This document shows positions 1 to 64,000 of a stretch of 64,000 bases of DNA, one piece after another. The notes under the pieces are model-generated. The model did no database searches. It saw only the letters and a program-made list of their open reading frames with translations, and was not told where the DNA came from. Both the position numbers and the translations under genes were made by a program. The stretch is taken from assembly GCA_021202335.1 (NCBI GenBank), contig JAJQDE010000009.1, forward strand, positions 1-64,000, written 5' to 3'. Numbering within the stretch: position 1 is the first letter of the stretch; every line of letters begins with the position of its first letter. Source of the DNA: Lachnospiraceae bacterium. GTDB lineage: Bacteria; Bacillota; Clostridia; Lachnospirales; Lachnospiraceae.

Positions 1-1053
1 TTGTGTCAAAACCGCTCACGTCCACACTTGTAAGACTGCTGCAATCCTGAAACATGCATGACATGTTCGTTACGCTTCCTGTATCAAAGCCGCTCACATC
101 CAAACTTGTAAGACTGCTGCAATTGTAAAACATAAGCCCCATCCACGATACATTACTTGTGTTGAAGCTGCTCAAATCTAAACTTGTAAGATTACTGCAA
201 CCGTAAAACATAGAACTCATGTTCATCACATTTCCTGTATCGAAGCCGCTCACGTCCACACTTGTAAGACTGCTGCAGTTGTAAAACATATCATCCATTC
301 GCGTCACGTTACTTGTATCAAGTCCGCTCAAGTCCACCTGTTCCAAAAACTCGCAGCCATAAAACATATGCGATAAATCTTGAACATCCGTCAGCGTAAC
401 AACCGCCTTTACAATATACTCCCTATAATCATACCATGGCGCACACCCAATATAGCTGATGCTCGAAAATTCTCCCGTCCCTTCCACGGTCAGCACGCCG
501 TCCTTGTCGATGACCCATGTAATGTCCCCGTAGCTGTCGGACGCAATATCGTCCGATGAACGCAAAACGGAAACCGTTTCCCCGGACTCCTCTTCCTCAT
601 CCGTTGAAACCGTTTCTTCTTCCGATTTCGTATATTCCGTTTCAGACGCATCCGTTGTTTCTGTTGTTTCTTCTGCAGATGCTTCCGCTGACTCCTGCGT
701 CTGTGCTTCCTCTGTTTCCGTTTCCTCTGTTTGAGCCTCCTGCGTTTCCGCTGCGGTCGTTTCCGCTGCGGTTGCTTCCGCTGTGGTCTGCGTCTGCTCT
801 TCCTCTACATCCGTCGTCAATGTTTCCTCCGTCACGGTCTGCGCCTGTTCCATCGCTTCCACGGACTCCTGCGTCTGTACTTCCTCTGTTTCCTCCTGCT
901 CCTGCGCGGACATATCGTCCGCTTCCTCCTGCCGGGCATCCGCTGATACGGCTTCGGAAGCACGGACAGTTATAGTACCGTACCCCCCCCAGGTATCATC
1001 ACGGCTGCAAGCAGGACTGCGAGAGTTTTCTTCCAATATGCTTTCTTTCGCAT
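1..1053 (-). CDS. BspA-like leucine-rich-repeat surface protein, 5' part, frameshifted at a G8 tract
   Basis: Partial gene running off the left edge. The start is ATG at 1053 behind AAAGGAAG; the first residues (MRKKAYWKK, then a hydrophobic AVLLAAVMI stretch) are the beginning of a secretion signal. After 21 codons comes a run of eight G (983-990). In the given sequence this frame hits TAA at 970-972. One more G (or two fewer) would join it to a long open frame that continues to the edge. That frame encodes a Glu/Gln/Thr-rich linker of roughly 120 residues, a short domain (DITWVIDKDGVLTVEGTG) and repeated units of the BspA/DUF285 type (MFYNCSSLTSVDVSGFDT and variants, about 23 residues each). 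Known family members are secreted or wall-linked proteins of gut and oral bacteria, often adhesins. The gene is either phase-OFF, a pseudogene, or carries a homopolymer sequencing error. Confidence 0.8.
983..990 (-). repeat. G8 homopolymer tract in signal-peptide codons (candidate phase-variation switch)
   Basis: Eight consecutive C on the plus strand, read as G8 on the coding strand, directly after codon 21 of the BspA-like gene. Upstream and downstream open frames differ by one base across the tract, so slippage to nine G would restore translation. Such tracts are known contingency loci in surface-protein genes; here that role is inferred. Confidence 0.6.
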
Positions 1054-1067
1054 CTCACACTTCCTTT

Positions 1068-1203
1068 CCAGAGCGTTAGCGACGAGGCGACGCAAATATC
1101 AGATTTGCGTCTGCCATCAAAGCTATTTGTGACGCTCCGGCACAAATAGCCAAAACAAACAAAGTTTGTTCTGTGAAAAATCAGTGCTTCAGCATGATTT
1201 TTC
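1068..1203 (-). repeat. Dispersed structured 5'-leader element, type A (copy 1, before the BspA-like gene)
   Basis: In sense orientation, ending 15 bp before the start codon. Hairpin H1 lies at 1174-1203. An extra small hairpin (AACAAAC/GTTTGTT) is at 1154-1170. H2 (GCTATTTGTG/CACAAATAGC) is at 1122-1150 with its loop at 1132-1140, and H3 (GACGCAAAT/ATTTGCGTC) follows. The H2 loop (CCGGAGCGT on the coding strand) is complementary, with one G-U pair, to ACGCTCTGG at 1068-1076, beside the ribosome binding site. Same family as copies at 17651, 18990, 49389 and 57526. It sits inside a leader of about 220 nt. Confidence 0.75.
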
Positions 1204-1280
1204 AATCTACCTCCTTGTTAAGCTCATTCTCCGCAGCCTGATTTTATTGTGCGCTGCGGGTTCTAATGGTCTGCATTTTA

Positions 1281-1309
1281 AGTATATTGGTATCCGTAAG
1301 GTTTTTCAA
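1281..1309 (-). promoter_or_regulatory. Sigma-70-type promoter of the BspA-like gene
   Basis: Minus-strand -35 TTGAAA (1304-1309), 17-bp spacer, -10 TATACT (1281-1286). The -35 box overlaps the stop codon of the upstream gene. The predicted leader is about 220 nt and begins with a hairpin (CCGCAGC/GCTGCGG, 1231-1259), followed by the structured element. Confidence 0.6.
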
Positions 1310-1683
1310 GGCAATTCCGAAATTTTTGTGACCTTATGAATTTGACTTCCTGCTATGCTTTGGAGCCTGTCATACTGCCCGTACATTCTCTGTACCTCAT
1401 TTTCCAATACATAATAATGCCCTATATACGGAATAAGCAATACCAAAAACAGCGCAATCAGCAGCAAAATCGGCATGTATTCCGCAATGCAGTAAACCGC
1501 CAGCGCCAGCATCGTCAATATTCCAAAGGTGACGGTTACAATTAAATGAATCAATCGTTCATGCTGAAAAAACGACACCTGTATCAGATGCTCCTTTAAA
1601 ACGCTATCCCAATCCGTTCCGGCAGGCATTTCCTCCAAAAGCGCGTCGATTTTTTTACGGTACCCTACAATTCTTTTTTTCAT
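1306..1683 (-). CDS. Small membrane protein of unknown function
   Basis: 125 residues. The start ATG is preceded by GAGGTGAAAA. An N-terminal charged segment (about residues 1-42) is followed by two hydrophobic membrane spans (about 43-66 and 70-88), then a polar C-terminal tail with a predicted helix (NEVQRMYGQYDRLQ). This looks like a two-span inner-membrane protein with both ends on the same side. I do not recognise a named family. It stands alone between the toxin-antitoxin pair and the BspA-like gene, whose promoter overlaps its stop codon. No function is proposed. Confidence 0.6.
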   Translation of the reverse strand: MKKRIVGYRKKIDALLEEMPAGTDWDSVLKEHLIQVSFFQHERLIHLIVTVTFGILTMLALAVYCIAEYMPILLLIALFLVLLIPYIGHYYVLENEVQRMYGQYDRLQSIAGSQIHKVTKISELP

Positions 1684-1751
1684 TTTTCACCTCATGCCGC
1701 GACCACAGGCTCCACCAACCCAGGTTTCCTGCTTTTTTGTTTGCGCTTATT

Positions 1752-2051
1752 TTATCCGCAAGGAAAAACCACGACATAGCCTTTCATGATTTCCTCCTGA
1801 AATGCCGCAGGAAGCCTGTCAAATTCGTTTATATCTGTCAAAAACGGTATGTCGCTGTCGGTCAATAATTCCCGAAGTGTGGCAATTGATTTGCTTTCGT
1901 CATTGAAGCTTTTGACAACAAGATCCAAATCGCTGCCGGAATGGGAATCGCCGTTTACCCTGCTGCCATATGCCCAAATTTCCGCCGAGGGGCAGTACGC
2001 TTCAAATATTTCAATCAGCATGGCAAGATATTTTTCCTTTACGTTAAGCAT
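1752..2051 (-). CDS. mntA: MntA-type nucleotidyltransferase antitoxin
   Basis: 99 residues from the ATG at 2051, which has GAGG eight bases upstream; a TTG six bases earlier is a weaker alternative. The signature GSRVNGDSHSGSDLDL is the GSx10DxD motif of minimal nucleotidyltransferases. The gene overlaps the end of the upstream hepT-like gene by 8 bp, so the two are probably translationally coupled. In characterised HepT/MntA (type VII) systems the MNT protein adds AMP to a tyrosine of the HEPN toxin and silences it. That role is inferred from the pair arrangement and motifs. Confidence 0.8.
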   Translation of the reverse strand: MLNVKEKYLAMLIEIFEAYCPSAEIWAYGSRVNGDSHSGSDLDLVVKSFNDESKSIATLRELLTDSDIPFLTDINEFDRLPAAFQEEIMKGYVVVFPCG

Positions 2052-2460
2052 TGTCAATTACCTCTTTCAAGCTCTTGGCATCCGCTAAAAAGCTTTCCAT
2101 AAGTGTCAGCGTTTCTTCGGCAAATGCCTGTCCGTAATCATGAGCAATATTGTTTCTGTTATCGCGGTATTTCATCCAGCGCTCCGTTTCCGCATCAGTC
2201 AGAAGCGAAGCCCGCTGCGCATAGCGGAAGATATCCTTAAACACCAGTTGGTCGGCTGCCTTTTTTGAGGAAAGATATGGTGTAATCTTCTTTCTCAACA
2301 GCTTACCGCTTTGCTCGATTGTCATTTCGAAGCTTTTTATAAGTGAATTGCGGTACATCTCGAACTCTATACTGTCCGTTTCCGCGCCTTGGAGCATTTT
2401 ATATGATTTTTCCAGCGTGTCAATGCATTTTTGCAAATATTCAGTGTTAATTTCAGACAT
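2044..2460 (-). CDS. hepT: HEPN-domain HepT-like toxin (nucleotidyltransferase substrate-binding family)
   Basis: 138 residues from ATG 2460 (ribosome binding site GGGGGAT). A longer frame exists to 2535, but the family normally begins at this MSEINTEYL sequence. The all-helical protein carries RNNIAHDY near residues 105-112, matching the RX4HXY motif of HEPN ribonucleases, including the tyrosine that is AMPylated in characterised type VII systems. It sits directly upstream of and overlaps the MNT partner. Expected role: an RNA-cleaving toxin neutralised by the partner. It resembles the HI0074 family; the exact target is unknown. Confidence 0.8.
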   Translation of the reverse strand: MSEINTEYLQKCIDTLEKSYKMLQGAETDSIEFEMYRNSLIKSFEMTIEQSGKLLRKKITPYLSSKKAADQLVFKDIFRYAQRASLLTDAETERWMKYRDNRNNIAHDYGQAFAEETLTLMESFLADAKSLKEVIDNA

Positions 2461-2558
2461 CTTAATCCCCCATTCATCAAATAATGTTTTTACTCCGGCA
2501 TCGTAAAATATATTATACAGTAATTTCCCGGACATTTAAAGGGAATTTTCGGACGCCG

Positions 2559-2588
2559 AAAAAAAGAGCTCCGCCGCAGCGGAACTCT
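2559..2588 (-). terminator. Rho-independent terminator after the ureide operon
   Basis: On the minus strand a GC-rich stem (AGAGTTCCGC/GCGGAGCTCT, 2565-2588, one G-T wobble) with a TGCG loop is followed by T7. It lies 12 bp downstream of the dehydrogenase stop codon. Confidence 0.8.
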
Positions 2589-2599
2589 TGACATTCATT

Positions 2600-3553
2600 T
2601 CATTTACACACATTGACAGGCTTTCCATCCAAGTAAGCCTTCACATTATCAAACACAATCTGCGCTCTTCTAAGCATTGACTCCTCGGATATAAACGCCT
2701 GATGCGGTGTCAGAAGCGTATTTTTTGCGGACAGCAGAGGGTAATCGTCCGGAATTGGCGGTTCCATGTCAAATACATCCACGCAGGCAAAGCCCAGCCT
2801 GTCCTCATTGAGCGCCCTTGCAAGAGCCTCATTATCCACAATCGGACCTCTTGCACAGTTAATAAACACTGCATCCCGTTTCATCCTGCTGATAAGCCCG
2901 GCAGATAAAAAGCCTCTGGTTTCATTGTTTAATGGAAGATTTAAAGACACAATGTCGCTTTGTGCCAAAACCTCATCCAATGATTTATACACAATTCCTC
3001 TATCCAATGCTTCCTTTGATTGGCTTCTGTTGTACGCAATCACGCTTGCACCAAATGCCTGAAACAACTTGGCTGTCATGAAGCCAATCCTTCCAAGCCC
3101 TATAATTCCCACTGTTTTGCCGCAGATTTCCCTGCCGCCGATTCCCGCATTCGTTCCGCCATTACGAACGATATCATTTGACTTTGCCACATTTCGAAGT
3201 GCGTCTATTGCCATACCGATTATCAGCTCCGCAACGGTTTGGTCAGAATATCCTGCTGCATTACAAATCATTACACCCTGCTCTTTACAGGCATCCACCC
3301 CAACATGGTCTATACCGGTAAACGCTACTGAAAGCAGCTTTAAATCCTTTGACGCCCGAACCACCTCCGCAGGATATGGATTGTTTGCAATCATGACAAC
3401 CTCACAGCTTTCGCTTCTCCTCTTAAGCTCCTCCACATCCGTTGTCTTTGTGTCATAATAGACAAATTCATGTCCTTTTGCTTTCAAATCGGCAGATAAT
3501 TCCTCAATTTTTTCCAATGAAATGCCTCTCGGCTCTAAAAGCGCTATTTTCAT
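2600..3553 (-). CDS. D-2-hydroxyacid dehydrogenase, ureide operon
   Basis: 317 residues, normal family length. The NAD-binding motif GLGRIG is near residues 152-157. The catalytic residues fit the D-2-hydroxyacid dehydrogenase family: Arg in NCARGPIVD, Glu in FDMEPP and His in LLTPHQAF. It is the last gene of a three-gene operon after allE-like and allC-like genes (21-bp gap). Context suggests oxidation of ureidoglycolate, or reduction of glyoxylate, in place of the unrelated AllD enzyme. The substrate is inferred from neighbours only; family members also use glycerate, hydroxypyruvate or phosphoglycerate. Confidence 0.8.
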   Translation of the reverse strand: MKIALLEPRGISLEKIEELSADLKAKGHEFVYYDTKTTDVEELKRRSESCEVVMIANNPYPAEVVRASKDLKLLSVAFTGIDHVGVDACKEQGVMICNAAGYSDQTVAELIIGMAIDALRNVAKSNDIVRNGGTNAGIGGREICGKTVGIIGLGRIGFMTAKLFQAFGASVIAYNRSQSKEALDRGIVYKSLDEVLAQSDIVSLNLPLNNETRGFLSAGLISRMKRDAVFINCARGPIVDNEALARALNEDRLGFACVDVFDMEPPIPDDYPLLSAKNTLLTPHQAFISEESMLRRAQIVFDNVKAYLDGKPVNVCK

Positions 3554-3574
3554 GTTTTTCCATTCCCTTCTTTT

Positions 3575-4834
3575 TTATAATGCTTTCTCTGAATTTGCCA
3601 GCTTCAAAAGTGTTTCCGCCAATACATCCGCACCCTGCGCCAGTTGCCCGTAATCCGTCCACTCATCAGGAGAATGGCTGATTCCGTTTTTGCTTGGCAC
3701 AAATATCATCGCAGCAGGCGCAAATCGCCCCACAAAAAGAGTATCATGATACGGTCCGCTTATAAGCTTCGTATACCCCAGTTGTCTGTTTTTACAGCTT
3801 TCCTCTATAATGGAAATAATTTTTTCATTACAGGTAAGCGGCGCGTCATTATTATCCTCATGAATGGAAATGCTGACTCCTCTGTTTGCGGCAATTCTTC
3901 GAAAATCGCTCTGAAATGCCTCTATTAATGTCTGCTTTGTATTCCAGTTGCAATCCCTTATGTCAATGGTAAAAGTCACCTTTCCCGGAATTACGTTCAT
4001 CGCATTAGGCAATACCTCCAAATGCCCTATTGTCGCAGTATTGTATTCACTCGGACATTCCCTCGCCAGCTTTTCCAACGCAAGCTCCATCTCACAGACC
4101 GCGGCAAATGCGTCGCGCCGGTCTGTCATGTCCGTCCCGCCTGCATGGGACTGTACTCCCGTGACCTCTACCACATAATTGGAGGGTGCGCATATTTTTT
4201 TTACAATTCCGATAGGAAGGTTCATTTTTTCCAAACGGTTGTTTTGTTCGATATGAAGCTCTACGGCAGCATACACATCACCCGGCCTTTTAAGAATGTC
4301 CGTGTATTTCTCATCAACAGGATATCCTAATTCCACAAGCTTGTCATACAGTGTCCTGCCGCTCTGATCAAAGATTTTTTTTGTTTCCTCCAGCAGCATG
4401 TCGCCCGACATGGCGCGGCTTCCAAGACAGCTTAACCCAAATCTTGTAGGCTCCTCGGAGGTATATACAACAACGGAAATATCCCGTTTATGACTGACAC
4501 CGCACTCGTTAAACAAACGCATGGCTTCCAATCCGCAGACTACTCCCGCCATACCGTCAAAATTTCCGGCATTGGGAACCGTATCGATATGCGAGCCTGT
4601 CCAAACGGGGGCAAGCTCCGGCTCAGTTCCTTTATGCGTTGCATAAATATTACCTATGGCGTCCTCCGTCACGGTTAAACCAAGCCTGCGCATTTCCTCC
4701 TTTACATATGCCCTGTTTTCAAGCTCCTGTTTAGTGAATAAAATCCTTGTTGTTCCATACTCCGGCGTGGCATTAAAGGCTGCCATGCCTTCAATTTGGC
4801 GCTGAATACTGTCAGCGCTTGCTTTTGATAACAT
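3575..4834 (-). CDS. allC: Allantoate amidohydrolase-like M20 zinc hydrolase
   Basis: 419 residues from ATG 4834 behind GGAGGATTAAA; an earlier start at 4858 would overlap that site. The protein is a hydantoinase/carbamoylase-family M20 hydrolase. Visible metal motifs are GSHIDTVPNAGNFDG, TSEEPTRFG and ELHIEQ, followed by the dimerisation region (VQSHAGGTDMTDRRDA). Known members cut allantoate to ureidoglycine, ammonia and CO2, or hydrolyse N-carbamoyl amino acids or ureidoglycolate. Its place between a ureidoglycine aminohydrolase and a dehydrogenase favours allantoate or ureidoglycolate. Cytosolic. Confidence 0.75.
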   Translation of the reverse strand: MLSKASADSIQRQIEGMAAFNATPEYGTTRILFTKQELENRAYVKEEMRRLGLTVTEDAIGNIYATHKGTEPELAPVWTGSHIDTVPNAGNFDGMAGVVCGLEAMRLFNECGVSHKRDISVVVYTSEEPTRFGLSCLGSRAMSGDMLLEETKKIFDQSGRTLYDKLVELGYPVDEKYTDILKRPGDVYAAVELHIEQNNRLEKMNLPIGIVKKICAPSNYVVEVTGVQSHAGGTDMTDRRDAFAAVCEMELALEKLARECPSEYNTATIGHLEVLPNAMNVIPGKVTFTIDIRDCNWNTKQTLIEAFQSDFRRIAANRGVSISIHEDNNDAPLTCNEKIISIIEESCKNRQLGYTKLISGPYHDTLFVGRFAPAAMIFVPSKNGISHSPDEWTDYGQLAQGADVLAETLLKLANSEKAL

Positions 4835-4878
4835 TTTAATCCTCCATTCTGAAAACATTTACATAAACACACGTTTAC

Positions 4879-5643
4879 TTACATCATCACATCGCGGTTA
4901 CAATCCTTGGAATAGATATATGCAAAGGGCTCTCTTCCAACGCCATACGAGCATTGCGGACAAAAAGGACCAAACCACATAAAATCATCTTTCTTTATTC
5001 CAAGCCATGTATCGTCCATAAGATACATTCCCTCACCGCTGAGTATATACGCGCCGTGCTCCTGAACGTGCGTTTCCACAAAAGGATGACATCCCCCCGG
5101 CTCAAAGGATAAAATATGCATATTCATGTCAAATGACACGTCGTCCGTAGGCAAAAAATCTTTAATAAATACATTCTCCATATCGTCATAAATCCGGAAC
5201 GCCACATCATTGATATTTCCCATCACCGCGTAAGGTTTTAAATCCTTATATGGGACAAACACCTGCTTATATAAAAGAAGCTTTGCCTCATCACTCAATA
5301 CTCTAAATGAAAGTCCCTCTCCCACGGGTGCAAAGGCATATCCTCCCGCACCATATACCTGTATTTTGCCTCCCGCACTAAGCTCAGCCTCACCTTCCGC
5401 AATATATATAAAACATTCTATGTGCATATCCGTACCAAACGGCTCCGTAGTATGGCAGCCCTTTTTTGCTTCAATTATATACTGCGTAAATCCTGCCCCC
5501 ATTTTAGGAGAACAGACAATGCTTACCTTTCCGCCATCAATGCCGGGTATAACGTTATTAACCAATCCTTCCTTTGGAATGACTGCCCACAGTCCCGGCT
5601 TTACAACGGCTCTGGTTGATAGTAAATCTTTTGGATAGCTCAT
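4879..5643 (-). CDS. allE: (S)-ureidoglycine aminohydrolase (first copy)
   Basis: 254 residues, bicupin fold. Strong match in memory to E. coli AllE (YlbA), including DMNMHILSF, ETHVQEHGAYILSG and the C-terminal YIYSKDCNRDV. The C-terminal cupin holds the Mn-binding His/Glu set (ETHVQEHGAY). The enzyme releases ammonia from (S)-ureidoglycine to give (S)-ureidoglycolate. First gene of the leftward operon (20-21-bp gaps to the next genes), divergent from pucR. A second homologue lies at 11469-12233. No allantoinase is seen in the window, so the pathway here begins at allantoate. Confidence 0.88.
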   Translation of the reverse strand: MSYPKDLLSTRAVVKPGLWAVIPKEGLVNNVIPGIDGGKVSIVCSPKMGAGFTQYIIEAKKGCHTTEPFGTDMHIECFIYIAEGEAELSAGGKIQVYGAGGYAFAPVGEGLSFRVLSDEAKLLLYKQVFVPYKDLKPYAVMGNINDVAFRIYDDMENVFIKDFLPTDDVSFDMNMHILSFEPGGCHPFVETHVQEHGAYILSGEGMYLMDDTWLGIKKDDFMWFGPFCPQCSYGVGREPFAYIYSKDCNRDVMM

Positions 5644-5683
5644 AAATTTTTCCTCTCTTTCTTATATTACTTTTATAAAAATA

Positions 5684-5692
5684 TGTTATAAT
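5684..5692 (+). promoter_or_regulatory. Extended -10 promoter of pucR in the divergent intergenic region
   Basis: TGTTATAAT (extended -10) lies in the 82-bp AT-rich region between the divergent allE and pucR genes; no good -35 box is visible. pucR translation starts at 5726 after AGGAGTTG. The region is the obvious place for PucR-dependent control, but I could not define an operator. Confidence 0.4.
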
Positions 5693-5725
5693 TACATCGA
5701 ACCAAACGACAGGAGTTGAAATACG

Positions 5726-7381
5726 ATGGCTTTTACAATCGAATGGCTTTTACGGCAAAATTTAGGAGAAGGCTTTTCCCTGCTTGCAGGCGGTCTTGAT
5801 GAACTGATTCCAATAACCGGAGTCAATATTATGGATAACCCCGATACGCTTCCGTGGCTGTATCAGGGAACTCTCGTCCTTTCCACGGGATATCTTTTCG
5901 AGGTCGGAAAATTGGATCAAAACATCATACGAAATCTCAAGGGCAGAGGCTGTTCAGGTCTTGGCATTAAAATGCACCGTTACTTAAAGGAGCTGCCGCA
6001 GAATATTCTCGAGCCGGCTCAGGAATACCGTTTCCCTATTATTAATGTGCCTTTCTCAGCATCTTTGGGTGAAATCAGCAATATGGTTTACCGCAAAATT
6101 TATGAGGAAGAAATGACAGAAGCGCAGCGCATCGGTCTTCTTTACCATGAAATATCGGAAAATATATTAGTACATCAAAATCTTTCCCGCTCCATTGAAA
6201 TCATTCAGGAAGCTACGAAAAGCGATATTTTCCTTACGAATGATTCCTTTGAAATTATGGAATATTCTCTAAGTCCGTATTCAGACTGGGAATTTCCGTT
6301 TGCGTTTTCCAAAAACTCCTATACACTGTTTTCCGAAACAGACTTAACGAAGCTGCGTCAGTTGCTGCAGGGCTCTCAGCTTCCCGTATACACCCATATA
6401 GTTTCAGGGCTTGAATTTCATATTTACCCGCTGATTAATCGCGAGTCCATTTTAGGGCATCTCATTATATTAAAGACGAACATAACCTCAGCATCCGCTT
6501 TAGAGCTGCTGCTGAATCTGCGCTCTACTTTTTGTCTGTCACTGTTAAACAAGGTCATGCTGACAGAGTCCGAGCGTTCTAACCGCGATATCTTTTTTCA
6601 TAACCTGCTCTCAGGCACTCTGCAAAAGGAGCAGGAAATAGAACGCTTATGTATTCAAAACAATTTTCCATACGGAGAATACCGCATCTGCCTTGCAATC
6701 AAAATACCGGAATATGAACAGATGAGCCTCTCCAAACGACGCGCTTATGAGCGCAGTCTGTTTTCCATGACAGACCGATTAAATACCATATTAAAAGCCA
6801 CTGTAATCCATACAATATTTCAGACCTTCATTGTCCTCTTTTACTTTCCTGCGGAGGAGCTGTCCCAAACGGCTTATATACGCTCAGGCTCAGACTATGC
6901 CCAAAGACTCTCCAACCTGCTGAATACGAACCATATACAGCACTTTATCGGTCTAAGTAAATGCAGCCGCGGCGCTTTAAGCATTCATGACAATTACATG
7001 CAGGCTGTCAACGAGCTTCAAATAGGACACCGTCTTCATCCAAAAGAAATTATTCTGTCCTACTATGAAGATGAAATCAAACAGCTTTTAATTGAGCATT
7101 TTTCCACACGTCAGCTTCGCGCATTTGCGCAGGAAACTTTAGGTCCGTTGGAAAAGTATGACTCTCATAACCAAACAGAGCTGCTGACCACCCTGAAAAT
7201 GTATATTTCCACAAATAATAATATGACTCAGACTGCTAAGGATTTATTTATCCACAGAAACACCTGCTCTTATCGCTTAGACCAAATTCAGCATATTCTC
7301 TCTATGGATTTAAACAATCCCGACACGATTTTCAGGCTGAAAGCCGCTCTCATTATCAGCGATTTACAGGAGCTTCTTTAA
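5726..7381 (+). CDS. pucR: PucR-family transcriptional regulator of ureide/purine use
   Basis: 551 residues. The N-terminal PucR domain (about 1-125) starts MAFTIEWLLRQ and includes PWLYQGTLVLSTGY. A middle region resembles the degenerate GGDEF-like domain of the family, and a C-terminal HTH_30 domain (about 490-545) contains TAKDLFIHRNTCSYRLDQI. B. subtilis PucR senses purine breakdown products and controls the purine catabolism genes. Here it is divergent from the allE-allC operon and convergent (4-bp overlap) with the end of the eight-gene transport operon, so control of both is likely but inferred. Confidence 0.85.
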   Translation: MAFTIEWLLRQNLGEGFSLLAGGLDELIPITGVNIMDNPDTLPWLYQGTLVLSTGYLFEVGKLDQNIIRNLKGRGCSGLGIKMHRYLKELPQNILEPAQEYRFPIINVPFSASLGEISNMVYRKIYEEEMTEAQRIGLLYHEISENILVHQNLSRSIEIIQEATKSDIFLTNDSFEIMEYSLSPYSDWEFPFAFSKNSYTLFSETDLTKLRQLLQGSQLPVYTHIVSGLEFHIYPLINRESILGHLIILKTNITSASALELLLNLRSTFCLSLLNKVMLTESERSNRDIFFHNLLSGTLQKEQEIERLCIQNNFPYGEYRICLAIKIPEYEQMSLSKRRAYERSLFSMTDRLNTILKATVIHTIFQTFIVLFYFPAEELSQTAYIRSGSDYAQRLSNLLNTNHIQHFIGLSKCSRGALSIHDNYMQAVNELQIGHRLHPKEIILSYYEDEIKQLLIEHFSTRQLRAFAQETLGPLEKYDSHNQTELLTTLKMYISTNNNMTQTAKDLFIHRNTCSYRLDQIQHILSMDLNNPDTIFRLKAALIISDLQELL

Positions 7382-8730
7382 AAGCTGATAACCGCCCGGC
7401 TGTCATCAATATACTGTACCAATTCTCTTTTACTCTCAATTTTATTGATTGTCCGGAAATATTCCTGTTTCGACGGGAATACCGGCTTATACTCCCTGAT
7501 AACCTTTTTTGCATAGGCGGCATTATTCTCCAGCAGGTCATGCACCATACACAGCAGCACAGTCGCCGGATTTGTTAAAGACTTCTGTCTGTCCGCAATG
7601 TAAAAATCTTCTCCATGCTGTGTTCCGACAGCTCCCATGCAATGATGCTGTATCACGGGCATGATCGCGCTGATATCACCCACATCGGTACTCTGTGTAC
7701 ACCATTCGTCCACAATAAACCGGTCTGCACCGAAAATATCTTCAATAATGCTTTCCACTCCGTCCGTCAGATTTTTGTCACAGATTAATGGGAGGTTTCC
7801 GGGTCTGTCATAAATCATTACCCTGGCTCCAAGCGCCGCGGCGGATGCTGCGATTGCGCGATTAATTTTTTTATTCACCTCAAGCATTGCGGGCAGTGAA
7901 GCAGCTCTTACATAAGTGTCAAGAGATGCCAGCGCAGGTATCGCGTTTGCTGCGACTCCTGCCTGATTAATGATAGGATGGTATCTTACATAATCCTTTT
8001 CCTGAAAGGTTTCCCGAAGCGCATTGCATGCCGCAAGCCCAACGGACGCCGCGTATAGCGCATTAATTCCAAGATGAGGTTCACCTCCTGCATGTGCCGC
8101 AGCTCCAAGATATTCAAAATGCTTTGTAATACACCCATTGCTTCCCTTTGTAATTTTGAACAGCCCTTCCTTATCCGTCGCAGCGTGAAACATCATCGCC
8201 ATATCAACGCCGTCAAAAAAACCTCTGTATAAAAATTCTATTTTTCCCGCCATATAACGGATGACGCCTTTTTGAACCAACTGCTCCCGATACTCCAAAT
8301 CTATGGTTTCTTCCGCCGGAATTGCCATAAATTTTATTTTTCCGCAAAGTCCGTCTGACACATGCGGTCTGCGCATTGCTGCAGCGACGCCGAGCAATAT
8401 TGCTGTTTGAATGGCGTGTCCGCATGCATGCACTGCTTTTGTGTCCGGATTTGCATCAGGATGCGTTGCGCATCTGAGTGCATCCAGCTCCCCGATAATC
8501 GCAACCGTCGGTCCCGGCAACCCGGTATCGTACTCCGCAGTAAATCCCGGAATATTTTCCGGCTTCGTAAGTGTATATCCCAGCTTACAAAATTTTTCCT
8601 CCAGCCAGGCGCAGGTTTTCCATTCCTTATAACCAAGCTCGGGATTTGCCCAAATGTAATCCAACGCATCATTCATTAAACCGGTTTCGTTTAATATTGC
8701 ATCCGCAAAAATCTTATACTCTTTTTTCAT
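7378..8730 (-). CDS. M20 family amidohydrolase (AbgB/HipO-like)
   Basis: 450 residues. M20D-type metal motifs are visible: GELDAL near residue 80, HACGHAIQTAILLG, a Glu pair in AIPAEET and MFHAAT. The lid domain contains GAAAHAGGEPHLGINAL, as in aminobenzoyl-glutamate and N-acyl amino acid amidohydrolases. Last gene of the transport operon, 26 bp after the ammonium transporter, and it overlaps the end of pucR by 4 bp. It probably hydrolyses an amide bond of an imported ureido or N-acyl compound and feeds the ammonia pool. The substrate is unknown. Confidence 0.75.
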   Translation of the reverse strand: MKKEYKIFADAILNETGLMNDALDYIWANPELGYKEWKTCAWLEEKFCKLGYTLTKPENIPGFTAEYDTGLPGPTVAIIGELDALRCATHPDANPDTKAVHACGHAIQTAILLGVAAAMRRPHVSDGLCGKIKFMAIPAEETIDLEYREQLVQKGVIRYMAGKIEFLYRGFFDGVDMAMMFHAATDKEGLFKITKGSNGCITKHFEYLGAAAHAGGEPHLGINALYAASVGLAACNALRETFQEKDYVRYHPIINQAGVAANAIPALASLDTYVRAASLPAMLEVNKKINRAIAASAAALGARVMIYDRPGNLPLICDKNLTDGVESIIEDIFGADRFIVDEWCTQSTDVGDISAIMPVIQHHCMGAVGTQHGEDFYIADRQKSLTNPATVLLCMVHDLLENNAAYAKKVIREYKPVFPSKQEYFRTINKIESKRELVQYIDDSRAVISF

Positions 8731-8756
8731 AAGAAATCTCCCTGTATGCCGTAATA

Positions 8757-10430
8757 CTATATGTCCTCATCCTGATAGCTTTCCGGATCCTGAAGCGCCT
8801 TCATTCCCTGTTCGCCGGTGCGTACCTTGATTACATTCTGCACATCATATACAAAAATTTTACCGTCGCCAATATGCCCCGTATATAAAACCTCTCTTAC
8901 GGTGTCAACCACCAGCTTAACCGGAATCTTGCTTACCACAACCTCAACCCGGATTTTGGGAAGCAGTGAGGCGCCAAGCTGCGCTCCCCTGTAATAACCC
9001 GTATTCCCCTTTTGTACACCGCACCCCATAACCTGACTGACCGTGATACCCATAACGCCGATTTTGTTCAGCGCCTGTTTCAAGCTTTCCAATTTTGTTT
9101 CCCGGCATATAACGACAACACTGCTTATTCTTCCATATTCGGGAGTATCAGCGTCTGCCAGTCCGGGAAGCGTCTGTCCCTGATTGATGCCGGCATCTCT
9201 TTGTACGGAGAATGTTTCCGGCTGATAAAATGCAAAATCACTATACGCGGATTTTAACGCATGCTCTCCGTAATCTAAGCCTGTTATTTCTTCCTGTTCC
9301 TCTACCCGAAGCCCGATTGCCTTGTTAATTACAAAGAACAGAAGGCTCATTGTCACGGTTACAAACAGCAACACGCTGATAATTCCAATCACCTGAATAA
9401 ACAGTCTGCTTCCATCTCCTGTAATGAGCAATCCGCTTTCCCGGTGAAACAATCCCACAGCAAGGGTACTCCAAATACCGCACACTCCATGGACAACGCA
9501 GGCACCTACCGGATCATCCACATACAGCCTCCTGTCAAGCAGCTCAATGCCATATACAACCAAAAATCCCGCAACTACGCCTATAGCGACTGCTGCCCAT
9601 GGCGCTATGACATTACAGCATGCCGTGCTTGCCACCAATCCGCCCAAAACACCGTTCAGCGTCATGGCAATATCCGGCTTTCTATATCTTTTCCACGAAA
9701 GGAAAAAGGTTGTCGCCGCACCGCTTGCCGCGCAAAGATTTGTTACAATGAAAACACTCGCCGCAGTTTCCATTTTCTCAGCAGTGGAAATTCCCCCGGC
9801 AGAGCTTATATTAAATCCAAACCATGCAAACCATAATAGAAAAATTCCAAGCGAAGCACGCGTGATGCTATGTCCGGGAATCGCGTTCGATTTCCTTTCC
9901 GCATCATATTTTCCGATTCTCGGTCCAAGAAAGACAGCTCCTAAAAATGCAGTGATTCCGCCAACTGTATGTACCACTGTTCCGCCCGCACAATCGAGAA
10001 AGCCCACAGCCGTCCCAATGGAAAGACCTGCCAGCCAGCCATTACCCCATACCCAATGTGCCGCTATCGGATAAATAAAGGCGCTGATGCAAAAGCTGTA
10101 TATAATATACGCTGCAAGCCTTGTTCTTTCCGCCATCGCACCCGATACAATTGTTGCTGCCGTTGCACAGAACATTACCTGATACATAAGATACAGATTA
10201 TCCGGATACCCGGTCTGCGCAGCATTGCCGCCGGTAAAAATGCGATACCCGATCAAACAAAACGCCAATGAACCGATTACAAAATCCATCAGGTTTTTCA
10301 TCATTACATTTCCCGCATTTTTGGCTCTTGTCATACCTGTTTCCAGCATTGCAAATCCCGGCTGCATCATAAAAATGAATATTGTCCCTATCATTAACCA
10401 TAAACTGTCCATCGCTGAATAGTTTTCCAT
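8757..10430 (-). CDS. amt: Ammonium transporter fused to a C-terminal PII domain
   Basis: 557 residues from ATG 10430, behind GGGAGGAGGCG; an upstream in-frame start would overlap oppF. The N-terminal part (about 1-400) is an Amt/Mep channel with about eleven membrane spans (FMMQPGFAMLETGMTR, WVWGNGWLA, DCAGGTVVHTVGG). The C-terminal part (about 435-540) is a GlnB/GlnK-type PII domain (SSVVVICRETKLESLKQAL, GHIGDGKIFVYDV, RTGEQG). In the T-loop the residue matching GlnB Tyr51, the uridylylation site, appears to be Leu (YYRGAQL). So the channel carries its own PII plug, probably responding to ATP/ADP and 2-oxoglutarate rather than uridylylation. It sits 19 bp after oppF, fitting ammonium recapture during ureide breakdown. 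Confidence 0.9.
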   Translation of the reverse strand: MENYSAMDSLWLMIGTIFIFMMQPGFAMLETGMTRAKNAGNVMMKNLMDFVIGSLAFCLIGYRIFTGGNAAQTGYPDNLYLMYQVMFCATAATIVSGAMAERTRLAAYIIYSFCISAFIYPIAAHWVWGNGWLAGLSIGTAVGFLDCAGGTVVHTVGGITAFLGAVFLGPRIGKYDAERKSNAIPGHSITRASLGIFLLWFAWFGFNISSAGGISTAEKMETAASVFIVTNLCAASGAATTFFLSWKRYRKPDIAMTLNGVLGGLVASTACCNVIAPWAAVAIGVVAGFLVVYGIELLDRRLYVDDPVGACVVHGVCGIWSTLAVGLFHRESGLLITGDGSRLFIQVIGIISVLLFVTVTMSLLFFVINKAIGLRVEEQEEITGLDYGEHALKSAYSDFAFYQPETFSVQRDAGINQGQTLPGLADADTPEYGRISSVVVICRETKLESLKQALNKIGVMGITVSQVMGCGVQKGNTGYYRGAQLGASLLPKIRVEVVVSKIPVKLVVDTVREVLYTGHIGDGKIFVYDVQNVIKVRTGEQGMKALQDPESYQDEDI

Positions 10431-10449
10431 AAAGCAACGCCTCCTCCCA

Positions 10450-11433
10450 TTAATTTGTATCTCCATACAGGAAGCACCTTGCCATATGCCCTGTTTCAAC
10501 TTCTATTTTTTTAGGCTTTATTTCCGAGCAATACGACTTTGCATAAGGGCACCTTGTATGAAACGGACAGCCGGCAGGCGGATGCAGTGGAGACGGCAGC
10601 TCTCCCTGCAATGCAACTCGGTTTTTCTTCCTGCCAACTGTTGTGGACGGCACCGCCGACAGCAAAGCCTGCGTATATGGATGCAGCGGATGTGCAAACA
10701 GCTCATCGGCAGGAGCTTCCTCCACCAAATGTCCCAAATACATTACTCCTATCTTAGTAGAAATATATTTTACTACACTAAGATCATGGGCGATAAATAA
10801 ATATGTAAGCTTCTTTTCATCCTTCATATCCAGCAAAAGATTTATAATCTGCGACTGAATGGATACATCAAGCGCAGACACGGGTTCATCACATACAACA
10901 AACCGCGGATTTAAGATAAGCGCTCTTGCAATTCCCACACGCTGCCTTTGCCCTCCCGAAAATTCATGCGGATATCGGTAATAATGCTCCGGACGCAGAC
11001 CTACCTTTTCCATGATTTCCAAAGTCAGATTCATGCGCTCACCGGCATTTTTTATACCATGAATAGTTAAAACCTCGTCCAAAATTTCCCCCATTTTCTT
11101 TCTGGGATTAAGAGAGGTATACGGGTCTTGAAAAATCATCTGCATATCTTTTCGTTTCATACGCAGTTCTTTTTCCTTCATGCCTGTAATATCCGTGCCG
11201 TTAATGGAAATAGTGCCGCTTGTGGGATTTGTCAGACGAAGAAGCGTCCTTCCGAAGGTGCTTTTACCGCAGCCGGACTCTCCGACCAAACCATATACTT
11301 CATTTTCATATATTTTTAACGATACTCCATCTACCGCCTTAACCACCGGCTTTTCCAAGCTTATTGAAACCTCAGTCTGAAAATACTTTTTTATTTTTAC
11401 CGCATCTACAATCAATTTCCGCTCATCCGTCAT
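10450..11433 (-). CDS. Peptide-type ABC transporter ATPase, OppF/DppF-like
   Basis: 327 residues from ATG 11433 (ribosome binding site GGGAGGATTCAT). Walker [10 protein letters not shown], signature FSGGQRQRVGIARAL, Walker B FVVCDEPVSALD and switch His in FIAHDLS are all present. A C-terminal oligopeptide-type extension has three Cys near PAGCPFHTRCPYAKSYC, which in relatives may bind an Fe-S cluster. It pairs with OppD at 12259. Part of an eight-gene operon with tight spacing. Confidence 0.88.
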   Translation of the reverse strand: MTDERKLIVDAVKIKKYFQTEVSISLEKPVVKAVDGVSLKIYENEVYGLVGESGCGKSTFGRTLLRLTNPTSGTISINGTDITGMKEKELRMKRKDMQMIFQDPYTSLNPRKKMGEILDEVLTIHGIKNAGERMNLTLEIMEKVGLRPEHYYRYPHEFSGGQRQRVGIARALILNPRFVVCDEPVSALDVSIQSQIINLLLDMKDEKKLTYLFIAHDLSVVKYISTKIGVMYLGHLVEEAPADELFAHPLHPYTQALLSAVPSTTVGRKKNRVALQGELPSPLHPPAGCPFHTRCPYAKSYCSEIKPKKIEVETGHMARCFLYGDTN

Positions 11434-11468
11434 ATGAATCCTCCCATTCACGATTAACCCATGAGATT

Positions 11469-12233
11469 TTACAATACTGCGTCACGATTACAATCCTTTG
11501 AATACAAATATGCAAAATCTTCCGTGCCAACACAGTAAGCAGCCTGAGGAACATATGGACCAAACCACATGAAGTCATCTTTTTTAATCCCCATCCAATG
11601 ATCCTCCATATAATACATTCCCTCACCGCTCAAAATCAAAGCGCCGTGTTCCTGTTCATGCGTTTCTATAAAATCATGTCCGGCTCCCGGCTTAAAAGTC
11701 AGCGTATGCATATTAAAATCAAATCCTAAATCCGTAGGGAGCAGATTTTTCATTTCGACATTATCCATCCCGTGCAATGGGAATCCCTCTGCCTTATCCA
11801 GGCTTCCCCACACTCTCCGGGCACTATATCCCTCAAGCGGAGCATACCTTTGCTTATACAGCAGCAGCCTTGTCACACCGCCTGATGTGTTGGTAAAGCT
11901 TAACGCATCTTCCACAGGTACGTATACATACTCTCCCTTTGCCATCACTTTCGTATCTTCACCGACAATAACCTGAATACTTCCCTCAATGCAATACAGG
12001 AAACACTCTATATCACTTTCGCTTCCAAACGGTTTGGAGGTTCCTCCGCCCGGACAAGCCTCTATCATGTATTCCACAAAGCCTGCTCCCATTTTTGGGG
12101 ATGCAACAATACTTACCTTACAATTATCAATAAACGGCACAACATTGTTTACAAGTCCGCTGTATGGCAAAACAGCCCACAGTCCCGGCTTTACAATTGC
12201 TCTCGTTGCCAATAAATCAATTTTATTATCCAT
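11469..12233 (-). CDS. allE: (S)-ureidoglycine aminohydrolase paralogue inside the transport operon
   Basis: 254 residues, same bicupin family as the copy at 4879 and clearly divergent from it. Conserved: DFNMHTLTF, ETHEQEHGALILSG and YLYSKDCNRDA. The start ATG follows GAGGTGAATT. It lies between oppD (25-bp gap) and oppF (35-bp gap), which is unusual for an enzyme and strongly links the importer to ureide use. Either both copies use (S)-ureidoglycine, or one has shifted to a related ureide; the sequence does not decide. Confidence 0.82.
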   Translation of the reverse strand: MDNKIDLLATRAIVKPGLWAVLPYSGLVNNVVPFIDNCKVSIVASPKMGAGFVEYMIEACPGGGTSKPFGSESDIECFLYCIEGSIQVIVGEDTKVMAKGEYVYVPVEDALSFTNTSGGVTRLLLYKQRYAPLEGYSARRVWGSLDKAEGFPLHGMDNVEMKNLLPTDLGFDFNMHTLTFKPGAGHDFIETHEQEHGALILSGEGMYYMEDHWMGIKKDDFMWFGPYVPQAAYCVGTEDFAYLYSKDCNRDAVL

Positions 12234-12258
12234 AATTCACCTCTTGCATCTCTTTTTA

Positions 12259-13248
12259 TTACCCGGCCTCCGTTAAATTTCCCTCCGCCTTAAAGCAGCG
12301 TACCTTATGCGTCCCTTCTCCGCGAAGCTCAGGCATATTCTGTCGGCAGCTCTCGTCCGCATAGGGGCACCTGGGTGCAAATCTGCAGCCTGTCGGAATT
12401 TGGCTTAAAAGAGGAACTATTCCCTTTATAACATGAAGGCGCTCTCGCTTTTCTCCTTCAAGCTGCGGAATGGAATCCATCATTCCCCTTGTGTACGGAT
12501 GAAGCGGATTTGAAAAAATATCCTCTACATCGGCTTCCTCCACAATTTGCCCAAGATACATTACAATCACTCTGCTGCAGGTTTCCGCAACCACCGCCAG
12601 GTCATGAGTTATCAGCATTACACTCATTCCTATCTTTTGATTAAGCTCAACAATTAAATCCATAATCTGTGCCTGAATAGTCACATCCAGCGCTGTTGTC
12701 GGCTCATCCGCAATCAATATTTTAGGGTTACAGCTCAGTGCAATTGCAATCATAACGCGCTGCCGCATGCCGCCTGAGAGTTCATGAGGATATTGGTCTA
12801 TCCTTTCCTCATATCCCGGTATTCCTACAAGCCTGAGCATCTCCAGCGCACGCTCCTTTGCCTGTTTTTTATTTAAAGAAGTATGGATTCTCAATGTTTC
12901 TATAATCTGATCGCCTATTTTCATGACAGGATTTAAGGAGCTTAATGCATCCTGAAAAACCATTGAGATGGTATTTCCCCTAATACCCTGCATATCCTTC
13001 ATGGAAAGCTTTAAGATATCATTGCCCTCCACAAGCACTTCACCGGTAATCCGGGCTAAATACTTTTCATCATACAGACGCATAATGGATTGTGAAGTAA
13101 CACTTTTCCCGCATCCGCTTTCACCGACTATTCCAAGTATTTCTCCTTTATTAGTATGAAAGCTCACTCCGTCCACTGCCTTCATGACGCCCCTTTCAGT
13201 TCTAAAAGAGGTTGTCAGATTTCTGACCTCCAAAATTTTCTCACTCAT
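12259..13248 (-). CDS. Peptide-type ABC transporter ATPase, OppD/DppD-like
   Basis: 329 residues. Walker [10 protein letters not shown] (position 47 region), signature [16 protein letters not shown], Walker [14 protein letters not shown]-loop LITHDLA, and a C-terminal Cys-rich oligopeptide-ABC extension ([17 protein letters not shown]). Partner of the OppF-like ATPase. The operon order permease-permease-ATPase-enzyme-ATPase is interrupted only by the allE paralogue. Confidence 0.88.
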
Positions 13249-13264
13249 GCAGACGCCTCCCCAT

Positions 13265-14140
13265 TTAATTTGACAAAGGATCCAAATAATCCCTCAGACC
13301 ATCTCCCAGTAAGTTCAGTCCCAATACGGAAAGCGCAGTTGCTATTGCAGGGAATATAATCAGCCACCATGCCTGATAAATTACCGTCTTACCTTCATTT
13401 ATAATATTGCCCCAGCTTGGCTCCGGCACGGGTATTCCCACACCCAGAAAGCTCAGCGACGCTTCTGTTATAACAGCATTTGCAAAAATAAACGACACCT
13501 GAACCAGCACTGGAGAAATAACATTGGGAAGGATATTTCCCCAAATGATTCTCGTATCGGAAGCGCCTGATGCCTTTAACGCCTCCACATATGTCTGTTC
13601 CCTTACCTTCATCGCAACCGAACGGGTAATTCGTGCAATATCGGGAAAATAGACAATTGTAAGGCTGATAATAATATTAGTCGTGCCTGCACCCAATACC
13701 GCAACCAGAGCTATCGCCAGCAAAATGGACGGTATCGCTTTTAGTCCGTCGCAAATTCTCATGCTGACTTTATCAATTTTGGGATAATATCCTGCATACA
13801 AACCGATAATCAGACCGATAATCAGCGTCGTCACGGCAACAATTCCCCCCACATAAGTGGAAATCCTTGCTCCATATATAATTCTGCTAAGCAAATCCCT
13901 TCCAAAGGTATCCGTACCCAAAATGTGTTCCGCCGACGGCGCTTTGAGTCTTTGGGTCACATCCAATTCATACGGGTCGTATGGAGAAAGGACAGGGGCA
14001 AAAATCGCAACAAGAAAAAGTGCAACAACAATTAATATTCCCAGCACTACAAAACGATTATGTAAGAGCCGATGAATATTTGTTTTTCTTTGCTCCTTGC
14101 GAAGCTCCTTTTGAATTTCTTCAAGGGTTTTTTCACTCAT
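13265..14140 (-). CDS. ABC transporter permease, DppC-like
   Basis: 291 residues from ATG 14140 (AGGAGGAGGTG upstream; a GTG three codons earlier is less likely). The cytosolic N-terminal tail carries KELRKEQRKTN, then the first span (LGILIVVALFLVAIFAP), then five more spans. The EAA-type loop reads EALKASGASDTRIIWGNILPN. This is the N-terminal OppC_N plus BPD_transp_1 layout. It forms the channel with the DppB-like protein 15 bp upstream. Confidence 0.88.
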   Translation of the reverse strand: MSEKTLEEIQKELRKEQRKTNIHRLLHNRFVVLGILIVVALFLVAIFAPVLSPYDPYELDVTQRLKAPSAEHILGTDTFGRDLLSRIIYGARISTYVGGIVAVTTLIIGLIIGLYAGYYPKIDKVSMRICDGLKAIPSILLAIALVAVLGAGTTNIIISLTIVYFPDIARITRSVAMKVREQTYVEALKASGASDTRIIWGNILPNVISPVLVQVSFIFANAVITEASLSFLGVGIPVPEPSWGNIINEGKTVIYQAWWLIIFPAIATALSVLGLNLLGDGLRDYLDPLSN

Positions 14141-14155
14141 ATGCCACACCTCCTC

Positions 14156-15106
14156 CTACTCGGTTTTCATACGGACGCGGGTATCTGCAAACCCATATAA
14201 AATATCAATCAAAAGCATAACGACTACATTAATCAGAGCAATCAAAAGCACTACCGCCTGAATAACCTCATAGTCCCTTCTGTTAATAGACGTAACAACA
14301 AGCTGTCCCACACCGGGAATATTAAACACGCTCTCCGTAACCAGCGCGCCGGAAAGCAGTGAAACAAGACTTTGACCAATCACCGTGATAATCGGAAGCA
14401 GCGCATTCTTGAGTGCATGCCTGAATAAAATAACATTTTCCTTAACTCCTTTTGCCCGCGCCATTTTAATATAATCACTGCCCAGCACTTCAAGCATTGA
14501 AGAACGTGTCATTCTTGTGATTAACGAAGCATGCATCAGCCCCAAAGCAAGCGACGGCAAAAACAGATATTTAAAATGCAGCCCAATACTGTCATCCATT
14601 GTCTTATAACCTGAAGATGGAAACCAGTTCAGCTTTACCGCGAACAGCAAAATCAACAGCAATCCTATCAGAAAGTTCGGTATGCTGATACCTACCATAG
14701 ATGCTCCCATCAATACCTGATCTCCTATTCTTCCACGGTTTTTAGCAGCATAAATACCGCAAGGTATCGCAATCACAACTGCAATAATAAGCGCATTAAA
14801 GGACAGCGCCAGCGTCGGCAGCAAGTGCTCTATGAGAATTGTCCCCATCGGCTCATCAATAAACAGGGATTCTCCCCAATCACCGCGAAATACATCTGAT
14901 ATCCATTTGATGTATTGCAGCCAGATGGGATCATTAAGTCCCATCTCCTGCTGCAATGCGATAACATCCTCCTCCAAAGCCTGATCCCCCAGCATGACCC
15001 TTGCAGGGTCGCCGGGAATCAGGTGGATTAGGAAAAATACCACAAGCGATACAATAAACAGCACCGGGATGACTGCTATAATTCTTTTTCCAATATATTT
15101 CAACAT
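14156..15106 (-). CDS. ABC transporter permease, DppB-like
   Basis: 316 residues, usual family length. N-terminal span MLKYIGKRIIAVIPVLFIVS and the typical HLIPGDPARVMLG segment, then five further spans with the EAA loop (MARAKGVKENVILFRHALKN). Forms a heterodimer with the DppC-like permease. Second gene of the operon, 29 bp after the binding protein. Confidence 0.88.
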   Translation of the reverse strand: MLKYIGKRIIAVIPVLFIVSLVVFFLIHLIPGDPARVMLGDQALEEDVIALQQEMGLNDPIWLQYIKWISDVFRGDWGESLFIDEPMGTILIEHLLPTLALSFNALIIAVVIAIPCGIYAAKNRGRIGDQVLMGASMVGISIPNFLIGLLLILLFAVKLNWFPSSGYKTMDDSIGLHFKYLFLPSLALGLMHASLITRMTRSSMLEVLGSDYIKMARAKGVKENVILFRHALKNALLPIITVIGQSLVSLLSGALVTESVFNIPGVGQLVVTSINRRDYEVIQAVVLLIALINVVVMLLIDILYGFADTRVRMKTE

Positions 15107-15135
15107 AGCCTTTTCCCTTGCCTTTCCATAGCCTG

Positions 15136-16779
15136 TTATTTTTCAACCCTTGCATTTCCTACAAGCGGACCGTTAAAGTATTCCATACCGACAACCTTCG
15201 TGCTGCTTACACTATAACTGAATGAAGTGCCAAGCTTCGTGACGGGAAGGCTGTCCGTCCAGCAATATGCCTGCAATGTTTCCCACTTCTCCTGTGCATC
15301 CTCAAGAGATGTACAATTGTTAATTTCTTTTACGCCGTCAAGAATTACAGGGTCAGAGGTAAATCCTGCCCATGTAGCGCTTAAGAAAATCTGAATTGTA
15401 GGTACTGACACCGGTAACGCATTTGTAAAGAAAATATCATACTGTGTAGAATCGTTCCTGTAAGTCTGATATGTTGAATTATCCACGGATACAATTTCTA
15501 CATTTACACCGATTGCTTCAAGCTCCTGCTGAATAACCACTGCCGCATTTACAAAATCAGTGCTTGAGGGCTTAACCAAAATACGGAAGGTTTCTCCGTT
15601 ATATCCTGCTTCCTCAAGATATTGCTTTGCCAGCTCGGCATCCGCCTTGTGCGCATTCTCCTCGCCCGCTGTTGTATACCAGTTCACCATCTCCGAACCC
15701 ATATAGCTTGTTTCTATACGGTAAAATTCACTGCTTCCATATGCACCCGTAAGAATTTCTTCCGGGTCAAGAATTGCATTGACTGCCTGACGGAACGCCA
15801 CATTTGAGCATAATCCCTCCGCTTTATTGTATACGACCACAAAGCACCCCAATACATCCTTATAGATATGGTAACTGCTCTCATCGCCAAACTGACCGTA
15901 ATTATCGGTCGGAAGCTCATGGGCAAAATCATATTCTCCCGAGCTTATTCCTGCTACTCTTGTAGAGGAATCTGTTACAAGGTCAAAATATATGGTCTGA
16001 GTAGGCGCCGCCTTATATCCCCACCAACCATCTGTTTCGCCTTCCGTTCCATACGGCTGATAATCCTCAAATTTTTCAAGCTTAATGTACTGTCCGTCCT
16101 TCCATTCAACAAACTTATATGGACCTGTTCCAATATATTCATTTACCCCCGTAGAGGCATCTGCACTCTCAATCACGGATGCCGGCATAATTACGGAACC
16201 CTGGCTTTGAGTTGCTATCAGCTCATTTAAGAAAAGCGCCGGCTCATCTGTCTTAATCGTAACGGTATAATCATCTACCTTCTCAAATCTTGCATCGCCC
16301 ACCATGTTTTTGGCATTGCTGTACTTTTCAATCCAACGGTTCATGGACGCTACAACATCATCCGCTGTCATTTCCGTTCCATCATGGAATTTAATGCCTT
16401 GCCTGAGGTAATATGTATACTCCGTATGCTCATCATTAACCTCTACGGTTTCTGCCAACTCTTCTTTCCAGTTATAATCGGATGTAAGTGTTCCCAGAGA
16501 TTCATAAATATTTCCATATGCAATGATTCGTGGAATATAATCTGTTCCCATCATTACATCCAAAGTCGCGGGCGCGGTACCCATTGCTACATGAAGCTCA
16601 TCCTTGTACTCCGCATCCTCCGAAACCGTTTCCACAGCAGATGCCGTGTCAGCCGAAGCCGCCTCCGATGTCGTTTCCGCACTACTGCTGCTATCACTGC
16701 CGCTGCTTGTGCATCCTGCCAGCATGGATACTGTAAGCATCAATGCCGTAATACTTGCAAGTAATTTCTTTTTTTTCAT
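15136..16779 (-). CDS. ABC transporter substrate-binding lipoprotein (peptide-binding family 5)
   Basis: 547 residues. A lipoprotein signal peptide ends in LAGC, so Cys23 would be lipid-anchored. A Ser/Thr/Ala-rich linker (about 24-60) leads to an SBP_bac_5 domain (YTYYLRQGIKFHDGTEMTADDVVASMNRW). First gene of the eight-gene operon. The SBP_bac_5 family takes peptides, nickel, glutathione and other small ligands. The allE paralogue, Amt-PII and amidohydrolase downstream suggest allantoin, allantoate or another ureide here, which is inference only. Ribosome binding site AAGGAGGAGAAGT. Confidence 0.85.
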   Translation of the reverse strand: MKKKKLLASITALMLTVSMLAGCTSSGSDSSSSAETTSEAASADTASAVETVSEDAEYKDELHVAMGTAPATLDVMMGTDYIPRIIAYGNIYESLGTLTSDYNWKEELAETVEVNDEHTEYTYYLRQGIKFHDGTEMTADDVVASMNRWIEKYSNAKNMVGDARFEKVDDYTVTIKTDEPALFLNELIATQSQGSVIMPASVIESADASTGVNEYIGTGPYKFVEWKDGQYIKLEKFEDYQPYGTEGETDGWWGYKAAPTQTIYFDLVTDSSTRVAGISSGEYDFAHELPTDNYGQFGDESSYHIYKDVLGCFVVVYNKAEGLCSNVAFRQAVNAILDPEEILTGAYGSSEFYRIETSYMGSEMVNWYTTAGEENAHKADAELAKQYLEEAGYNGETFRILVKPSSTDFVNAAVVIQQELEAIGVNVEIVSVDNSTYQTYRNDSTQYDIFFTNALPVSVPTIQIFLSATWAGFTSDPVILDGVKEINNCTSLEDAQEKWETLQAYCWTDSLPVTKLGTSFSYSVSSTKVVGMEYFNGPLVGNARVEK

Positions 16780-17200
16780 ACTTCTCCTCCTTAATGTTTG
16801 TACATAATACCATGCCTATAGTTGCTTTTGGGAACAAAGAATGTAATTTCAGCATATTCCCGGGCGTTTTATCGTATAGAATGAACTTTCCGATACAATA
16901 AAAAGGCACGCAGATTACCTCTACACGCCTTTGTGAAATAATGCTTAATTATTTTGTGTTCCAACTTGTATTTACTATAATTCAGCTAATTTTATTTGTC
17001 AACAAATTGATTTAAGACAAATTGTGGACTTTGCACTATTATTAATTCCAAACAATTCTTCCAAAATAATTGATTTTACTGCTTTTAAAAGGTTTGTTTA
17101 AAATACGTCTTTAATTGATATTGTGCGTTATGCACAACTAACCTCCTTGTATTTCGTTATGAAAATCTATTTATCATTAATAAACATTCTGCACATTTCC
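16780..17200. other. Non-coding region upstream of the importer operon
   Basis: About 420 bp without a credible gene. On the minus strand TGGTATTAT (near 16810) could be an extended -10 of the operon, with low confidence. An imperfect palindrome (TTTTATCGTAT/ATACAATAAAA, 16867-16902) overlaps a divergent copy of the GTATAGGAAAGTTC motif seen near 17821 and 46298. A small inverted repeat TTGTGC-N5-GCACAA lies at 17121-17137. No riboswitch was recognised. Confidence 0.35.
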
Positions 17201-17647
17201 TCAATCAAACACATCCCCTTCCCCCACCGTATTCTCAAATATAGTTTCTTCAACAACTTTTACACACTGTTCAACGTCTTTTTTGATATCTTTTCCCAAA
17301 AATCTCAGAACTGTCCACCCCATATACATCAACTGACGGTTAATTTCCTCATCTCTTTCCCTGTTCCTTGATATCTTTTTTATCCAAAAATCCGCGTTTT
17401 TTCCACGCTCAAGCTGCAGCTTTAAAGCATCCCAATCCTTCCCATGGAAAAATTCGCTGTCACAAAAAATAGCTATTTTGTATTTTGTCAAAACAATATC
17501 CGGCTTTCCGGGCAGAGCGCTGTAATTTTTACGATACTGATATCCCTTTTGCCAAAGCGCGCTGCGCAGGATTTTTTCAATGCCCGTATCCTTATTTTTT
17601 ATATGGCTCATGTTTTTATGGCGTTGTTCCTTTGTCAGCCTGTCCAT
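17201..17647 (-). CDS. vsr: Very-short-patch-repair (Vsr)-like endonuclease
   Basis: 148 residues from ATG 17647; an ATG four codons earlier is part of the ribosome binding site ATGGGGATTATT. The N-terminus LTKEQRHKNMSHIKNKDTGIE and the core LPGKPDIVLTKYKIAIFCDSEFFHGKDW match the Vsr family fold (PD-(D/E)XK-like, catalytic Asp in GKPDIV and His in FFHG). Vsr nicks T:G mismatches produced by deamination of 5-methylcytosine, and usually sits beside a cytosine methyltransferase. None is visible here, so it is solitary in this window. Preceded by a structured leader element. Confidence 0.78.
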   Translation of the reverse strand: MDRLTKEQRHKNMSHIKNKDTGIEKILRSALWQKGYQYRKNYSALPGKPDIVLTKYKIAIFCDSEFFHGKDWDALKLQLERGKNADFWIKKISRNRERDEEINRQLMYMGWTVLRFLGKDIKKDVEQCVKVVEETIFENTVGEGDVFD

Positions 17648-17650
17648 AAT

Positions 17651-17808
17651 AATCCCCATTTCTGAGCAACTCTGTTGCGAAGAGGCGGCGAGAAAGCCGC
17701 GAATGCGGTTTCTTGCCTGCCATCAGGGCTATTTGTTTTCGCTCAGAAACAAATAGCCGTGTGAAAAATAAGCTATCGAGCTTATTTTTCACACTAATCC
17801 CCATTTCT
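17651..17808 (-). repeat. Dispersed structured 5'-leader element, type B (before vsr), flanked by 14-bp direct repeats
   Basis: H1 (GTGTGAAAAATAAGCT/AGCTTATTTTTCACAC, 17759-17794) is a perfect 16-bp stem. H2 (GGCTATTTGTTT/AAACAAATAGCC) spans 17727-17758. H3 is built on AAACCGC/GCGGCTTT. The H2 loop (CTGAGC on the coding strand) is complementary to GCTCAG at 17662-17667, beside the ribosome binding site. The direct repeats TAATCCCCATTTCT at 17650-17663 and 17795-17808 bound the element, as a target-site duplication would, so the ribosome binding site is present at both ends. Confidence 0.75.
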
Positions 17809-17838
17809 TTTTGCCAAAGCACGAACTTTCCTATACGA

Positions 17839-17869
17839 TAAAATAAGGAGGCATATTGCCCCCTTATTC
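17839..17869 (-). terminator. Rho-independent terminator after rubrerythrin
   Basis: The minus-strand stem AATAAGGGGGC/GCCTCCTTATT (one G-T wobble) with a short AATAT loop runs into TTTT, about 28 bp past the rubrerythrin stop codon. Confidence 0.75.
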
Positions 17870-17896
17870 ATAATCGCCCTTAACTGAACGCAATTC

Positions 17897-18439
17897 CTAA
17901 TAATTTTTCTCCTGAATTTCAAAATAGCTTTGAGGGTGCGCGCATACAGGACAAACCTCAGGCGCCTTTGTTCCTACGACAATGTGCCCGCAATTTCTGC
18001 ACTCCCATACCTTGACTTCGCTTTTTTCAAATACAGCAGCGCTTTCGACATTTTTCAGCAAAGCGCGGTAACGCTCCTCATGCTGCTTCTCAATAGCGGC
18101 AACCATTCTGAACTTCGCCGCAAGGTCCGTAAAGCCTTCTTCGTCCGCTGTCTTGGCAAATTCCTCATACATGTCTGTCCACTCATAATTTTCGCCGGCG
18201 GCGGCGGCCTCAAGGTTTGCGGAAGTATCGCCAATACCCTTAAGCTCCTTAAACCAGATTTTCGCGTGCTCCTTTTCGTTCTCCGCCGTTTTCAGAAATA
18301 GCGCCGCAATCTGTTCATAGCCTTCTTTTTTTGCCACGGAAGCAAAGTAGGTATATTTGTTCCTTGCTTCGGATTCGCCCGCAAATGCCTTTTCCAAATT
18401 TTTTTCTGTTTTTGTACCGGAATAAATTGTGTCTTTCAT
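17897..18439 (-). CDS. rbr: Rubrerythrin
   Basis: 180 residues. The N-terminal ferritin-like diiron domain has two ExxH-type motifs (ENEKEHAK and IEKQHEER) plus GESEARNKY. The C-terminal rubredoxin-like domain has two CxxC pairs (CRNCG and [13 protein letters not shown]). The protein reduces hydrogen peroxide in anaerobes using electrons from rubredoxin or NADH-linked reductases. Monocistronic with its own terminator; ribosome binding site AGGAGGGTTTAT. Typical of strict anaerobes. Confidence 0.95.
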
Positions 18440-18485
18440 ATAAACCCTCCTATTAAATTAAAGCTTTTTTTCTTTTATGTTCATT

Positions 18486-18965
18486 TTATTGCGGATAAAC
18501 AAGTCTGTCCTCCTTAATGCCGTAGAGCACCTGCTCAAGATAACGCTTTGCGAGATAATTTGCCATGCCTAAATTCATGTCGAGATAGTTTCCGCAATCC
18601 TTTGGGCTTGCTCCCGGCACCTCGTCCTTAAAGTCGCGGATAAACTCATACATTTCTATCATAAGCGGCACAATATCCTTCGATTCATAATCGCCCGCAA
18701 GCAGCAGATAAAATCCCGTGCGGCAGCCCATCGGACCAAAATAGATTGTCTTATCCTTGTAATCCTTGTGATTTCTCAAAAAGGTTGCCGCCAAATGCTC
18801 GATTGTGTGCATTTCGGCAGTATTCATTACCGGCTCCTCGTTCGGCGATGTCATCCGCAGGTCAAAGGTCGTGATAGTGTTTTCACCCACCTTATCCTTT
18901 CTTGAAACATACACTCCCGGCTGTAATTTGATGTGGTCAATTGTAAAGCTTGCTATTTTTTCCAT
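18486..18965 (-). CDS. luxS: S-ribosylhomocysteine lyase
   Basis: 159 residues from ATG 18965 (AAAGGATTAATGAC upstream). A longer in-frame extension to 19112 is rejected because it is the upstream repeat element. Zinc ligands are visible: HTIEH (the two His of HxxEH) and Cys in the DCGNY segment; MGCRTGFY carries the catalytic Cys. The enzyme makes homocysteine and the autoinducer-2 precursor DPD from S-ribosylhomocysteine. Downstream of the dehydrogenase, with a structured element between. Confidence 0.95.
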   Translation of the reverse strand: MEKIASFTIDHIKLQPGVYVSRKDKVGENTITTFDLRMTSPNEEPVMNTAEMHTIEHLAATFLRNHKDYKDKTIYFGPMGCRTGFYLLLAGDYESKDIVPLMIEMYEFIRDFKDEVPGASPKDCGNYLDMNLGMANYLAKRYLEQVLYGIKEDRLVYPQ

Positions 18966-18989
18966 GTCATTAATCCTTTCATAATCTAC

Positions 18990-19116
18990 TCCGGAGCGTT
19001 TTACGCGACGGGGCGACGCAAATGTCAAATTTGCGTCTGCCATCAAAGCTATTTGTGACGCTCCGACACAAATAGCTGTGTGACAAAATAAGCTATCGAA
19101 CTTATTTTTCACACTA
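18990..19116 (-). repeat. Dispersed structured 5'-leader element, type A (before luxS)
   Basis: H1 at 19078-19114 (GTGTGA...TCACAC). H2 at 19047-19077 (AGCTATTTGTG/CACAAATAGCT) with loop 19058-19066. H3 GACGCAAAT/ATTTGCGTC. Loop CGGAGCGT pairs with ACGCTCCG at 18992-18999. It lies between the dehydrogenase stop codon and luxS, so H1 could also act as an attenuator inside the operon. Here the element is followed by a separate ribosome binding site. Confidence 0.75.
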
Positions 19117-19125
19117 CTACTGCTT

Positions 19126-20082
19126 CTATACTACTACATTTCTTTCCTTTCCCGCAAGAAAGCTTTTAATATTTTCATACACGCCTCGTGCGCAGCGGTC
19201 GCGCGCCTCGTGACTGCCCCATGCCATATGCGGAGTGATAAGAAGCCTTGTGCTGTCCTTGATTTTGTTCAACGGATTGTCCGCGGAAATCGGCTCCTGC
19301 ACCAGCACATCCAAGCCTGCCGCCGCAATCTGACCTGTCGTGAGCGCGTCATATAAAGCCTGCTCGTCCACCACCGGACCACGCGCCACATTTATTAATA
19401 TCGCCGTTTTCTTCATTTTGCCAAGCGCGCCGGCATCGATGATATTTTGCGTTCTCTCAGTCAGCGGACAGTGCAGCGACAAAATATCGGACTCCGAAAG
19501 CAGCGTGTCAAAATCCACCCGCTCAAAATCATCCGTAACGGTTTTTCCCGACGCGGAATAATAAATCACGCGGCAGCCGAAAGCCTTCGCAATCTCAGCC
19601 ACCTTTCTTCCTATATTACCAAGCCCGATAATTCCCCAGGTCTTTCCCCCAAGCTCGGTAAAAAACGGCTCAAAGCAGGTGAAAATCGGACATTTTTCAT
19701 AATCGCCGTTTTTAACATACGCGTCGTAAACCGGCAGCTTTTCCAAAAGATAGAGCGCCATCGCAAATGTGTGCTGCGCCACCACGGGCGTCGAATAGCC
19801 TACCACGTTTGTCACGCGTATTCCGCGCGCTCTGCAAAATTCAAGGTCAACATTATTATAGCCCGTAGCTGTTTCGCAAATCAGCTTCAGATTTTCCGCC
19901 CTGCCGATTGTAGCCTCATTGAGCGGCGCCTTATTCGCGATAATGATATCCGCGTCCGCCACTCGCTGCGCCACCTCTATAGCGGCGGTATTGTCATAAT
20001 AAGTCACCTCTCCAAAATCATCGTAAAATGAAATGTCAAGGTCTGCTCCAAGGCTGTTTTTTTCCAAAACCACTAATTTCAT
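19126..20082 (-). CDS. D-2-hydroxyacid dehydrogenase (glycerate/hydroxypyruvate type)
   Basis: 318 residues. NAD-binding GLGNIG; catalytic Arg in INVARGPVVD, Glu in LVQEPIS and His in LLITPHMAWGS. The HMAW-type ending is common in glycerate/hydroxypyruvate reductases, but the substrate cannot be fixed. Ribosome binding site GGGGGATTATT, preceded by a remnant of the leader element. Upstream of luxS in the same direction. Confidence 0.85.
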   Translation of the reverse strand: MKLVVLEKNSLGADLDISFYDDFGEVTYYDNTAAIEVAQRVADADIIIANKAPLNEATIGRAENLKLICETATGYNNVDLEFCRARGIRVTNVVGYSTPVVAQHTFAMALYLLEKLPVYDAYVKNGDYEKCPIFTCFEPFFTELGGKTWGIIGLGNIGRKVAEIAKAFGCRVIYYSASGKTVTDDFERVDFDTLLSESDILSLHCPLTERTQNIIDAGALGKMKKTAILINVARGPVVDEQALYDALTTGQIAAAGLDVLVQEPISADNPLNKIKDSTRLLITPHMAWGSHEARDRCARGVYENIKSFLAGKERNVVV

Positions 20083-20087
20083 AATAA

Positions 20088-20130
20088 TCCCCCATTCTTG
20101 CTCAAACCCGCAAATTTATTTTTCACACTA
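20088..20130 (-). repeat. Remnant of the leader-element family before the dehydrogenase gene
   Basis: On the minus strand GTGTGAAAAATAAA resembles the start of H1 and TTGAGCAAGAATGGGGG resembles the element's 3' end and ribosome binding site; H2 and H3 are missing. Other short remnants are seen before gyrA (near 41731-41751), the S4 gene, dnaA and the nuclease-like gene. Confidence 0.45.
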
Positions 20131-20136
20131 TCTGCC

Positions 20137-21093
20137 TCACTCCGCGCTTGCCTGTATCGGATGCTTATGCATATACACAAGGCAGACGACAGCCGCAGCA
20201 ATCAGCGGAAATCCCGCGATAATCCCCGTAGGGGCAGGTCCTATAAAATAATTGCCGCCGTCAAAGGTAAACTGTGACGCCTGCGACATCATAACGTTCA
20301 GCGTGCTGTGCGCAAATACCGCGGGGAAAATGCTTCCCGTGCGCAGGGTAAGGAACGAGTAAATCACGCCCGTAACCGTACCGAATATGCACATTGCAAT
20401 AATATTGACTGCCGGAAAGCCGCTGTTGCCCTCGCCGTAATAGTAACCGATGGACACAAGCGGCGCATACCAAAGCCCCGACGCAAAGCCGCTTATAAGC
20501 ATCGCGGGGATTGTGCCGACCTTCCTGAAAAGCTTTGGCAGAAGATATGCCCTAAAGCCCCACTCCTCGCCAAAGGCATTGATGATATCAAGCACTGCCG
20601 CGGTAAAAAACTTTATCAGCAAATCCGCCTTTACACCCGCCACAATCTCCACCGCCGTTATCTGCGTCCCCGCCGCCTCCGCGCTTGCAGCATACGATTC
20701 CACAAAGCTCGTCATATCAGGGTCAAAATTGTCCGGAAATATCAGAAAATAAATTACCGCGCCGACAAAGACAAGGATTGACATTCCAAACCAGCCAAAT
20801 AAAAATAAAAACCGCTGCTCCGAAAAATTAAACTGAAAGCCCGACTTTACAAGACCCTCCCTTGTAAAAAGCCGCGCCACCAAAGCGGCAAGCGCAGGCG
20901 CAAGCATAATTTGTGAAATCAGCTCCGCCGCCTCTGTCACTGCTTCCAAATCGCCGCTTCGATACATCGGTATCACGCCAAACAGCTCCATAAGCCATGA
21001 CATGCCAAAGCATAAGCCTAAAAATATCAGAAGCCTTTTATTCTCTATCCTTTTACCGTAAAATTCCTTGTTTTCTTCCACCGGTTTTCCCAC
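20137..21093 (-). CDS. CPBP-family intramembrane metalloprotease
   Basis: 318 residues with a GTG start at 21093. About eight hydrophobic spans. The family motif EEWGFRAYLLP (EExxxR) is near residue 172, with later conserved residues near FAHSTLNVM (HxxxN). CPBP (Abi) proteins are related to Rce1 proteases and in Gram-positive bacteria often confer bacteriocin self-immunity or process peptides. It starts 6 bp after the ABC exporter gene, so the two are probably co-expressed, but no bacteriocin gene is visible. Confidence 0.85.
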   Translation of the reverse strand: MGKPVEENKEFYGKRIENKRLLIFLGLCFGMSWLMELFGVIPMYRSGDLEAVTEAAELISQIMLAPALAALVARLFTREGLVKSGFQFNFSEQRFLFLFGWFGMSILVFVGAVIYFLIFPDNFDPDMTSFVESYAASAEAAGTQITAVEIVAGVKADLLIKFFTAAVLDIINAFGEEWGFRAYLLPKLFRKVGTIPAMLISGFASGLWYAPLVSIGYYYGEGNSGFPAVNIIAMCIFGTVTGVIYSFLTLRTGSIFPAVFAHSTLNVMMSQASQFTFDGGNYFIGPAPTGIIAGFPLIAAAVVCLVYMHKHPIQASAE

Positions 21094-21099
21094 TTTCCG

Positions 21100-22860
21100 T
21101 TATTTTATTTCATTTGCCATCGTGTAAAGTCCGTAATAAATTCCGTGACGCTCCATCAGCGCGTCATGGCTTCCCTCCTCAACTATTCCCGCGTCCGTCA
21201 GCACCAGTATTCTGTCGGAGCTTCTTATCGTGGAAAGCCTGTGCGCAATCGTAAGCGTCGTGCGCCCTAAAGCCAGCTCATTTAAGGACTTTGCGACCGC
21301 ATACTCACTCTCATTATCTAACGCGGAGGTTGCTTCGTCAAGTATCAGTATGGGCGGATTTTTCAAAAACACGCGCGCAATGCTTATGCGCTGCTTCTGA
21401 CCGCCCGAAAGCTTCACGCCGCGCTCCCCGATATATGTGTCATATCCGTCCCGCAGATTTCGTATAAACTCATCCGCGCCCGCGCGTTTTGCCGCCTCCA
21501 TAACCTCGCTTCGCGAAGCCTCCGGTCTTCCATAGGCAATATTTTCATAAACCGTCCCCGAAAACAGATACACGTCCTGCTGGACCACTCCGATGCTCTG
21601 CCGCAAACTCTTAAGCGTAATGCTTTTTATATTTTTCCCGTCAAGCGTTATCTTACCGCCCGACACGTCATAAAAGCGGGGAATGAGATTGCATAACGTC
21701 GTTTTCCCGCCGCCGGAGGGACCCACAATCGCCAGCCGCTCGCCCGCGTGTATCCGCAGATTAAGGTGTGCAAACACCCTATTGTGGTCATCGGGGTACT
21801 CAAAGCTCACATCATCAAATACAATCTCACCTCTCGGATTTTCAATATCCTGCGCATCCGGCTCGTCAAATATTTCAATATCCGCGTCCATAATCTGCAA
21901 AAATCGCTCAATACCCGTGATACCGCGCTGAAACTGCTCCGCAAATTCGATAATCCTGCGGATAGTGGCAATGAGCGTCGTCACATACATCACATACGCC
22001 ACCATATCTCCCGGCAATATCCTGCCACCCATCAGGAAAAAGCCGCCGCCGATGATAACAGTCAGATACATCAGACCGTCAAACACCCTTGTTGATGTGT
22101 TAAATATACCCATCAGCAGATATCCGTAGGTCTTTATGCGCAGAAATTCCTGATTGCCGTTCTCAAATTTCTCCGTTTCAAGCGTTTCGTTTGTGAATGC
22201 CTTCACGACCCGCTGCCCCAAAAGGCTGTCCTCGATTTTGGCGTTCAGCTCTCCAATCTGGTTGCGCTGGCTGCTGAAGGTTCTGCGCATTTTTCTGTTA
22301 ATCTTAAAGCAGACTATCGTCATAAGCGGCACAAACACAAACACCATCAGTGTCAGCAGCAGATTGATTTTTGCCAAAATCAGAAACGATATCACAATTT
22401 TCAGCGCGGCAATGAAAAACTCCTCGGGACAGTGATGGGCAAATTCCGTCACGTCAAACAAATCGTTTGTGATACGTCCCATAATCTGCCCGACCTTTGT
22501 GTTGTTAAAGTAAGCGTTTGAAAGCTTCTGCAAATGCGCATACGCGTCGCGGCGCATGTCCGTTTCGATTTTTGCGCCCATCACATGCCCGATGTCCGAC
22601 ATATAGAAATTCGCAACCGCATCAATCACGCGCAGCACAAAATACAAAAGACCAAGTCCGAGCACCATGCGCGCCGTCAAAAGCGCCACGTTCTCAAGCG
22701 CCGTGTTCGTAATCTGCCTGATGATCAGCGGCAGCACAATCTCGCATATTGTAGTCAGCGCGGCACAAAACAAATCCATGTAAAGCGTTTTCCCATATGG
22801 CTTAAAATACGGCCAAAACCGTTTTATCAAAGTCCTTGTCGAATATTCCTTATTTTCCAT
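21100..22860 (-). CDS. ABC transporter, fused membrane and ATPase domains (exporter type)
   Basis: 586 residues. The N-terminal ABC_membrane domain has six spans (about 15-310). The C-terminal ATPase has Walker A GPSGGGKTT, Q-loop, signature LSGGQKQRISIARVF, Walker B ILILDEATSALD and switch His in TIAHRL. This is the homodimeric or heterodimeric multidrug/lipid exporter family (MsbA/BmrA-like). Ribosome binding site GAGGTGAAAA. Its substrate is not indicated. It forms a two-gene unit with the CPBP protease. Confidence 0.88.
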   Translation of the reverse strand: MENKEYSTRTLIKRFWPYFKPYGKTLYMDLFCAALTTICEIVLPLIIRQITNTALENVALLTARMVLGLGLLYFVLRVIDAVANFYMSDIGHVMGAKIETDMRRDAYAHLQKLSNAYFNNTKVGQIMGRITNDLFDVTEFAHHCPEEFFIAALKIVISFLILAKINLLLTLMVFVFVPLMTIVCFKINRKMRRTFSSQRNQIGELNAKIEDSLLGQRVVKAFTNETLETEKFENGNQEFLRIKTYGYLLMGIFNTSTRVFDGLMYLTVIIGGGFFLMGGRILPGDMVAYVMYVTTLIATIRRIIEFAEQFQRGITGIERFLQIMDADIEIFDEPDAQDIENPRGEIVFDDVSFEYPDDHNRVFAHLNLRIHAGERLAIVGPSGGGKTTLCNLIPRFYDVSGGKITLDGKNIKSITLKSLRQSIGVVQQDVYLFSGTVYENIAYGRPEASRSEVMEAAKRAGADEFIRNLRDGYDTYIGERGVKLSGGQKQRISIARVFLKNPPILILDEATSALDNESEYAVAKSLNELALGRTTLTIAHRLSTIRSSDRILVLTDAGIVEEGSHDALMERHGIYYGLYTMANEIK

Positions 22861-22898
22861 TTTTCACCTCATGTCACGACCGCAGGGAGTAACCATTT

Positions 22899-25800
22899 TT
22901 ATTTTACGACCGTAAAGCTTTTCTTCGCAAGCGTACCCTTATAATTTCCGATGCCGGTAATAATCATGGTAGCCGTACCCTTCTGCTTATTATTCTGAGT
23001 ATAGGTAAGCCTTGTGCTGTTTAAAACGCTGACCGTATAATCCCTGCCTTTTACAAGCGTCGCGCCGTCCACCTTGACCGTAACCTTTGGAACAATGACG
23101 CTTCCCGTATATTTTTGGTCGGAAATGCTGCTCACCGTGATTTTTGACGCGTCCGACGCCTGCTTGCGCGTTATCGTAAAGCCTGCTGAAACCGTGCCCG
23201 CGTATTTGCCCTTTCCGGTCGCGACTGCCAAAGCCTCCCCCGCGTTTACGTTATCCTCATAGCTTACGGTGTAATCCCTTCCCTTCTTAAGAAGCGTTCC
23301 CGCATAATAAAGCGTCACCGTGGGCTTGCATGCCGAACCGCTGTACACATAGCTGTTTTGGGAAACCTCAATCGTGCAGTTATCGGAAAGAGGCTTACCG
23401 ACAATCGAAAAGGTAATGCTTCTTGAACCGCTGTAACCGCCCATGCCGCTGATTTTCACCCTTGCGTTTCCGGGATTTACGTTGCCTGAAAACTTAACCG
23501 TGTAATCCGTGTTTTCCTCAAGCGTCACGCCCGTTTTCGTATCTGTCACCACGACCTGCGCGCCGTTTGTCTGATTATACCCGATACCGTCATTATACAC
23601 AAGCTCAAGCGCGCATTTATTTTCAGAAGTAACCTCAATGCCGCCGACTGTAATGGAAATTTCACTGTCCTTAACTGTCTTTTTTGCAATTTTAAAGGAA
23701 GCGCTCCTGCTGCTGCCGCTTATGAAATTTTTGCTCTCATCCGCGACATTCAGATAAAAGCCCGCCGTCCCGACATTTATATTATTGTACCAGCCCTCTA
23801 TGGAAACGCCCTCGAGCGCTTCCGAGTCGAGCACGGCGCTGCCGAGCTTGATTGTCATGTCGTCAAAATCAGGACAGATAGCGCTCCCTGTATAAATCTG
23901 CTTATCCGTCTTTACCTTGACCGTACTCAAATCAGCGGGGCTTATCACATAGCTGATTGCTGCCGTTCCCGCATAATTCCCCGTAAAGGTAACGGTAAGG
24001 GTATACGTGTCCGCATTTTTACGTCCGGCTGCATTTTCCTCTTCGCCCGCGCTGCTGTATGTTACACTGTAATCCGTGTTTTCCTTCAGGCTTTTTTTAT
24101 CATTTTTTACGGTAAGCTTGGGCTGCTGTTTTTTACCGTTATAGGTATAAGCATATTTGTTGAGGCTTACCGTAGTACCGGCGGACTCAATCGGCTGCCC
24201 TGCCGCAGTCTGTTCCATTCCTCCGAGATTTTTGGGCAGGATATCAAAGGTTATCGTCACCTCTCCCTTATATTCACCCTTACCCTTCACAACTATTCTT
24301 GCGGTTCCCGCAGCCTTATTGTCGGCATAAGAAACCTTATAATCCGTTCCGAGGGTAAGCTTTGTGCCGTTTACCTTATCCGTCACATCTATCTCAGGCG
24401 TTATCGCCTTTCCTGTGTAAACAAGGCTCTCCGTTTCTGACACAAGTGTCACTTCCGTAAGGCTGTCGTTTAATATCCTATCGCTCTGCGATATCAGAGT
24501 CAGACTCTTTGTGATCTTTCCCGTATAGCTTCCGATACCGTTTACGATAATCTTATACGTACCCTCCGTTGTCAGCTGTGAGAGCTGCACGCCGCTTTTA
24601 TTTTGATATGTCACCGTGTAATCCACGTCCTGCTCCAGGAGTCTTGTGCCGCAGATTACATACAGCTCCGGCTCCACTGCCTCACCGTCCGCAGTATACA
24701 TATAAGTATTTTTAAGCGATACCATTTTGCTTGTGAGCTTTGTCTGCTTATCCGCTTTTTGGATTATCGAAAAATACTTTTTTGCCTCGCCCGCATAATT
24801 TCTTTTGCCTGTTACAACGACATACGCCTGTTCGCCTATCTCTATATTATCGCCATATTCCACGGTATAATCGCTTTTTGACAGCTTTTGACCGTTTACC
24901 GTCACGGTAATGCCCGGTTTTATCGCCTTGCCGGTATACGCTGCCTCATATGTACCGTATGTGCCCGCAACGCTCAAAACAGCCGTATCGGTAAAGTCCT
25001 GAGCCACGATATTAAAGGAAAGCGTCAGCGTACCCGCGTAATTTCCCTTTCCGGTTATCGTTACCTTCGCCGTCCCGACATTTTTATTTGAAGTGTATTT
25101 GAGAGTATAATCCGTTCCCTCCGTCAGCGTATAGTCAATATAGGAATTTATTCCGCTGATTATGACACCTGTGTCAGTTTTTAACTGTGCGCCTGTGTAC
25201 GTGACATCCGGGATTTCCTCAAACATTTCCTCCGTAAGCTTCATGCCGGTGATTGTAAAGCTCTTTCTTACCTCACCCGTATAGTTTCCCATTCCCGTGA
25301 CAATGACATAGCCCGTGCCGGCATCAATATTATCCGCATAGCTGACGGTATAGTCCGTCCCCTCCACAAGCTGTACGCTTCCGTTATGTATTTCAATGCT
25401 GATGTCCGTTTCCTGCGTTATTTCCAAGCCTGTATATGTTTGGTCCGCGATATCGCTTATCATTGCCTCCGACAGGGTAAGCTGCGTCATCGTAACGCTT
25501 TTTTCCACCGTGCCCTCGTACTCGCCCATTCCCGTAATCACAAGCTTATATACCACTGCGCCGTCGACGGTTTCGGTGCTCACAGCCACCTCATAATCCG
25601 TGTCCTCCACAAGCTCGTATTTTTTAGAGGTATCATATATACACAATGCTTCCCTGATGTTGTCAATATAATCCGTTTCCGTGTCTATGCTTATGCGGCA
25701 CTCCGTTATATCCTTTTTATCCTCATACCAAAAATCACAGTCGACATAGCCGGAAATACCGCTGACAGTGCCCTTTGACGAGTATTGCCAAAACCGGTAA

Positions 25801-27035
25801 TCATTTGAGTAATATGTCGCCGTATTATATCTTGCTATCCAGTAATAAGTCTTATTGTATATCGATGATGACGTCGGGTCCATGTCATTTGTGAGCATAC
25901 TGTAGCTTGCGTAAATTCCCCCGTTATATCCATTGCTGCGCACGTCCTTTACAAAGGCGTCACATATCCTTTGGTGCGCGCTCCTTGAAAGGTCAGCGCT
26001 CTCAAGCCTTCCCTGCGTATCTCCCGACGAATACTCGTAATCAATGACAATAGGCAAAGATATATAATCCTCAAGGTCGTTATCCTCCAAAAAGCTTATG
26101 CAATACGCCGCTTCCTCCGACGCCTCCGATGTTGTGATTGCCTGCGAGAAAAAGTAAACGCCTACCTTAACCCCCGCCTCATATGCCTCCGTTATATTTT
26201 GCTTTGCATACGAATCACCCGATATGGTTCCGCTCTCTCCATAGCCTCTATATCCTACCCTTACGAAAGCAAAATACACGCCTGCCTTTTTTGCTTTTTC
26301 CCAATCAATATCTCCCTGATATTTCGACACGTCAATGCCGTGCCTGACAATCTTATTTGCTACCTGGCTCTCATGCGTATAGGTCTTACCCGTAAACGGA
26401 CTGACTGTCGCCTCCGAGCTGTCCGCATTATATTGAGTGATATCGATACCGTATTCATCCGCAACGATATCTTCCCCTAAAAGATTTTTATACAGCTCGG
26501 GGTCAAACGGATCATAGATATGGACAAGCCCGTTTTCATCGGTATACTCAAGATATCCGTCGCTGTTTAAGCACATGCCGCTGTATTTTTCCCGCAGCTT
26601 ATCAAGCAGGGATTCTAAATAAGCCGCATCGCCCGTTTCTTCGTCGTCGCTTTCTTCTTCTGTTTCCTGTTGCGTCGTTTCCTCCTGCGTGTCGGTTTCC
26701 GGCTCCGCATCGGTAGTCTGTCCTGTTTCCTGTTGCGTCGTTTCCTCCTGCTGCGTTTCTTCTGATTGTATTTCTTCTTTTTGCGTTTCCTCCTGCTGTG
26801 CTTCCTCTGTCTGCTCTTCTGTTATTTCCGTACCGGTTTCCGTATTTGTGCTTTCTTCCGTTTCCTGTGTATCTGTCTGTTCATTTTCCGTCCATGCTTC
26901 TTCCTCTGCCGATTCCTGCGTTTGTGCCTCCTCTGCCGCAAGGGCATGGGATAAATCCGTTGCCGGCAGACCCGACAGCAAAATGCAAATTGACAAGCCG
27001 ACAGACAAAAGCTTTAAAATCCGGTTTTTTTTCAT
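22899..27035 (-). CDS. Giant secreted GH25 lysozyme-like protein with about eleven tandem repeats
   Basis: 1378 residues from ATG 27035 (GGAGGTTATTTCA). Signal peptide about 1-33. A Glu/Gln/Thr-rich low-complexity linker (about 34-135) resembles that of the BspA-like protein at the left edge. A GH25 domain spans about 231-440: HGIDVSKYQGDIDW, LPIVIDYEYSSG and GYVDCDFWY carry the acidic active-site residues of the family. About eleven repeats of some 75-95 residues follow, each near YTGxxIxPxxxV...GxDYTVSYxDNxNxGTAxVxxxGxGNYxG. No LPXTG anchor is seen. It probably cuts or binds peptidoglycan outside the cell; whether it is autolytic or predatory is unknown. Confidence 0.85.
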   Translation of the reverse strand: MKKNRILKLLSVGLSICILLSGLPATDLSHALAAEEAQTQESAEEEAWTENEQTDTQETEESTNTETGTEITEEQTEEAQQEETQKEEIQSEETQQEETTQQETGQTTDAEPETDTQEETTQQETEEESDDEETGDAAYLESLLDKLREKYSGMCLNSDGYLEYTDENGLVHIYDPFDPELYKNLLGEDIVADEYGIDITQYNADSSEATVSPFTGKTYTHESQVANKIVRHGIDVSKYQGDIDWEKAKKAGVYFAFVRVGYRGYGESGTISGDSYAKQNITEAYEAGVKVGVYFFSQAITTSEASEEAAYCISFLEDNDLEDYISLPIVIDYEYSSGDTQGRLESADLSRSAHQRICDAFVKDVRSNGYNGGIYASYSMLTNDMDPTSSSIYNKTYYWIARYNTATYYSNDYRFWQYSSKGTVSGISGYVDCDFWYEDKKDITECRISIDTETDYIDNIREALCIYDTSKKYELVEDTDYEVAVSTETVDGAVVYKLVITGMGEYEGTVEKSVTMTQLTLSEAMISDIADQTYTGLEITQETDISIEIHNGSVQLVEGTDYTVSYADNIDAGTGYVIVTGMGNYTGEVRKSFTITGMKLTEEMFEEIPDVTYTGAQLKTDTGVIISGINSYIDYTLTEGTDYTLKYTSNKNVGTAKVTITGKGNYAGTLTLSFNIVAQDFTDTAVLSVAGTYGTYEAAYTGKAIKPGITVTVNGQKLSKSDYTVEYGDNIEIGEQAYVVVTGKRNYAGEAKKYFSIIQKADKQTKLTSKMVSLKNTYMYTADGEAVEPELYVICGTRLLEQDVDYTVTYQNKSGVQLSQLTTEGTYKIIVNGIGSYTGKITKSLTLISQSDRILNDSLTEVTLVSETESLVYTGKAITPEIDVTDKVNGTKLTLGTDYKVSYADNKAAGTARIVVKGKGEYKGEVTITFDILPKNLGGMEQTAAGQPIESAGTTVSLNKYAYTYNGKKQQPKLTVKNDKKSLKENTDYSVTYSSAGEEENAAGRKNADTYTLTVTFTGNYAGTAAISYVISPADLSTVKVKTDKQIYTGSAICPDFDDMTIKLGSAVLDSEALEGVSIEGWYNNINVGTAGFYLNVADESKNFISGSSRSASFKIAKKTVKDSEISITVGGIEVTSENKCALELVYNDGIGYNQTNGAQVVVTDTKTGVTLEENTDYTVKFSGNVNPGNARVKISGMGGYSGSRSITFSIVGKPLSDNCTIEVSQNSYVYSGSACKPTVTLYYAGTLLKKGRDYTVSYEDNVNAGEALAVATGKGKYAGTVSAGFTITRKQASDASKITVSSISDQKYTGSVIVPKVTVKVDGATLVKGRDYTVSVLNSTRLTYTQNNKQKGTATMIITGIGNYKGTLAKKSFTVVK

Positions 27036-27063
27036 TGAAATAACCTCCAATCCTGCTGCAGCC

Positions 27064-27255
27064 CTATTGTCCCTTTTTATATTCCTCCACAATTTTTTCT
27101 ATGCTTTCTCTCGGGATTGGATAATTAAATTCCTTAATTATCCTGTCGACCGTATATCCGTGGTCGACCAAATGTCTGATTGCTCCCCCGTAAGCAAAAT
27201 CCCTTGTAAAATTAGACAGCGCTTCCTCAAAATACCCATGACTGTATTCTTCCAT
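27064..27255 (-). CDS. Small conserved-looking protein of unknown function
   Basis: 63 residues, soluble, acidic and helical by composition (MEEYSHGYFEEALSNFTRDF, then GAIRHLVDHGYTVDRIIKEF). It starts 3 bp beyond the dtd stop codon, so it is likely coupled to dtd. No membrane span and no named family recognised. The good coding character and tight operon spacing support a real gene. Confidence 0.6.
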   Translation of the reverse strand: MEEYSHGYFEEALSNFTRDFAYGGAIRHLVDHGYTVDRIIKEFNYPIPRESIEKIVEEYKKGQ

Positions 27256-27258
27256 ACC

Positions 27259-27723
27259 TCACCTGTCCCTTTTGGCAATTATCTCCTCAGAATCCAGCAA
27301 AATAGTAAACGGACCGTCGTTTAAAAGCTCTACCTTCATATCCGCTCCGAACTTGCCGTGCTCCGCCAAAAAACCCCTCTTTGCAATTTCACTTATCACA
27401 TATTCATACAGCTCGTTTGCCATCTCCGGTTTTCCCGCCGACGTAAAAGAGGGTCTGTTGCCCTTCCTGCAGTCCGCATACAGCGTAAACTGCGAAATAA
27501 TCAAAAATTCACCGTCAACATCTTCAATCGACAAATTCGTCTTGCCCTGCTCATCATCAAATATGCGAAGCCTTGTAAGCTTATCAATCATCTTATCCGC
27601 CGTCTGCTTATCGTCAAAATCCGCAATTCCCACAAATACCAAAAGACCGTGCCCTATTTTTCCGACGACCTCTCCATCCACCGTCACGCACGCTTTTTTT
27701 ACTCTCTGTATTACAAATTTCAT
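27259..27723 (-). CDS. dtd: D-aminoacyl-tRNA deacylase
   Basis: 154 residues from ATG 27723; the frame extends upstream through a terminator, which is rejected. The family start [20 protein letters not shown] is intact. The catalytic motif SQFTLYAD and the C-terminal Gly-Pro motif [10 protein letters not shown] are present. The enzyme removes D-amino acids (D-Tyr and others) and glycine mischarged on tRNA. Cytosolic dimer. Confidence 0.95.
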
Positions 27724-27749
27724 AGTTAAACACCACTTTCCTATATGAC

Positions 27750-27776
27750 AAAAAAGAATGTGCCGGAAGCACATTC
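27750..27776 (-). terminator. Rho-independent terminator after the HAD phosphatase
   Basis: Perfect stem GAATGTGC/GCACATTC with loop TTCCG (minus strand) followed by T6. Lies 27 bp downstream of the HAD gene stop codon, separating it from dtd. Confidence 0.9.
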
Positions 27777-27802
27777 CCGCGCAGAAGCGCCCGTTCCAAA
27801 AG

Positions 27803-28405
27803 CTATATAATCCGCTCAAGCTCTCCTAAAGCCTGCCTGTATCCCTCAAACAAAATTCCGGTTATGCCAAGCTCTCTTGCAGCCTCAACATTATCCGCCC
27901 TGTCGTCAAGGAAAACACATTCCTCCGCCCGCAGGTCATATTTCCTCAAAAGATACTCGTATATTTCCCTATCCGGCTTTACAAGCTTCACAAAGCCGGA
28001 CACCACTTTTCCGTCCACCCTGTCAAGGAATGGAAAACATCCGCTTTCCGCATGAAGCGTAAAAAGATTTTTCGGATAATTTGACAACAGATAAATTTTC
28101 AGACCTCTTTCCTTTAGTGCATCAATCATTTCAAGCGTATAATCATACGGCTTTACAAGCTTATCCCTGTTTGACCATATCAGATCAAACTCCCTACAAT
28201 GCTCCCTGTTATCCTCGCGGAGCATAGCAAGTATCTCGTCCTCATCGCGGACGCCGCGGTCAAGCTCTCCCCACCAATGACTCCCAAACACCGTACCTTC
28301 AAATACGCCCTTCAAATCCTCCGGAAGCTTTAAATCATCCATAAGCTCCCGCCAGCAGAAATCGACAAGCACATTTCCCACATCAAAAATAACGTTTTTA
28401 ATCAT
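27803..28405 (-). CDS. HAD-superfamily phosphatase (YihX-like)
   Basis: 200 residues. HAD motif I reads FDVGNVLVD, motif II LLSN, motif III Lys near [12 protein letters not shown], and motif [11 protein letters not shown]. The cap type fits the YihX/haloacid dehalogenase-like group acting on sugar phosphates. It overlaps the upstream UDP-sugar pyrophosphorylase by 4 bp (ATGA), so the two are translationally coupled, which hints at a sugar-phosphate substrate. Confidence 0.85.
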
Positions 28406-29628
28406 AGCTGCACACCATTCTTCTTCAAAAGCGCCTGAGCGCTCTCCACAGAATCAACGCCCGTCTTATTTTTAATCGGCGCAAACTCATAGTCACGCAC
28501 CACCTCAAACGACAGACAATTGTCAAGCAGGTGAATCATGTCAAGCACCAAAAGCTCAAATTTATAGCCATTCGGCTCTTCAGGCTTTACATACCCGCCG
28601 CTCTCCGAAATATAAGGGATTTTTTTCTCCACCACATGCACCGGCATCTTCTCATTCATGATTTCTTCAAGCTTATCAACCCGGAACAGATAATTTAAAA
28701 TAACCCCGAAATTATACGACAGATCGCCATTTGCTTCCCTTGAATTGATCATCTCGTCAGTCATCTCATAGTATTCGACAATGGAAGGCTTTCCGTCCTC
28801 AAGGCAGAGCACGCCGACCTTTTCATTCGGGTCAGCCTTTCTTACTACCTTTGCGCCGCTGACACAGCCTGAGCTAAGCGTCGCACCCACAAACACGGGA
28901 TCCGCAATCCTCTGAAGGACATTATCAACGGCAAAAATATTGAGCCATTCAATCCCTCTGTCCTTCACATCCTTCAAAACACCCGTCACAGCCATCGAAT
29001 AAAACCAACCGCCGTTTCCGTTTGGATAAAGCGACAGGGAATCCTTAGCTTCCATGTAAAGCTTCCCGTTAAAATCAACGGATGGCGCCATCTCCTGTTC
29101 AAAAAACTTCACAAAAGCCTTCGGATATCCGAAATAATTTTTCTCCTCAAAAAACGCGACAGTTTCATCATTATTCTTATCACTTGTCATGATATAAAGC
29201 GGCACAAAGCAACCCGCCTTATCCGTCACATCGAGCAGATTCCTTATCAGACGCTCGAAAATAAACACGTCCCTTGTGATACCGATATTGTATTTTCCCT
29301 TCGGACCGTCCGAGCCAAGCCTTGTTCCCTGACCGCCTGCCAAGAGCACGGCTCCGACCTTCCCGGCTCTTATCGCGGCAAGCCCCTGCGCTTCATATTG
29401 CTCTTTATTTTTTTCTATCTCAGGCACCTCAAGAGCCGAAAGCGGTTCAAGCCTTCCCCTCTTTTGCGCAAGCTCCTCGCTCACTGCCATATCCACAATC
29501 GACCAGTCGATGCGCTCCACCTGTCTGCTAAGCTTATTTTTTCCTTCCTCATCAAGCCTCTTATATGCCTCAAGGATATGCTCCTGCCCATGCTCAATCA
29601 ATAAACCCGATAATTCATTCTCTGTCAT
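28402..29628 (-). CDS. UDP-N-acetylhexosamine/UDP-sugar pyrophosphorylase (UDPGP family)
   Basis: 408 residues. The nucleotide-binding motif LLAGGQGTRLGSDGPKGKYN is characteristic of the eukaryote-like UDPGP/UAP1 family rather than bacterial GalU or GlmU. Further family features are IMTSDKNNDETVAFF, the NGNGGWFYSM segment and YFRVDKL-like C-terminal elements. The enzyme activates a sugar 1-phosphate with UTP. Substrate choice (GlcNAc, GalNAc or Glc) is not decidable here. Ribosome binding site AAAGGAAAG. Confidence 0.82.
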   Translation of the reverse strand: MTENELSGLLIEHGQEHILEAYKRLDEEGKNKLSRQVERIDWSIVDMAVSEELAQKRGRLEPLSALEVPEIEKNKEQYEAQGLAAIRAGKVGAVLLAGGQGTRLGSDGPKGKYNIGITRDVFIFERLIRNLLDVTDKAGCFVPLYIMTSDKNNDETVAFFEEKNYFGYPKAFVKFFEQEMAPSVDFNGKLYMEAKDSLSLYPNGNGGWFYSMAVTGVLKDVKDRGIEWLNIFAVDNVLQRIADPVFVGATLSSGCVSGAKVVRKADPNEKVGVLCLEDGKPSIVEYYEMTDEMINSREANGDLSYNFGVILNYLFRVDKLEEIMNEKMPVHVVEKKIPYISESGGYVKPEEPNGYKFELLVLDMIHLLDNCLSFEVVRDYEFAPIKNKTGVDSVESAQALLKKNGVQL

Positions 29629-29750
29629 AATCCGTTCTTTCCTTTCTTCAAAATGTATATAAAATTAATTCCTATGCGTAATGTAACATATTTTGCATAT
29701 ACTTGTAAACCTTGAGGGAGTGATTTTTGTATCTTTTATTACATCTCTTT

Positions 29751-29770
29751 TTTTAATTATTTCAACTCTT
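29751..29770 (+). repeat. Left copy of a 20-bp direct repeat bounding the metal module
   Basis: TTTTAATTATTTCAACTCTT, identical to 35580-35599. The two copies enclose csoR, the P1B ATPase, feoAB and the copZ-like gene. No integrase is visible. The repeat may mark a past insertion or deletion junction. Confidence 0.55.
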
Positions 29771-29836
29771 GCGCTGTATCAATATCGGCGATATCGAAGC
29801 GGCTTATCCGGAAGATGATCCATACGCTACATCCTA

Positions 29837-29938
29837 TTATGAGCAAACCGCTGTGCAGATCCATTCTTTGACCAGATAATACAAACCGCACGCTGCAATC
29901 AAAGCCCCTATAACCGCGCCAATAATACTAATAGCCAT
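29837..29938 (-). CDS. Very small membrane protein resembling FeoB-associated Cys-rich proteins
   Basis: 33 residues (MAISIIGAVIGALIAACGLY, then YLVKEWICTAVCS) behind AATGGAGGAAAAAGTA. One hydrophobic span followed by a short tail with two Cys. FeoB-associated Cys-rich membrane proteins have this layout and sit near feoB, as here, but usually have more Cys. Its start overlaps the stop of an ATPase remnant. The match is tentative. Confidence 0.4.
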   Translation of the reverse strand: MAISIIGAVIGALIAACGLYYLVKEWICTAVCS

Positions 29939-30013
29939 TACTTTTTCCTCCATTTCAACAACAGTGATGAATTTATAATCACTAAAACCGAGCTGGTGTT
30001 ATGTACCAACGCA
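29938..30013 (-). pseudogene. 3'-terminal remnant of a P1B-type ATPase gene
   Basis: About 75 bp closely matching the 3' end of the ATPase gene at 33140-33215. It encodes ALVHNTSSVLVIINS followed by SLLLKWRKK and a stop. No upstream part of the gene is present. It shows that the ATPase end was once duplicated, and it keeps the C-terminal codons that the full-length gene has cut off by a stop. Confidence 0.65.
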
Positions 30014-30070
30014 GACTATAGAGGAATACCTTGCAGCTTATTTACCGATAGAACAAGAATCACTTACCCG

Positions 30071-30107
30071 AAAAAAGCCCATCAGAAAATCCAAATTTTC
30101 CGATGGG
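30071..30107 (-). terminator. Rho-independent terminator after the copZ-like gene
   Basis: Minus strand CCCATCGGAAAAT/ATTTTCTGATGGG (one mismatch) with a TTGG loop, then C and T6. Located 17 bp past the copZ-like stop codon. Confidence 0.85.
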
Positions 30108-30123
30108 TATTGTAAAAAATATG

Positions 30124-30372
30124 CTACTTCCCAAACAATCCCTTCTTCACATATTCCCCACTCTGCACAGAAACCACCTGATAGCCAATATCAGCTATTG
30201 CCTTTCGCAGTTTCTCTTCATCAACAGGCGACTCCGAAATAATCTCCGTTATGTTTTTCTTATGTGAGGATTTTACACTCTTGATATCAAAAGAACGGCG
30301 AATGATATCATTGATATGTGCTTCGCACATTCCGCAGGACATACCCTCAATTTCAGCAATTGTTTTTATCAT
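30124..30372 (-). CDS. Heavy-metal-associated (CopZ-like) domain protein
   Basis: 82 residues. The HMA motif GMSCGMC binds Cu(I) or a similar ion through its two Cys, followed by EAHINDIIRRSF. The pattern VKSSHKKNITEIISES is the usual beta-strand of the fold, and the C-terminal 12 residues are an extension. Expected to be a cytosolic metal chaperone for the P1B ATPase or the CsoR regulator in the same module. Ribosome binding site GAGGTGATAAT. It has its own terminator. Confidence 0.85.
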   Translation of the reverse strand: MIKTIAEIEGMSCGMCEAHINDIIRRSFDIKSVKSSHKKNITEIISESPVDEEKLRKAIADIGYQVVSVQSGEYVKKGLFGK

Positions 30373-30397
30373 ATTATCACCTCACATTTTTCTTGAA

Positions 30398-30429
30398 AAG
30401 GCAGGCATTCCATTCAAAATGCCTGCCTT
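30398..30429 (-). terminator. Stem-loop terminator between feoB and the copZ-like gene
   Basis: Perfect 12-bp stem AAGGCAGGCATT/AATGCCTGCCTT with an 8-nt loop; on the minus strand TTTTC follows. Placed about 90 bp downstream of the feoB stop codon. Confidence 0.65.
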
Positions 30430-30519
30430 CTAATTTGCCATAGCATATGAAAAAGCTGTCAATATCAGGCTTCATGGCTGAAACACGCCTGATTTGAATG
30501 CAGGCACCCCTCTGATGAA

Positions 30520-32664
30520 TTACAGTGCGGCAGCGTTCGTAATGTTCTTTTTATCGTTTGCAGGTTTGTACCCCGGTCTAAACAGCATAAACAGAATAAA
30601 GATAAGAACAAGAATTGCAGCAACCGTTCCTACTGTAAAACCGCCGCCGGTAAGCAGAGAACCAAACTGATAAATCAGCAGAGAAACCGCATATGCAAAG
30701 ACACACTGATAAGCAATTGCAAACGCCGCCAATTTTCCGTTCTGCATCTCCACGCGAATTGTATTGATAGCGGCAAAGCAAGGTGCGCACAGCAAATTAA
30801 ACGCCAGGAAAGAATAGCCAATCAAAGCACTATTGCCTAACAAGGCTGCTATCGGAGCAAGACTTCCTCCGCTTTCTACAACATCCAAGGCATCCGACAT
30901 CGCTGCAAACTGTCCCAATACGCCGACAACTTCTTCTTTTGCCGCAAGACCAAGAATCGAAGCAATAACACACTGCCACTTATCAAATCCGCAAGGTGCA
31001 AAAATCCACGAAAAGGCATTGCCGATATAATAGCAGATACTGCTTTCCAGATCCTCCACCATGCCAAAAGAACCGTTTGTCCAACCAAAGCTTGAAAGGA
31101 ACCACACTAAGATTGCCGCAAGCATATACACAGTGACAGCTCTCTTTGCAAATGCCTTCAGGCGATCCCAAATGCTGTGCCACACATTTTTCAATGTTGG
31201 AAAGTGATATGCCGGAAGCTCCATTACAAATGGCGTTACATCGCCTGCAAACAACTTTGTCTTTTTCAGCATCACACCGGTTACAATGACAGACACAATC
31301 CCCAGCACATAAGCGGAAAATGCTACCAAACCGTTATTGCCAAACAATGCCCCTGCAATGCAGGCAATCAATGGCAGCTTTGCGCCGCATGGCATAAAAG
31401 TAACCGTCATAATAGTCAGCCGCCTGTCTTTTTCATTTTCAATGGTACGGGCAGCCATAATACCGGGCAGACCGCAGCCTGTGCCAATCAGCATCGGTAT
31501 AAAAGACTTACCTGACAGCCCAAATTTCCGAAATATCCTATCCATCACGAAGGCGATACGTGCCATGTATCCACAATCCTCCAGAATTGCAAGAAAGAAG
31601 AACAGGATAAACATCTGCGGCATAAAACCGAGCATAGCACCAACACCGCCAATAATACCTTCGCAAATTAATCCAATCAGCCAGTCCGCACAGCCGATGT
31701 TCGTCAAAAATGTTTCCACAGGAGCCTGAATCCATTCGCCAACAAACACATCATTTGTCCAATCAGTTACCCAGCTTCCTACCGTTGTAACAGATACATA
31801 GTAAACAACAAACATAACCAGAGCGAAAATCGGCAGCCCAAGCCAACGGTTTGTCACGATACGGTCAATACGGTCAGACATAGATTCTTTCCCATGCTGT
31901 TTCTTCCGCACCTTGTTAATAATTCCTGTGATATATTCATAACGGGCACCGGTGATATGGCTTTCCGTATCATCATCCAAATCCTTTTCCGCTTTCTCCA
32001 CAATTCCTGCTGTTGTATCATTTCCATATAAGATTTTAGGATCTTTTTCAAACAGCTTGATGGAAATATATCTCTTTTGTGCCTGCGGCACACTGTCCGG
32101 CAGCTGCTCCCGGATTTCCAAAAGCCAGTTTTCCGTCTGTTCATCAAAAGAAACGCAAGCAGGGATTTCGCCCTTTTTCGCTGCAGTAACAGCCGCCTGA
32201 ATCACCTGATCTATATTATCCTCTTTCAGAGCCGATGTTTCCACAACAGGGCATCTTAAAATTTTAGAAAGAACATCCGTATGTATAACATCACCGTTTT
32301 TTTTCACCAAATCCATCATATTTAAAGCAATGACTACAGGAATTCCAACTTCCAGCAACTGCGTTGTCAGATACAGATTTCGCTCCAGGTTCGTCGCGTC
32401 CACAATGTTGATAATTGCATCCGGCCTTTCATTGACCAGATATTCACGGGCTACGACTTCTTCCTGCGAATAAGGTGACAGCGAATAAATTCCCGGCAAA
32501 TCCATAATGCGGATATTCTTGTCCTTTTTGTATTTGCCCTCTTTCTTTTCAACCGTAACACCCGGCCAATTTCCTACAAATTGAGCCGCACCTGTTAAGG
32601 CGTTAAACATGGTTGTTTTGCCACTGTTAGGATTTCCAGCCAGCGCCAATACTAAATTTTCCAT
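30520..32664 (-). CDS. feoB: Ferrous iron transport protein B
   Basis: 714 residues. The N-terminal G domain has GNPNSGKTT (G1), DLPG (G3) and NMMD (G4), followed by the helical GDI-like region and a membrane part with two Gate motifs (around GCGLPGIMAARTIEN and CAPCFAAINTIRVEM). It imports Fe(II) across the inner membrane. It starts 11 bp after feoA, behind AAGGAGGAGAAA. A DtxR-like site before feoA suggests iron or manganese repression. Confidence 0.95.
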   Translation of the reverse strand: MENLVLALAGNPNSGKTTMFNALTGAAQFVGNWPGVTVEKKEGKYKKDKNIRIMDLPGIYSLSPYSQEEVVAREYLVNERPDAIINIVDATNLERNLYLTTQLLEVGIPVVIALNMMDLVKKNGDVIHTDVLSKILRCPVVETSALKEDNIDQVIQAAVTAAKKGEIPACVSFDEQTENWLLEIREQLPDSVPQAQKRYISIKLFEKDPKILYGNDTTAGIVEKAEKDLDDDTESHITGARYEYITGIINKVRKKQHGKESMSDRIDRIVTNRWLGLPIFALVMFVVYYVSVTTVGSWVTDWTNDVFVGEWIQAPVETFLTNIGCADWLIGLICEGIIGGVGAMLGFMPQMFILFFFLAILEDCGYMARIAFVMDRIFRKFGLSGKSFIPMLIGTGCGLPGIMAARTIENEKDRRLTIMTVTFMPCGAKLPLIACIAGALFGNNGLVAFSAYVLGIVSVIVTGVMLKKTKLFAGDVTPFVMELPAYHFPTLKNVWHSIWDRLKAFAKRAVTVYMLAAILVWFLSSFGWTNGSFGMVEDLESSICYYIGNAFSWIFAPCGFDKWQCVIASILGLAAKEEVVGVLGQFAAMSDALDVVESGGSLAPIAALLGNSALIGYSFLAFNLLCAPCFAAINTIRVEMQNGKLAAFAIAYQCVFAYAVSLLIYQFGSLLTGGGFTVGTVAAILVLIFILFMLFRPGYKPANDKKNITNAAAL

Positions 32665-32675
32665 TTTCTCCTCCT

Positions 32676-32897
32676 TTATTCTACCTCAATCATTTGAGCA
32701 TCTTCCTTACGGATAGAAAGCTCATAGCCTCGTACTGTAACTTCAACAGGATCGCCAAGGGGCGCAACCTTTCGGACGTATATCTTAACACCCTTTGTGA
32801 CACCCATGTCCATAATCCTGCGCTTTGTAGCTCCTTCGCCGTGAAGTTTGACTACGCTAACTGTTGCTCCTACCGGAGCTTCTCGCAATGTCTTCAT
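32676..32897 (-). CDS. feoA: Ferrous iron transport protein A
   Basis: 73 residues, SH3-like fold family (LREAPVGATVSVVKLHGEG, RRIMDMGVTKG, VRGYELSIRKEDAQMIEVE). FeoA is a small cytosolic partner of FeoB. First gene of the feoAB pair with a strong ribosome binding site (CGGAGGTGTCACT). A TATATAAAAT stretch about 30 bp upstream is a plausible -10 region. Confidence 0.92.
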   Translation of the reverse strand: MKTLREAPVGATVSVVKLHGEGATKRRIMDMGVTKGVKIYVRKVAPLGDPVEVTVRGYELSIRKEDAQMIEVE

Positions 32898-32952
32898 AGT
32901 GACACCTCCGTTTGAAATATTTTATATAGAGCCATGCGGCTTTATATCTTGA

Positions 32953-32971
32953 TTAGTAGTGCCTAACCTTT
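32953..32971. promoter_or_regulatory. Candidate DtxR/IdeR-type iron operator before feoA
   Basis: TTAGTAGTGCCTAACCTTT agrees with 13 of 19 positions of the DtxR-type consensus, with the right half (GCCTAACCT) perfect. It lies 56-74 bp upstream of the feoA start codon, overlapping the expected promoter. No regulator gene of this type is in the window. Confidence 0.4.
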
Positions 32972-32980
32972 ATGCTAAAT

Positions 32981-33118
32981 CTAAGGTCGGTTGCCCGACC
33001 TGATTTTAGACCTTTTCTTTTCCTCTTGCCTTTGCCAAAATCGTTCATTTTCTCTTTGGCTGCGGTTTGATTTCATCTGTGATGCTCTCGGCAATCCCGT
33101 CGTTTTGTATCCTTTCAT
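32981..33118 (-). CDS. Small basic protein after the P1B ATPase (uncertain)
   Basis: 45 residues, highly charged (MKGYKTTGLPRASQMKSNRS...RQEEKKRSKIRSGNRP). GGAGG lies 12 bp before the ATG, rather far. It fills most of the gap between the ATPase and feoA, and its stop is in the stem of a small hairpin (AGGTCGG/CCGACCT). Unrecognised; low-confidence gene. Confidence 0.3.
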   Translation of the reverse strand: MKGYKTTGLPRASQMKSNRSQRENERFWQRQEEKKRSKIRSGNRP

Positions 33119-33166
33119 AATAAGCCTATACCTCCGTATCTATTTCTTTTTCCATTTCAACAGCAG

Positions 33167-35020
33167 TTATGAATTTATAATCACTAAAACCGAGCCGGTG
33201 TTATGTACCAGCGCACCGACAACCGGGTTTAATGTCCCGATAATCGCAAGAATGATTGCGACAAAATTAAGCGTCAGGGAAAATGCCATATTCAGCTTAA
33301 TTGTCACCATCATCCGCTTAGACAAGGCTACCAGATGGGGCAGCTCCTTTACCTCATCGTCCACCAAAGCAATGTCCGCCGCATCAACAGCAATGTCACT
33401 GCCGACGCCGCCCATTGCAATGCCGACGTTCGCTTTCTTGAGGGCCGGCGCATCGTTCACGCCATCGCCAATCATGCAGACAGCTTCACCCTTCTTCTGA
33501 TAAGCGTCAATCCGGTTTAATTTGTCCTCCGGCAGACAATCTGCATGGACTTCCTCAATGTGAAGCTGACCGGCTATGGCCAAGGCAGCTCTCTCATTGT
33601 CTCCCGTCAAAAGTACGGGCTGTACATTTAAGCCCTTCAGCGCGTCAATCATACCGGCGCTTTCCTCCCGCACTGTGTCCGACAGGACGATATATCCGCT
33701 GAACTGTCCGGACAGCGCAAGATAAGTGATTGTACAGCCCTTTGACAAGTAGGTATCTGTCTTTGCAGACACATTCTCCGGAACGGCAATCTTTTTTTCT
33801 GCGAGCAATCCCAAATTTCCCGCAAGAATTTCTTTCCCGCACACTTCGGCGCAAACGCCTTTTCCGGGAAGCATCTGAAAATTTTCACATGGGAAAAGGT
33901 CAGGCAAATTGTCCTGCCTGTATGAATCAACAATCGCTTTCCCCAGCGGATGCTCTGAAAGCTGCTCCGCCGACGCACACAGACGATATAACTCCTGATT
34001 CGTGATTTCATCCGCAATGCTTACCACCTCGATGACCTGCGGCGTTCCATAGGTCAGCGTTCCCGTCTTGTCAAAAGTGATTTTGGAAACAGCTGCCAGC
34101 CGTTCTAACGCATCACCCTCCCGCACCAGGAAGCCATGCTTTGTGGCGTTTCCAATTGCCGCCATAATCGCCGTTGGCGTAGCAAGCACCAGCGCACACG
34201 GACAGAACACAACCAAAATCGTCACCGCTCGGATAATCTCGCCGCTGACAAGCCACGTTAAGGCAGCGGCAGAAAGCGCAACCACGACAATCCAAGTCGC
34301 CCAGCGGTCTGCCACGCCTACGATTTTCGCCTTCCCTGCGTCAGCCGACTGCACCAGACGAATCATCCGCTGAATGGAGCTGTCCTCGCCCACCTTTGCC
34401 GCCCGCATCTCAAAAGCGCCGAACTGGTTGACCGTGCCGCTTTTTACCTCATCGCCCACTGTTTTATCCACCGGCAGGGATTCGCCGGTCATAACTGCCT
34501 GATTGATGGATGTCTGACCGGAAGTAATCACGCCGTCCACAGGAACCGTTTCACCCGGAAGGACGCGCAGCAGCGCATCCACGGGGACTTCCTCTGCGGG
34601 AACGATTCTTTCTGCACCATTTAAGATTAAGCGCGCTGTCTGCGGTGTCAGATGCACCAGCTTTTCGATACCGGCTCTTGCTTTTGCAACTGTCAAATCC
34701 TCCAGCAGTCCGCCCAGCTGCATAATAAATGCGACCTCACCGGCAGCAAAATCCTCGCCGATGCAGACCGAGGCAATCAATGCAATAGATACAAGCACAT
34801 CCGCTTTGATATCAAAAGCAGTGACCAGTCCTATAATCGCTTCCAAAATAATGGGAACGCCGCAAAGGATAATCGAAACCCATGCCAAATCGAACGGGAA
34901 AGGCTCCCATCCTGTCAGGCTGAGTATCAGGAATATACCTGATATAACAAGCAGCGTAATATCTTTTTTGGTGCCGCCTTTTTCCAACAGCAGCTCCAGC
35001 TTTTTCATTAACTGTTTCAT
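33167..35020 (-). CDS. Heavy-metal P1B-type ATPase, C-terminus cut by a TAA
   Basis: 617 residues with no N-terminal metal-binding domain. Metal site FCPCALVLATPTA (CPC), phosphorylation motif FDKTGTLTYGT, actuator TGESLPVD, P-domain TGDNERAA and GDGVNDAPALKKANVGIAMG. The last span ends ALVHNTGSVLVIINS, where TAA at 33167-33169 stops the frame. The next codons (LLLKWKKK, then TAG at 33140) look like the normal C-terminus, and a remnant at 29938 has TCA at that position. Loss of about nine residues may be harmless. CsoR-type operators suggest copper control, although the membrane motifs do not identify the ion. Confidence 0.87.
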   Translation of the reverse strand: MKQLMKKLELLLEKGGTKKDITLLVISGIFLILSLTGWEPFPFDLAWVSIILCGVPIILEAIIGLVTAFDIKADVLVSIALIASVCIGEDFAAGEVAFIMQLGGLLEDLTVAKARAGIEKLVHLTPQTARLILNGAERIVPAEEVPVDALLRVLPGETVPVDGVITSGQTSINQAVMTGESLPVDKTVGDEVKSGTVNQFGAFEMRAAKVGEDSSIQRMIRLVQSADAGKAKIVGVADRWATWIVVVALSAAALTWLVSGEIIRAVTILVVFCPCALVLATPTAIMAAIGNATKHGFLVREGDALERLAAVSKITFDKTGTLTYGTPQVIEVVSIADEITNQELYRLCASAEQLSEHPLGKAIVDSYRQDNLPDLFPCENFQMLPGKGVCAEVCGKEILAGNLGLLAEKKIAVPENVSAKTDTYLSKGCTITYLALSGQFSGYIVLSDTVREESAGMIDALKGLNVQPVLLTGDNERAALAIAGQLHIEEVHADCLPEDKLNRIDAYQKKGEAVCMIGDGVNDAPALKKANVGIAMGGVGSDIAVDAADIALVDDEVKELPHLVALSKRMMVTIKLNMAFSLTLNFVAIILAIIGTLNPVVGALVHNTGSVLVIINS

Positions 35021-35042
35021 TTTCTTCCTCCAGCTTTATACT

Positions 35043-35093
35043 TATAGGGGTATGTGTACTGGTATTATAACGTATAGGGGTATAGGTTGTCAA
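35043..35093 (-). promoter_or_regulatory. P1B ATPase promoter with two CsoR-type operator boxes
   Basis: Minus-strand -35 TTGACA (35088-35093), 18-bp spacer, -10 TATAAT (35064-35069): near-consensus. Two copies of ATACCCCTATA (35043-35053 and 35073-35083) lie downstream of the -10 and inside the spacer. G/C-core boxes of this kind are typical CsoR operators, so the nearby CsoR homologue probably represses here. Confidence 0.7.
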
Positions 35094-35100
35094 GGAAAAT

Positions 35101-35147
35101 AAAAAAAGAGAACTAACTTTAAATGCTGTTAATTCTCTCTTTTTAAA
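35101..35147 (-). terminator. Terminator after csoR
   Basis: Minus-strand AAAAAGAGAGAATTAAC/GTTAGTTCTCTTTTT stem with small imperfections and a T7 tail, 20 bp past the csoR stop codon. The A/T flanks make it usable in both directions. Confidence 0.6.
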
Positions 35148-35167
35148 CGCTTGTTTTTCTTTTGCAT

Positions 35168-35443
35168 TTACTTCATATTTGCGAAACGCTCCACCGCCAA
35201 TGTAAAATCCGCTATGGTTTTATCAGCATCGCCGTGTTCAATTCCGTCCCTCACACAATGCTGAATATGCCCTTCCAAAACCACCTTACCGCAGCCATGC
35301 AGGGCAGATTTCGCTGCATTAATCTGTGCCAGAATATCCTCGCATGGGACATCCTCATCTACCATACGGTCAATCGCCTGTACCTGACCGATGATTTTCT
35401 TTAATCTGCGGTGCAGATTGTCCGCATCCATACACTGTTTCAT
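35168..35443 (-). CDS. csoR: CsoR-family copper-sensing repressor
   Basis: 91 residues from ATG 35443 behind GGAGGATTAGT; an upstream extension to 35506 crosses the promoter and is rejected. DUF156/CsoR fold with RRLKKIIGQVQAIDRMV. The Cu(I) ligand pattern Cys (VPCEDIL), His and Cys (HIQHC) matches the Cys-His-Cys set of CsoR. It binds DNA when free of copper and would repress the ATPase and its own promoter. Confidence 0.88.
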   Translation of the reverse strand: MKQCMDADNLHRRLKKIIGQVQAIDRMVDEDVPCEDILAQINAAKSALHGCGKVVLEGHIQHCVRDGIEHGDADKTIADFTLAVERFANMK

Positions 35444-35463
35444 ACTAATCCTCCAATACTCCA

Positions 35464-35506
35464 AGGGGTACGAGTATATTATGTTCGAATTTGAATGTTT
35501 TGTCAA
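35464..35506 (-). promoter_or_regulatory. csoR promoter with a CsoR-like box
   Basis: Minus-strand -35 TTGACA (35501-35506), 17-bp spacer, -10 CATAAT (35478-35483). A GTACCCCTTGG box, similar to the ATPase operators, follows just downstream, fitting autoregulation. Confidence 0.55.
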
Positions 35507-35579
35507 GATACCCTACTTTCTGATGTAATAAAAAACAATTTTGAGTCCAAAGAAACTCCCTTAAATAAAATTTTAATTA

Positions 35580-35599
35580 TTTTAATTATTTCAACTCTT
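35580..35599 (+). repeat. Right copy of the 20-bp direct repeat bounding the metal module
   Basis: TTTTAATTATTTCAACTCTT, identical to 29751-29770. It lies immediately upstream of the cheY promoter. Confidence 0.55.
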
Positions 35600-35602
35600 T
35601 TA

Positions 35603-35631
35603 TAGACAAAACTTAAAAAAAATTGTAAAAT
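35603..35631 (+). promoter_or_regulatory. cheY promoter
   Basis: TAGACA (35603-35608), 17-bp spacer, TAAAAT (35626-35631): a reasonable housekeeping-type promoter about 75 bp before the cheY start. No flagellar sigma-28 site was seen. Confidence 0.45.
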
Positions 35632-35707
35632 ATACCTAAATGACATTAATACATATATTTGATTTTGCGTATTCCATTTTAAAAACTATTCCAGAGGAGG
35701 AACTAAA

Positions 35708-36070
35708 ATGGCAAAAAATATTTTAATTGTTGATGACGCGGCTTTTATGAGAATGATGATTAAAGACATTTTGACAAAAAACGGCTATAACATTGCCGCT
35801 GAAGCGGAAAACGGAAAGATAGCCGTAGACAAGTATAATGAAACAAAGCCCGACCTTGTACTTATGGACATCACAATGCCTGAAATGGACGGCATCCAGG
35901 CATTGAAGGCAATTAAGAAAAACGACCCGAACGCAACCGTCATCATGTGTTCTGCCATGGGACAGCAGGCAATGGTTATCGAGGCAATTCAATCAGGCGC
36001 AAGAGATTTTATCGTAAAGCCGTTTCAAGCGGAAAGAGTTCTCGAGGCGCTGAAAAAAGTAATAGGTTAA
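35708..36070 (+). CDS. cheY: Single-domain response regulator (CheY-like)
   Basis: 120 residues, receiver domain only. Acidic pocket Asp9/Asp10 (IVDDAAFMR), phospho-acceptor Asp54 (VLMDITMPEMDG), Thr/Ser position in MCSAMGQ and Lys in FIVKPFQ. RKMI-type N-terminal sequence (AFMRMMIKDIL) is typical of chemotaxis CheY. Strong ribosome binding site (AGAGGAGGAACTAAA). It stands alone here; no other chemotaxis gene is near. Confidence 0.88.
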   Translation: MAKNILIVDDAAFMRMMIKDILTKNGYNIAAEAENGKIAVDKYNETKPDLVLMDITMPEMDGIQALKAIKKNDPNATVIMCSAMGQQAMVIEAIQSGARDFIVKPFQAERVLEALKKVIG

Positions 36071-36084
36071 ATTTATACCCTATA

Positions 36085-37614
36085 TTAAAGCAGCGGTGAA
36101 ATAATTTTCAGTATTTGCTGTATCAGCTTATTTCCAATCGGACGCTTTGACCATGAAATCAAATCCATCGCCTCACATTTCTCAAGCGTCCGTAGGAAAT
36201 CCTCCTTCATATCATTTATCGCATCCGTTTCACTCATAAACACACCACATTCATAATGCAGATAAAAGCTTCTGTAATCCGTATTGATTGTCCCACAGAC
36301 AGCGCACTCATCGTCCACAATGACATTCTTCGCGTGAATAAAGCCGGGCGCATACTCATAAACCTGAACTCCCGCCTCCATCAGCTTTCCGTAATTTGAA
36401 ACATTTACCATATAAACATACCACTTGTCATATATCTTAGGCACGATAATCCTGACGTCCACGCCGCTTTCCGCCGCGCTGGTCAAATCCCCAAGCATAT
36501 TCTGGTCAAGCACAAGATAGGGCGTTGTAATATAAATATAATCCCTCGCCTTGTTTATCATGCGCGTATATACGCCCTCTGTCGGATTGTGCGGATTTCT
36601 GTGAGGACCGCCTGAAAACGGCTGCACAAACCCTTCCTCCTCTACACTCACATTAGGGCGGTAGGCTTCATTACCCGTTTCAAAGCCCTTATTTGAAATA
36701 CGCCACATATCAAGAAAAAAGCATGTAAAGCTGTAAACGCCTTCCCCGTAAAGCCGCACACCCGAATCCTTCCAATGTCCGAAACGCTCTATATAATTGG
36801 CATATTCATCCGCAAGGTTAAAGCCGCCTGTATATGCGATATTTCCGTCAATCACGGTAATTTTCTGATGATTTCTGTAATTAAAAAACATTCTGGCAAT
36901 ATCCTTGTGTATCGGGTTAAAAATACACATCTCAATCCCTCTGTTTTTCATATCCTTGCGAAAAGCTTGCGTATTGATTTTAAGCGTACCAAAATCATCA
37001 AACAGAAGCTTTACCTCCACACCCTGCTCTACCTTCTGCGTAAGCACATCAAGAATATTGTCCCAAACCCTTCCCTCGGAAACAATAAAATACTCCATGA
37101 AAATAAATTTTTCCGCTTTCCTGATATCCTCAAGCATCGCGGTAAGCACGGTCTCTCCTTCATCATAGTAAGTTACCCTTGTATTTTTATAGATTGGAAA
37201 TCCTTCCTTGCGCAGATAACGGCTGATCTGAATTTTATTGGGATGCTCTATCTCCAAATCTTCGGCAACCGCGTCGTCATTCATCAAATGCTTTGCCCGT
37301 TCCTGTTCTATTTCACGTAAATGCTTAAAATATTTTGCGTTCTTGCGGCTCCTGCCCCACATAATATATAAGAAAAAGCCCGCGACAGGAAGAATAAGGA
37401 TAATAATAATCCAACTGATTTTGTAAGATTCAGCATTATTAACAAGCGCAAAAACGGTTATAATACCGATAAACTCAAGAGCAAAATAGACTGCTATACC
37501 ATACCTCATCAGATACACTGCCAATAAAATCATAATTCCTATCTGAAGAAAAAAGGCTATCCCTACCGTAACGGCGCGTATAATTCCATAATATTTACTC
37601 TTAACTATTCCCAT
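36085..37614 (-). CDS. cls: Cardiolipin synthase (two PLD domains)
   Basis: 509 residues. Two N-terminal membrane spans (about 10-35 and 38-85), then two phospholipase D motifs: HQKITVIDGNIAYTGGFN and HAKNVIVDDECAVCGTIN, each HxKx4D. The enzyme joins two phosphatidylglycerol molecules into cardiolipin at the membrane. It converges with cheY, with 14 bp between stop codons. Ribosome binding site GAGGTGAG. Confidence 0.92.
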   Translation of the reverse strand: MGIVKSKYYGIIRAVTVGIAFFLQIGIMILLAVYLMRYGIAVYFALEFIGIITVFALVNNAESYKISWIIIILILPVAGFFLYIMWGRSRKNAKYFKHLREIEQERAKHLMNDDAVAEDLEIEHPNKIQISRYLRKEGFPIYKNTRVTYYDEGETVLTAMLEDIRKAEKFIFMEYFIVSEGRVWDNILDVLTQKVEQGVEVKLLFDDFGTLKINTQAFRKDMKNRGIEMCIFNPIHKDIARMFFNYRNHQKITVIDGNIAYTGGFNLADEYANYIERFGHWKDSGVRLYGEGVYSFTCFFLDMWRISNKGFETGNEAYRPNVSVEEEGFVQPFSGGPHRNPHNPTEGVYTRMINKARDYIYITTPYLVLDQNMLGDLTSAAESGVDVRIIVPKIYDKWYVYMVNVSNYGKLMEAGVQVYEYAPGFIHAKNVIVDDECAVCGTINTDYRSFYLHYECGVFMSETDAINDMKEDFLRTLEKCEAMDLISWSKRPIGNKLIQQILKIISPLL

Positions 37615-37761
37615 TTCTTATGCTCACCTCTAAATGCCGGTCGTTTTTAACATTAAAATAAATTATAGCCATTATTATTCCATTCGTCAACAAAAGCATG
37701 CTGAAACATTACAAGCTGTCCCTGTTGTGGATTTTTCCCTTATCTGATACAATAAAACTGC

Positions 37762-37842
37762 TTCATAAACACTTTGTTCATATATTATAATTGGGGTTAG
37801 TGTGACGGCATCCCGTCGCTAACGCTCCGGAATGGAGATTAA
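37762..37842 (+). promoter_or_regulatory. Promoter and partial leader element before the nuclease-like gene
   Basis: TTCATA (37762-37767), 18-bp spacer, TATAAT (37786-37791). Then a shortened type A element (37793-37842): GTGTGACGG directly joined to CCCGTCGCTAACGCTCCGG and the ribosome binding site AATGGAGATTA. H2 and H3 are missing, leaving a small GACGG/CCGTC hairpin. Confidence 0.5.
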
Positions 37843-37843
37843 T

Positions 37844-38590
37844 ATGCCGGAAACGATTGACAGACAGCTTTTTTCCGAGGCCTGTTGTAAAATGACAGGC
37901 GAATTAAAGGGACAAAACGGCATCGGAACACTGCAGGAAAAAACAATACATAGCGTTTTAAAATATTATTATGCACCCGACCCCGCATACCACGAAATCA
38001 AGATTGGGTCTTATGTTGCAGATATCTGCGTGGACGGTGAAATATTCGAGGTACAGACAAGAAACTTTAACGCAATGAGAGAAAAGCTCAGCTTTTTTTT
38101 ACAGGAGCATGAGGTCACAATCATATACCCTGTCGCCCACACAAAATGGATTTCATGGCTTGATATGGAAACGGGCGAGCTTTCGCCAAAACGTAAATCG
38201 CCCAAAACAGGCACGCCATACCAAATCATACCGGAGCTTTACAAAATAAAAATGTTTATCTCCAATCCGCGGCTTCACTTTATCATATCTCTCATAGACG
38301 TGGAGGAAACACGCTGTCTTAACGGCTGGAGCCGCGACAGAAAAAAAGGCTCTTCACGAATGGACGGAATACCTGTTGATATTTATAACGAGCTGCGTAT
38401 AGATACCATGTCGGATTATTTAAAGCTTCTTCCCGACACACTGCCCGAAAAATTTACCTCATCGGATTTATCAAGGGCTGCAAAAATTCCGCAAAAAAGA
38501 GCGTGTACGTTGTTGAATGTCCTGTTGGAAACAGGAACAATCAAACGCATCGGAAAAACGGGAAGAAGCTATTTTTATACAATAATATGA
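37844..38590 (+). CDS. PD-(D/E)XK nuclease-like protein with a C-terminal winged-helix domain
   Basis: 248 residues from ATG 37844; an ATG four codons earlier is the ribosome binding site itself. The N-terminal half has IHSVLKYYY, then EIKIGSYVADICVDGEIFEVQTRNF, which resembles a restriction-endonuclease-like core (E...D...E-x-Q). The C-terminal part (about 195-248) looks like a winged helix (FTSSDLSRAAKIPQKRACTLLNVL, GTIKRIGKTGRSYFY). Role unknown, perhaps DNA or RNA processing. Runs against the main strand bias of this arm. Family naming is tentative. Confidence 0.6.
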   Translation: MPETIDRQLFSEACCKMTGELKGQNGIGTLQEKTIHSVLKYYYAPDPAYHEIKIGSYVADICVDGEIFEVQTRNFNAMREKLSFFLQEHEVTIIYPVAHTKWISWLDMETGELSPKRKSPKTGTPYQIIPELYKIKMFISNPRLHFIISLIDVEETRCLNGWSRDRKKGSSRMDGIPVDIYNELRIDTMSDYLKLLPDTLPEKFTSSDLSRAAKIPQKRACTLLNVLLETGTIKRIGKTGRSYFYTII

Positions 38591-38593
38591 TTG

Positions 38594-38625
38594 AGTAGTG
38601 TGAAAAATTTATTTTTCACACTACT
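38594..38625. terminator. Perfect palindrome acting as a bidirectional terminator (H1-like)
   Basis: AGTAGTGTGAAAAA/TTTTTCACACTACT, 14-bp stem with a TTTA loop, between two convergent genes; it overlaps the last codons of the cytidylate kinase-like gene. It has the same sequence as the first hairpin (H1) of the leader elements. Confidence 0.65.
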
Positions 38626-39212
38626 GCCGCCTCAAGAATTTTCACGCATGTATCAATGCCAAGCGTAGATGTATTTAAGCTTATCGGGAAAAATTCCTTT
38701 CCGCCCCATTTGCAGCCTGTGTGGCTTGTAAAGAAATTAGACCGCCTTTTGTCAACACGCTTAAGCTCGGCTTCCGCCTTTTCCTCAGGAATTTTTTCCG
38801 TCATTCTCGCACGCTCAAGCCTGTATTCATCATCCGCATAGATAAATACTCTCAGGCAGTCGTCCCTGTCCTTTAAAATTTCACCGGCACAGCGGCCCAC
38901 AAACACACAGCTTTGATTTTCTGCCACATCTAAGATAACCTGTCTTTCAGCTTCAAAAATCTGTTCCGAAAGAGGTATGTTCTTTTTCTTGCTCAAACCG
39001 CCGAGCGCTGTCTGCGACAGATTAAACAGAGGATTCGTCGATGCAGTTTCTTCCAAATCCGAAATATAAACTGCGGGAAGCTCAAGACGCTTTGCAGTTT
39101 CCACCAAAATATCATGGTCATAAAGCTTATAACCCAGCTTCTTTGCAAGAATGGCAGCAACCTCATGCCCGCCGCTGCAAAATTGACGTTCAACCGCTAC
39201 ATAACGATACAT
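38616..39212 (-). CDS. Cytidylate kinase-like protein
   Basis: 198 residues from ATG 39212 (GGAGGGTTAGT). It belongs to the cytidylate-kinase-like P-loop family (Cytidylate_kin2): VAVERQFCSGGHEVAAILAKKLGYKLYDHDIL, with FVGRCAGEIL and the lid region KRRSNFFTSHTGCKWG. The P-loop is atypical (RQFCSGGHEVA). It may phosphorylate a nucleotide or another small molecule; function unproven. It starts 26 bp after the gyrA stop codon, same strand. Confidence 0.75.
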   Translation of the reverse strand: MYRYVAVERQFCSGGHEVAAILAKKLGYKLYDHDILVETAKRLELPAVYISDLEETASTNPLFNLSQTALGGLSKKKNIPLSEQIFEAERQVILDVAENQSCVFVGRCAGEILKDRDDCLRVFIYADDEYRLERARMTEKIPEEKAEAELKRVDKRRSNFFTSHTGCKWGGKEFFPISLNTSTLGIDTCVKILEAAVV

Positions 39213-39238
39213 ACTAACCCTCCATTCCATTCCGTTTT

Positions 39239-41728
39239 TTATTTTTCTTCAATGTCCGCAAATTCCTGCTCCTGCGTGCCGTCCGAAGGCTTTTGCTTCA
39301 CCTTTGCGACCTTCGCCACTGTAACACCCTCGTCCAGATTGATCAGCTTCACGCCCGATGTATTTCTCTTATAGACTGAAATATCCTCTACAGGAATCTG
39401 TATAATCACGCCCTCCGTCGTAATTATCATAATCTCGCTGTCATTCTTAACTGCCTTTGCTCCGACGATATTGCCCGTTTTTTCGGAAATCTTATAGCAT
39501 TTCACACCCTTGCCGCCGCGCTTCTGCACGGTAAACTCATCAATATTCGTCCTCTTGCCCATACCCATTTCCGATACAATCAAAAGCCTCTCTCCCTGAG
39601 TATCAAGCTGCATACCGACAATCTCATCTCCGTCGTCAAGATTCATACCGATTACGCCCATTGCGCCGCGCCCCATCGAGCGTACGTCCGTTTCCTTAAA
39701 CCGGATGCACATACCGTACTTTGTCACAAGGAAAATTTCTGAGCTTTCATCCGTAATCTTAACCTCTATCAGCTCATCATCATCCCGAAGAGAAATCGCC
39801 GCAAGCCCTTTTTTGCGCACATTTGAAAATTCCATTATAGGCGTTTTCTTAGCAATTCCCTTTTTCGTGACCATAAACAGATGCTTTCCGTCCTCATAAT
39901 CGCTTATCGGAATCATTGCGGATATCTTCTCGCCCGGGTTCAACTGCAAAATATTGACAATCGCAGTGCCCCTGGCAGTTCTTCCCGCCTCCGGTATCTC
40001 ATAAGCCTTAATTCTGTACACGCGCCCGAAATTCGTAAAAAACATCAGATAATGGTGGGTAGTGGTCATAAGCAGGTCCTCAATATAATCGTCCTCAAGC
40101 GTGGACATGCCCTTTATTCCCCTGCCGCCCCTGTGCTGCGTCTTAAAATTATCAACCGTCATGCGCTTAATATATCCAAGGCTGGTCATCGCGATAATAG
40201 TATTTTCACACGGAATTAAATCCTCCGCCTCAATTTCCGCCTCGTCATATCCGAATTTAGTGCGTCTGTCGTCACCGTACTTGTCGGCAATTACCGTGAT
40301 TTCATCCCTGATAACGCCGAGCAAAAGCTTTTTATCAGCCAAAATTGCCCTGTACTCCTCGATTTTCTTCAAAAGCTCCGCATGCTCCTGCTCAAGCTTT
40401 TCACGCTCCAATCCGGTGAGAGCGCGCAGACGCATGTCAACAATCGCCTGTGCCTGCACGTCCGTAAGACCAAAGCGCTCAATCAAGCCCTCCTTCGCAG
40501 CCTGTGTGTTTGCGCTGCCGCGAATGATTTTGATAACCTCGTCAATATTATCAAGCGCAATCAGCAAGCCCTGCAAAATATGGTCGCGTTCCTCAGCCTT
40601 GTTTAAATCATACTTTGTCCGCCTTGTAACAACGTCCTCCTGATGCCTGATATAGTGCACGAGCACATCCTTAAGATTCATCACCTTTGGCTGATTGTCT
40701 ACCAACGCAAGCATGATCACTCCAAAGCTGTCCTGGAGCTGAGTATGCTTATAAAGATGATTTAAAACCACGTTTGCATTCACGTCCTTGCTAAGCTCAA
40801 TGCAAATCCTCATACCCTCTCTGTTTGATTCATCGCGCAAATCCGTGATGCCGTCGATTCGTTTTTCCTTGACAAGCTCCGCAATCTTCTCAATAAGCCT
40901 TGCTTTATTTACCATAAACGGAATCTCAGTCACCACAATCCTGCTCTTTCCGTTAGCCATTGTTTCAATATTCGTAACGCTGCGCACGCGGATTTTGCCG
41001 CGCCCCGTGCGGTAAGCCTCCTCAACTCCTCTGGTGCCAAGTATCATACCGCCCGTCGGAAAATCAGGACCCTTGATAATCGGAAGAATTTCCTCTATTT
41101 CCGTATCTCTGTCCTCATTCACACGATTGTCAATCATCTTTACCACAGCGCCGATAACCTCACGAAGATTGTGCGGCGGAATATTCGTCGCCATACCCAC
41201 GGCAATACCCTGCGTACCGTTCACCAAAAGATTCGGATAACGGCTCGGAAGCACCGTAGGCTCCTTTTCCGTTTCATCAAAGTTCGGCACAAAATCGACC
41301 GTGTCTTTATTTATATCCGCCAAAAGCTCCATGGAAATTTTGCTGAGCCTTGCTTCCGTATAACGCATGGCTGCCGCGCCGTCGCCGTCCACTGAACCGA
41401 AATTTCCGTGACCGTCCACCAAAGGATAACGCGTTGACCATTCCTGCGCCATATTTACCAGCGCGCCGTAAATTGAGCTGTCGCCGTGAGGATGATATTT
41501 ACCCATGGTATCGCCGACAATACGCGCACATTTTCTGTGAGGCTTGTCAGGTCCGTTGTTCAGCTCTATCATCGAATAGAGAACACGCCTCTGTACCGGC
41601 TTTAAACCGTCGCGGACGTCCGGCAGAGCACGGGAAGCTATAACACTCATGGCATAATCGATGTACGAAGTTTCCATCGTTTTCTGTAAATCTACTTCCT
41701 CTATCTTATCAAATATTGTATCGTCCAT
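39239..41728 (-). CDS. gyrA: DNA gyrase subunit A
   Basis: 829 residues. The catalytic tyrosine is in [13 protein letters not shown]. The N-terminal segment [21 protein letters not shown] is intact, and the C-terminal beta-pinwheel carries the GyrA box QKRGGKG. With GyrB it introduces negative supercoils into DNA. The quinolone region ([13 protein letters not shown]) has Ser in the usual position and no obvious resistance change there. 53 bp after gyrB, and preceded by a short remnant of the leader element. Confidence 0.98.
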
Positions 41729-41781
41729 AGCTTACCTCATTTCAAAAACTTATTTTTCATTCTGCGACACCAACCATTCCG

Positions 41782-43704
<1,923 letters not shown>

Positions 43705-43758
43705 TTATACAACCTGCCTTTCCTGTTTCTAACCATAGCTGTTCAGTGACGTCAAAGC

Positions 43759-44844
43759 TTAATTCTCATTCGTCACCGTCGCATTTGAAACCCTGAAAAT
43801 CCTGTTGATTTCAAACCTGTTATTTACAAATTCCTCAAGCCCCGTACAGGTAATAATCGTCTGAATATCACCGATACTGTTCAGCAGATAATTCTGCCTG
43901 CTGCTGTCAAGCTCCGACAAAACATCGTCTAAAAGCAAAAGCGGCGTATCTTTCGTCAATTTTTTCACAAGCTCAATTTCAGAAAGCTTTAACGACAGTG
44001 CCGCCGTCCTCTGCTGCCCCTGCGAGCCGAACCTGCGAATGTCAATTCCATCCGCAATGAATGAAAAATCGTCCCTGTGCGGTCCGACTGTAGTCTGCTT
44101 AAGCTTTATATCCCTCTCCTGACTTTCCTTAAGCCGCTGCTCAAGCTCTCCTATCTGTACATCAGGCTCATAAACAATTTTTAAATTTTCTTTTCCGCCC
44201 GATAATCTGACATGAATGTCATAAATAATCTCATTCAACTGCTTTACAAACGCCGCACGCCGTTCAATCAGCTTGCTTCCATACGACACAAGCTGCGAAT
44301 CCCATATAAAAAGCGTTTCCCGCAAGTTCGGATTAAAATATAAATCCTTTAAAAGCCGGTTCCTCTGATTTACAATTTTATTGTAATTATTCAGATTATA
44401 TAAATAAAAGCTGTCCAACTGACAAAGCTCCATATCAACAAAGCGCCGCCGCTCGGAGGGACCGTTTTTTATAATTGACAAGTCCTCCGGCGAGAAAAAC
44501 ACCACATTCAAAAGTCCCAGCAAATCCGCCGCTTTTTTAATCTTCTGCCCGTTTATCGCGATACCCTTGCTCTTATTCTTCCGAAGGTGCATATCCACGC
44601 GGTTTTCAAGCCCATCCTTAATCACATAAGTACGGATATGCGCCTCGTCCGACTCAAAATTCACCACGTCTCTATCCTTGCTTCCCTTGTGGGATTTTGT
44701 GGTCGCGGAAAGATAGATTGACTCAAGAATATTTGTCTTTCCCTGCGCGTTATCTCCGTACAAAATATTTGTACCGCTGTCAAAATTAATCGAAAGCTGC
44801 CGGTAATTTCTTAAATTTTCAAGCTCAAGTGATTTTATAATCAT
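43759..44844 (-). CDS. recF: DNA replication and repair protein RecF
   Basis: 361 residues, ABC/SMC-like ATPase. Walker A GDNAQGKTN, signature near RFGSQGQQRTAALSLKLSE, Walker B LLLLDDVLSELD. It loads RecA at gaps and restarts stalled forks. Downstream of the S4 protein gene with a 25-bp gap; ribosome binding site GAGGTGATAA. Confidence 0.96.
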   Translation of the reverse strand: MIIKSLELENLRNYRQLSINFDSGTNILYGDNAQGKTNILESIYLSATTKSHKGSKDRDVVNFESDEAHIRTYVIKDGLENRVDMHLRKNKSKGIAINGQKIKKAADLLGLLNVVFFSPEDLSIIKNGPSERRRFVDMELCQLDSFYLYNLNNYNKIVNQRNRLLKDLYFNPNLRETLFIWDSQLVSYGSKLIERRAAFVKQLNEIIYDIHVRLSGGKENLKIVYEPDVQIGELEQRLKESQERDIKLKQTTVGPHRDDFSFIADGIDIRRFGSQGQQRTAALSLKLSEIELVKKLTKDTPLLLLDDVLSELDSSRQNYLLNSIGDIQTIITCTGLEEFVNNRFEINRIFRVSNATVTNEN

Positions 44845-44869
44845 TTATCACCTCATGTTACCCACCAAT

Positions 44870-45082
44870 TTATACTTTCTTGATCACAAAGCTGTTTTTA
44901 TTAAAGCAGACCTCATCATCGACGACAAGCTTTTTTCCGCGCCGCGTTTCAACCTCTCCGTTTACCTTTACATATCCGTTCTGAATAATGTTTTTTGCGT
45001 CAATTCCCGAATCCACAAGCCCCGAAAGCTTCAATGCCTGACCCAGCTTTATAAAATCATCCCTTATAAATACTTCTTTCAT
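44870..45082 (-). CDS. yaaA: S4-domain RNA-binding protein (YaaA type)
   Basis: 70 residues. S4 fold: IKLGQALKLSGLVDSGIDAK, GYVKVNGEVETRRGKKL. This small RNA-binding protein sits between dnaN and recF in many Bacillota, as here. Function is probably in ribosome or RNA binding. Ribosome binding site TTGGAGATTTAACTGCA, with a leader-element remnant further upstream. Confidence 0.92.
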   Translation of the reverse strand: MKEVFIRDDFIKLGQALKLSGLVDSGIDAKNIIQNGYVKVNGEVETRRGKKLVVDDEVCFNKNSFVIKKV

Positions 45083-45102
45083 TGCAGTTAAATCTCCAAA
45101 TT

Positions 45103-45127
45103 CATTTTAATCTTCATTTCTGAGCAA
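45103..45127 (-). repeat. Type B leader-element remnant downstream of dnaN
   Basis: The minus-strand sequence TTGCTCAGAAATGAAGATTA matches the 3' end of type B elements (TTGCTCAGAAATGAGGATTA before yidC) with one difference. The hairpins are missing. It precedes the S4 gene. Confidence 0.5.
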
Positions 45128-45138
45128 TTTTGTTTGTT

Positions 45139-46242
45139 CTATCTGCTGAATGCAACGGGCAGAATAAGATAAATGTAATTCTCCTCGTCATCCTTGATAA
45201 AACAAGGCGCCTTTGAGTTAAGCAGCTTAATTTCTATCTCCTCATCGTCAATCACCTTTAGCGCATCCAACAGAAATTTAGGGTCAAATCCAATCTCCAA
45301 ATCTTTGCCCATCTTCGTGATATCAAGCTCCTCATTAAGACTTCCCACAAAGGAATTCATCTTAAGCTCCATCACATCGTCAAGAATATTTAATATAAGG
45401 GGTTTTTTGTCGCCCTCCTTCACCAAAAGCGTCGAACGGTCAATGCATCCCAAAAATTCTCTCTTATTGAGCTTTATCTTCGTTTCATAATCAGCGGAAA
45501 GAATATTGTCAATCTTTAAATACTCCCCGTCAATCAGCCTTGAAACAACCGTCGTATTGTCAAATTCAAACAGCACATGCTTATCGGTAAAGAAAATACT
45601 CACGTCCTTATCAACATCACCCGCAAGAATTTTACTGATTTCATTGAGCGTCTTTCCGGGCACAATAACTTTTTTTGCAGGATAAGAATTTTTCAACCGG
45701 ATTTTACGAAGTGAAATTCTAAGTCCGTCCGATGAAACAACCTTCAAAATATCATCATTTATTTTAAAAAGCTCTCCCGTAAGGATTTTGTTCGTAAAAT
45801 TGACGGCAACCGAAAAAATAGTCTGTCTTATGACCTCCTTTAAGGTAAACTGAGAAACTATAACAGACTCCGAACGCTCAATCTGCGGAAGATATGAAAA
45901 ATCCTCTCCCGATTTTCCGACAATATTAAATTTTACCTTTTCACAGGTAATTGTCGCCTTGTATGCAGCGTCAGTTTCAATCGTAATATCATTGTCCGGA
46001 AGCTTTCTCACCATCTCAAGAAAAATTTTCGCGTCAAGCGCAATGAGTCCTTTTTCAATGATTTCGCCCTCAATAACCGTTTCTATTCCCAGCTCCATAT
46101 CATTTGCGGTAAGCTTTATCTGTCCCTTGGATGCATCTATCAGAATACATTCCAAAATAGACATAGTGGTTTTACTTGGCACAGCCTTGGAAACAGTGTT
46201 TACTCCATTCAAAAGATTTCCCTTTGAGCATATGATTTTCAT
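45139..46242 (-). CDS. dnaN: DNA polymerase III beta clamp
   Basis: 367 residues, three clamp folds; starts MKIICSKGNLLNGVNTVSKA and ends YIYLILPVAFSR, typical of the sliding clamp. The dimer tethers the polymerase to DNA. Preceded by a compact hairpin leader (46242-46290) of the same sort as that before the HD-domain gene, then the unwinding region of the origin. Confidence 0.97.
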   Translation of the reverse strand: MKIICSKGNLLNGVNTVSKAVPSKTTMSILECILIDASKGQIKLTANDMELGIETVIEGEIIEKGLIALDAKIFLEMVRKLPDNDITIETDAAYKATITCEKVKFNIVGKSGEDFSYLPQIERSESVIVSQFTLKEVIRQTIFSVAVNFTNKILTGELFKINDDILKVVSSDGLRISLRKIRLKNSYPAKKVIVPGKTLNEISKILAGDVDKDVSIFFTDKHVLFEFDNTTVVSRLIDGEYLKIDNILSADYETKIKLNKREFLGCIDRSTLLVKEGDKKPLILNILDDVMELKMNSFVGSLNEELDITKMGKDLEIGFDPKFLLDALKVIDDEEIEIKLLNSKAPCFIKDDEENYIYLILPVAFSR

Positions 46243-46316
46243 GTATATACCTCATTCCTGCGGACTTTAGTCCGCTAATGCTTTTTTGCCGCATAGGACG
46301 AACTTTCCTATACGAT
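46243..46316 (-). promoter_or_regulatory. dnaN leader with hairpin element (type C)
   Basis: On the minus strand: ATCGTATAGGAAAGTTCGT (46298-46316), then GCAAAAAAGCATTA, hairpin GCGGAC-TAAA-GTCCGC (46260-46275) and GGAATGAGGTATATAC before the ATG. The same order with compensated bases (GCGAAC/GTTCGC) stands before 61680, and the first motif also occurs at 17821-17842. Confidence 0.55.
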
Positions 46317-46333
46317 GAAAATTTTACCGCGAA

Positions 46334-46479
46334 AATGATATATTAAATAATATATATTTCATAATCTTAGTAATAATAGGCGTGGATTTGTGTATAACTC
46401 CGATTTTCCTTTATTTTAAAAGAAATTTTTATTTTTTATATAGTGGATAACGTTCAGAATTAACCTGAAGTTATTCACA
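46334..46479. other. oriC, unwinding side: AT-rich DUE, DnaA-trio and DnaA boxes
   Basis: Between dnaA and dnaN. DnaA-box-like 9-mers are TGTGTATAA (46389-46397), AGTGGATAA (46442-46450) and TTATTCACA (46471-46479). Next to the first, across a GC-rich step, is TAGTAATAATAG (46368-46379), which reads GAT-AAT-AAT-GAT 3' to 5', the DnaA-trio pattern. The AT-only stretch 46336-46361 then continues toward dnaN. Boxes, trio and DUE are in the same order as in B. subtilis. Confidence 0.7.
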
Positions 46480-46499
46480 TTAATTCACAATTTCGTAAT

Positions 46500-47861
46500 T
46501 TAGGACGGAGATATTTTCTTCTTTATTGTATCTATCTTATTTTTCAAATCACCATCGTCCTTTATAAGCTTTTCTATTTTTTTTACGCCGCTGATTACGG
46601 TGGTATGGTCCTTTTTACCTACAAGCGTGGCAATGTTCTGATAGGTTTCCGTTGTCATGGTGCGGCATAAATACATGATAATCTGGCGCGGGAGCGCAAA
46701 TTCCTTATCACGTTTTTGGGAGGATATATCGTCTATTGACACTCCAAAATGCTCAGCAACCGTATCAAGGATAAGCTTTGGAGTAACCTCTCTTGTCTTG
46801 TTTGGATAAATCACGTCGCCAAGAGCGTCCTCCGCAAGCTCTATCGTAAGCTCCTGCTTGTTAAGGCGCGCGTTCGCTATTACTTTATTTAAAGCCCCTT
46901 CAAGCTCCCTGATGTTTGATTTTATGTTTGTGGCGATATATTGGATAATTTCATCGTCAATAACTCTGTCATATGTTTCGGCATTTTTTCTTAAAATTGC
47001 CATACGCGTTTCATAATCGGGCGGCTGTATATCTGCAATCAGACCGCAGGAAAAACGCGAGCGGAAACGCTCGTCTAGGGTTTCCATTTCCTTTGGAGGC
47101 TTATCTGATGAAATAATAATCTGCTTTCCGGCAGAGTGGAGCGCGTTAAACGTATGGAAAAATTCCTCCTGCGTGGATTCCTTTCCTATAATAAATTGGA
47201 TATCGTCGATTAAAAGCACGTCAACTGTCCTGTATTTTTCACGTAGATTAGTCATTGCTGCGGCATTACCGCTCCGGATGGAGTCAATTACTTCATTAGT
47301 AAACTGTTCGCTTGTGACATACAGAACCTTCATATCCCGGTTCTGTTCAAGTACAAAATGACCTATTGAATGCATAAGGTGCGTTTTGCCAAGACCTGCG
47401 CCTCCATATAAATAAAGAGGATTATAGTTTTCTCCGGGAGATTCGGCTACAGCAAGTGCGGCGGAATGTGCAAATTTGTTGTTGCTGCCCACCACAAATG
47501 TGTCGAACTTATATTTACTGTTCAGGTTTGCGTTTTCATAATTTAAGTTATTTGTGTTTTTCAGGGAAGTGTTTTTTGAAGTATTATCCTGTAAATTGGC
47601 GTCATTTTCTGCCATAAAAATAATATCATAATAACAGTTCATCATTTCTGAAATGGTCGCCTTAAAGCATAAATAATAATTTTTCTTAATATAGCTTATA
47701 AGGTTTGCCTGTTCAGCAGGTACAAGAATAGTTACCGTATTGTTTTCAGCCTTGTAAAATTTTAAAGGTTTAATCCAAGTAGAATAGGGAACGTTGGTAA
47801 GCTCATATTCCTCTCTAAGATTTTCCTTTATTTCTTCCCATCTTTCTTTAATCTCGTTCAT
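46500..47861 (-). CDS. dnaA: Chromosomal replication initiator DnaA
   Basis: 453 residues from ATG 47861; the ATG four codons earlier is part of the ribosome binding site GGAATGGAGATTACA. Domain I at the N-terminus, an Asn-rich linker (about 100-120), AAA+ domain with Walker A GGAGLGKTH and Walker B LLIDDIQF, and domain IV with the DnaA signature KKDHTTVISGVKKIEKL. It binds the boxes on both sides of its own gene and opens the origin. Confidence 0.98.
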   Translation of the reverse strand: MNEIKERWEEIKENLREEYELTNVPYSTWIKPLKFYKAENNTVTILVPAEQANLISYIKKNYYLCFKATISEMMNCYYDIIFMAENDANLQDNTSKNTSLKNTNNLNYENANLNSKYKFDTFVVGSNNKFAHSAALAVAESPGENYNPLYLYGGAGLGKTHLMHSIGHFVLEQNRDMKVLYVTSEQFTNEVIDSIRSGNAAAMTNLREKYRTVDVLLIDDIQFIIGKESTQEEFFHTFNALHSAGKQIIISSDKPPKEMETLDERFRSRFSCGLIADIQPPDYETRMAILRKNAETYDRVIDDEIIQYIATNIKSNIRELEGALNKVIANARLNKQELTIELAEDALGDVIYPNKTREVTPKLILDTVAEHFGVSIDDISSQKRDKEFALPRQIIMYLCRTMTTETYQNIATLVGKKDHTTVISGVKKIEKLIKDDGDLKNKIDTIKKKISPS

Positions 47862-47893
47862 TGTAATCTCCATTCCAGAGCGCTGGCGACGTG
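47862..47893 (-). repeat. Type A leader-element remnant at the dnaA ribosome binding site
   Basis: Minus-strand CGTCGCCAGCGCTCTGGAATGG matches the 3' end of type A elements (CGTCGCTAACGCTCTGG before the BspA-like gene); the hairpins are absent. Confidence 0.5.
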
Positions 47894-47897
47894 ATGC

Positions 47898-47926
47898 AAT
47901 ATAATTTATTTATGCCGAAGCGTCAA
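47898..47926 (-). promoter_or_regulatory. dnaA promoter
   Basis: Minus-strand TTGACG (47921-47926), 17-bp spacer, TATATT (47898-47903). A second TTGACT just upstream could serve an overlapping promoter. The leader is short, about 30 nt, ending in the element remnant. Confidence 0.55.
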
Positions 47927-48071
47927 AAATAGTCAAAATTAACCGTTTTACGGCTTATGCTTGCATAAAATCCGTATAATAAATTATATACCATAATAAT
48001 AGTAAACCAAATGTGGAAAAAAATCAAATGTAAAAGTGATAATGCCATAAAAATGTTTTAAATTTATTAAT

Positions 48072-48213
48072 TTATCCACAAGCCGGTGGATAAGCTGATA
48101 AATTTTTATTAACATTTTTCACTTTGATGTTAGCGGAATATTTTTAAAGCTGAGGAGGGTTTTCTACATTTTTTCAACCGTTTATCCACAAGTTAATCAC
48201 AAATTGTGGATAA
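48072..48213. other. oriC, upstream side: DnaA box cluster between dnaA and rpmH
   Basis: Consensus or near-consensus DnaA boxes at 48072-48080 (TTATCCACA), 48085-48093 (GGTGGATAA), 48182-48190 (TTATCCACA) and 48205-48213 (TGTGGATAA), arranged as two inverted pairs in a very AT-rich 570-bp gap. Together with the boxes past dnaA they form a bipartite origin. Confidence 0.85.
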
Positions 48214-48240
48214 AAAACACTTAACGTGGAAAAATATTCT

Positions 48241-48282
48241 GAAAAAACTTTTTGAAAAAACTTTTTTTTGAAAAGTTTTTTC
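48241..48282. repeat. A/T-rich direct and inverted repeats beside the rpmH promoter
   Basis: GAAAAAACTTTT occurs at 48241-48252 and again at 48254-48265, and its complement AAAAGTTTTTTC at 48271-48282, so two stems are possible. It may be a terminator for leftward readthrough, an additional easily melted region, or both. Confidence 0.5.
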
Positions 48283-48284
48283 TG

Positions 48285-48313
48285 TTGACTAATCCGCAGG
48301 CGTGTTATATAAT
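48285..48313 (+). promoter_or_regulatory. rpmH operon promoter
   Basis: TTGACT (48285-48290), 17-bp spacer, TATAAT (48308-48313): near consensus, about 125 bp before rpmH. Confidence 0.75.
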
Positions 48314-48437
48314 TGTTACGATATTTTCTGATACATGGTATTTGTATGCCCTTTTACGGGGGATGCGGTATTTATATCAATTGCCGGTTTAGCGGCAGGG
48401 TTATGAATAAGGAAGGTAAGAAGGAGGTGTTTCGGTA

Positions 48438-48572
48438 ATGAAAATGACATTTCAGCCTAAAAAAAGACATAGGAAAAAGGTTCATGGATTTAGAAAGAGA
48501 ATGAGCACAAGGAGCGGAAGAAAGGTTTTATCCGCAAGACGTGCAAAAGGAAGAAAAAAATTATCTGCATAA
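48438..48572 (+). CDS. rpmH: 50S ribosomal protein L34
   Basis: 44 residues, very basic ([20 protein letters not shown], then [20 protein letters not shown]). Typical length and position as the first gene right of dnaA. Ribosome binding site AAGGAGGTGTTTCGGTA. Followed by a terminator, which partly separates it from rnpA. Confidence 0.98.
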
Positions 48573-48577
48573 TTTAC

Positions 48578-48606
48578 AGGTCACATTAGTGTGTGACCTT
48601 TTTTTC
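48578..48606 (+). terminator. Terminator or attenuator after rpmH
   Basis: AGGTCACA-N6-TGTGACCT, then a run of T. It starts 6 bp after the rpmH stop codon and probably lowers expression of rnpA relative to L34. Confidence 0.85.
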
Positions 48607-48686
48607 TATGCTATATATAAGGGCACGACTATTGCAGTGTTTTCAGTAATGGCATAACAGGTAATTATAATTACAGGTAATTAATA

Positions 48687-49031
48687 ATGAAATTTTCGGA
48701 ATCATTAAAAAGCAACAGGGATTTTAAGAATGTTTACGGCAAAGGAAAAAGCTATGCAAACAGGTATTTGATTATGTATGTATGGGAAAATAATACGGAT
48801 AAAAACAGACTTGGGATTTCAGTTAGCAAAAAAGTGGGAAACAGTGTTGTCAGACATCATGTCACGAGGCTTGTGAGAGAAAGTTACAGACTGCATGAGG
48901 ATATGTTTAATAGTGGTTTAGACATAGTAGTCGTTGCGAGGACAAATACAGGCGCGGCAAAATATTCCGATATAGAGAGCGCGCTGCTGCATATATCAAG
49001 ATTGCATAAAAACGTCTTGAGAACATATTAG
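48687..49031 (+). CDS. rnpA: Ribonuclease P protein component
   Basis: 114 residues. N-terminal SLKSNRDFKNVYGKGKSYANR and the central basic helix KKVGNSVVRHHVTRLVRESYR are typical of RnpA; the usual RNR sequence is VVRHHVTRLVRE here. It helps the RNase P RNA cut tRNA precursors. The ribosome binding site is weak (ACAGG), which fits low expression. Confidence 0.95.
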   Translation: MKFSESLKSNRDFKNVYGKGKSYANRYLIMYVWENNTDKNRLGISVSKKVGNSVVRHHVTRLVRESYRLHEDMFNSGLDIVVVARTNTGAAKYSDIESALLHISRLHKNVLRTY

Positions 49032-49133
49032 AAAATTAACGGGATTATGAAAATAATCCGACAATAGAAGCTGTATTCGCAGCTTTCTATTGAGGTTCCT
49101 CGAATTTAAACGTTCCCGGAATGGAGGATTATG

Positions 49134-49376
49134 ATGAAAAGGCTTTCCATAAAATTGATTTTATTTTACAGGAAATACCTGTCGCCTCTTAAATCAACAA
49201 AATGTCCTTATTGTCCGTCATGCTCTCAGTATGGGCTTGAGGCATTTGAGCGATTTGGATTTATCAGGGGCGCTCTGCTTACTATATGGAGAATACTTAG
49301 ATGCAATCCCTTTTCAAAGGGAGGTTACGACCCGGTTCCACTGAAAAAAAGGTTTAAGACTTTCTATAAGTTCTAA
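49134..49376 (+). CDS. yidD: Membrane protein insertion efficiency factor YidD
   Basis: 80 residues from the second of two adjacent ATGs (spacing to GGAGG is better than from 49131). Conserved [26 protein letters not shown] and KGGYDPVP. It is a small amphipathic protein that aids YidC-dependent insertion. The 99-bp gap from rnpA holds a hairpin (AATAGAAGCTG/CAGCTTTCTATT). Confidence 0.95.
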
Positions 49377-49388
49377 GAAAGATAATTA

Positions 49389-49543
49389 ATGTGGATAGTA
49401 TGAAAAATAAGCTCGATAGCTTATTTTTATACGGCTATTTGTTTCTGAGCGAAAACAAATAGCCATGATGGCAGGCAAGAAACCGCATTCGCGGCTTTCT
49501 CGCCGCCTCTTCGCAACAGAGTTGCTCAGAAATGAGGATTAGA
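49389..49543 (+). repeat. Dispersed structured 5'-leader element, type B (before yidC)
   Basis: H1 at 49398-49432: GTAT...AAAAATAAGCT/AGCTTATTTTT...ATAC. H2 at 49433-49464: GGCTATTTGTTT/AAACAAATAGCC, loop 49445-49452. H3 uses ACCGC/GCGG. Loop CTGAGC (49445-49450) is complementary to GCTCAG (49524-49529) next to the ribosome binding site AATGAGGATTAGA. Similar sequence at both ends (AATGTGGATAGTATG and AATGAGGATTAGAATG) recalls a target duplication. It fills the whole gap between yidD and yidC. Confidence 0.75.
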
Positions 49544-50884
49544 ATGGATTTACTGCTTTTAACCCAAAATTCGACTCCGATATTTAAGTATATAGTATGG
49601 CTGCTTGGTCTTATTATGAACGCTATATTTGAATTACTCAATTTTGTCGGAATTCCGAATATCGGTTTATCAATTATTTTATTTACAATTGTAATTTATC
49701 TGCTGCTTATGCCGCTTACGATTAAGCAGCAGAAATTTTCAAAGCTGTCGGCGAGAATGAATCCTGAAATTACTGCTATTCAGCAGAAATATAAGGGTAA
49801 GCAGGATAATGAATCCGTTGTGGCAATGAATGCGGAAACAAAGCAGGTGTATGCGAAGTACGGCGTATCTCCGTCAGGAAGCTGTTTACAGCTTTTGATA
49901 CAGATGCCTATTCTTTTTGCGCTTTACAGAGTTATCTATTCAATGCCCGCATATGTTACGAGAATAGGCGAAGCATTTGGAGTGCTTGCCGATAAGATTA
50001 TGTCGGTTTCGGGCGGAGTGGACTATATAAAAGAAACTACGGCAGCCGCATCCTTTACGAAAAATTTTGCTCTTGCGGATAACACAAGAAACGCCATCAT
50101 CGATACTCTTAATAAGACGTCATCGGCAGATATGGCTGTGATATCCGAAAAGTTCGGGCTTGCCGAGCTTACCTATGAGGGAAATATTATTCTTTCTAAC
50201 GGCGCGGAAAAGGGACTGATTGACACTTACAATAATTTCCTCGGATTAAATATTGCAAATTCGCCGATGGATACGATAAAAACGGCATTTGCTGCCGGAA
50301 ATTACCTGCTTTTGGCAGGTGCGATAGCAATTCCCGTGCTTTCGGCTCTGACGCAGTGGATTAATTATAAGCTTATGCCTCAGGCTTCACAGGATAACGG
50401 CAGTGACAAAAAAAAGCAGCAGAACGATACGGCGGAAGCAATGCAGCAGTCCATGAAAACAATGAATACGCTGATGCCTATTATGTCCGCGTGGTTCTGT
50501 CTGACGCTTCCGGCAGGTATGGGTCTTTACTGGGTTATCGGTGCGGTTGTCAGAAGTATTCAGCAGGTGGTTATCAATAAGCATATTGATAATATGGATA
50601 TTGACGCACAGATAGCCAAAAATATTGAAAAATATAATGAAAAGCTTAAAAAGCAGGGAATTGACCCTGAAAAGCTTAAGTCAGCCGCCAGGACAAATAC
50701 GAAAAATATTTCATCGAAGGCTGCCTACCGCAATAATTCCGTGAAAAGAACCGAATTAACGAAAGAGGAGCAGGCGGAGGAAATAAAGAAATCGACGGAA
50801 TATTACAACAGTAATGCCAAGGCGGGCAGCCTTGCAGCCAAGGCAAATATGGTTAAGCAGTACAATGAGAAAAATAATAAGTAG
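49544..50884 (+). CDS. yidC: Membrane protein insertase YidC
   Basis: 446 residues from ATG 49544; the ATG 12 bases before lies in the ribosome binding site. Five main spans: N-terminal IFKYIVWLLGLIMNAIFEL, NIGLSIILFTIVIYLLLMPLT, the SCLQLLIQMPILFALYRVIY hairpin region, and two spans after a long extracellular insert (about 150-240). The basic C-terminal tail of about 100 residues binds the ribosome. It inserts membrane proteins. No lipobox seen. Confidence 0.95.
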   Translation: MDLLLLTQNSTPIFKYIVWLLGLIMNAIFELLNFVGIPNIGLSIILFTIVIYLLLMPLTIKQQKFSKLSARMNPEITAIQQKYKGKQDNESVVAMNAETKQVYAKYGVSPSGSCLQLLIQMPILFALYRVIYSMPAYVTRIGEAFGVLADKIMSVSGGVDYIKETTAAASFTKNFALADNTRNAIIDTLNKTSSADMAVISEKFGLAELTYEGNIILSNGAEKGLIDTYNNFLGLNIANSPMDTIKTAFAAGNYLLLAGAIAIPVLSALTQWINYKLMPQASQDNGSDKKKQQNDTAEAMQQSMKTMNTLMPIMSAWFCLTLPAGMGLYWVIGAVVRSIQQVVINKHIDNMDIDAQIAKNIEKYNEKLKKQGIDPEKLKSAARTNTKNISSKAAYRNNSVKRTELTKEEQAEEIKKSTEYYNSNAKAGSLAAKANMVKQYNEKNNK

Positions 50885-50937
50885 AAATAAGTGATACAAG
50901 GTGTGAGGTTCTTCCCTTATAAGAATGGAGGATTACG

Positions 50938-51843
50938 ATGGAATACATGGAATTTAAAGGTACAACAAAAAATGATGCGATAACAGAGGCATGCAGACAT
51001 TTTTCAATTCCCAGCGATAAGCTTGAATATGAAGTGATTGAAGAGGGAAAGACAGGCTTTTTGGGTATTGGCGCAAAGCCTGCCGTTATCAGGGCAAGAG
51101 TTAAAGCGGAAGAGGAGCAGAAGAATGAAGATTTGATCAGAACCTCGGAAATTCGTTCGGAAATCCATTCTGTCAATACTGTCAGGACGCCGGCGGCAAG
51201 CGGTGAAAAAATTGATGTTGAAGCAGTTGCCGGAAAATTCCTTACAGATGTGTTTAAGGCTATGGGAATGACTGTAAATACGGATATCAAATATAATGAG
51301 TCGTTGAGCAGCCTTAATGTAGAGCTTAGCGGCGATGATATGGGTGTTTTAATCGGAAAGCGCGGTCAGACGCTTGATTCATTGCAGTATTTAATATCTC
51401 TTGTCGTGAACAGAGGCACGGGCGAGTACATCAGAGTTAAGGTTGATACTGAAAATTACAGGGAAAGACGTAAGGAAACGCTTGAAAATCTTGCAAGGAA
51501 TATTTCTTATAAGGTAAAGAGGACAAGAAGACCTGTTTCCTTAGAGCCGATGAATCCTTATGAGAGAAGGATTATTCATTCCGCGCTTCAAAATGACAAG
51601 TATGTTACAACCCATAGCGAGGGCGAGGAGCCTTTTAGGCGTGTAGTTGTGGTTCCCAAGAGAGAAACAGGATATTCTGACAGGGGCGGCTATAGCAGAG
51701 GCGGATATAATAAGGGCTACAGCAAGGGCGGCTACAGCAGAGGCGGATATAATAAGGGTTACGGCAGCTATCATAAGGATTATAAAAATGATGTTAACGA
51801 GAATGTCGATAAGATGGAACAGGATTCCAAAAGTGAAGAGTAA
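50938..51843 (+). CDS. jag: Jag/KhpB RNA-binding protein with a Gly-Tyr-Arg-rich tail
   Basis: 301 residues. Jag_N domain (about 1-50, EFKGTTKNDAITEACRHF), KH domain (MGVLIGKRGQTLDSLQYL), R3H domain (RRIIHSALQNDKYVTTHSEGEEPFRRVVV). A tail of about 55 residues follows with a 14-residue tandem repeat (GGYSRGGYNKGYSK and GGYSRGGYNKGYGS; 42-bp DNA period at about 51684-51767), like RGG-type RNA-binding tails. KhpB acts with KhpA on RNA and cell-wall growth in other Gram-positive bacteria. It follows yidC in the usual order. Confidence 0.92.
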   Translation: MEYMEFKGTTKNDAITEACRHFSIPSDKLEYEVIEEGKTGFLGIGAKPAVIRARVKAEEEQKNEDLIRTSEIRSEIHSVNTVRTPAASGEKIDVEAVAGKFLTDVFKAMGMTVNTDIKYNESLSSLNVELSGDDMGVLIGKRGQTLDSLQYLISLVVNRGTGEYIRVKVDTENYRERRKETLENLARNISYKVKRTRRPVSLEPMNPYERRIIHSALQNDKYVTTHSEGEEPFRRVVVVPKRETGYSDRGGYSRGGYNKGYSKGGYSRGGYNKGYGSYHKDYKNDVNENVDKMEQDSKSEE

Positions 51844-51932
51844 TGAAAGAAAGAGCCTTGTTTTATACAGGGTTCTTTTGAATTTAGTATAAGAAAGAGC
51901 AGCGCAAAAAGCAGCGCAGGAAAGAGGAGATA

Positions 51933-53336
51933 ATGGCAGATACGATTGCGGCAATCGCCACTGCTGTGAGTGATTCGGGAATTGGGATTGTAAGGATAAG
52001 CGGTGATGATGCGATAGAAATTGCCGACATGGTATACAGGTCTAAGACAGGTAAAAAAAGGCTTGCAGATGTACAAAGCCATACGCTTCATTATGGGTTT
52101 ATTTATGACGGAGACAGCCTGGTGGACGAGGTGATGGTGGCGGTGATGAAAGCTCCCAATACCTATACAAGGGAAAATACCGTGGAGATAGACTGTCACG
52201 GCGGTATTTTTGTGATGAATAAAATTTTAGGAGCTGTTTTAAAGAACGGATGCAGACTCGCACAGCCCGGCGAGTTCACAAAACGCGCGTTTTTGAATGG
52301 AAGAATTGACTTGTCAAAGGCTGAAGCTGTTATGGATATCATTAATTCCAAAAACGAATTTGCCCTTAAAGCGTCTGTAAGTCAATTAAAAGGTTCGTTG
52401 TCTGATATGGTAAAGGCTCTTCGGGCTGATATTTTATATGAAATTGCTTTTATTGAATCCGCGCTCGACGACCCTGAACATATAAGTCTTGACGGCTATC
52501 GTGAGAGGCTGGAAAAAAAGCTTTTGTCCGTACAATCCGATTTGAAAAAGCTGATTGACAGCGCTGATAACGGTAAGCTTTTGAAGGACGGAATTAATAC
52601 CGTGATTGTGGGAAAACCGAATGTGGGAAAATCATCGCTTTTGAATATCCTTGTGGGTGAGGAGCGCGCGATTGTAACAAGTGTCGCGGGAACTACGCGC
52701 GATGTGCTTGAGGAGTCCGTGCGCCTTGGCGGCGTAGTGCTCAATATCATAGATACGGCGGGGATTCGCGATACGGATGATGAGGTGGAGAAAATCGGTG
52801 TTGCAAAGGCGCGCGAATATGCGAATAATGCTGATTTGATTATCTATGTCGTCGACTCATCGAGAGAGCTTGATGAGAATGATGATGAAATTATGAATTT
52901 AATTGCTGAAAAGAAAATAATTGCGCTGCTGAATAAAACTGATTTGGAACAGGCTGTCAGTGAGCAGAAGCTGGCTGATTTTATTAAAAAAATGACATGC
53001 ATGTCAGAAAATAAAGGCTTTAGGATAATAAAAACTTCAACAAAAGAGAATATCGGAATTGATGAGTTTGAGAATGCCATAAGGGAAATGTTTTTTGGTG
53101 GTGAGCTTAATATAAATGATGAAATTTATATTACAAGTCAAAGGCATAAGGAAGCGCTGCTTGAGTCATATGAAAGTATTGAACATGTGTTTGAAAGCCT
53201 TAAGAACGATATGCCGGAGGATTTTTATTCCATTGATTTGATGAGCGCATACGCTTCCCTTGGAAGGATTATCGGTGAGGAAGTCGGCGATGATTTGGTA
53301 AATGAAATATTTGGTAAGTTCTGTATGGGAAAATAG
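51933..53336 (+). CDS. mnmE: tRNA modification GTPase MnmE
   Basis: 467 residues. The N-terminal folate-binding domain has DTIAAIATAVSDSGIGIVRISG, the G domain has GKPNVGKSS, DTAGIRDT and NKTD, and the C-terminal catalytic Cys motif is FCMGK. With MnmG it makes the 5-carboxymethylaminomethyl group on tRNA wobble uridine. A weak hairpin (51847-51878) lies in the gap after jag. Confidence 0.97.
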   Translation: MADTIAAIATAVSDSGIGIVRISGDDAIEIADMVYRSKTGKKRLADVQSHTLHYGFIYDGDSLVDEVMVAVMKAPNTYTRENTVEIDCHGGIFVMNKILGAVLKNGCRLAQPGEFTKRAFLNGRIDLSKAEAVMDIINSKNEFALKASVSQLKGSLSDMVKALRADILYEIAFIESALDDPEHISLDGYRERLEKKLLSVQSDLKKLIDSADNGKLLKDGINTVIVGKPNVGKSSLLNILVGEERAIVTSVAGTTRDVLEESVRLGGVVLNIIDTAGIRDTDDEVEKIGVAKAREYANNADLIIYVVDSSRELDENDDEIMNLIAEKKIIALLNKTDLEQAVSEQKLADFIKKMTCMSENKGFRIIKTSTKENIGIDEFENAIREMFFGGELNINDEIYITSQRHKEALLESYESIEHVFESLKNDMPEDFYSIDLMSAYASLGRIIGEEVGDDLVNEIFGKFCMGK

Positions 53337-53375
53337 AAGCCGTGGTTATGTTATATAGATGGAGATGATGAAAAA

Positions 53376-55286
53376 ATGCCCGGTATTAGGGAAAAGGTTG
53401 ATGTGTGCGTAGTGGGCGCCGGTCATGCGGGATGCGAGGCGGCGCTTGCGTGTGCGCGGATGGGTTTGGAAACAGTTATTTTTACGGTGAGCGTGGACAG
53501 TATTGCGCTTATGCCATGTAATCCGAATATCGGCGGGTCGTCAAAGGGACATTTGGTGCGTGAGCTGGACGCGCTTGGCGGTGAAATGGGAAAAAATATT
53601 GATAAAACCTTTATTCAGTCGAAAATGCTGAATCGTTCGAAGGGTCCTGCGGTTCATTCGTTAAGGGCGCAGGCGGATAAGGCTGAGTATTCGCGCGCCA
53701 TGCGTAAGGTGCTTGAAAATCAGGAGCATTTGTCAATCAGGCAGTCCGAGGTTATTGAGCTTTTGGCAGAGGATTTGCCTTTGTCGCAGGGATATTATGA
53801 AAAAAAAATTACGGGAGTCAGGACATATACGGGCGCAGTCTATGAGGCAGGAGCGGTTGTTTTGTGTACCGGCACTTATTTGAAGGCGAGGTGTCTTTGC
53901 GGGGAGGCGATAACATATACCGGTCCGAATGGTCTGCAGGCGGCAAATTATCTGACGGACAGCTTGAAATCGCTTGGTGTGGAGATGCGCAGATTTAAGA
54001 CCGGAACACCTGCGAGAATGGATAAGCGTTCGATAGATTTTGAGAAAATGGAGGAGCAGTTTGGCGATGAGCGGGTTGTACCCTTTTCATTTTCCACAAA
54101 TCCCGAGGATGTGCAGATAGAGCAGGCTTCCTGCTGGCTTACATATACTAACGAAAAAACGCATGAGATTATCCGTGAGAATCTTGACCGTTCGCCGATT
54201 TACGCGGGAGTTATAGAGGGAACCGGTCCGCGTTATTGCCCGTCCATAGAGGATAAGGTGGTTAAATTTGCGGATAAGGAGAGGCATCAGGTATTTATTG
54301 AACCTGAGGGACTTCATACAAATGAAATGTATGTGGGCGGCATGAGCTCGTCGCTTCCCGAGGATGTGCAGCTTGCCATGTATCGGACAGTTCCGGGACT
54401 TGAGAATTGCAGGATGGTAAAAAACGCATATGCGATTGAGTATGACTGCATTAATCCGGATCAGCTTTACCCTACGCTTGAGTTTAAGCGGATTTTGGGA
54501 CTTTTCAGCGCAGGGCAGTTTAATGGGAGCAGCGGTTATGAGGAAGCGGCTGCGCAGGGGTTGATTGCCGGAATGAATGCCGGTCTTTTTTTGCAGGGAA
54601 AGGAGCAGCTCGTGCTTGACCGTTCGCAGGCATATATAGGTGTGCTTATAGATGATTTGGTGACAAAGGAAAATTTTGAGCCATACCGTATGATGACCTC
54701 GCGTGCTGAATATCGTCTTTTACTGCGTCAGGATAATGCGGATTTACGTCTTTCCAAAATCGGCTATGAGGCAGGTCTTGTAACAAAGGAGCAATACGAT
54801 TATGTATGTAAAAAGGAGAGGTTGATTGCTTCGGAGCTTGAGCGCCTTAATGGAATAAAGGTCGGTGCAAACAAAAAAATTCAGGAATTTTTGCAAAGCA
54901 AGGGGAGCGCGGGTTTAAAAACCGTGGTGTCGCTTGCGGAGTTAATCAGCAGACCTGAGCTTTCCTATGAGCTTATAGAGGAATTGGATGAGAACAGACC
55001 AAAGCTTTCAAGTGACGTGATTGAGCAGATTAATATTAATATTAAATATGACGGTTATATTAAGCGCCAGCTCAAGCAGGTTGAGTCTTATAAAAAGATG
55101 GAAAAAAAGAGAATACCCGTGGATATTGACTATGAAAATATCGGCAATCTCAGGCTTGAGGCAAGGCAAAAGCTGAATAAATTTAAGCCCGTTTCCGTAG
55201 GACAGGCATCACGTATAAGCGGTGTTTCACCGGCGGATATTTCAGTGCTTTTGGTATATTTGGAAAGCAGGCAAGGTACGCTTTGA
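53376..55286 (+). CDS. mnmG: tRNA uridine-5-carboxymethylaminomethyl(34) synthesis enzyme MnmG
   Basis: 636 residues. FAD motif [19 protein letters not shown], then [20 protein letters not shown] and the C-terminal helix bundle. It is the partner of MnmE. Spacing of 39 bp from mnmE; rsmG follows almost immediately. Confidence 0.97.
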
Positions 55287-55298
55287 TTGGGGATTATG

Positions 55299-56027
55299 AT
55301 GAATTTTGAAAAATATGATTTGATTAAATTTAAAGCAGGATTAGGAGAGCTTGGATTAGAGCTTGGTGATTTAGAGCTTAACCGGCTTATTCAATATTAT
55401 GAGCTTTTGATTGAATGGAACAGCTTTATGAATTTAACTGCCATAACGGAATTTGATGAGGTTTGTACAAAGCATTTTTTGGACAGTCTTTCACTCTGTA
55501 AGGCAATAGATTGTACAAAGCCGCTTACCCTGATTGACGTTGGAACAGGAGCGGGATTTCCGGGTATTCCTTTAAAGCTTGCCTTTCCAAATTTGCATGT
55601 AGTCCTTTTGGATTCTTTGGGAAAAAGAGTCAGGTTTTTGAATGAGGTAATTGATGCTCTTGGATTGGAGGATATAGAAGCGGTGCATGGCAGGGCGGAG
55701 GATTTTGCAAAGCCCGGCAGTTATCGTGAAAAATTTGATTTGTGTGTTTCACGTGCAGTTGCGGATTTGTCCGTTCTTTCAGAGTATTGCATACCGTTTG
55801 TGAAACCGGGCGGTTTATTTGTTTCTTATAAGTCGGATAAGATTTTAAACGAGCTGTCCGGTGCGGAGCGTTCAATTAATATACTGGGAGGCAGTTTGTT
55901 AAAATGCGAGACATTTATTCTTCCCAATTCAGATATTAACAGAACTCTTTTGATCATAAAGAAGCTAAAGACAACTCCAAAAAAATATCCGCGTAAGGCG
56001 GGAATACCGGCAAAGGAGCCGCTATAA
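55299..56027 (+). CDS. rsmG: 16S rRNA (guanine(527)-N7)-methyltransferase
   Basis: 242 residues from the ATG at 55299, which has GGGG six bases upstream; an in-frame TTG at the mnmG stop is less likely. SAM motif LIDVGTGAGFPGIPLKL, and FMNLTAITEFDEVCTKHFLDSL typical of RsmG. It methylates G527 of 16S rRNA; its loss causes low-level streptomycin resistance in other bacteria. Confidence 0.95.
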   Translation: MNFEKYDLIKFKAGLGELGLELGDLELNRLIQYYELLIEWNSFMNLTAITEFDEVCTKHFLDSLSLCKAIDCTKPLTLIDVGTGAGFPGIPLKLAFPNLHVVLLDSLGKRVRFLNEVIDALGLEDIEAVHGRAEDFAKPGSYREKFDLCVSRAVADLSVLSEYCIPFVKPGGLFVSYKSDKILNELSGAERSINILGGSLLKCETFILPNSDINRTLLIIKKLKTTPKKYPRKAGIPAKEPL

Positions 56028-56031
56028 GGTG

Positions 56032-56655
56032 ATGGAAGATAACAGAGATATTCTTTTTATGCAGGAGGGCGAGCGAAAGAGAATAGCAGAGGAGCTTCAT
56101 AATAATACAGTGCAGGATATGGTATGCCTGTTTCAAAAAATCGAGCTTGCAATACTATATATGGATAAAGATATTGTGCAATCAAAGCTTGAGCTGATTT
56201 TGGCAAAAAGGCAGATAAAGTCGATGATTGACGGTATTCGTGACATTATCTATAATTTGCGTCCTATGGTGTTTGATGATATCGGGTACGCTGCTGCGTT
56301 TCAGGGATTGTACGATAAGCTTTATGAAAACAGATTTGATGTGAGCTTTGATGTTGATAATATCAATACGGATGATGGCATAACTGCGGTGTCTGTTTTT
56401 CATTTTGTGAATGAGGCATGCCAAAATGTAATCAAACATTCTCATGCAGATAGGGTGTCGGTGTCCGTAAAATGTAAGGAGCAGCAGATTTTTATTGCTA
56501 TTGCTGATAATGGTGCAGGTTTTAAAAGTCAATTGGAGGACAATCATTTTGGAATTTCTTTTATGATGGAAAGAGTGCGTCTGCTGGACGGTGATATGAA
56601 GATTATTTCAAATGATAACGGAACGACTATTAATGCCGTGATACCTATAAAATGA
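56032..56655 (+). CDS. Soluble NarL-type sensor histidine kinase
   Basis: 207 residues with no membrane span or separate sensor domain. HisKA_3-type H-box GERKRIAEELHNNTVQDM with phospho-acceptor His23, then the ATPase N-box FVNEACQNVIKHS and G1 DNGAGF. It starts 4 bp after rsmG (GTG at 56029 is an alternative). Its signal must come through a partner or an intracellular cue. Forms a pair with the response regulator 27 bp downstream. Confidence 0.85.
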   Translation: MEDNRDILFMQEGERKRIAEELHNNTVQDMVCLFQKIELAILYMDKDIVQSKLELILAKRQIKSMIDGIRDIIYNLRPMVFDDIGYAAAFQGLYDKLYENRFDVSFDVDNINTDDGITAVSVFHFVNEACQNVIKHSHADRVSVSVKCKEQQIFIAIADNGAGFKSQLEDNHFGISFMMERVRLLDGDMKIISNDNGTTINAVIPIK

Positions 56656-56682
56656 AAAATACTGAAATGGAGATAAAACCGT

Positions 56683-57327
56683 ATGATTAAAGTCATGATA
56701 GCTGACGATCATAAGATGGTTAGGGAAGGATTAAAAAATCTTATTGAGTTTGATGAAAATATCAGTGTAATCGCGGAAGCGGGCACAGGCAGTGAATGTA
56801 TATCGAAGCTTTGCAATATCTTGCCTGATATTTTACTTCTTGATATTAATATGCCTGAAATGAATGGAATAGATGTTTCCAGTATACTTGTTAAAAAAAA
56901 GCGCAGACCGAAAATTTTAATTCTCACTGTATATAAAGAGATAGAATATGTGATTAAGGCTGTTGATATAGGAGTGGAAGGGTATATTTTAAAAAATTCC
57001 GATTCACATGAGCTGATAAGAGCTATTAATTGTTTATATTCGGGAGAAAAATTTATACAGCCGAGCCTGATTCCTTTTTTGAATGCTAAACTGGTCGGGC
57101 GTGATATAGACAGAGAAAAGATTAATTTTCTTTCGAGACGGGAAATGGAAGTGCTTAAGCTTGTGGCGTCAGGGCTTTTGAATAAAGAAATCGCAGACAG
57201 ATTGTGTATAAGCGAGCAGACAGTAAAGAACCATTTATTTAATGTTTATAAAAAGATTGATTGCTGTGACCGTACACAGGCTGCTGTTTTTTGTATCCGC
57301 AATGAGCTGGTGAGTCCTAATATATAA
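56683..57327 (+). CDS. NarL/LuxR-family response regulator
   Basis: 214 residues. Receiver domain with Asp8/Asp9 (IADDHKMVREGL), phospho-acceptor Asp54 (LLLDINMPEMNG) and Lys in YILKNSD. The C-terminal LuxR helix-turn-helix (about 145-205) has LSRREMEVLKLVASGLLNKEIA and TVKNHLFNVYKKI. Partner of the kinase upstream. Its targets are unknown; parS sites and parA follow. Confidence 0.9.
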   Translation: MIKVMIADDHKMVREGLKNLIEFDENISVIAEAGTGSECISKLCNILPDILLLDINMPEMNGIDVSSILVKKKRRPKILILTVYKEIEYVIKAVDIGVEGYILKNSDSHELIRAINCLYSGEKFIQPSLIPFLNAKLVGRDIDREKINFLSRREMEVLKLVASGLLNKEIADRLCISEQTVKNHLFNVYKKIDCCDRTQAAVFCIRNELVSPNI

Positions 57328-57380
57328 AATTTTATAGGAAACGACTTTTGTCGTTCACTATAGATGTATTTAATGTCTAA

Positions 57381-57396
57381 TGTTTCACGTGAAACA
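57381..57396. promoter_or_regulatory. parS centromere site 1
   Basis: TGTTTCACGTGAAACA is the perfect consensus 16-bp parS palindrome bound by ParB. It is 38 bp centre to centre from site 2. Confidence 0.95.
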
Positions 57397-57418
57397 TTAT
57401 TTCTATACGATAAAAAAA

Positions 57419-57434
57419 TGTTTCACGTGAAACA
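57419..57434. promoter_or_regulatory. parS centromere site 2
   Basis: A second perfect TGTTTCACGTGAAACA. The pair lies between the response regulator and parA, so ParB spreading could cover the par operon's promoter (extended -10 TGATATAAT, 57477-57485). Confidence 0.95.
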
Positions 57435-57525
57435 TTTATAAAATTAAAAAAAGTTAGTGCGCATCATTTTCAATAGTGATATAATATTTAATAACAGTTC
57501 AGACAAAAAGTAAAAACACATTAAA

Positions 57526-57669
57526 GGAATGGAGAATAGTATGAAAAATAAGCTCGATAGCTTATTCTTCATACACAAATTTGTGTCGGAGCGTCACAAA
57601 TTTGTATGATGGCAGACGCAAATTTTATATTTGCGTCGCCCCGTCACTAACGCTCCGGAATGGAGAATA
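57526..57669 (+). repeat. Dispersed structured 5'-leader element, type A (before parA), flanked by 13-bp direct repeats
   Basis: H1 57539-57574 (GTATGAA.../...TTCATAC). H2 57575-57605 (ACAAATTTGTG/CACAAATTTGT) with loop TCGGAGCGT 57586-57594. H3 57615-57637 (GACGCAAAT/ATTTGCGTC). Loop CGGAGCGT is complementary to ACGCTCCG at 57650-57657, beside the ribosome binding site. GGAATGGAGAATA occurs at 57526-57538 and again at 57657-57669, as if the parA ribosome binding site was duplicated by insertion. Confidence 0.8.
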
Positions 57670-57671
57670 TA

Positions 57672-58442
57672 ATGGGGAGAATTATTGCAATAGCAAATCA
57701 AAAGGGTGGCGTTGGTAAGACAACTACATCAATCAATTTGTCGGCATGTATCGCTGCAAAAGGAAAAAAGGTTTTAGTGATTGATATGGACCCTCAGGGA
57801 AATACAACCAGCGGATATGGAATAGAAAAAAACGAGCTGGAGAACACGGTTTATGAGTTAATCATGGGTGACTGCTCGGTTGAGGATTGTATATTAAAGG
57901 AAGTATTTTCTAATGTTTCGATAATTCCGTCTAACGTAAATCTTGCCGCTGCCGAGATTGAGTTAATTGGTGTAAATGACAAGGATTTTATATTAAAAAA
58001 TGAAATTGATTGGGTAAAGGATAACTATGATTTTATTATAATTGATTGTCCGCCTTCCTTGAATTTATTGACGGTAAATGCCATGACGACAGCAGACGCC
58101 GTTTTGGTTCCAATACAATGTGAGTATTACGCGTTGGAAGGGCTTAGCCAGCTTATACATACGGTAAATCTGGTAAAAGAAAGGCTAAATCCTGATTTGG
58201 ATATGGACGGTGTGGTATTTACAATGTATGATTCCCGCACAAATCTTTCCAATCAGGTAGTGGAGAATGTAAAAAATAATTTAAGCCAAAAGGTTTACAA
58301 CACGTTGATACCGAGAAATATAAGGCTTGCGGAAGCGCCGAGCTATGGACAGCCTATAAATATTTATGATTCCAAATCGGCAGGAGCGGAGAGCTACATG
58401 GCACTTGCGGAGGAGGTTATCAATAATAACAGTAATAAGTAG
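57672..58442 (+). CDS. parA: Chromosome partitioning ATPase ParA (Soj), complete copy
   Basis: 256 residues from ATG 57672; the ATG 12 bases before belongs to the ribosome binding site. Deviant Walker A KGGVGKTT at residues 11-18, switch DMDPQGNTT, and FIIIDCPPSLNLLTVNAM. It acts with ParB on origin segregation and regulates DnaA in relatives. The first 34 bp of the gene are unique; from 57706 on, the DNA is repeated 1652 bp downstream. Confidence 0.96.
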   Translation: MGRIIAIANQKGGVGKTTTSINLSACIAAKGKKVLVIDMDPQGNTTSGYGIEKNELENTVYELIMGDCSVEDCILKEVFSNVSIIPSNVNLAAAEIELIGVNDKDFILKNEIDWVKDNYDFIIIDCPPSLNLLTVNAMTTADAVLVPIQCEYYALEGLSQLIHTVNLVKERLNPDLDMDGVVFTMYDSRTNLSNQVVENVKNNLSQKVYNTLIPRNIRLAEAPSYGQPINIYDSKSAGAESYMALAEEVINNNSNK

Positions 58443-58471
58443 AGTTCTATCAATTAAAGGAGATTATTTGA

Positions 58472-59353
58472 ATGGCGAAAAGGGGACTAGGTAAAGGATT
58501 AGATACCTTGATATCTGCGGAGGCTGTCAAGCCTGTGAGTAATGAAGGTACAGGTCAGGCGGAAACAGTAGTAAAGATAACAAAGGTTGAACCAAACAGG
58601 GAACAGCCAAGAAAAAATTTTGACGAGGATGCGCTTCAGGAATTAGCGGATTCCATTAAACAGTTCGGATTGCTGCAGCCTATTCTTGTTCAGGACAGAA
58701 AAAATTATTATGAAATCATTGCGGGAGAGAGAAGATGGAGAGCGGCAAAGCTTGCCGGCTTGAAAGAGGTTCCCGTAATAATAAAGAATTATTCAGATCA
58801 GGAAATTATGGAAATCTCTCTTATTGAGAATATTCAGAGAGAGGACTTAAATCCGATTGAGGAAGCGATTGCCTATAAAAGACTTTTGGAGGAATTTCAT
58901 TTAAAACAGGACGAAGTGGCAGAGCGTGTGTCAAAAAGCAGGAGTACGATAACGAACAGTATGCGTCTTTTAAAGCTTTGCGATTTTGTTCAGCAAATGA
59001 TAATCGACGACAAGCTTTCGACAGGTCATGCAAGAGCGCTTATTCCGATACAGGATGAAGAGCAGCAAAAGCAGATTGCTGAAAAAATATTCGATGAAAA
59101 GCTCAGTGTGCGGGAGGTTGAAAAAATTGTTAAGTCAGTTTTAAATCCTGCGGAGAAGAAACCTCAGGAGGAAATACCTAAAAATATTCAATATATTTAT
59201 GAGGATATTGAAAATAAGCTTAAGGAAAAGCTCAGCAGGAAGGTGGCTATCAGTGCAAAGGGCAAGGGCGGCATCGGAAAGATAGAGCTTGAATTTTATT
59301 CCAATGACGATTTGGACAGGTTGGTCGAGGCATTGTTAAACAGCAGCTTTTGA
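58472..59353 (+). CDS. parB: Chromosome partitioning protein ParB (Spo0J), copy 1
   Basis: 293 residues. CTPase/N-terminal domain with IAGERRWRAAKLAG and IENIQREDLNPIEEA, a central helix-turn-helix for parS (EVAERVSKSRSTITNSMRLL), and a C-terminal dimer domain. It binds parS and slides as a CTP-dependent clamp. RBS AAAGGAGATTATTTGA. It ends TGA, followed at once by a second in-frame TGA, then the truncated parA. Confidence 0.96.
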   Translation: MAKRGLGKGLDTLISAEAVKPVSNEGTGQAETVVKITKVEPNREQPRKNFDEDALQELADSIKQFGLLQPILVQDRKNYYEIIAGERRWRAAKLAGLKEVPVIIKNYSDQEIMEISLIENIQREDLNPIEEAIAYKRLLEEFHLKQDEVAERVSKSRSTITNSMRLLKLCDFVQQMIIDDKLSTGHARALIPIQDEEQQKQIAEKIFDEKLSVREVEKIVKSVLNPAEKKPQEEIPKNIQYIYEDIENKLKEKLSRKVAISAKGKGGIGKIELEFYSNDDLDRLVEALLNSSF

Positions 59354-59357
59354 TGAA

Positions 59358-60094
59358 GTGGCGTTGGTAAGACAACTACATCAATCAATTTGTCGGCATG
59401 TATCGCTGCAAAAGGAAAAAAGGTTTTAGTGATTGATATGGACCCTCAGGGAAATACAACCAGCGGATATGGAATAGAAAAAAACGAGCTGGAGAACACG
59501 GTTTATGAGTTAATCATGGGTGACTGCTCGGTTGAGGATTGTATATTAAAGGAAGTATTTTCTAATGTTTCGATAATTCCGTCTAACGTAAATCTTGCCG
59601 CTGCCGAGATTGAGTTAATTGGTGTAAATGACAAGGATTTTATATTAAAAAATGAAATTGATTGGGTAAAGGATAACTATGATTTTATTATAATTGATTG
59701 TCCGCCTTCCTTGAATTTATTGACGGTAAATGCCATGACGACAGCAGACGCCGTTTTGGTTCCAATACAATGTGAGTATTACGCGTTGGAAGGGCTTAGC
59801 CAGCTTATACATACGGTAAATCTGGTAAAAGAAAGGCTAAATCCTGATTTGGATATGGACGGTGTGGTATTTACAATGTATGATTCCCGCACAAATCTTT
59901 CCAATCAGGTAGTGGAGAATGTAAAAAATAATTTAAGCCAAAAGGTTTACAACACGTTGATACCGAGAAATATAAGGCTTGCGGAAGCGCCGAGCTATGG
60001 ACAGCCTATAAATATTTATGATTCCAAATCGGCAGGAGCGGAGAGCTACATGGCACTTGCGGAGGAGGTTATCAATAATAACAGTAATAAGTAG
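59358..60094 (+). pseudogene. parA: Truncated second parA, lacking the start codon and Walker A start
   Basis: The parA frame resumes at codon 13 directly behind parB copy 1 (TGA TGA AGT GGC). It has no ATG and no ribosome binding site of its own. The first possible start, TTG 59390, would give a protein missing residues 1-22, including the whole Walker A loop, so it could not bind ATP. The rest of the frame is intact and identical to the full copy. It is in frame with the upstream parB, so only the two stop codons separate a ParB-ParA fusion. Confidence 0.85.
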
Positions 60095-60123
60095 AGTTCT
60101 ATCAATTAAAGGAGATTATTTGA

Positions 60124-61005
60124 ATGGCGAAAAGGGGACTAGGTAAAGGATTAGATACCTTGATATCTGCGGAGGCTGTCAAGCCTGTGAGTAATGAAGG
60201 TACAGGTCAGGCGGAAACAGTAGTAAAGATAACAAAGGTTGAACCAAACAGGGAACAGCCAAGAAAAAATTTTGACGAGGATGCGCTTCAGGAATTAGCG
60301 GATTCCATTAAACAGTTCGGATTGCTGCAGCCTATTCTTGTTCAGGACAGAAAAAATTATTATGAAATCATTGCGGGAGAGAGAAGATGGAGAGCGGCAA
60401 AGCTTGCCGGCTTGAAAGAGGTTCCCGTAATAATAAAGAATTATTCAGATCAGGAAATTATGGAAATCTCTCTTATTGAGAATATTCAGAGAGAGGACTT
60501 AAATCCGATTGAGGAAGCGATTGCCTATAAAAGACTTTTGGAGGAATTTCATTTAAAACAGGACGAAGTGGCAGAGCGTGTGTCAAAAAGCAGGAGTACG
60601 ATAACGAACAGTATGCGTCTTTTAAAGCTTTGCGATTTTGTTCAGCAAATGATAATCGACGACAAGCTTTCGACAGGTCATGCAAGAGCGCTTATTCCGA
60701 TACAGGATGAAGAGCAGCAAAAGCAGATTGCTGAAAAAATATTCGATGAAAAGCTCAGTGTGCGGGAGGTTGAAAAAATTGTTAAGTCAGTTTTAAATCC
60801 TGCGGAGAAGAAACCTCAGGAGGAAATACCTAAAAATATTCAATATATTTATGAGGATATTGAAAATAAGCTTAAGGAAAAGCTCAGCAGGAAGGTGGCT
60901 ATCAGTGCAAAGGGCAAGGGCGGCATCGGAAAGATAGAGCTTGAATTTTATTCCAATGACGATTTGGACAGGTTGGTCGAGGCATTGTTAAACAGCAGCT
61001 TTTGA
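60124..61005 (+). CDS. parB: Chromosome partitioning protein ParB (Spo0J), copy 2
   Basis: 293 residues, identical in protein sequence to copy 1 (58472-59353), with the same ribosome binding site 1652 bp further on. The gene is complete and should be expressed by readthrough from the par operon, which would raise the ParB:ParA ratio. If the duplication is an assembly error, this is the same gene seen twice. Confidence 0.85.
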   Translation: MAKRGLGKGLDTLISAEAVKPVSNEGTGQAETVVKITKVEPNREQPRKNFDEDALQELADSIKQFGLLQPILVQDRKNYYEIIAGERRWRAAKLAGLKEVPVIIKNYSDQEIMEISLIENIQREDLNPIEEAIAYKRLLEEFHLKQDEVAERVSKSRSTITNSMRLLKLCDFVQQMIIDDKLSTGHARALIPIQDEEQQKQIAEKIFDEKLSVREVEKIVKSVLNPAEKKPQEEIPKNIQYIYEDIENKLKEKLSRKVAISAKGKGGIGKIELEFYSNDDLDRLVEALLNSSF

Positions 61006-61089
61006 TGAAGTAAAAACAGCTTGTATCCGTGCGTTGTCTGATACAGGCTTTGCATATACACAAAATGCAGCGCAGAATGGGGGATACTG

Positions 61090-61617
61090 ATGAATAGTAA
61101 TTTTTTAAATATGATAGGGCTGGGCGGTATTGACGCGGGCTTTCTTATTCTTGGTCTGTTTGTAATAAACATTATACTGCTTATATTGATTATAGTTGCT
61201 TTTGTAAATATAAGCAGCTTCAAAAAAAAGTACAAAAAGTTTATGCTGGGAAAGGACGGGGCAAGCCTTGAAAAGGATATCATGACTCTCTATGAGGACA
61301 ATAAATTTATTAAGCTTAATGTGAGCGAGAACAGAGATGATATCAAAAAATTATTTAAGAAGCAGGAGTCGTCGCTTCAAAAGATAGGGCTTGTAAAGTA
61401 TGACGCGTTTAAGGAGATGGGAGGAAAGCTCAGCTTTGCACTGGTTCTTTTGGATGAAAATAATAACGGATTTTTGTTAAATTCGGTACATAGCTCAGAC
61501 GGCTGCTATTCCTATACCAAAAGAGTAAAGGACGGGGATTCTGAAATTGCGTTGAGCAATGAGGAAAAAGTAGCAGTGGAACGGGCCGTAAACGGCAATC
61601 CGGCAACAGAAGGATAA
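61090..61617 (+). CDS. DUF4446 family membrane protein
   Basis: 175 residues. One N-terminal span (about 14-40, AGFLILGLFVINIILLILII), then a coiled region and a conserved C-terminal domain (KIGLVKYDAFKEMGGKLSFALVLLDENNNGFLLNSVHS), the signature of DUF4446 proteins. These genes regularly follow parB in Clostridia, suggesting a link to chromosome or envelope functions, but no role is known. Ribosome binding site TGGGGGATACTG. Confidence 0.88.
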   Translation: MNSNFLNMIGLGGIDAGFLILGLFVINIILLILIIVAFVNISSFKKKYKKFMLGKDGASLEKDIMTLYEDNKFIKLNVSENRDDIKKLFKKQESSLQKIGLVKYDAFKEMGGKLSFALVLLDENNNGFLLNSVHSSDGCYSYTKRVKDGDSEIALSNEEKVAVERAVNGNPATEG

Positions 61618-61635
61618 GGATTAAAAGGGGAGCCT

Positions 61636-61679
61636 GCAAAAAGCATCAGCGAACTAAGGTTCGCAGGAATGAGGTATAT
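61636..61679 (+). promoter_or_regulatory. Hairpin leader element (type C) before the HD-domain gene
   Basis: GCAAAAAGCATCA, hairpin GCGAAC-TAAG-GTTCGC (61649-61664) and GGAATGAGGTATAT lead straight to the ATG. The dnaN leader has the same order with hairpin GCGGAC-TAAA-GTCCGC: a G-C pair replaced by A-T on both arms. Confidence 0.55.
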
Positions 61680-62810
61680 ATGAGATTAATTTCAATTGAA
61701 GATTTAAAAGAGGGAAATGTCATTGCGAACGATGTGCTTCTTGAGGATTACACGGTTGTGCTTGGAAAAGGCACGGTTGTAAAAAAGCAGTATATTGATA
61801 AGCTGCGCGAGCTGAATATTTTTACGGTGTATATTGAGGAGGAGGACACATCAGACAAGCCGTCCGCGCCTGTTGTTGAAAAAAAGGAAGAAAAAGAAGA
61901 AAAGCCTGAAAAAAAACATTCAAGGCTCTCTATGGAAACTGTCACGATTTTGCGGCAGGATGTGGAGGAGCAGATTAAAAATAAGGTAAAGGATATCCTT
62001 GAGCTGCATGTTTACCAAAAAACATCAGGCTTGGAAAAAATTGCGGAAACTGCGCAGAATATAATAGCGGATATTCTTGAGGAAGACGAGGTGGTCGAAA
62101 AGGTCTATGACGTAAAGGAAAGAAGTGCGGATATATACGAACATTCGCTTCAGGTCTGCACGATTGCCACACTGATTGCGCTAAAGCTTGGTATGACGCA
62201 AAGACAGGTTTATGACATTAGTGTCAGTTCTTTGATACACGACCTGGGAATGAGGTATTTGGTAATCCGATATGAGGATCAGGACATTAATCTTTTGCCG
62301 GCAAAGGATCAGTCGGAATATAAAAAGCATCCGATTTACGGCTATACGGCAATTAAAAGCGAGGACTGGCTTTCCGAGCAGGCAAAGGAGATTGTGTTAA
62401 ATCATCATGAGCGAAAGGACCGTTCAGGATATCCGCTCGGAACGGATTTGATTTCGCGTGAAACGCAGATTGTGGCAGTGTGCGATGAGTTTGACGAGCT
62501 AATCTGCGGGATTGGAAAAGCAAGGGTCCGTGTCCATGAAGCAATCAACAATATCAGAAATTACAGCGGAATATGGTTTGACAGTGATATTGTCGACGCG
62601 TTTTTGCAGCTTATTGCGGTTTATCCCGCAGGCTCAAGGGTTAAGACAAATCAGGGTGAAACGGGAATTGTGTTAAGGCAGAACATGCATTTTCCGGAAA
62701 GACCTATACTTCGAATTACGCACGACAGATTTGGTCAGGTCATTCAGGGTGAAAAGCTGATTGATTTGATAAAGGATACATCAGTGGTGATACAGCAGGT
62801 TATAAAATAA
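61680..62810 (+). CDS. HD-GYP-like phosphohydrolase domain protein
   Basis: 376 residues. The N-terminal part (about 1-60) resembles the DUF3391-like domain before HD-GYP. A Lys/Glu-rich linker (about 65-85) follows. The HD domain has EHSLQVCTIATLIALKLG, IHDLGMR, HPIYGYTAI and LNHHERKDRSGYPLG. The usual HDIGK is HDLGM, so the Lys is missing, but GYP is kept. Members hydrolyse c-di-GMP; activity here is open. A role in nucleotide signalling is likely but unproven. Confidence 0.8.
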   Translation: MRLISIEDLKEGNVIANDVLLEDYTVVLGKGTVVKKQYIDKLRELNIFTVYIEEEDTSDKPSAPVVEKKEEKEEKPEKKHSRLSMETVTILRQDVEEQIKNKVKDILELHVYQKTSGLEKIAETAQNIIADILEEDEVVEKVYDVKERSADIYEHSLQVCTIATLIALKLGMTQRQVYDISVSSLIHDLGMRYLVIRYEDQDINLLPAKDQSEYKKHPIYGYTAIKSEDWLSEQAKEIVLNHHERKDRSGYPLGTDLISRETQIVAVCDEFDELICGIGKARVRVHEAINNIRNYSGIWFDSDIVDAFLQLIAVYPAGSRVKTNQGETGIVLRQNMHFPERPILRITHDRFGQVIQGEKLIDLIKDTSVVIQQVIK

Positions 62811-62834
62811 AAAAAGAATGGGGGACTTTTTAAA

Positions 62835-64000
62835 ATGATAGACATTAAATTTTTGAGGGAAAATCCTGAGGCGGTAAAGGAAAATATCAGGAAGAAATTT
62901 CAGGACCATAAGCTTCCGCTTGTTGACGAGGTTATTGAGCTGGACGCACAGGCAAGGAAAGCTCAGCAGGAAGCGGATAATCTCCGAGCAGAGAGGAATA
63001 AGCTTTCAAAGCAGATAGGCGCTCTTATGGGTCAGGGTAAAAAAGAGGAAGCCGAGGAGGTTAAGGCTCAGGTAAATGCGCAGGCAAAGAAGCTTGAGGA
63101 GCTTGCCGAAAGGGAGAAGGAGCTTAACGAAAAGGTGCTGAAGATTATGATGGTAATTCCAAACATCATTGACCCCAGTGTGCCTATTGGAAAAAACGAT
63201 ACGGAAAACGTTGAGGTTCAAAAATACGGCGAGCCTTTGGTGCCTGATTTTGAAATACCGTATCATACAGACATTATGGAAAAGCTTAACGGCATAGATT
63301 TAGACAGTGCAAGAAAGGTAGCCGGCAACGGATTTTATTATCTGATGGGTGATATTGCGCGGCTTCATTCCGCGGTTATCTCTTATGCGAGAGATTTTAT
63401 GATTGACAGAGGCTTCACATATTGCGTTCCTCCGTTTATGATTCGCAGCAATGTCGTTACGGGCGTTATGAGCTTTGACGAGATGGACGCGATGATGTAT
63501 AAGATTGAGGGCGAGGATTTATACCTTATCGGCACAAGCGAACATTCCATGATTGGAAAATTCATTGATACCATTATTCCCGAAGAGCAGCTTCCCAAAA
63601 CGCTTACCAGCTATTCGCCGTGTTTTAGAAAGGAAAAAGGCGCGCATGGTCTTGAGGAGCGCGGCGTGTACAGAATACACCAGTTTGAAAAGCAGGAAAT
63701 GATTGTGGTATGCAAACCGGAGGAATCGCCGATGTGGTTTGACAAATTGTGGCAGAACACAGTTGATTTGTTTAGAACATTGGATATTCCGGTGCGTACT
63801 CTTGAGTGCTGCTCGGGAGATTTGGCTGACCTTAAGGTGAAGTCTGTCGATGTGGAGGCATGGTCGCCCAGGCAGAAGAAATATTTTGAGGTCGGAAGCT
63901 GTTCAAATCTTGGCGATGCGCAGGCAAGAAGGCTTAAAATCAGAGTAAACGGCGAAAATGGAAAATATTTTGCCCATACGTTGAATAATACGGTAGTCGC
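62835..64000 (+). CDS. serS: Seryl-tRNA synthetase, 5' part (runs off the right edge)
   Basis: At least 388 residues in the window. The N-terminal coiled-coil tRNA arm (about 30-110, MIDIKFLRENPEAVKENI, then RAERNKLSKQIGALMGQGKK) is followed by the class II core: TSEHSMIGKF, motif 2 CFRKEKG and GVYRIHQFEKQEM. It charges tRNA-Ser with serine. The start ATG follows AATGGGGGACTTTTTAAA. The last residues and motif 3 are beyond the window. Confidence 0.96.
   Translation, partial: MIDIKFLRENPEAVKENIRKKFQDHKLPLVDEVIELDAQARKAQQEADNLRAERNKLSKQIGALMGQGKKEEAEEVKAQVNAQAKKLEELAEREKELNEKVLKIMMVIPNIIDPSVPIGKNDTENVEVQKYGEPLVPDFEIPYHTDIMEKLNGIDLDSARKVAGNGFYYLMGDIARLHSAVISYARDFMIDRGFTYCVPPFMIRSNVVTGVMSFDEMDAMMYKIEGEDLYLIGTSEHSMIGKFIDTIIPEEQLPKTLTSYSPCFRKEKGAHGLEERGVYRIHQFEKQEMIVVCKPEESPMWFDKLWQNTVDLFRTLDIPVRTLECCSGDLADLKVKSVDVEAWSPRQKKYFEVGSCSNLGDAQARRLKIRVNGENGKYFAHTLNNTVV

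Follow-up and report, generated by a model that had tools for sequence, protein, structure and literature searches.

The window analyzed here, 64,000 nucleotides of a contig from a Lachnospiraceae bacterium (GCA_021202335.1, JAJQDE010000009.1, positions 1 to 64,000), contains a structured repeat directly upstream of a parA/soj gene (57672..58442, plus strand; Pfam), for which 57672 is the most likely start, congeners using the homologous ATG. On the plus strand, a copy of GGAATGGAGAATA (57526..57538) forms the 5' side and corresponds to the old Shine-Dalgarno (SD) region of the gene. An identical 13-mer on the right (57657..57669) is the 3' end of the element, with its SD and a spacer matching the left copy; that the SD is the element's own was seen at another site. 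The element begins with hairpin H1, GTATGAAAAATAAGCT-CGAT-AGCTTATTCTTCATAC (57539..57574), defined by sequence and covariation alignments. Within H1 an NTG opens a short ORF of 22 codons plus TGA (57541..57609) with an SD-like GGAG upstream, as read from copy L039 and the control of SD position. Sequence and alignment further define H2 (57575..57605; loop TCGGAGCGT at 57586-57594) and H3 (57615..57637), a module that differs among subfamilies. Between them lies the linker TGATGGCAG (57607..57615), found by a motif search of the window, and covariation identifies ACGCTCCGG (57650..57658) as the pseudoknot partner of the H2 loop.

The linker or its complement occurs at five places in the window, which are exactly the five intact copies. 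Besides the parA copy, the covariance-model search returned type B copies before yidC (49398..49543, plus strand) and vsr (17648..17797, minus strand), a type A copy before luxS (18978..19117, minus strand) and another type A copy at 1055..1175 (minus strand), whose first hairpin is different. The layout H1, H2, linker, H3, 3' strand and SD that the sequence-only reading had described was thus found at all five places, and in 5/5 copies the H2 loop complements the strand that precedes the SD and the element lies in sense to the next gene. Pfam agreed with the proposed neighbors Vsr, LuxS, YidC (60KD_IMP) and ParA (AAA_31). For the 'BspA-like' label of the gene after the copy at 1055..1175 there was no such agreement; this gene (1-1053, minus strand) is interrupted, its frame from the ATG at 1053 reaching a stop after 27 codons. 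Of the proposed shortened remnants, the 3' end before dnaA (47859..47897, minus strand) was recovered by a repeat search, with DnaA assigned by Pfam. A second remnant (37797..37843, plus strand; covariance-model match with E 0.05) lacks H1 and H2 and keeps the 3' strand and the SD, and the supposed 'S4' gene behind it (37844-38587) had no Pfam match at 1e-5. The ends of the element read G(T/A)NTGAAAAAT on the 5' side and ...CGGAATGGAG on the 3' side, and its size is about 90-170 nt. The sequence-only reading did not include the left-hand second SD, the start codon (NTG) within H1 or the extent of the family.

Other repeats were observed in the same window. Most of parA and all of parB lie in an exact tandem duplication of 1654 nt at an offset of 1652 (57706-59359 and 59358-61011), in which the second parA match starts at residue 14; this is either a very recent event or an assembly artefact. 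At 46244-46286 (minus strand) and 61638-61680 (plus strand), before dnaN and an HD-domain gene, a hairpin like GCGGAC-TAAA-GTCCGC is followed by AGGAATGAGG and a start codon, and is possibly a second repeat carrying a ribosome-binding site (RBS). A third repeated leader, CCTG(T/C)GGTCG(C/T)G(G/A)CATGAGGTGAAAAATG, reaches up to the start codons of two ORFs (1676-1709 and 22853-22886, both minus strand).

The folded structure of the element is conserved well beyond the window. In an alignment of 26 copies from several genomes, 96.6% of the cells pair and 18 pairs show double changes, neither of which was reached by any of 500 shuffles. The alignment was extended to 104 distinct rows, the non-redundant part of 108 matches (one an opposite-strand hairpin shadow, L016:999-1160) that were drawn from 100 chosen loci, duplicates and contig-edge loci being mostly left out, and were aligned to a model given H1, H2 and H3 without the pseudoknot. 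Here 97.3% of the cells in 45 pairs are paired and 34 pairs have changed on both sides (0/500 shuffles reach this). The covariation score was 0.341, compared with 0.097 in shuffles that ignore kinship (0/500) and at most 0.042 in slid controls. The pseudoknot helix itself is 92.9% paired, with changes on both sides in 4/8 pairs. The longest run of pairing between a loop and its own 3' strand averaged 8.38 in the 93 rows in which the script found H2 (11 of the 104 had none), against 6.35 when each loop was combined with the strand of another copy (at most 6.67 in 200 trials) and 4.47 when the loops were shuffled; in five rows the run was no longer than 6. Loop and strand vary in concert, as CCGAAGCGC with GCGCTTCGG, CCGCAGGCGC with GCGTCTGCGG, TCAGAGC with GCTCTGA and TACGAG with CTCGTA. 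All helices covary, including the loop-to-RBS pseudoknot proposed from the window, and the three hairpins and the loop-to-3'-strand pseudoknot are maintained by selection. Subfamilies exchange H3 and an additional hairpin following H1 as modules. Three copies of genome G076 (L306, L307 and L308) share an internal deletion from the H2 loop to the 3' strand; they lack the H2 3' arm, H3 and the pseudoknot, retain H1 and the SD before the gene, and perhaps represent a spreading minimal subfamily.

The family is large and dispersed. With a covariance model built from 26 copies, the genome of the window (2.74 Mb, 65 contigs) contained 38 places at E<=1e-20 and 127 rows at E<=0.1, the latter including opposite-strand hairpin shadows; a single-copy DNA query returned 77 rows at E<=1, shadows again included. 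Genomes G076 and G312 each hold at least 40 places, many of them 94-99% like the query. An order-wide scan of 295 genomes, with 11 candidates scored per genome and strict filters that make its result a lower bound, gave a match at E<=0.001 in 20 genomes. In five of these (G060, G073, G087, G179, G263) the one copy read in each was a hairpin without the layout, and they were not counted as carriers, leaving at least 15 carriers in two families of the order (f1 with 10, the genome of the window included, and f8 with 5). A DNA search of 40 genomes matched seven, again including the genome of the window. Of 33 matches in a different search, four were judged false by eye (L019 plus strand, L024 minus strand, L033 minus strand and one on the minus strand of the window). 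The H1-H2 pattern was also found in 42 stretches of named MAGs labelled Roseburia, Eisenbergiella, Acetatifactor, Blautia, Lachnoclostridium, Lachnospira and Lachnospiraceae, and in one labelled Gastranaerophilales, which may reflect a wrong label or contamination. Rfam 15 gave no match at the gathering score in the window, and at E<=1 in eight loci only two microRNA models matched, upstream of the element in L009. The one H1-H2 pattern tried on viral contigs found nothing, plasmids had no match to the element, and among phage records two unannotated faecal contigs matched weakly (E 4e-7 and 3e-9). Several contigs end within copies of the element (C14, C25, C60 and C45 in the genome of the window; C1, C5, C6, C28, C29, C32, C35, C50, C98 and C134 in G076); the element thus breaks assemblies, which makes copy counts uncertain. 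A short subfamily, in which the first hairpin differs (GAACAAAC-TTT-GTTTGTTC) and H3 is missing, was seen at L128-L132, L134, L135 and L138 of the genome of the window, several of its copies lying directly after an SD-like string.

The position of the element relative to genes is not random. Of 119 copies whose 3' end is present and followed by 60 nt or more (found with a pattern that requires an SD-like string; eight of them in G312), 108 have a start codon 4-14 nt past the SD that opens at least 40 codons or a frame reaching the locus end; as a control, 151 of the 650 GGAG/GGGG strings of the window precede such an ORF start. By set, the fractions directly before an ORF start were 30/32 in the genome of the window, 20/21 in other genomes, 19/20 in G076, 8/8 in G312 and 31/38 in the named MAGs. 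Among the misses, two copies precede another copy, and L202 (minus strand) is probably a false pattern match. The distance from the new SD to the gene start was 4-6 nt in 106/117 copies, which is partly built in, the pattern admitting only 4-9. The left flank ended in TA in 90/120 copies.

A second translation signal is placed at the other end of the element. At the H1 position of the start codon, TG is present in 85 of the 104 distinct rows (48 GTG, 21 ATG, 15 TTG and, in L078, one CTG), a count cleaner than a looser one of 147 NTG hairpins that included no CTG and possibly opposite-strand shadows. The 19 rows without TG have mostly lost or replaced H1, four of them keeping it intact (L072, L148, L149 and L074). 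The base preceding the N can be any of the four (T 72, A 13, G 9, C 6), and few independent changes may underlie the NTG rule. In 61/84 copies the NTG follows the end of an SD-like 4-mer by 4-6 nt, compared with 3, 3, 5, 7, 4 and 6 of 84 when the search window was shifted 15 to 65 nt upstream. In a survey in which two rows had no start motif, the short ORF was 3 to 27 codons long or, in 18/70 copies, extended beyond the pseudoknot strand; with a length so variable, it is the start codon rather than the peptide that is kept.

Filled and empty sites were compared next to each other. At the yidC locus all 11 congeners examined have a plain leader and none has the element, read by eye in congeners with a complete upstream region (the cut-off matches L178 and L179 and matches from other families were left out). 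At the parA locus all 11 congeners fetched have a plain SD and, also by eye, no element. Two of these empty congeners, G001 and G009, carry the element elsewhere. The Roseburia MAGs E01_bin149 and BRZ_HM_bin25 are 95.5% and 96.3% identical over two long stretches; four filled sites of E01_bin149 were queried in BRZ_HM_bin25, where two are empty with contiguous flanks of 93-94% identity (a gpsA-like and a folA-like site), one is also filled and one had no match. The map-like site is empty in a third genome (the other matches in G320 were too diverged to read); the names folA, gpsA, map and adk were read by eye from translations. At the gpsA-like site the sequence is GAATGGAGAGTA-ATATG in the empty state and GAATGGAGAGTA-[GTGTG...CGCTCCG]-GAATGGAGAGTA-ATATG in the filled state. 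The folA-like site is GAGAAGGCATTAGTATG when empty and ends in CGGAATGGAGATTATTATG when filled; as GGAATGGAG occurs in the filled site and not in the empty one, the element brought its SD there.

The repeat is thus a mobile element rather than the inherited leader of a regulon, and the earlier suggestion of a mobile repeat carrying an RBS is borne out by the filled and empty sites, the many near-identical copies and the unrelated downstream genes. An inherited cis-regulatory leader that was lost in relatives would agree with the sense bias, the covariation and the sites common to two close species (L194/L226, L209/L214 and the L207 site). It appears extremely improbable given the absence of the element from 11 of 11 congeners at each of two loci, the near-identical dispersed copies, the copies nested within or adjoining older ones and the unrelated genes. 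For the latter, 20 downstream proteins of the genome of the window (of 24 listed) were compared with Pfam; 19 had families and one had none, and the 19 families are mutually unrelated except for two ABC ATPases, in line with the unrelated functions noted in the window.

Taken with the signals at its two ends, the element is very probably an RBS-splitting one. It is non-autonomous and inserts in sense into the spacer between the SD and the start codon of a gene, at a point that three sites place about 2 nt before the start codon. Seen from the old SD, its NTG takes the place of the old start codon, while the SD that it carries lands at a normal distance before the gene start. The RBS is thus split and both halves are restored, the old SD now lying before the short element ORF and the new SD before the gene; translation is expected from both, apparently leaving the gene readable.

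We also compared the flanks of the copies. The exact flank suffix shared with the own partner was 6.97 in G000 against 3.10 when flanks were re-paired (0/2000, N=30), 2.97 against 1.74 in the named MAGs (1/2000, N=35) and 4.78 against 2.90 in G312 (1/4000, N=23); in G076 re-paired flanks matched as well in 557/2000 (N=10) and 87/4000 (N=12) trials. A 4-mer test at fixed distance gave 0/2000 in the named MAGs and 357, 1505, 251 and 180, each of 2000, in G000, G312, G076 and a mixed set; with the offset left free, G000 gave 10/2000. A 4-nt NNTA duplication was clear only in the named MAGs at fixed distance and was not retained. The left flanks of some copies are the 3' ends of older copies (e.g., L011, L018, L122, L123 and L146), which inflates flank identity. 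These comparisons suggest a flank duplication of 4 to about 12 nt in at least part of the copies.

As to how the element moves, it could be a non-autonomous derivative of IS200/IS605 (Y1) or an RNA retroposed by an ordinary reverse transcriptase. Such an origin would account for the hairpin ends, the lack of terminal inverted repeats and the strand-specific target, and is nevertheless very unlikely. Y1_Tnp is absent from 6/10 carriers (G000, G165, G273, G312, G149 and G237) and present in 8/14 non-carriers. RVT_1, the reverse transcriptase to be expected for a group II intron or other retroelement, is likewise absent from 6/10 carriers (G165, G312, G269, G237, G030 and G204) and present in 11/14 non-carriers. 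For both families, gaps in the draft genomes may play a part. 5' truncation was considered as a sign of retroposition and set aside as unusable, because selection would act against copies losing the 3' SD. Among half or long-looped elements in G076, G312 and the fetched loci, no longer or autonomous form with an ORF was seen, nor in the same material a parent IS with matching ends; the half-element search yielded only truncations, contig ends and one internal deletion, its pattern on the fetched loci being crude and also catching ordinary copies.

The fold itself could serve mobility, with a recombinase or RNA-binding factor reading the folded single strand through pseudoknot and hairpins and the RBS position reflecting no more than a target motif of the kind GGAG-NNTA. 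This explanation agrees with covariation that spans two families of the order at a time when many insertions look young, with the left flanks ending in TA and with the repeated invasion of the 3' ends of older copies. It is harder to reconcile with the three pseudoknot-less copies of G076, which may however have arisen by later deletion, and a target motif alone leaves unexplained both the NTG at SD distance and the element's own SD; we regard it as quite possible, if somewhat doubtful. More speculatively, and rather unlikely in our estimate, the element may belong to a class of mobile elements that targets the RBS as such, perhaps recognised as RNA or via the translation apparatus, is moved by some enzyme other than Y1 or a common reverse transcriptase, and in which start codon, pseudoknot and SD form a unit keeping the invaded gene translated. 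If so, this class would rewire the leaders of housekeeping genes and seed new small ORFs in passing.

The role of the pseudoknot was approached with folding models of 78 copies (30 of the 108 matches were left out as repeats or because the flank, the SD pattern or an exact pseudoknot was missing). The probability of the SD being unpaired was 0.299 in the free fold, 0.415 with the pseudoknot held and 0.266 with H1/H2 occupied. Sequestration of the SD as the main function was weak in these models and was rejected. We tentatively prefer host compatibility as the role of the pseudoknot: it would fold the insert on itself and keep hold of CGCTCC, the strand complementary to the SD, leaving the new SD available. 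Of the earlier proposal that an RNA controls translation, the loop-to-RBS covariation stands, whereas a control function is left as a conjecture by the modest rise in SD accessibility and the G076 copies without the pseudoknot.

A translational switch would be a more specific form of such control. Ribosomes on the short ORF would open H1/H2 and break the pseudoknot, the freed CGCTCC would pair with GGAG and the gene would be off; with the short ORF untranslated, the pseudoknot would form and the gene be on. The start codon and SD placed for the short ORF fit a switch, as does a CTC/GAG hairpin over the SD that overlaps the pseudoknot strand. The SD was more accessible with the pseudoknot than with H1/H2 occupied in 50/78 copies, but the effect is small and mixed, 28/78 being opposite or tied. 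The ORF ranges from 3 codons to beyond the pseudoknot strand, the G312 strand (GCGTCTGCGG) has no GCTCC, copies without the pseudoknot exist and the downstream genes are unrelated, all of which makes a switch unlikely.

The element appears to invade the most sensitive part of a leader, bringing along what translation needs on both sides. Der/EngA, IspH/LytB and YidC, all found by Pfam among the invaded genes, are essential in many bacteria. The family can serve as a natural experiment on the effect that an exchanged RBS has on expression. In gut Lachnospiraceae it supplies new small ORFs and leaders and breaks contigs in assemblies, and it poses the puzzle of which enzyme picks ribosome-binding sites.

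In the literature we found no description of the family; preprints and most subscription papers lay outside the search, so it may be published. The terms 'ribosome binding', 'Shine-Dalgarno' and 'start codon' are absent from the main text of two reviews (PMC10969869 and PMC2229807). The element is short, non-autonomous and present in many dispersed copies, as MITEs are, and shares with bacterial MITEs such as Correia/NEMIS, ERIC and RUP a length of about 100-200 bp and folded transcripts (PMC2229807). Those MITEs have terminal inverted repeats, whereas the ends G(T/A)NTGAAAAAT and CGGAATGGAG are, by eye, not mutual inverted copies, and a parent IS was found neither in G076 and G312 nor in the fetched loci. 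Rickettsia palindromic elements (RPE) are likewise described there as selfish short repeats compatible with translation, lying in-frame in genes (PMC2229807); they enter coding sequence, whereas the element described here goes into the RBS, where it re-creates both SD and start codon. Pneumococcal BOX repeats are modular, cotranscribed with operons and may encode ORFs, but the expressed BOX ORFs lack good SD candidates, and the sections of the source used here mention no RBS target (PMC3049150). YPAL/RU-2 of Yersinia is a small mobile sequence of 168 bp, for which the corresponding sections of PMC2229807 mention no target between SD and start codon, no carried SD and no loop-to-SD pseudoknot. 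As described there, it is nearest to our element in build, having no terminal inverted repeats, internal hairpins, a duplication of variable length, empty and filled sites and an ORF.
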